Assembly (NCBI GenBank): GCA_023250755.1
Contig: JAHFAC010000055.1
Span: 1 to 9,086 of the forward strand
Reading direction: 5' to 3'
Source of the DNA: Bacteriovoracaceae bacterium
GTDB taxonomy: Bacteria > Bdellovibrionota > UBA1018
Length of the DNA stretch: 9,086 nt
The translations under genes and the position numbers were made by a program. Shown in pieces: positions 1 to 9,086 of this stretch. Each line of letters starts with the position of its first letter. Positions within the stretch are counted from its first letter, which is position 1. The notes below the pieces were generated by a model. It was given only the letters and a program-made list of their open reading frames with translations, had not been told where the DNA came from and ran no database searches.

Positions 1-659
1 GCAACGGCGATTTTAGGCGTTTTGATCCCCCACCAGTCCTGGAGATGCTTTACGGTGGACTGAATGGTTCTCATGATTTGTTTTACATTCAAATTCTGTG
101 AGACCTCTTTGAGAGAAAGGTGCGTGGTAACTAAGGTCACGCGAAGGTCTTGATTTGAGAGCATCATAGTAACATGTGGGGTAACATGCGGGGTGACATG
201 TGGGTTTCCACACAGAGAGGCGAGAAACTCGGTGTGTCCCGGAAAATGGAACCCGCCGCGCCAGAGCCGCTCTTTGTGGATGGGTCCGGTTACTAGGGCA
301 TGAGCAAGATTAAGCTGCAATAATTGAACTGCGGTTTGTATGGACCACCCCGCCTGATATCCTGGCACGAAGAGGTTTTGTTTTTTTAGTTGTTTAGGTG
401 CGAATTCTGGTGCTGGGAGCAACCAAATCAAGGGCCTCTTTGATTTTGGGGGTTCTTCTCCCTGTTTTAGGGAGACAAGGTCTGTTTCTACGATCTGAGC
501 ACCTAGTTTTTCAAAGGGCTTGCGTGCACCGACGCAAAGAAGCGACGCTTTTTTTCTCCAAGGAGCAGAAGGAGTAGAATGGGATGCAATTCTCCATAAA
601 AGTTCAGGGCCAATTCCGGCAGGATCGCCTGGGGTTACGGCAATAATGAGTTTTTTCAT
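1..659 (-). CDS. pdxA: PdxA, 4-hydroxythreonine-4-phosphate dehydrogenase (3' end off the window)
   Basis: PdxA oxidises 4-phosphohydroxy-L-threonine with NAD(P) in the cytoplasm, in the DXP-dependent pathway to pyridoxal phosphate. The first 219 codons are visible, against about 330 residues in the family; the gene leaves at the left edge. Seen in the translation: TPGDPAGIGPE at residues 9-19 near the N terminus, VTGPIHKE at 123-130 (the family usually has Asn where this has His), GHTEF at 141-145 and VTTHLSLKEV at 177-186. From the E. coli enzyme, His142 and Thr143 correspond to substrate-binding His136 and Thr137, and His180 to metal ligand His166. The distance between these two histidines is 38 residues here and 30 in E. 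coli; the extra eight are a Pro-His-Val-Thr repeat. The start ATG at 659 lies 11 bases after surA and has no clear Shine-Dalgarno, so coupling to surA translation is likely. Identification is secure. Confidence 0.95.
   Translation of the reverse strand, partial: MKKLIIAVTPGDPAGIGPELLWRIASHSTPSAPWRKKASLLCVGARKPFEKLGAQIVETDLVSLKQGEEPPKSKRPLIWLLPAPEFAPKQLKKQNLFVPGYQAGWSIQTAVQLLQLNLAHALVTGPIHKERLWRGGFHFPGHTEFLASLCGNPHVTPHVTPHVTMMLSNQDLRVTLVTTHLSLKEVSQNLNVKQIMRTIQSTVKHLQDWWGIKTPKIAV
169..204 (-). repeat. Three tandem copies of a 12-base unit inside pdxA
   Basis: On the plus strand the unit reads GTAACATGTGGG, followed by copies with one change each (GTAACATGCGGG, GTGACATGTGGG). It is in frame and encodes Pro-His-Val-Thr three times (PdxA residues 153-164), between GHTEF and the Met-Met-Leu strand. 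Compared with E. coli PdxA, the segment is longer by eight residues, which is two unit copies, so a duplication of an original single unit explains it. Confidence 0.93.
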
Positions 660-670
660 ATAGAAGCAAG

Positions 671-1699
671 TTAGGGGGTTACTGCGACCCCTGTAATAGA
701 GGGTTCTCCGGTCTTATGAATGAAAGATTTTTGGCGTTGACGCTGCAGCCAGAGAGAAATCTGGTGTTGATATTCCGCCGCAGCGAGCTGGTTGCGGATT
801 TCTTCTTTCATTTTTTCAAAACGCTCGGTCTCGCTGGATTTTACATCTGCGAGTTTTAAGATAAAAAAAGAACCTCCTGGGCCCACCAAGACTCCGCTGG
901 TTTGGCCGATTCTAAGCTTTTTAAGTTCGCCACGAATGGCGGCAGACATTTGGTCGTCCGTCAGGACGCCGAGATCGCCACCGGAGGAGGCAGAGGCATC
1001 ATCGCTGAGTCGTTTGGCAACTTCCTCAAAAGCCTCGCCTTTTTGAAGGTCCTGTCTCGCTTTATGCGCAGCCTCTTTCGCAGCAGCGGGGGTTTTATAG
1101 CTCTTAGGCGAAACGCTGATCAGTTTAACATGATAAGCAAGTGGAACGCCCGTCTTGGGTGTGAAGTGATTGTAAAAATAATTTTTAACATCTTCATCTG
1201 AAATGCTGACTCGTGCCCTGATGTCGCGATCGATCAAGTTTCGTTTCGAGGCGCTGGCGCGAATCAGCTCAAAGTAGTCTTCAAATGAGAAGCCCTGCTC
1301 TTGTAGTGCTGACCGCAGTCGTGTACGGTCGATTTTGTTATTCGATTGAATAGAGTTGATCTCTTGCTCGACATCAGAATCAGTGACCGAGAATTGCTGG
1401 GCAATCATTTTTTCGTTAATCAAAAAATCCACAATGTCAGCAGACAGCGTTTTTTCGCCTTGCGCGGCAATGGGCGTGCCAGCAAAGAGGGGATCCAGTT
1501 GAGCGCGGAGGGCGAGGGTTTCGCGAAAGCGGTTGACGTCGGAGAGTAAAATCAGGGAAGTGTTGATTGAGGCCTCTAGGCGATCTAACAGGAGTGGGGT
1601 TGCTTGGCAGGGGTGCTCAATGGCACAGAAAAAAAGCATGAAAAAAAATGGGAGAAAAACACGGATCTTCTTTTGTTTGTAGGTAGGCATTACATTCAT
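671..1699 (-). CDS. surA: SurA-like periplasmic chaperone / peptidyl-prolyl isomerase
   Basis: The 342-residue protein begins with a basic stretch (KQKKIR) and a hydrophobic core to about residue 27, with a signal peptidase I-like site after Cys-Gln-Ala near residue 33, so it is exported. Residues 38-170 look like the SurA N-terminal chaperone domain (LDRLEASINTSLILLSDV resembles the family's LDRIVAVVN...ILQSEL). A parvulin domain spans about 187-286, with YHVKLI at its start, SGGDLG at 239-244 and GPGGSFFILKL at 273-283. A helical tail resembling the SurA C-terminal helix follows. E. coli SurA (428 residues) has two parvulin domains; only one is present here, as in many shorter homologues. 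The family role is escort of unfolded outer-membrane proteins. The start ATG at 1699 has an in-frame alternative at 1690; neither has a good Shine-Dalgarno. It lies 16 bases after the PpiC gene and 11 before pdxA. Confidence 0.88.
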   Translation of the reverse strand: MNVMPTYKQKKIRVFLPFFFMLFFCAIEHPCQATPLLLDRLEASINTSLILLSDVNRFRETLALRAQLDPLFAGTPIAAQGEKTLSADIVDFLINEKMIAQQFSVTDSDVEQEINSIQSNNKIDRTRLRSALQEQGFSFEDYFELIRASASKRNLIDRDIRARVSISDEDVKNYFYNHFTPKTGVPLAYHVKLISVSPKSYKTPAAAKEAAHKARQDLQKGEAFEEVAKRLSDDASASSGGDLGVLTDDQMSAAIRGELKKLRIGQTSGVLVGPGGSFFILKLADVKSSETERFEKMKEEIRNQLAAAEYQHQISLWLQRQRQKSFIHKTGEPSITGVAVTP

Positions 1700-1715
1700 T
1701 GTTCTGGCACATTCA

Positions 1716-2582
1716 TTAGGGCTTTAGCAAGTCCGCTTGAACGGTCACTTTCGCCTGTTTGCGCAATGTGTCCATATAGTGTTCAAAAACCTGTGTGCGG
1801 CGCTCGTCAAAGAGTAGGCGCTTAACTTGCGCTTTGTCGACATCTTCCCAGCTTTTGACAGCGGTAAGCTTAATGATGTGGAATCCAAATTGAGATCGGA
1901 TGATTCCGCTAATTTTTCCAGGAATTTTGAGTTTTACTGCAGTCTCATAATAGAGCGGATCTAAGCGGTCACGGGTCTGGTAATCAATATCACCTCCCAT
2001 GGGGGCCGCCACCCCCTCCGAAAAGCGCTGCGCAATTTCAGCAAAGCCCATTTTCGAAGAGGTTTTTTTTGAGTCACTTAAGTCTTCTCTTAGGAGTTCT
2101 TTAATATAGTCATTGTATATTTTTTGAATTTTCTCCTGTGCTTTTTTGGTTTCATCTGGGGTCGCATCGGGACGAAGCGCAACGAAGATATGGCTTGAGC
2201 GAATCTCTGGGTTTTTTGTGTAAAAATCTTTTGCTTCGTCGTCTGTAATTTTAATGGTTTCGAATTCTTTGCTGAGTTTTTTATCTAAAAGCGCATGATA
2301 AAGAACTGTATTCATCCGATCAACCACCTCAGGGTCTTTGTCGAGCCCCTGGTGCCGTGCCTCTTGAATCCCGAGTTCACGTTTAATTAGATCATCTAAA
2401 ACCCCCTGTTTTGTGGGGGCTTTAAATTGAAAAAAACGGAGATTTTCTTTAAATTTCTTATTGAAGTCCTCAATAGAGATGACAGTGTTGTTGACCCGCG
2501 CGAGTTCAGTCGTGGCGAAAGAGGTCATAGCGCAAAGAGTAAGAGCGAAAAAACCTATAAAGAGGGAAACCATATTTTTCAT
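1716..2582 (-). CDS. Secreted PpiC/PrsA-type parvulin peptidyl-prolyl isomerase
   Basis: The 288-residue protein has a signal peptide at residues 1-23 (hydrophobic core VSLFIGFFALTLCAM, then Ser-Phe-Ala before the likely cut). There is no lipobox, so it should be soluble in the periplasm or held by other contacts. Residues 24-125 form a helical N-terminal segment of the SurA/PrsA kind (ELARVNNTVISIEDF and following). The parvulin domain spans about 128-244: SSHIFVAL near 129-136, the conserved Gly-Gly-Asp at 196-198, and FGFHIIKLTAVKS near 232-244. A stretch of about 35 residues rich in Lys, Glu and Asp interrupts the domain before AEIAQRFSEG. It is a distant paralogue of the SurA-like neighbour, and the two probably share clients of the cell envelope. 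The start ATG at 2582 follows mfd by 52 bases. It could be named prsA, ppiC or ppiD; I leave the symbol blank. Confidence 0.87.
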   Translation of the reverse strand: MKNMVSLFIGFFALTLCAMTSFATTELARVNNTVISIEDFNKKFKENLRFFQFKAPTKQGVLDDLIKRELGIQEARHQGLDKDPEVVDRMNTVLYHALLDKKLSKEFETIKITDDEAKDFYTKNPEIRSSHIFVALRPDATPDETKKAQEKIQKIYNDYIKELLREDLSDSKKTSSKMGFAEIAQRFSEGVAAPMGGDIDYQTRDRLDPLYYETAVKLKIPGKISGIIRSQFGFHIIKLTAVKSWEDVDKAQVKRLLFDERRTQVFEHYMDTLRKQAKVTVQADLLKP

Positions 2583-2634
2583 AGCACCAGGGTAACATGA
2601 TTTTTTAAGTTCGCAAATTCTTGAGTTTTCAGGA

Positions 2635-4920
2635 CTATTGGGTTGACGCTGGGCGTTTAAGGGTGGTGATCAGCGTTTCAAATTCAAAATAAAAATCTCT
2701 GAGTGTTGGACTTGGAATGTGAGCAATAAACTTAGAATCAGGGGTGATTTGGTATTTAGCTGGGTTTGCAGACATGAGTTGGATGGCACGTGTCGGATCA
2801 AGGTGGCTGATTTTGTCTGGAGAAAATGTTGATTTCTCAGCCCCAATAGTGAGGGTGGCAACTCCATTCGTTTTTAAAAGGAGCTTGAGACGAATCAACC
2901 AGAGTAGGTTTTGCGCTTCAATGGGCAGTGGGCCAAAGCGATCTTTAAGTTCTTCTTCAATGAGTTGAATCTCTTCCTCAGATTGAGTGGCAGACAGGCG
3001 ACGATAGAGCGAAAGACGCTGGTGAACATCGGGGAGATAGTCTTCTGCCAGAAATGAGGGAAAGGGGGCCTTAATTTCGGGCTCGCGGGACGACTCTTCG
3101 GGCAGGATCGGCTTTCCCTGCAATTCATGGATCGCCTCTTCCAGAAGTTCTGTGTAAAGGTCAAAGCCGACTGCTTCGATATGGCCAGACTGTTGAGGAC
3201 CAAGAAGATCTCCACCGCCGCGGATTTCTAGGTCATGAGAGGCAATGCTAAAACCACTTCCTAGCTCTATGAAGCGCTGAATGACTTCGAGGCGACGCTT
3301 TGCCTCCTCTGTTACGGCTCCCTCTTGAGGGATTAAAAGATAACAATAAGCGCGTTGCTGACCGCGGCCGACTCTTCCGCGAATTTGGTAAAGCTGGGCC
3401 AGTCCAAACGTGTCGGCACGGTTGATGATGATGGTGTTGGCAGACGGGAGGTCCAGCCCAGACTCGATGATTGAAGTGCAAACAAGGACATTAGTTTCTT
3501 TTCGATAAAAGGAGAGCATTGCTTTTTCAAGGGCGGCATCCCCCATTTGTCCATGTGCGACTAAAACCTTTGCGTCCGGGAGCAATTCCTGTAATTTTGC
3601 TGCCGTCTTGTCAATGGTTTGAACACGATTATGAACAAAGAAAACCTGGCCCCCTCGACTCAACTCAAACGCGACTGCGCGGCTAATTAATGCTTCATCG
3701 TACTTTGCCACATACGTGCGGATGGGGAGACGATCCAAAGGGGGCGTGGTGATGAGGCTGATGTCTCTGAGACCGGCAAGGGCCATGTGTAGAGTTCTTG
3801 GAATGGGGGTTGCGGTCAGCGTAAGAACATGGGAGCAAACCCTTAATGCTTTAAGTCGTTCTTTATGTTCGACGCCAAACCGATGTTCTTCGTCTACAAC
3901 CAAAAGGCCAAGATCACGAAAAGAGACATCTCGAGAAAGCAATCTATGGGTACCGATAACAATGTCCACTTTTCCTGTGGCAAGATTTTCAAGGATTACC
4001 TTTTGTTCTTTCGTTGATTTAAACCGCGACAAAGAGTCAATCACGATCGGATAATCTTTTAGCCTACTCTTGAATGAGAGTTCGTGTTGATTGGCAAGCA
4101 CGGTCGTCGGAACCAGAACAGCCACTTGTTTTCCATCAGTAACGGCGCGAAAAGCAGCGCGAATGGCAACCTCGGTTTTTCCGTACCCTACATCGCCACA
4201 GATAAGGCGGTCCATGACTTTTCCTGTTTCTAGATCATTCAGAGTGTCTTCAATGGCTTTGAGTTGATCAGGTGTTTCGTCAAATGGAAATTGTGCTTCA
4301 AACTCGTGAAATGAACTGTCTCGGGGAGAGTGTCGGGTACCCTGTGCGACTTTACGCTGGGCATAAAGTTGAACCAAATTGATAGCAAGTTGCTTAACTG
4401 CATCCCGAACTTTTTCTTTCACTTTTGAAAAACGCTGGCTTCCGAGACGATCTAGCGCGGTGCTTTCGGTAGGACTAATGTATTTTTGGATGACGTTTAG
4501 GCGATAGACCGGCAGGTACAACCGATCTTTATTGGCATATTCCAAGAGCAAAAAGTCGCTCGGTGCACCGGAGAGACTCAGTCGTACAAGTCCTTGATAG
4601 CGTCCAATTCCGTGGTCCACATGGACCACTAGGTCTTTGGTGCTTAGATCCGAAAGCGCTTGTAGTCCTGCCCAGTCTTTGCTGGCAGAAGAGCTTTTCT
4701 TGCGCGAAGATGCCTTGCGCACGTGTTTGCTTCCCAGGATCTCACTTTCAGTAATTAAAACCAGTCCTTCTGCTGGCCAGCGAAAGCCTGCGGAGAGCGT
4801 ACCTTCAACGAGGGTGATGAATGAGGGGTGGGGTGGGCCATTGATTTGACACGGCAAGTGTCGCTCTGAGAGAAGAAATCGAATTCGCTCTACTTGGCTT
4901 TGAGTAGAGGCAAAGGCCAC
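2635..4920 (-). CDS. mfd: Mfd C-terminal part: RNA-polymerase-interacting domain, translocase and TRCF domain
   Basis: This is the larger part of the transcription-repair coupling factor, the ATP-driven DNA translocase that pushes stalled RNA polymerase off lesions and recruits UvrA. In this 761-residue frame, the polymerase-interacting domain is near 95-150 (LVVHVDHGIGRYQGL, then YANKDRLYLPVYRL). The superfamily 2 motor follows: Walker A GDVGYGKTE at 242-250, DEEH at 343-346, TATPIPRTL at 369-377, IIESGLDLPSANT in motif V, and QIRGRVGRG at 512-520. Next come HDLEIRGGGDLLG and the C-terminal TRCF domain from about 620 (FLAEDYLPDVHQRLSLYRRL). Nothing in the motor is missing. The frame is the same as the upstream half; only the TAG at 4960-4962 and 13 codons separate them. 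The GTG at 4920 is the first possible start and has only a weak AAGG ten bases upstream. Read through, Mfd would be 1176 residues (E. coli 1148). The gene itself ends with TAG. Confidence 0.95.
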   Translation of the reverse strand: MAFASTQSQVERIRFLLSERHLPCQINGPPHPSFITLVEGTLSAGFRWPAEGLVLITESEILGSKHVRKASSRKKSSSASKDWAGLQALSDLSTKDLVVHVDHGIGRYQGLVRLSLSGAPSDFLLLEYANKDRLYLPVYRLNVIQKYISPTESTALDRLGSQRFSKVKEKVRDAVKQLAINLVQLYAQRKVAQGTRHSPRDSSFHEFEAQFPFDETPDQLKAIEDTLNDLETGKVMDRLICGDVGYGKTEVAIRAAFRAVTDGKQVAVLVPTTVLANQHELSFKSRLKDYPIVIDSLSRFKSTKEQKVILENLATGKVDIVIGTHRLLSRDVSFRDLGLLVVDEEHRFGVEHKERLKALRVCSHVLTLTATPIPRTLHMALAGLRDISLITTPPLDRLPIRTYVAKYDEALISRAVAFELSRGGQVFFVHNRVQTIDKTAAKLQELLPDAKVLVAHGQMGDAALEKAMLSFYRKETNVLVCTSIIESGLDLPSANTIIINRADTFGLAQLYQIRGRVGRGQQRAYCYLLIPQEGAVTEEAKRRLEVIQRFIELGSGFSIASHDLEIRGGGDLLGPQQSGHIEAVGFDLYTELLEEAIHELQGKPILPEESSREPEIKAPFPSFLAEDYLPDVHQRLSLYRRLSATQSEEEIQLIEEELKDRFGPLPIEAQNLLWLIRLKLLLKTNGVATLTIGAEKSTFSPDKISHLDPTRAIQLMSANPAKYQITPDSKFIAHIPSPTLRDFYFEFETLITTLKRPASTQ

Positions 4921-4959
4921 GATTTTAAAACCTTGTTTTAGCCAAAGGCGAAAGACAGG

Positions 4960-4962
4960 CTA
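4960..4962 (-). other. mfd: In-frame amber (TAG) codon inside mfd
   Basis: The plus strand reads CTA, so the gene reads GGC GAT CTT TAG CCT GTC TTT. The residues on both sides (LGDL, then PVFRLWLKQGFKIVAFAS) continue the Mfd alignment with no frame change. This is codon 402 counted from ATG 6165. A single C-to-T change from CAG (Gln) would produce it; other one-base ancestors are possible. Confidence 0.95.
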
Positions 4963-6165
4963 AAGATCGCCCAAGGAGTGACGAGTTCCAGAACTCAGAT
5001 CCGTATTGACCTGGATGAGTGGGCGTGTGTGAGAGGCTGCTTCGGTATTCTCTCGGAGGGAGTTCAGATCGGTGAGCTCAATGCGGTCCAAGCAGAGCAA
5101 GGTCCGTTTAGAGAGGAAGTGCCCATCTTCTAGAGGGGGGTGTTGAAATAAAACATCCACGGAAGGAATAATGAGCCCATGGGTCCCCATTTCAGCGGCA
5201 AAGGAGCGCTGCTGTTCAAGAAAGCGAGAAAATTCTTCATGGCATGCAGGGGCATCTACCCAAAAAATAATGCGTTCGCTAGGAAGATAATCCCAAAAGG
5301 TTGCTGGTTTTTCATACGCAAAAGGTGCCCAGGCATCGCTATAGGCAGGATAAATTCCCACCTGGACAGCAGATAGGATCGGATCGCGAATCGCTCTTGA
5401 AATCTCTGCGTCATCAGCAAAGGATTTGAGTCTTTCGCGGATTAGCGCATGGGTTTTGGCGTTGATGAGCACTTCTCTGGCAGGCGGGACCCGACAGGGG
5501 TGATCTTTAGAAAGGGGTGAGCTTACGGTGCGTTGAGACTGGGGGTCAAAAAAGCGGAGCCGCTCGACAGAATCACCCAAGAGCTCAATTCGCAAGGGGC
5601 TATCTGCGTGGGCAGGGAAGACGTCCACAATCTCTCCCCGGATTGCAAAAGTTCCAGGATCTTCGACTGTATCAACGCGCAAATAGCCCGCGTCTGTTAA
5701 CCGTACAGCAAGGGTCTCTCGGTCTTCAATATTTTTTTCAGGGTGAAGCAACGTCGATTTTTCTAAAAAGATTTCCTTAGGAAGCGTTGTCTGCCAAGTG
5801 GCTGCGAGTGTCGAAACAAAAACTTGGGGGAGATCAGGAGACAGAGTATGTTCAAGTGCGCCCAAGCGCGCCAGGCGCGTGCGTATTGCTGGGGTTACCG
5901 AGGTATAAGGGGATTGCTCCCAAGTCGGAAGATGGATGGCCCGAGGTTTTCCCTCGAAAAGGGCGGTGCTGAGCGATTCTATGTCTAAAGTAAGATCGCG
6001 AGCAATATCATCATTAGGGCAAAGAACCACACAGCTTCGGTTGGTGTTGATGAGCTCATGGAGGATAACAAGGGCTTGGGCTGCGCCCGTGAGGCCGTGA
6101 GTGTGTGCTTTTCCGGGAAAAGCGTGGGCAGAACTCAGTAGGGTTGCAATTCGGCTTGTGGCCAT
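4960..6165 (-). CDS. mfd: Mfd N-terminal part: UvrB-like module, ended by an in-frame amber codon
   Basis: This 401-residue frame carries the UvrB-homology module (domains D1a-D2-D1b) of Mfd. Visible are HGLTGAAQAL at 23-32 (the degenerate nucleotide-binding loop; Mfd lacks ATPase activity here) and GTFAIRGEIVDVFP at 171-184. Arg176 and Arg192 match E. coli Arg165 and Arg181, which contact UvrA; E. coli Phe185 is Leu196 here. FFDPQSQRT follows. The reading stops at TAG just before domain D3. I chose ATG 6165, which has AAAAAAGGA ending three bases upstream. An in-frame GTG at 6207 would add 14 residues, but it sits inside the proposed promoter and lacks a ribosome site. Family knowledge: D2 is normally masked by D7 until Mfd binds polymerase, so a free N-terminal half would expose its UvrA site. 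Whether this is a real short protein, a broken gene or a base error cannot be told from the sequence. Confidence 0.92.
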   Translation of the reverse strand: MATSRIATLLSSAHAFPGKAHTHGLTGAAQALVILHELINTNRSCVVLCPNDDIARDLTLDIESLSTALFEGKPRAIHLPTWEQSPYTSVTPAIRTRLARLGALEHTLSPDLPQVFVSTLAATWQTTLPKEIFLEKSTLLHPEKNIEDRETLAVRLTDAGYLRVDTVEDPGTFAIRGEIVDVFPAHADSPLRIELLGDSVERLRFFDPQSQRTVSSPLSKDHPCRVPPAREVLINAKTHALIRERLKSFADDAEISRAIRDPILSAVQVGIYPAYSDAWAPFAYEKPATFWDYLPSERIIFWVDAPACHEEFSRFLEQQRSFAAEMGTHGLIIPSVDVLFQHPPLEDGHFLSKRTLLCLDRIELTDLNSLRENTEAASHTRPLIQVNTDLSSGTRHSLGDL

Positions 6166-6168
6166 AGA

Positions 6169-6172
6169 TCCT
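6169..6172 (-). promoter_or_regulatory. Ribosome binding site of mfd
   Basis: AGGA, within AAAAAAGGA on the minus strand, ends three bases before ATG 6165. The spacing is short but it is the only Shine-Dalgarno-like site near the candidate starts, and it favours ATG 6165 over GTG 6207. Confidence 0.5.
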
Positions 6173-6188
6173 TTTTTGGGTGGCAAGA

Positions 6189-6217
6189 ACTCTACCGACC
6201 TTGACACAAAATTTCAA
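6189..6217 (-). promoter_or_regulatory. Sigma70-like promoter for mfd
   Basis: On the minus strand TTGAAA (6217-6212) is followed after exactly 17 bases by TAGAGT (6194-6189), five and four matches to the consensus. Transcription would start near 6182, about 17 bases before ATG 6165. It overlaps the opposite nuo promoter. Confidence 0.5.
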
Positions 6218-6229
6218 CTTCAGTAACTT
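6201..6229 (+). promoter_or_regulatory. Sigma70-like promoter for the nuo operon
   Basis: A perfect TTGACA (6201-6206) is followed after 17 bases by TAACTT (6224-6229), a weak -10 with three consensus matches including the first T and A and the last T. Transcription would start near 6236, giving a leader of about 36 bases before nuoA. Confidence 0.6.
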
Positions 6230-6236
6230 TTCATGG

Positions 6237-6262
6237 GCAGATGGGATAGGCAGATGGAATAG
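6237..6262 (+). repeat. Two tandem copies of a 13-base unit in the nuo leader
   Basis: GCAGATGGGATAG (6237-6249) is followed directly by GCAGATGGAATAG (6250-6262), differing at one base. The second copy runs into the nuoA ribosome binding site. Confidence 0.85.
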
Positions 6263-6266
6263 GGAG
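6261..6266 (+). promoter_or_regulatory. Ribosome binding site of nuoA
   Basis: AGGGAG lies five bases before ATG 6272 and fixes that start. Confidence 0.7.
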
Positions 6267-6271
6267 ACGAG

Positions 6272-6670
6272 ATGCCAAGCGGCTGGGACGTTTATTATGT
6301 AGTTCTTCTTTCAGCGGGGCTTGCACTTACAATTCCAGCTTTTCTGGCCTTTATTTCCTTTTTAGTTCAGGCGAAAGCGAAGAAAAGCGACAAAAGAGCT
6401 ACTGAAACCACCAAACAGGGGCGACGGCTGAATACCCGGTTTTTCATGGGTGTAAATGCGGCACTGATTTTGATCGCTTTTATTTTAGTCTTGGTGCCAT
6501 GTATTGGAGCGGCAGATGCAGGCTTGTTGCGGGGTGGTCTGATTCGAAGGTTAATTGCCATTGTGAGTGTTTCTCTTTTTTCATCAGTAGGATTGCTTTA
6601 TGCGGTTCGTAAAGGCGATTTAGATTGGTTGAATACCTATCGACATGAAAAGGCGGATGGAGAAAAATAG
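6272..6670 (+). CDS. nuoA: Divergent NuoA-like subunit of complex I
   Basis: This 132-residue membrane protein has three hydrophobic segments (about residues 8-33, 57-82 and 88-111), the topology of NuoA/ND3. Support for NuoA is its place directly before nuoB, the RFF motif opening the second segment, and the tail YAVRKGDLDWL at 110-120, which matches E. coli YLVRIGALDW. It is otherwise highly divergent. The loop between segments 1 and 2 is short, lysine-rich and lacks the Pro-Tyr-Glu-Cys-Gly or equivalent motif. E. coli Asp79, Glu81 and Glu102 align with Ile68, Phe70 and about Ala96. The first two rest on a gap-free match from RFF; the third depends on a five-residue indel in the loop. The membrane parts therefore appear to hold no acidic residue. 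The start is supported by AGGGAG five bases upstream. It is the first gene of the operon and ends one base before the chosen nuoB start. Confidence 0.77.
   Translation: MPSGWDVYYVVLLSAGLALTIPAFLAFISFLVQAKAKKSDKRATETTKQGRRLNTRFFMGVNAALILIAFILVLVPCIGAADAGLLRGGLIRRLIAIVSVSLFSSVGLLYAVRKGDLDWLNTYRHEKADGEK
6659..6662 (+). promoter_or_regulatory. Ribosome binding site that favours the GTG start of nuoB
   Basis: GGAG lies nine bases before GTG 6672, immediately downstream of the nuoA stop (TAG, one base, GTG). ATG 6657 has only AAAAGG three bases away and ATG 6645 has none. Confidence 0.5.
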
Positions 6671-6671
6671 A

Positions 6672-7139
6672 GTGAGTAGGGGTGGGGATTTTTTTGCTTC
6701 AACATTAAAGAAAGTGCTTCACTGGGCCCAGGGACAGTCTTTCTGGATGACCACAGCAGGGTCCGGATGTTGTGCGGATGAGCTCTTTGCGACCTTTGGG
6801 GCTCGTTATGATTTAGAGCGGTTTGGATGTTTGGCGGCTTTGGATCCAAAGCAGGCAGATCTTTTAGTGGTGAGTGGGCTAGTATCAATTAAAGCAGCGC
6901 CCCATTTGCGCACGCTTTATGACTCGATGGTTAATCCGCGTTATGTCATTGCGTTGGGGGCTTGCGCGTGTTCGGGAGGCGCATTTTGTGGGGCCGCGAA
7001 CTATTCGGTTGTTTGCGGAGTGGATCAGATTGTACCCGTAGATGTTTATGTGGCGGGATGCCCACCCAGGCCAGAGGCAATCATGAATGGATTGATTAAA
7101 TTGCAGGAAAAAATCAGTGGAATTGCCGCACAAATTTGA
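6672..7139 (+). CDS. nuoB: NuoB, complex I subunit carrying iron-sulfur cluster N2
   Basis: NuoB holds the last [4Fe-4S] cluster (N2), which passes electrons to quinone beside NuoD. The four ligands are present: the paired Cys33-Cys34 in AGSGCCADE, Cys98 in GACACSGG and Cys130 in GCPPRPEA (155 residues from GTG 6672). Glu37, the conserved acid three after the Cys pair, is kept. RYDLERFG, LYDSMVNPRYVIALGA and YSVV.G.D.IVPVDVY match the family well. Differences: the usual Phe-Gly-Leu/Thr before the Cys pair is Ala-Gly-Ser, the position after Glu-Met is Phe48 in long-form numbering (a Met near quinone in Yarrowia), and an extra Cys100 sits two residues after the third ligand. In-frame ATGs at 6645 and 6657 would add nine or five residues and overlap nuoA. 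I chose GTG 6672 for its ribosome site, with moderate confidence. It overlaps nuoC by 23 bases. Confidence 0.93.
   Translation: MSRGGDFFASTLKKVLHWAQGQSFWMTTAGSGCCADELFATFGARYDLERFGCLAALDPKQADLLVVSGLVSIKAAPHLRTLYDSMVNPRYVIALGACACSGGAFCGAANYSVVCGVDQIVPVDVYVAGCPPRPEAIMNGLIKLQEKISGIAAQI
7105..7108 (+). promoter_or_regulatory. Ribosome binding site that decides the GTG start of nuoC
   Basis: AGGA lies eight bases before GTG 7117. The alternative ATG at 7159 has only a weak GAG four bases upstream. Confidence 0.6.
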
Positions 7140-7578
7140 ATCACTTATCAAGAGATCAATGCCTGAGACCGTTCTGCAATGGCAACCTTTTGGGCGCACA
7201 AAAAAAAAGGTACTTTGGGTTGAAGGGCGCTTCTTGTTGGAGATATCCCGTGTATTGAGGGATGACCCAGAACATTGTTTAGATTGGCTAGAAAATCTTT
7301 CAGTTATGGATGTGGAGGGAGCTTTGGTATTGACTTATTTTCTTCGGTCGACACAGACACAAAGTTCTTTCCTTCTGCGTGTTTCATTAGCACCAATGAA
7401 GCCCGAGGATTCCGTGGAGACATTTTCGATTGCTTCCATTTGGCCTATGGGCAGGCGAATGGAGCTGGAGGCTTCAGAGCTTTTCGGAATTCAGTTCATC
7501 GGAAACCATAGAGAAACAGCATTAATTTTATCAGAAGACCCGAAGGGCTTTCCACAGAGGAAAGGGTATCGACGATGA
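7117..7578 (+). CDS. nuoC: NuoC, 30-kDa-type peripheral subunit of complex I
   Basis: NuoC is a structural subunit of the hydrophilic arm that packs against NuoD and NuoB. The 153-residue product is slightly short for the family. The signature region is at 107-150: IWPMGRRMELEASELFGIQF, then ALILSEDPKGFPQRKGY. This follows the family pattern of a tryptophan-proline, Glu-x-x-x-Glu-hydrophobic-Phe-Gly-Ile, then Leu-x-Glu-Asp, Gly, Pro and Arg-Lys. It is divergent: the usual Tyr-Asp before Phe-Gly-Ile is Ser-Glu, and Gly-His-Pro is Gly-Asn-His. The body (about 50-105) fits the alternating strands of the fold. The gene is separate from nuoD, unlike the fused nuoCD of E. coli. GTG 7117 is preferred over ATG 7159 because of its AGGA. 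The stop overlaps the nuoD start as ATGA. Confidence 0.88.
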   Translation: MELPHKFESLIKRSMPETVLQWQPFGRTKKKVLWVEGRFLLEISRVLRDDPEHCLDWLENLSVMDVEGALVLTYFLRSTQTQSSFLLRVSLAPMKPEDSVETFSIASIWPMGRRMELEASELFGIQFIGNHRETALILSEDPKGFPQRKGYRR

Positions 7579-8711
7579 TGGATGCGGTGAGTGAGTGCAT
7601 CGACACAGATCTCACTTCTTGGAAAATTGGCCCTTATCATGGAGCATTGCCGGGACCCATTCAGGTTCATATGGAGTTAGATGGTGAAATTATTGTTTCA
7701 GCAAAAGTCGAGACAGGTTTTCTCCACCGAGGACTTGAAAAAGAACTTGAGCTTCATTCTTGGCAAGTCGCTATGGTCTATGTTGATCATTTGGATCCTG
7801 AAGGGGCAGCCTTTGCTGAACAAGTCCTGTGTCTTGCGGTAGAGGAGATTGGTGATATTTTTGTTCCGCCAAGGGCATGCACGATTCGGGTTATTGTTCA
7901 GGAGTTGAGCAGGATCTCTGTACACTTAAATTATATGGCTCGTTTAGCACGAAGTGTGGGCGCCGATACCGTGATTCATTATATTCTCCGCGACCGTGAA
8001 AAAATTTTGGATCTCTTCGAGCTGCTTTGCGGTGCTCGTTTTTCTCTGAATTATTTTCGTTTCGGGGGCGTTCGGTCAGATATGACCGAGGGGTTTGTTG
8101 AGCGGATTTTTGAGCTTTGTGACTTACTGAAGGTTCGATTAAAAGAGTACAATGATCTTTTTTCGTTCAATCTCGCGTTTTTAGAGCGAGCAGCAGCACT
8201 TGGGATATTGAGTATGGAGATGGCATTTCGGCATGGCGTAACAGGCCCGAATGCAAGGGCTGTGGGGATCTCTTTTGATGTCAGAAAGACCCATCCCTAT
8301 AGTGGATACGCTGAACTTGATTTTAACATCCCAACAGGGGGTGGGACGGGCAAAACGTCTGGGGGCGTCTATGAAAGGTTTATACTTAGAATTAGAGAGA
8401 TTGAACAGAGCGTGGAAATTCTAAGGCAAGCGGCAGAAAAAATAACGCCCGGAGCTTATTTGGATCCTAAGTGGGAAAGAAATCCGTCTATTCCTTCGGG
8501 CGAGGCCTATTCGCGCGTAGAAAGCGCGAGAGGTCTTCTTGGGTGCCATGTTGTTTCAGATGGCGGCGCAGTACCGAACCGAATTCAGTTTCGCCCCCCT
8601 TCGATTGGATTGATCGAAGTATTTCCTCAGCTCATTGGGGGGACGAGAATTGAGGATTTGCCAGTTGTACTCGCAAGCCTTGACATAAGTATTTCGGAGA
8701 TTGATCGATGA
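7575..8711 (+). CDS. nuoD: NuoD, 49-kDa-type subunit of complex I, with an altered quinone pocket
   Basis: The 378-residue protein is clearly NuoD: GFLHRGLEK at 48-56, RACTIRVIVQELSRI at 100-114, SLNYFRFGGVRSDM, DVRKTHPYSGY, YERFILRIREIEQS, VSDGGAVPNRIQFRPPS and the terminal SEIDR. It lacks the two CxxC pairs of [NiFe] hydrogenases, so it is not a hydrogenase subunit. Aligned without gaps to the bovine subunit (offset 33), His22 keeps bovine His55 and Arg52 keeps Arg85. The quinone-contacting residues are replaced: His59 by Pro26, Tyr108 by Pro75 and Asp160 by Ser127. The surrounding anchors are kept, including Asp71, Leu73 and Asp74 around Pro75, and Gly129 and Ala130 after Ser127. The start is ATG 7575, with a second in-frame ATG at 7578; AAAGGG ends eight bases upstream. 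It shares ATGA overlaps with nuoC before it and nuoH after it, so translation is coupled. Confidence 0.96.
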   Translation: MMDAVSECIDTDLTSWKIGPYHGALPGPIQVHMELDGEIIVSAKVETGFLHRGLEKELELHSWQVAMVYVDHLDPEGAAFAEQVLCLAVEEIGDIFVPPRACTIRVIVQELSRISVHLNYMARLARSVGADTVIHYILRDREKILDLFELLCGARFSLNYFRFGGVRSDMTEGFVERIFELCDLLKVRLKEYNDLFSFNLAFLERAAALGILSMEMAFRHGVTGPNARAVGISFDVRKTHPYSGYAELDFNIPTGGGTGKTSGGVYERFILRIREIEQSVEILRQAAEKITPGAYLDPKWERNPSIPSGEAYSRVESARGLLGCHVVSDGGAVPNRIQFRPPSIGLIEVFPQLIGGTRIEDLPVVLASLDISISEIDR

Positions 8712-9086
8712 AACCATGGGTCAATGCCTGGGAAAATTTGCTGGGTTTATCTAGTGACTTATCAGAAGGGTGGGTCGCAATCATTGCGCTTCTGTTTGCG
8801 TATTTTTTGGTCATTATTCCCACAGCATTACTCGTAGCCCATCTTGAGAGAAAAATGGCAGCAGATTTTCAGGCAAGGGTTGGGCCTAGTCGAGCAGGGC
8901 CTGCTGGTTTTTTTCAGCCGATGGCCGATCTTCTTAAGCTTTTACAGAAAGATTCTGGTGGGGATCGCCGACGAGGCGAGGATTTGTGGTTTCTTATCTT
9001 AACCATGTCCTTGTTTTCGACGGTTGCCGTTCTTCCGTTGGGGACACTTTCATTGCTAGTAGACACAGACCTCAGCGCATTATTGC
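8708..9086 (+). CDS. nuoH: NuoH, ND1-type membrane subunit of complex I (3' end off the window)
   Basis: NuoH forms the mouth of the quinone channel and joins the hydrophilic and membrane arms. The first 126 codons are visible, about 40 percent of the family length. The first membrane segment is about residues 20-43 (WVAIIALLFAYFLVIIPTAL). It is followed by the cytoplasmic loop with HLERK, FQARVGPSRAGPAGFFQP and MADLLKLLQKD, matching the family's ERK, RxGPNRxGPxGxxQP and ADxxKLxxKE. The conserved Asn after Gly-Pro is Ser, and the Pro of the Lys-Glu-Asp-x-x-Pro motif is missing; instead there is GGDRRRGED. A second membrane segment starts near residue 97. The acidic and basic residues of the channel entrance seen in other NuoH proteins are kept, in contrast to NuoD and NuoA. 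ATG 8708 overlaps the nuoD stop (ATGA) and has GGAG eight bases upstream. Confidence 0.96.
   Translation, partial: MKPWVNAWENLLGLSSDLSEGWVAIIALLFAYFLVIIPTALLVAHLERKMAADFQARVGPSRAGPAGFFQPMADLLKLLQKDSGGDRRRGEDLWFLILTMSLFSTVAVLPLGTLSLLVDTDLSALL

Follow-up and report, generated by a model that had tools for sequence, protein, structure and literature searches.

A predicted second complex I-like gene set in Bdellovibrio-related bacteria lacks the quinone triad and most proton-path residues

We describe a complex I-like gene set whose predicted products keep the twelve-cysteine wire of clusters N2, N6a and N6b and are devoid of the quinone triad and of most pumping residues. Judged from sequence, the complex would pass electrons from a ferredoxin-type donor to N2 and on to an acceptor other than quinone, without pumping protons, and we give this assignment about an even chance of being right. 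The stretch of DNA analysed here (the window) is 9,086 bp long and is a contig (JAHFAC010000055.1) from the assembly of a Bacteriovoracaceae bacterium (GCA_023250755.1). Genes of the divergent set are marked with a prime, to set them apart from the canonical nuo genes.

The primed operon and its distribution

The window holds nuoA' to nuoD' and part of nuoH', all on the forward strand. nuoA' (6272..6670) encodes a divergent NuoA of 132 aa with no Pfam match; a match to PRK08489 (E 8e-4) is below its cut-off. When this protein is compared with that of E. coli, E51 is unmatched (no residue), D79 is replaced by Ile68 and E81 by Phe70. The N2 subunit of 164 aa is encoded by nuoB' (6645..7139), and all of its N2 cysteines (C42, C43, C107 and C139) are present; the codons of the tandem ligands C42-C43, computed from the residue numbers, lie at 6768..6773. 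In the same protein Asp45 stands after the CC pair, Ala84 and Ala65 replace canonical Met106 and Arg87, respectively, and E84 has no matching residue. The remaining genes are nuoC' (7117..7578), for a divergent 30-kDa subunit of 153 aa, nuoD' (7575..8711), an open reading frame for a 49-kDa homologue of 378 aa, and the first part of nuoH' (8708..9086). The contig ends at 9086, with nuoI' beyond that end and nuoJ' to nuoN' absent from the window.

The complete operon is found in relatives (e.g. locus L036), where it reads A'B'C'D'H'I'J'K'L'M'N'. The window's nuoD' can hence be assigned to a putative second complex I-like operon beside canonical complex I. The genes for the NADH module (nuoE, nuoF and nuoG) are absent from the primed set, with nuoH' directly following nuoD' in both the window and its relatives; they reside in the canonical operon. 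Canonical B, C, D, E and F of the window's own genome are on another contig (C205). In relatives, the primed operon is directly upstream of the canonical 14-gene nuo operon. The gap from the nuoN' stop to canonical nuoA on the same strand is 6–264 bp at 31 loci in 30 genomes, with the nuoA start set by rule as the first Met near 120 residues from the end. These totals come from a list of 32 entries, one of which (L059, −8500) is a mislabelled gene at the same locus as L147, and two of which (L063 and L148) are from the same genome. In five genomes (G026, G001, G017, G024 and G057) the canonical operon after nuoN' runs on to nuoN. In G055, which belongs to a different family of this class, the primed genes between mfd and canonical nuoA are diverged.

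Primed genes, whole or partial, are present in 54 of the 58 genomes of the class: 34/35 in f1 (the window's family), 4/4 in f2, 1/1 each in f3, f4, f6 and f8, 11/13 in f5 and 1/2 in f7. They were not found in G008, a genome that is 56% complete, or in G056, where the contig starts at nuoA. The other two genomes, G046 and G048, have a clean empty site, in which mfd is followed by ~100 bp and then by canonical nuoA (loci L174 and L173). These are two species of a genus whose other sampled members carry the primed operon. The primed block is dispensable in G046 and G048, which keep canonical nuo.

The operon varies in content. In the two f5 loci that were read, L' is shortened to ~300–414 aa and M' to 327–353 aa, and C' is missing, as it also is in f4; the cysteines of B' and I' persist in these f5 loci. 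G055 has four large membrane proteins (582, 446, 481 and 476 aa) between K' and canonical nuoA (L161 11483-17468), the usual number at that site being three. G044 has a 1060-aa frame that matches M' and overlaps the L' region (L147 5493-8675), which may reflect a fusion or an extended frame. Six genomes of the order (L077-L080, L084 and L085) have a third complex I elsewhere in the genome; this is an 11-gene A-N set with the full triad and most proton-path residues, and its M K234 is not Lys in 5/6. The mfd-like gene of the window itself (2635-6207, reverse strand) has one in-frame stop, at codon 416 (4960-4962). In relatives mfd is a single frame of 1134–1181 aa, and the split in the window is either a genuine lesion or an assembly error.

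The quinone site and the iron-sulfur wire

The first-pass annotation had proposed that the window's NuoD' has lost all three residues of the quinone triad, and this is borne out by a gap-free alignment together with a structural match, which also rule out misalignment of the triad. Pro26 (codon 7650..7652) is at the place of His38 in Nqo4 and H224 in E. coli NuoCD; Pro75 (7797..7799) is at that of Nqo4 Tyr87 and E. coli Y273; and Ser127 (7953..7955) is at that of Nqo4 Asp139 and E. coli D325. The acid Glu76 (7800..7802) adjoins the lost Tyr. The companion claim, that the triad is gone while the fold and the N2 ligands are retained, is likewise upheld.

When the three positions were mapped in homologues, as the same annotation had suggested, Pro was found at position 26 in 116 and at position 75 in 116 of the 120 sequences listed (query included), and Asp at position 127 in none of the 120. 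A sister family has Pro/Pro/Arg in 44/50 rows. NuoD of the canonical type (the D2 rows of the same set, with the window's own genome included) has His/Tyr/Asp in 37/37. Where the listed sequences carry names, these are mostly of Bdellovibrionota MAGs (Bdellovibrionales, Oligoflexia and Bdellovibrionia), and one is labelled Methylotenera. A further set of 28 loci contains 26 that belong to the NuoD' family or to its Tyr-bearing relatives, with labels that include Bdellovibrionales, Oligoflexia, Bacteriovoracaceae and Deltaproteobacteria; the remaining two, from Bacteroidales, have the full triad. Triad-less nuoD' is present in many separate assemblies, ruling out an oddity of one MAG. A scan of viral contigs found no relative.

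The losses in NuoD' are selective. There are 40 columns with a charged residue, His or Tyr conserved in 14 canonical rows; 37 of these are retained by the majority of 28 primed rows, and the three that are lost are exactly the triad. The alignments indicate that triad loss spans the whole family. Intermediate states occur in families f2, f7 and f8, where the Tyr is kept and the His is lost. The place of the Asp is taken by Val, Gln, Asn or Thr in f2, by Ile in f7 and by Glu in f8; f4 and f8 thus have Glu at this place, not a neutral residue.

The cluster ligands are retained almost without exception. Of the four N2 ligands of NuoB', C63 is present in 26/27 rows and C64, C129 and C158 in 27/27 each; the eight cysteines of NuoI' are present in 27/27. 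A scan for the cysteine motifs that also took in diverged families, and left out 15 loci by name (outgroups, duplicates, L166 and L167), found them in 46/48 B' and 46/47 I' proteins. The B' misses are L037, which has GCPA for GCPP with the Cys present, and L041, an A'-B' fusion in a contig with unread bases; the I' miss is L148, which is shortened by its reading frame. L166 and L167 are outside the class, and B'-like genes are present in both. The predicted primed proteins of relatives therefore keep the twelve cysteines of N2, N6a and N6b.

Gains accompany the losses around N2. Position 76 of D' is Glu or Asp in 202 of 205 Tyr-less rows, as against 0 of 59 Tyr-bearing rows, although one gene may be counted here, and in the B' rows below, both as a locus row and as a protein record. 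The exceptions are P0035, a family member with Arg, and the outgroup sequences P0179 and P0181; the f7 row is an exception of another kind, with the Tyr kept and Asp at 76. In B', an Asp follows the tandem CC in 32/40 rows; canonical rows have Ile there in 43/43. The canonical B residues M69, R87 and M106, each found in 43/43 canonical rows, are found in only 3, 0 and 5 of 40 B' rows, respectively. Because acids were gained, Glu/Asp76 in D' and Asp after CC in B', the quinone pocket appears to have been rebuilt, not just emptied. The I' proteins have a feature of their own (e.g. L036 8094-8627), a conserved motif around YPDP(I/V)SS that contains two inserted residues when compared with canonical NuoI. 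It is possibly a donor-docking feature.

The membrane arm and the history of the lineage

We compared the membrane subunits at residues of the proton path of complex I (E. coli numbering). Many of these sites are empty throughout: A' D79 and E81 (0/23 primed rows); H' E157, E216 and E218 (0/28); J' Y59 (0/24); L' E144, D178, H254, H334, H338 and K399 (0/22); and M' E144 and E407 (0/23). H' E228 is kept in 1/28. At other sites with no canonical residue left, one substitute predominates: Gln replaces K' E36 (0/23; Gln 20) and E72 (0/23; Gln 18), L' K229 (0/22; Gln 14), and N' E133 and K217 (0/23 each; Gln 14 each), Pro replaces M' K265 (0/23; Pro 21), and Arg replaces N' K247 (0/23; Arg 20). This last change is one of three conservative swaps, the others being M K234 to Arg (23/23) and H E36 to Asp or Glu (25/28). 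Charge is kept at N K395 (18/23), M D135 (23/23), N K158 (22/23) and H R46 and D63 (28/28 each).

When positions −4 to +4 around 18 sites were counted for Asp, Glu and Lys (with Arg and His uncounted), 12 sites had none of the three in any primed row, and at four the fraction did not exceed 0.13. Two sites stand apart: the H216 loop has an Asp at −3 in 0.71, and at N395 the Lys itself is retained in 0.78. The motifs that flank the compared residues can be aligned clearly in K, M, N, H and J, and with the least certainty in L'. Canonical comparison rows for H-N are few (4 of set2, and 5 or 6 of set3), and within them the path is kept, except for M K234 in set3 (5/6 other), K E72 in one set3 row and N H305 in 4/5 set3 rows. 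Among the diverged families, f2 retains M K265, M E407 and N E133. Taken together, the alignments indicate that most proton-path residues of the seven membrane subunits (A, H, J, K, L, M and N) have gone, with Gln a frequent replacement.

Outside the class, the nine NuoD loci that were read all have the full triad. The surroundings of canonical nuo were read in 11 genomes there, in 10 of them on both sides. In two of these, G083 and G137, canonical nuoI is immediately followed by a B'-D'-I' trio (L183 14453-16576 and L184 14651-16733), with no membrane gene between or adjoining. A search of 191 genomes of the phylum with D' of G137 gave 117 matches, mostly to other NuoD types, and revealed a third such trio in G146, also directly behind canonical nuoI (L223 7424-9650). 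The same search led to a reduced set in G073 (L224 3249-8719), consisting of B', D', a 248-aa protein with 4 TM segments, I', a small protein with 2 TM segments and a pair of large membrane proteins. All four of these genomes keep the four N2 and the eight NuoI cysteines. At the Tyr place they have no Tyr aligned (Glu, Ser, Pro and His), and the loop that carries the first His is either missing or cannot be aligned. These very diverged proteins, which are outside our tree, are linked to the primed lineage by profile scores: the primed profile gives the best score for 10 of the 12 proteins, the exceptions being D' of G083 and I' of G146, which score slightly better against the set3 profile. On the evidence of the trios and the G073 set, the primed lineage seems to be older than the class, and it seems able to lose its membrane arm.

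The primed genes are under purifying selection and are not decaying. For D', dN/dS is 0.026 (G026/G031), 0.105 (G002/G025) and 0.030 (G038/G045). Many pairs are saturated at dS; where dS could be estimated, the other primed genes have dN/dS of 0.25 or less, except for a value of 0.657 for I' (L034/L040) that comes from one over-long frame. Canonical genes of the same species pairs have dN/dS of 0.17 or less. The frames of the listed primed loci are open except in G039 (L053, contig C22), which has one in-frame TAG inside nuoD'; in G014 and G037, a TAA at the start of the match precedes an intact frame.

In a NuoD tree of 88 rows, one branch (SH-aLRT 99) has the 45 His/Tyr/Asp rows on the same side, and a second branch (also 99) does so for the 36 Tyr-less rows. 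In its canonical part, f7 diverges first and f2 next, ahead of the remaining families of the order. The tree comes from a quick search and has long branches, and the placement of f4, f5 and f8 is unsure. Within the class, the simplest story would be that of one paralogue in which the His and Asp were lost first and the Tyr was lost once, later.

Proposed function, alternatives and significance

What could a complex I relative do without the quinone triad? We infer that the complex assembles with its clusters loaded, that it has a donor, that an acceptor is served in the rebuilt pocket, and that the membrane arm does no more than anchor the complex. The N6a-N6b-N2 wire would be fed by a ferredoxin-type donor or by canonical NuoEFG; a ferredoxin-type donor is likely because the primed operon has no NADH module. 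Electrons would leave N2 for a non-quinone acceptor in the acidic pocket formed by Pro26, Pro75, Ser127 and Glu76 of D' and Asp45 of B'. Such a role would be in keeping with the eroded membrane arm of f5 and with trios that have no membrane genes beside them. A bolder reading, to which we give somewhat less than an even chance, is that of an old complex I paralogue turned redox machine: quinone chemistry and the pump would have been switched off residue by residue with the wire held fixed, the acidic site beside N2 (D' Glu76 and B' Asp45) would reduce another acceptor, and some lineages would have shed the membrane arm and kept just the B'-D'-I' wire. The first-pass annotation had offered three possibilities, namely that the complex reduces something else, binds quinone differently or accepts electrons in reverse. 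The sequences fit best with a complex that does not carry out ordinary quinone reduction; the reverse direction is disfavoured, since it would need a pump and the proton path is mostly lost in all seven membrane subunits.

One complex I relative whose proximal cluster reduces an acceptor other than quinone is already known: MBS, the membrane-bound sulfane sulfur reductase of Pyrococcus. As described in PMC7684303, MBS is without equivalents of His38 and Tyr87, as primed D' is; its proximal cluster, which has three Cys ligands, reduces sulfane sulfur, and the complex is described as ion-pumping. In contrast, the primed set keeps the tandem CC and all four ligands and, judged by its residues, would not be a pump, since most of the charges are gone. 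D' also scores nearer to complex I (Nqo4, 260 bits) than to MbsL (204 bits). The earlier statement that no described complex I has this combination is thus too strong at the level of the superfamily, although MBS differs in being described as a pump. The group 4 [NiFe] hydrogenases, including MBH, belong to the same superfamily, and MbhL has Glu at the place of His38, which marks the site as reusable (PMC11228991). Nonetheless, MbhL (6cfw_L) scores only 129 bits, and D' of the window has no CxxC for the NiFe site; a [NiFe] hydrogenase requires two CxxC motifs and is ruled out.

Cyanobacterial and chloroplast NDH-1 has 11 subunits and no NADH module. This ferredoxin-dependent complex resembles the primed set in that the best score of B' is to NdhK, in which the residue after RFG-x is missing, as in primed B'. 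We therefore dropped the idea that this one-residue deletion is unique to NuoB'. Unlike triad-less D', NdhH keeps the canonical motifs in the alignment. With canonical complex I (Nuo, Nqo or NDH-1, of 11 or 14 subunits), the primed set of relatives shares all eleven core subunits, A-D and H-N, in one cluster; it differs in having neither the triad nor most proton-path residues, and no nuoEFG between D' and H'. Searches of open-licence papers gave no account of a complex I without triad and charges in these bacteria, and a complex I survey (PMC12361115) gave no hit for the words bdellovibrio and paralog. For the loss of His38 and Tyr87, MBS is a precedent; among the open-licence papers searched, we found no complete homologue of complex I that would be without most pumping residues as well.

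The main rival explanation is that the primed complex is a structural or regulatory pseudoenzyme, a partner of the adjoining canonical complex I as half of a heterodimer or as a redox-gated assembly partner, with clusters that sense redox state. The tandem, co-directional linkage to canonical nuo with short gaps at 31 loci is what such a partnership would predict, the trios of G083, G137 and G146 are also directly behind canonical nuoI, and scaffolds persist where catalytic and pumping residues are gone. However, canonical nuo is kept in G046 and G048, where the primed block is absent, which argues against a strictly needed partner. Mere scaffolding would have no need of the twelve cluster cysteines, and it sits poorly with the acids gained in the pocket and with three genomes that have no membrane subunit beside the trio. 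We consider a pseudoenzyme partner possible but on balance unlikely.

Two further alternatives carry less weight. An uncoupled ferredoxin:quinone reductase, in which quinone would bind elsewhere in the tunnel or less deeply and no protons would be pumped, would explain why R46 and D63 of NuoH' are invariant in the 28 rows and why many other canonical residues persist in H', B' and D'. We regard it as improbable: the two residues that hold the head group and supply its protons have mostly been replaced by Pro, M69, R87 and M106 of NuoB' have almost disappeared (3, 0 and 5 of 40), and there are trios with no H' beside them. Moreover, the lost tyrosine of the quinone site is described as essential (PMC7434922, PMC8119997). 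Least credible of all, and in our view very improbable, is that the set is a decaying extra copy of complex I or a product of misassembly. A second, canonical nuoD does exist, as a decaying copy would require, two species have lost the block, D' of G039 has its in-frame TAG, and membrane subunits are shrunken in f5 and missing beside the trios. Yet decay is contradicted by the dN/dS of D' (0.026–0.105), primed genes are retained in 54/58 genomes of the class, the losses in D' are confined to functional residues and are accompanied by gains, and the genes recur in many separate assemblies.

What is the significance of a wire without quinone chemistry or a pump? How electron transfer at N2 drives proton pumping in the distant membrane arm is a central open question of complex I. 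The primed set represents an evolutionary subtraction from that machine, with the same eleven subunits and cluster ligands, minus the triad and most of the charged axis. It comes with intermediates, in that f2, f7 and f8 keep the Tyr after loss of the His and f2 keeps some of the charges in M and N, and with end points in which just the B'-D'-I' trio is left. The order in which things were lost reveals which parts are interdependent, and the clean empty site of two species amounts to a knock-out made by nature. If the redox-machine reading is true, this would be the first complex I relative with electron transfer freed from ion translocation. Many Bdellovibrio-related bacteria have this second complex I gene set beside their normal respiratory complex I. 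If its wire feeds another acceptor, the complex I superfamily would gain a redox reaction, and these bacteria a branch point next to their main respiratory entry.
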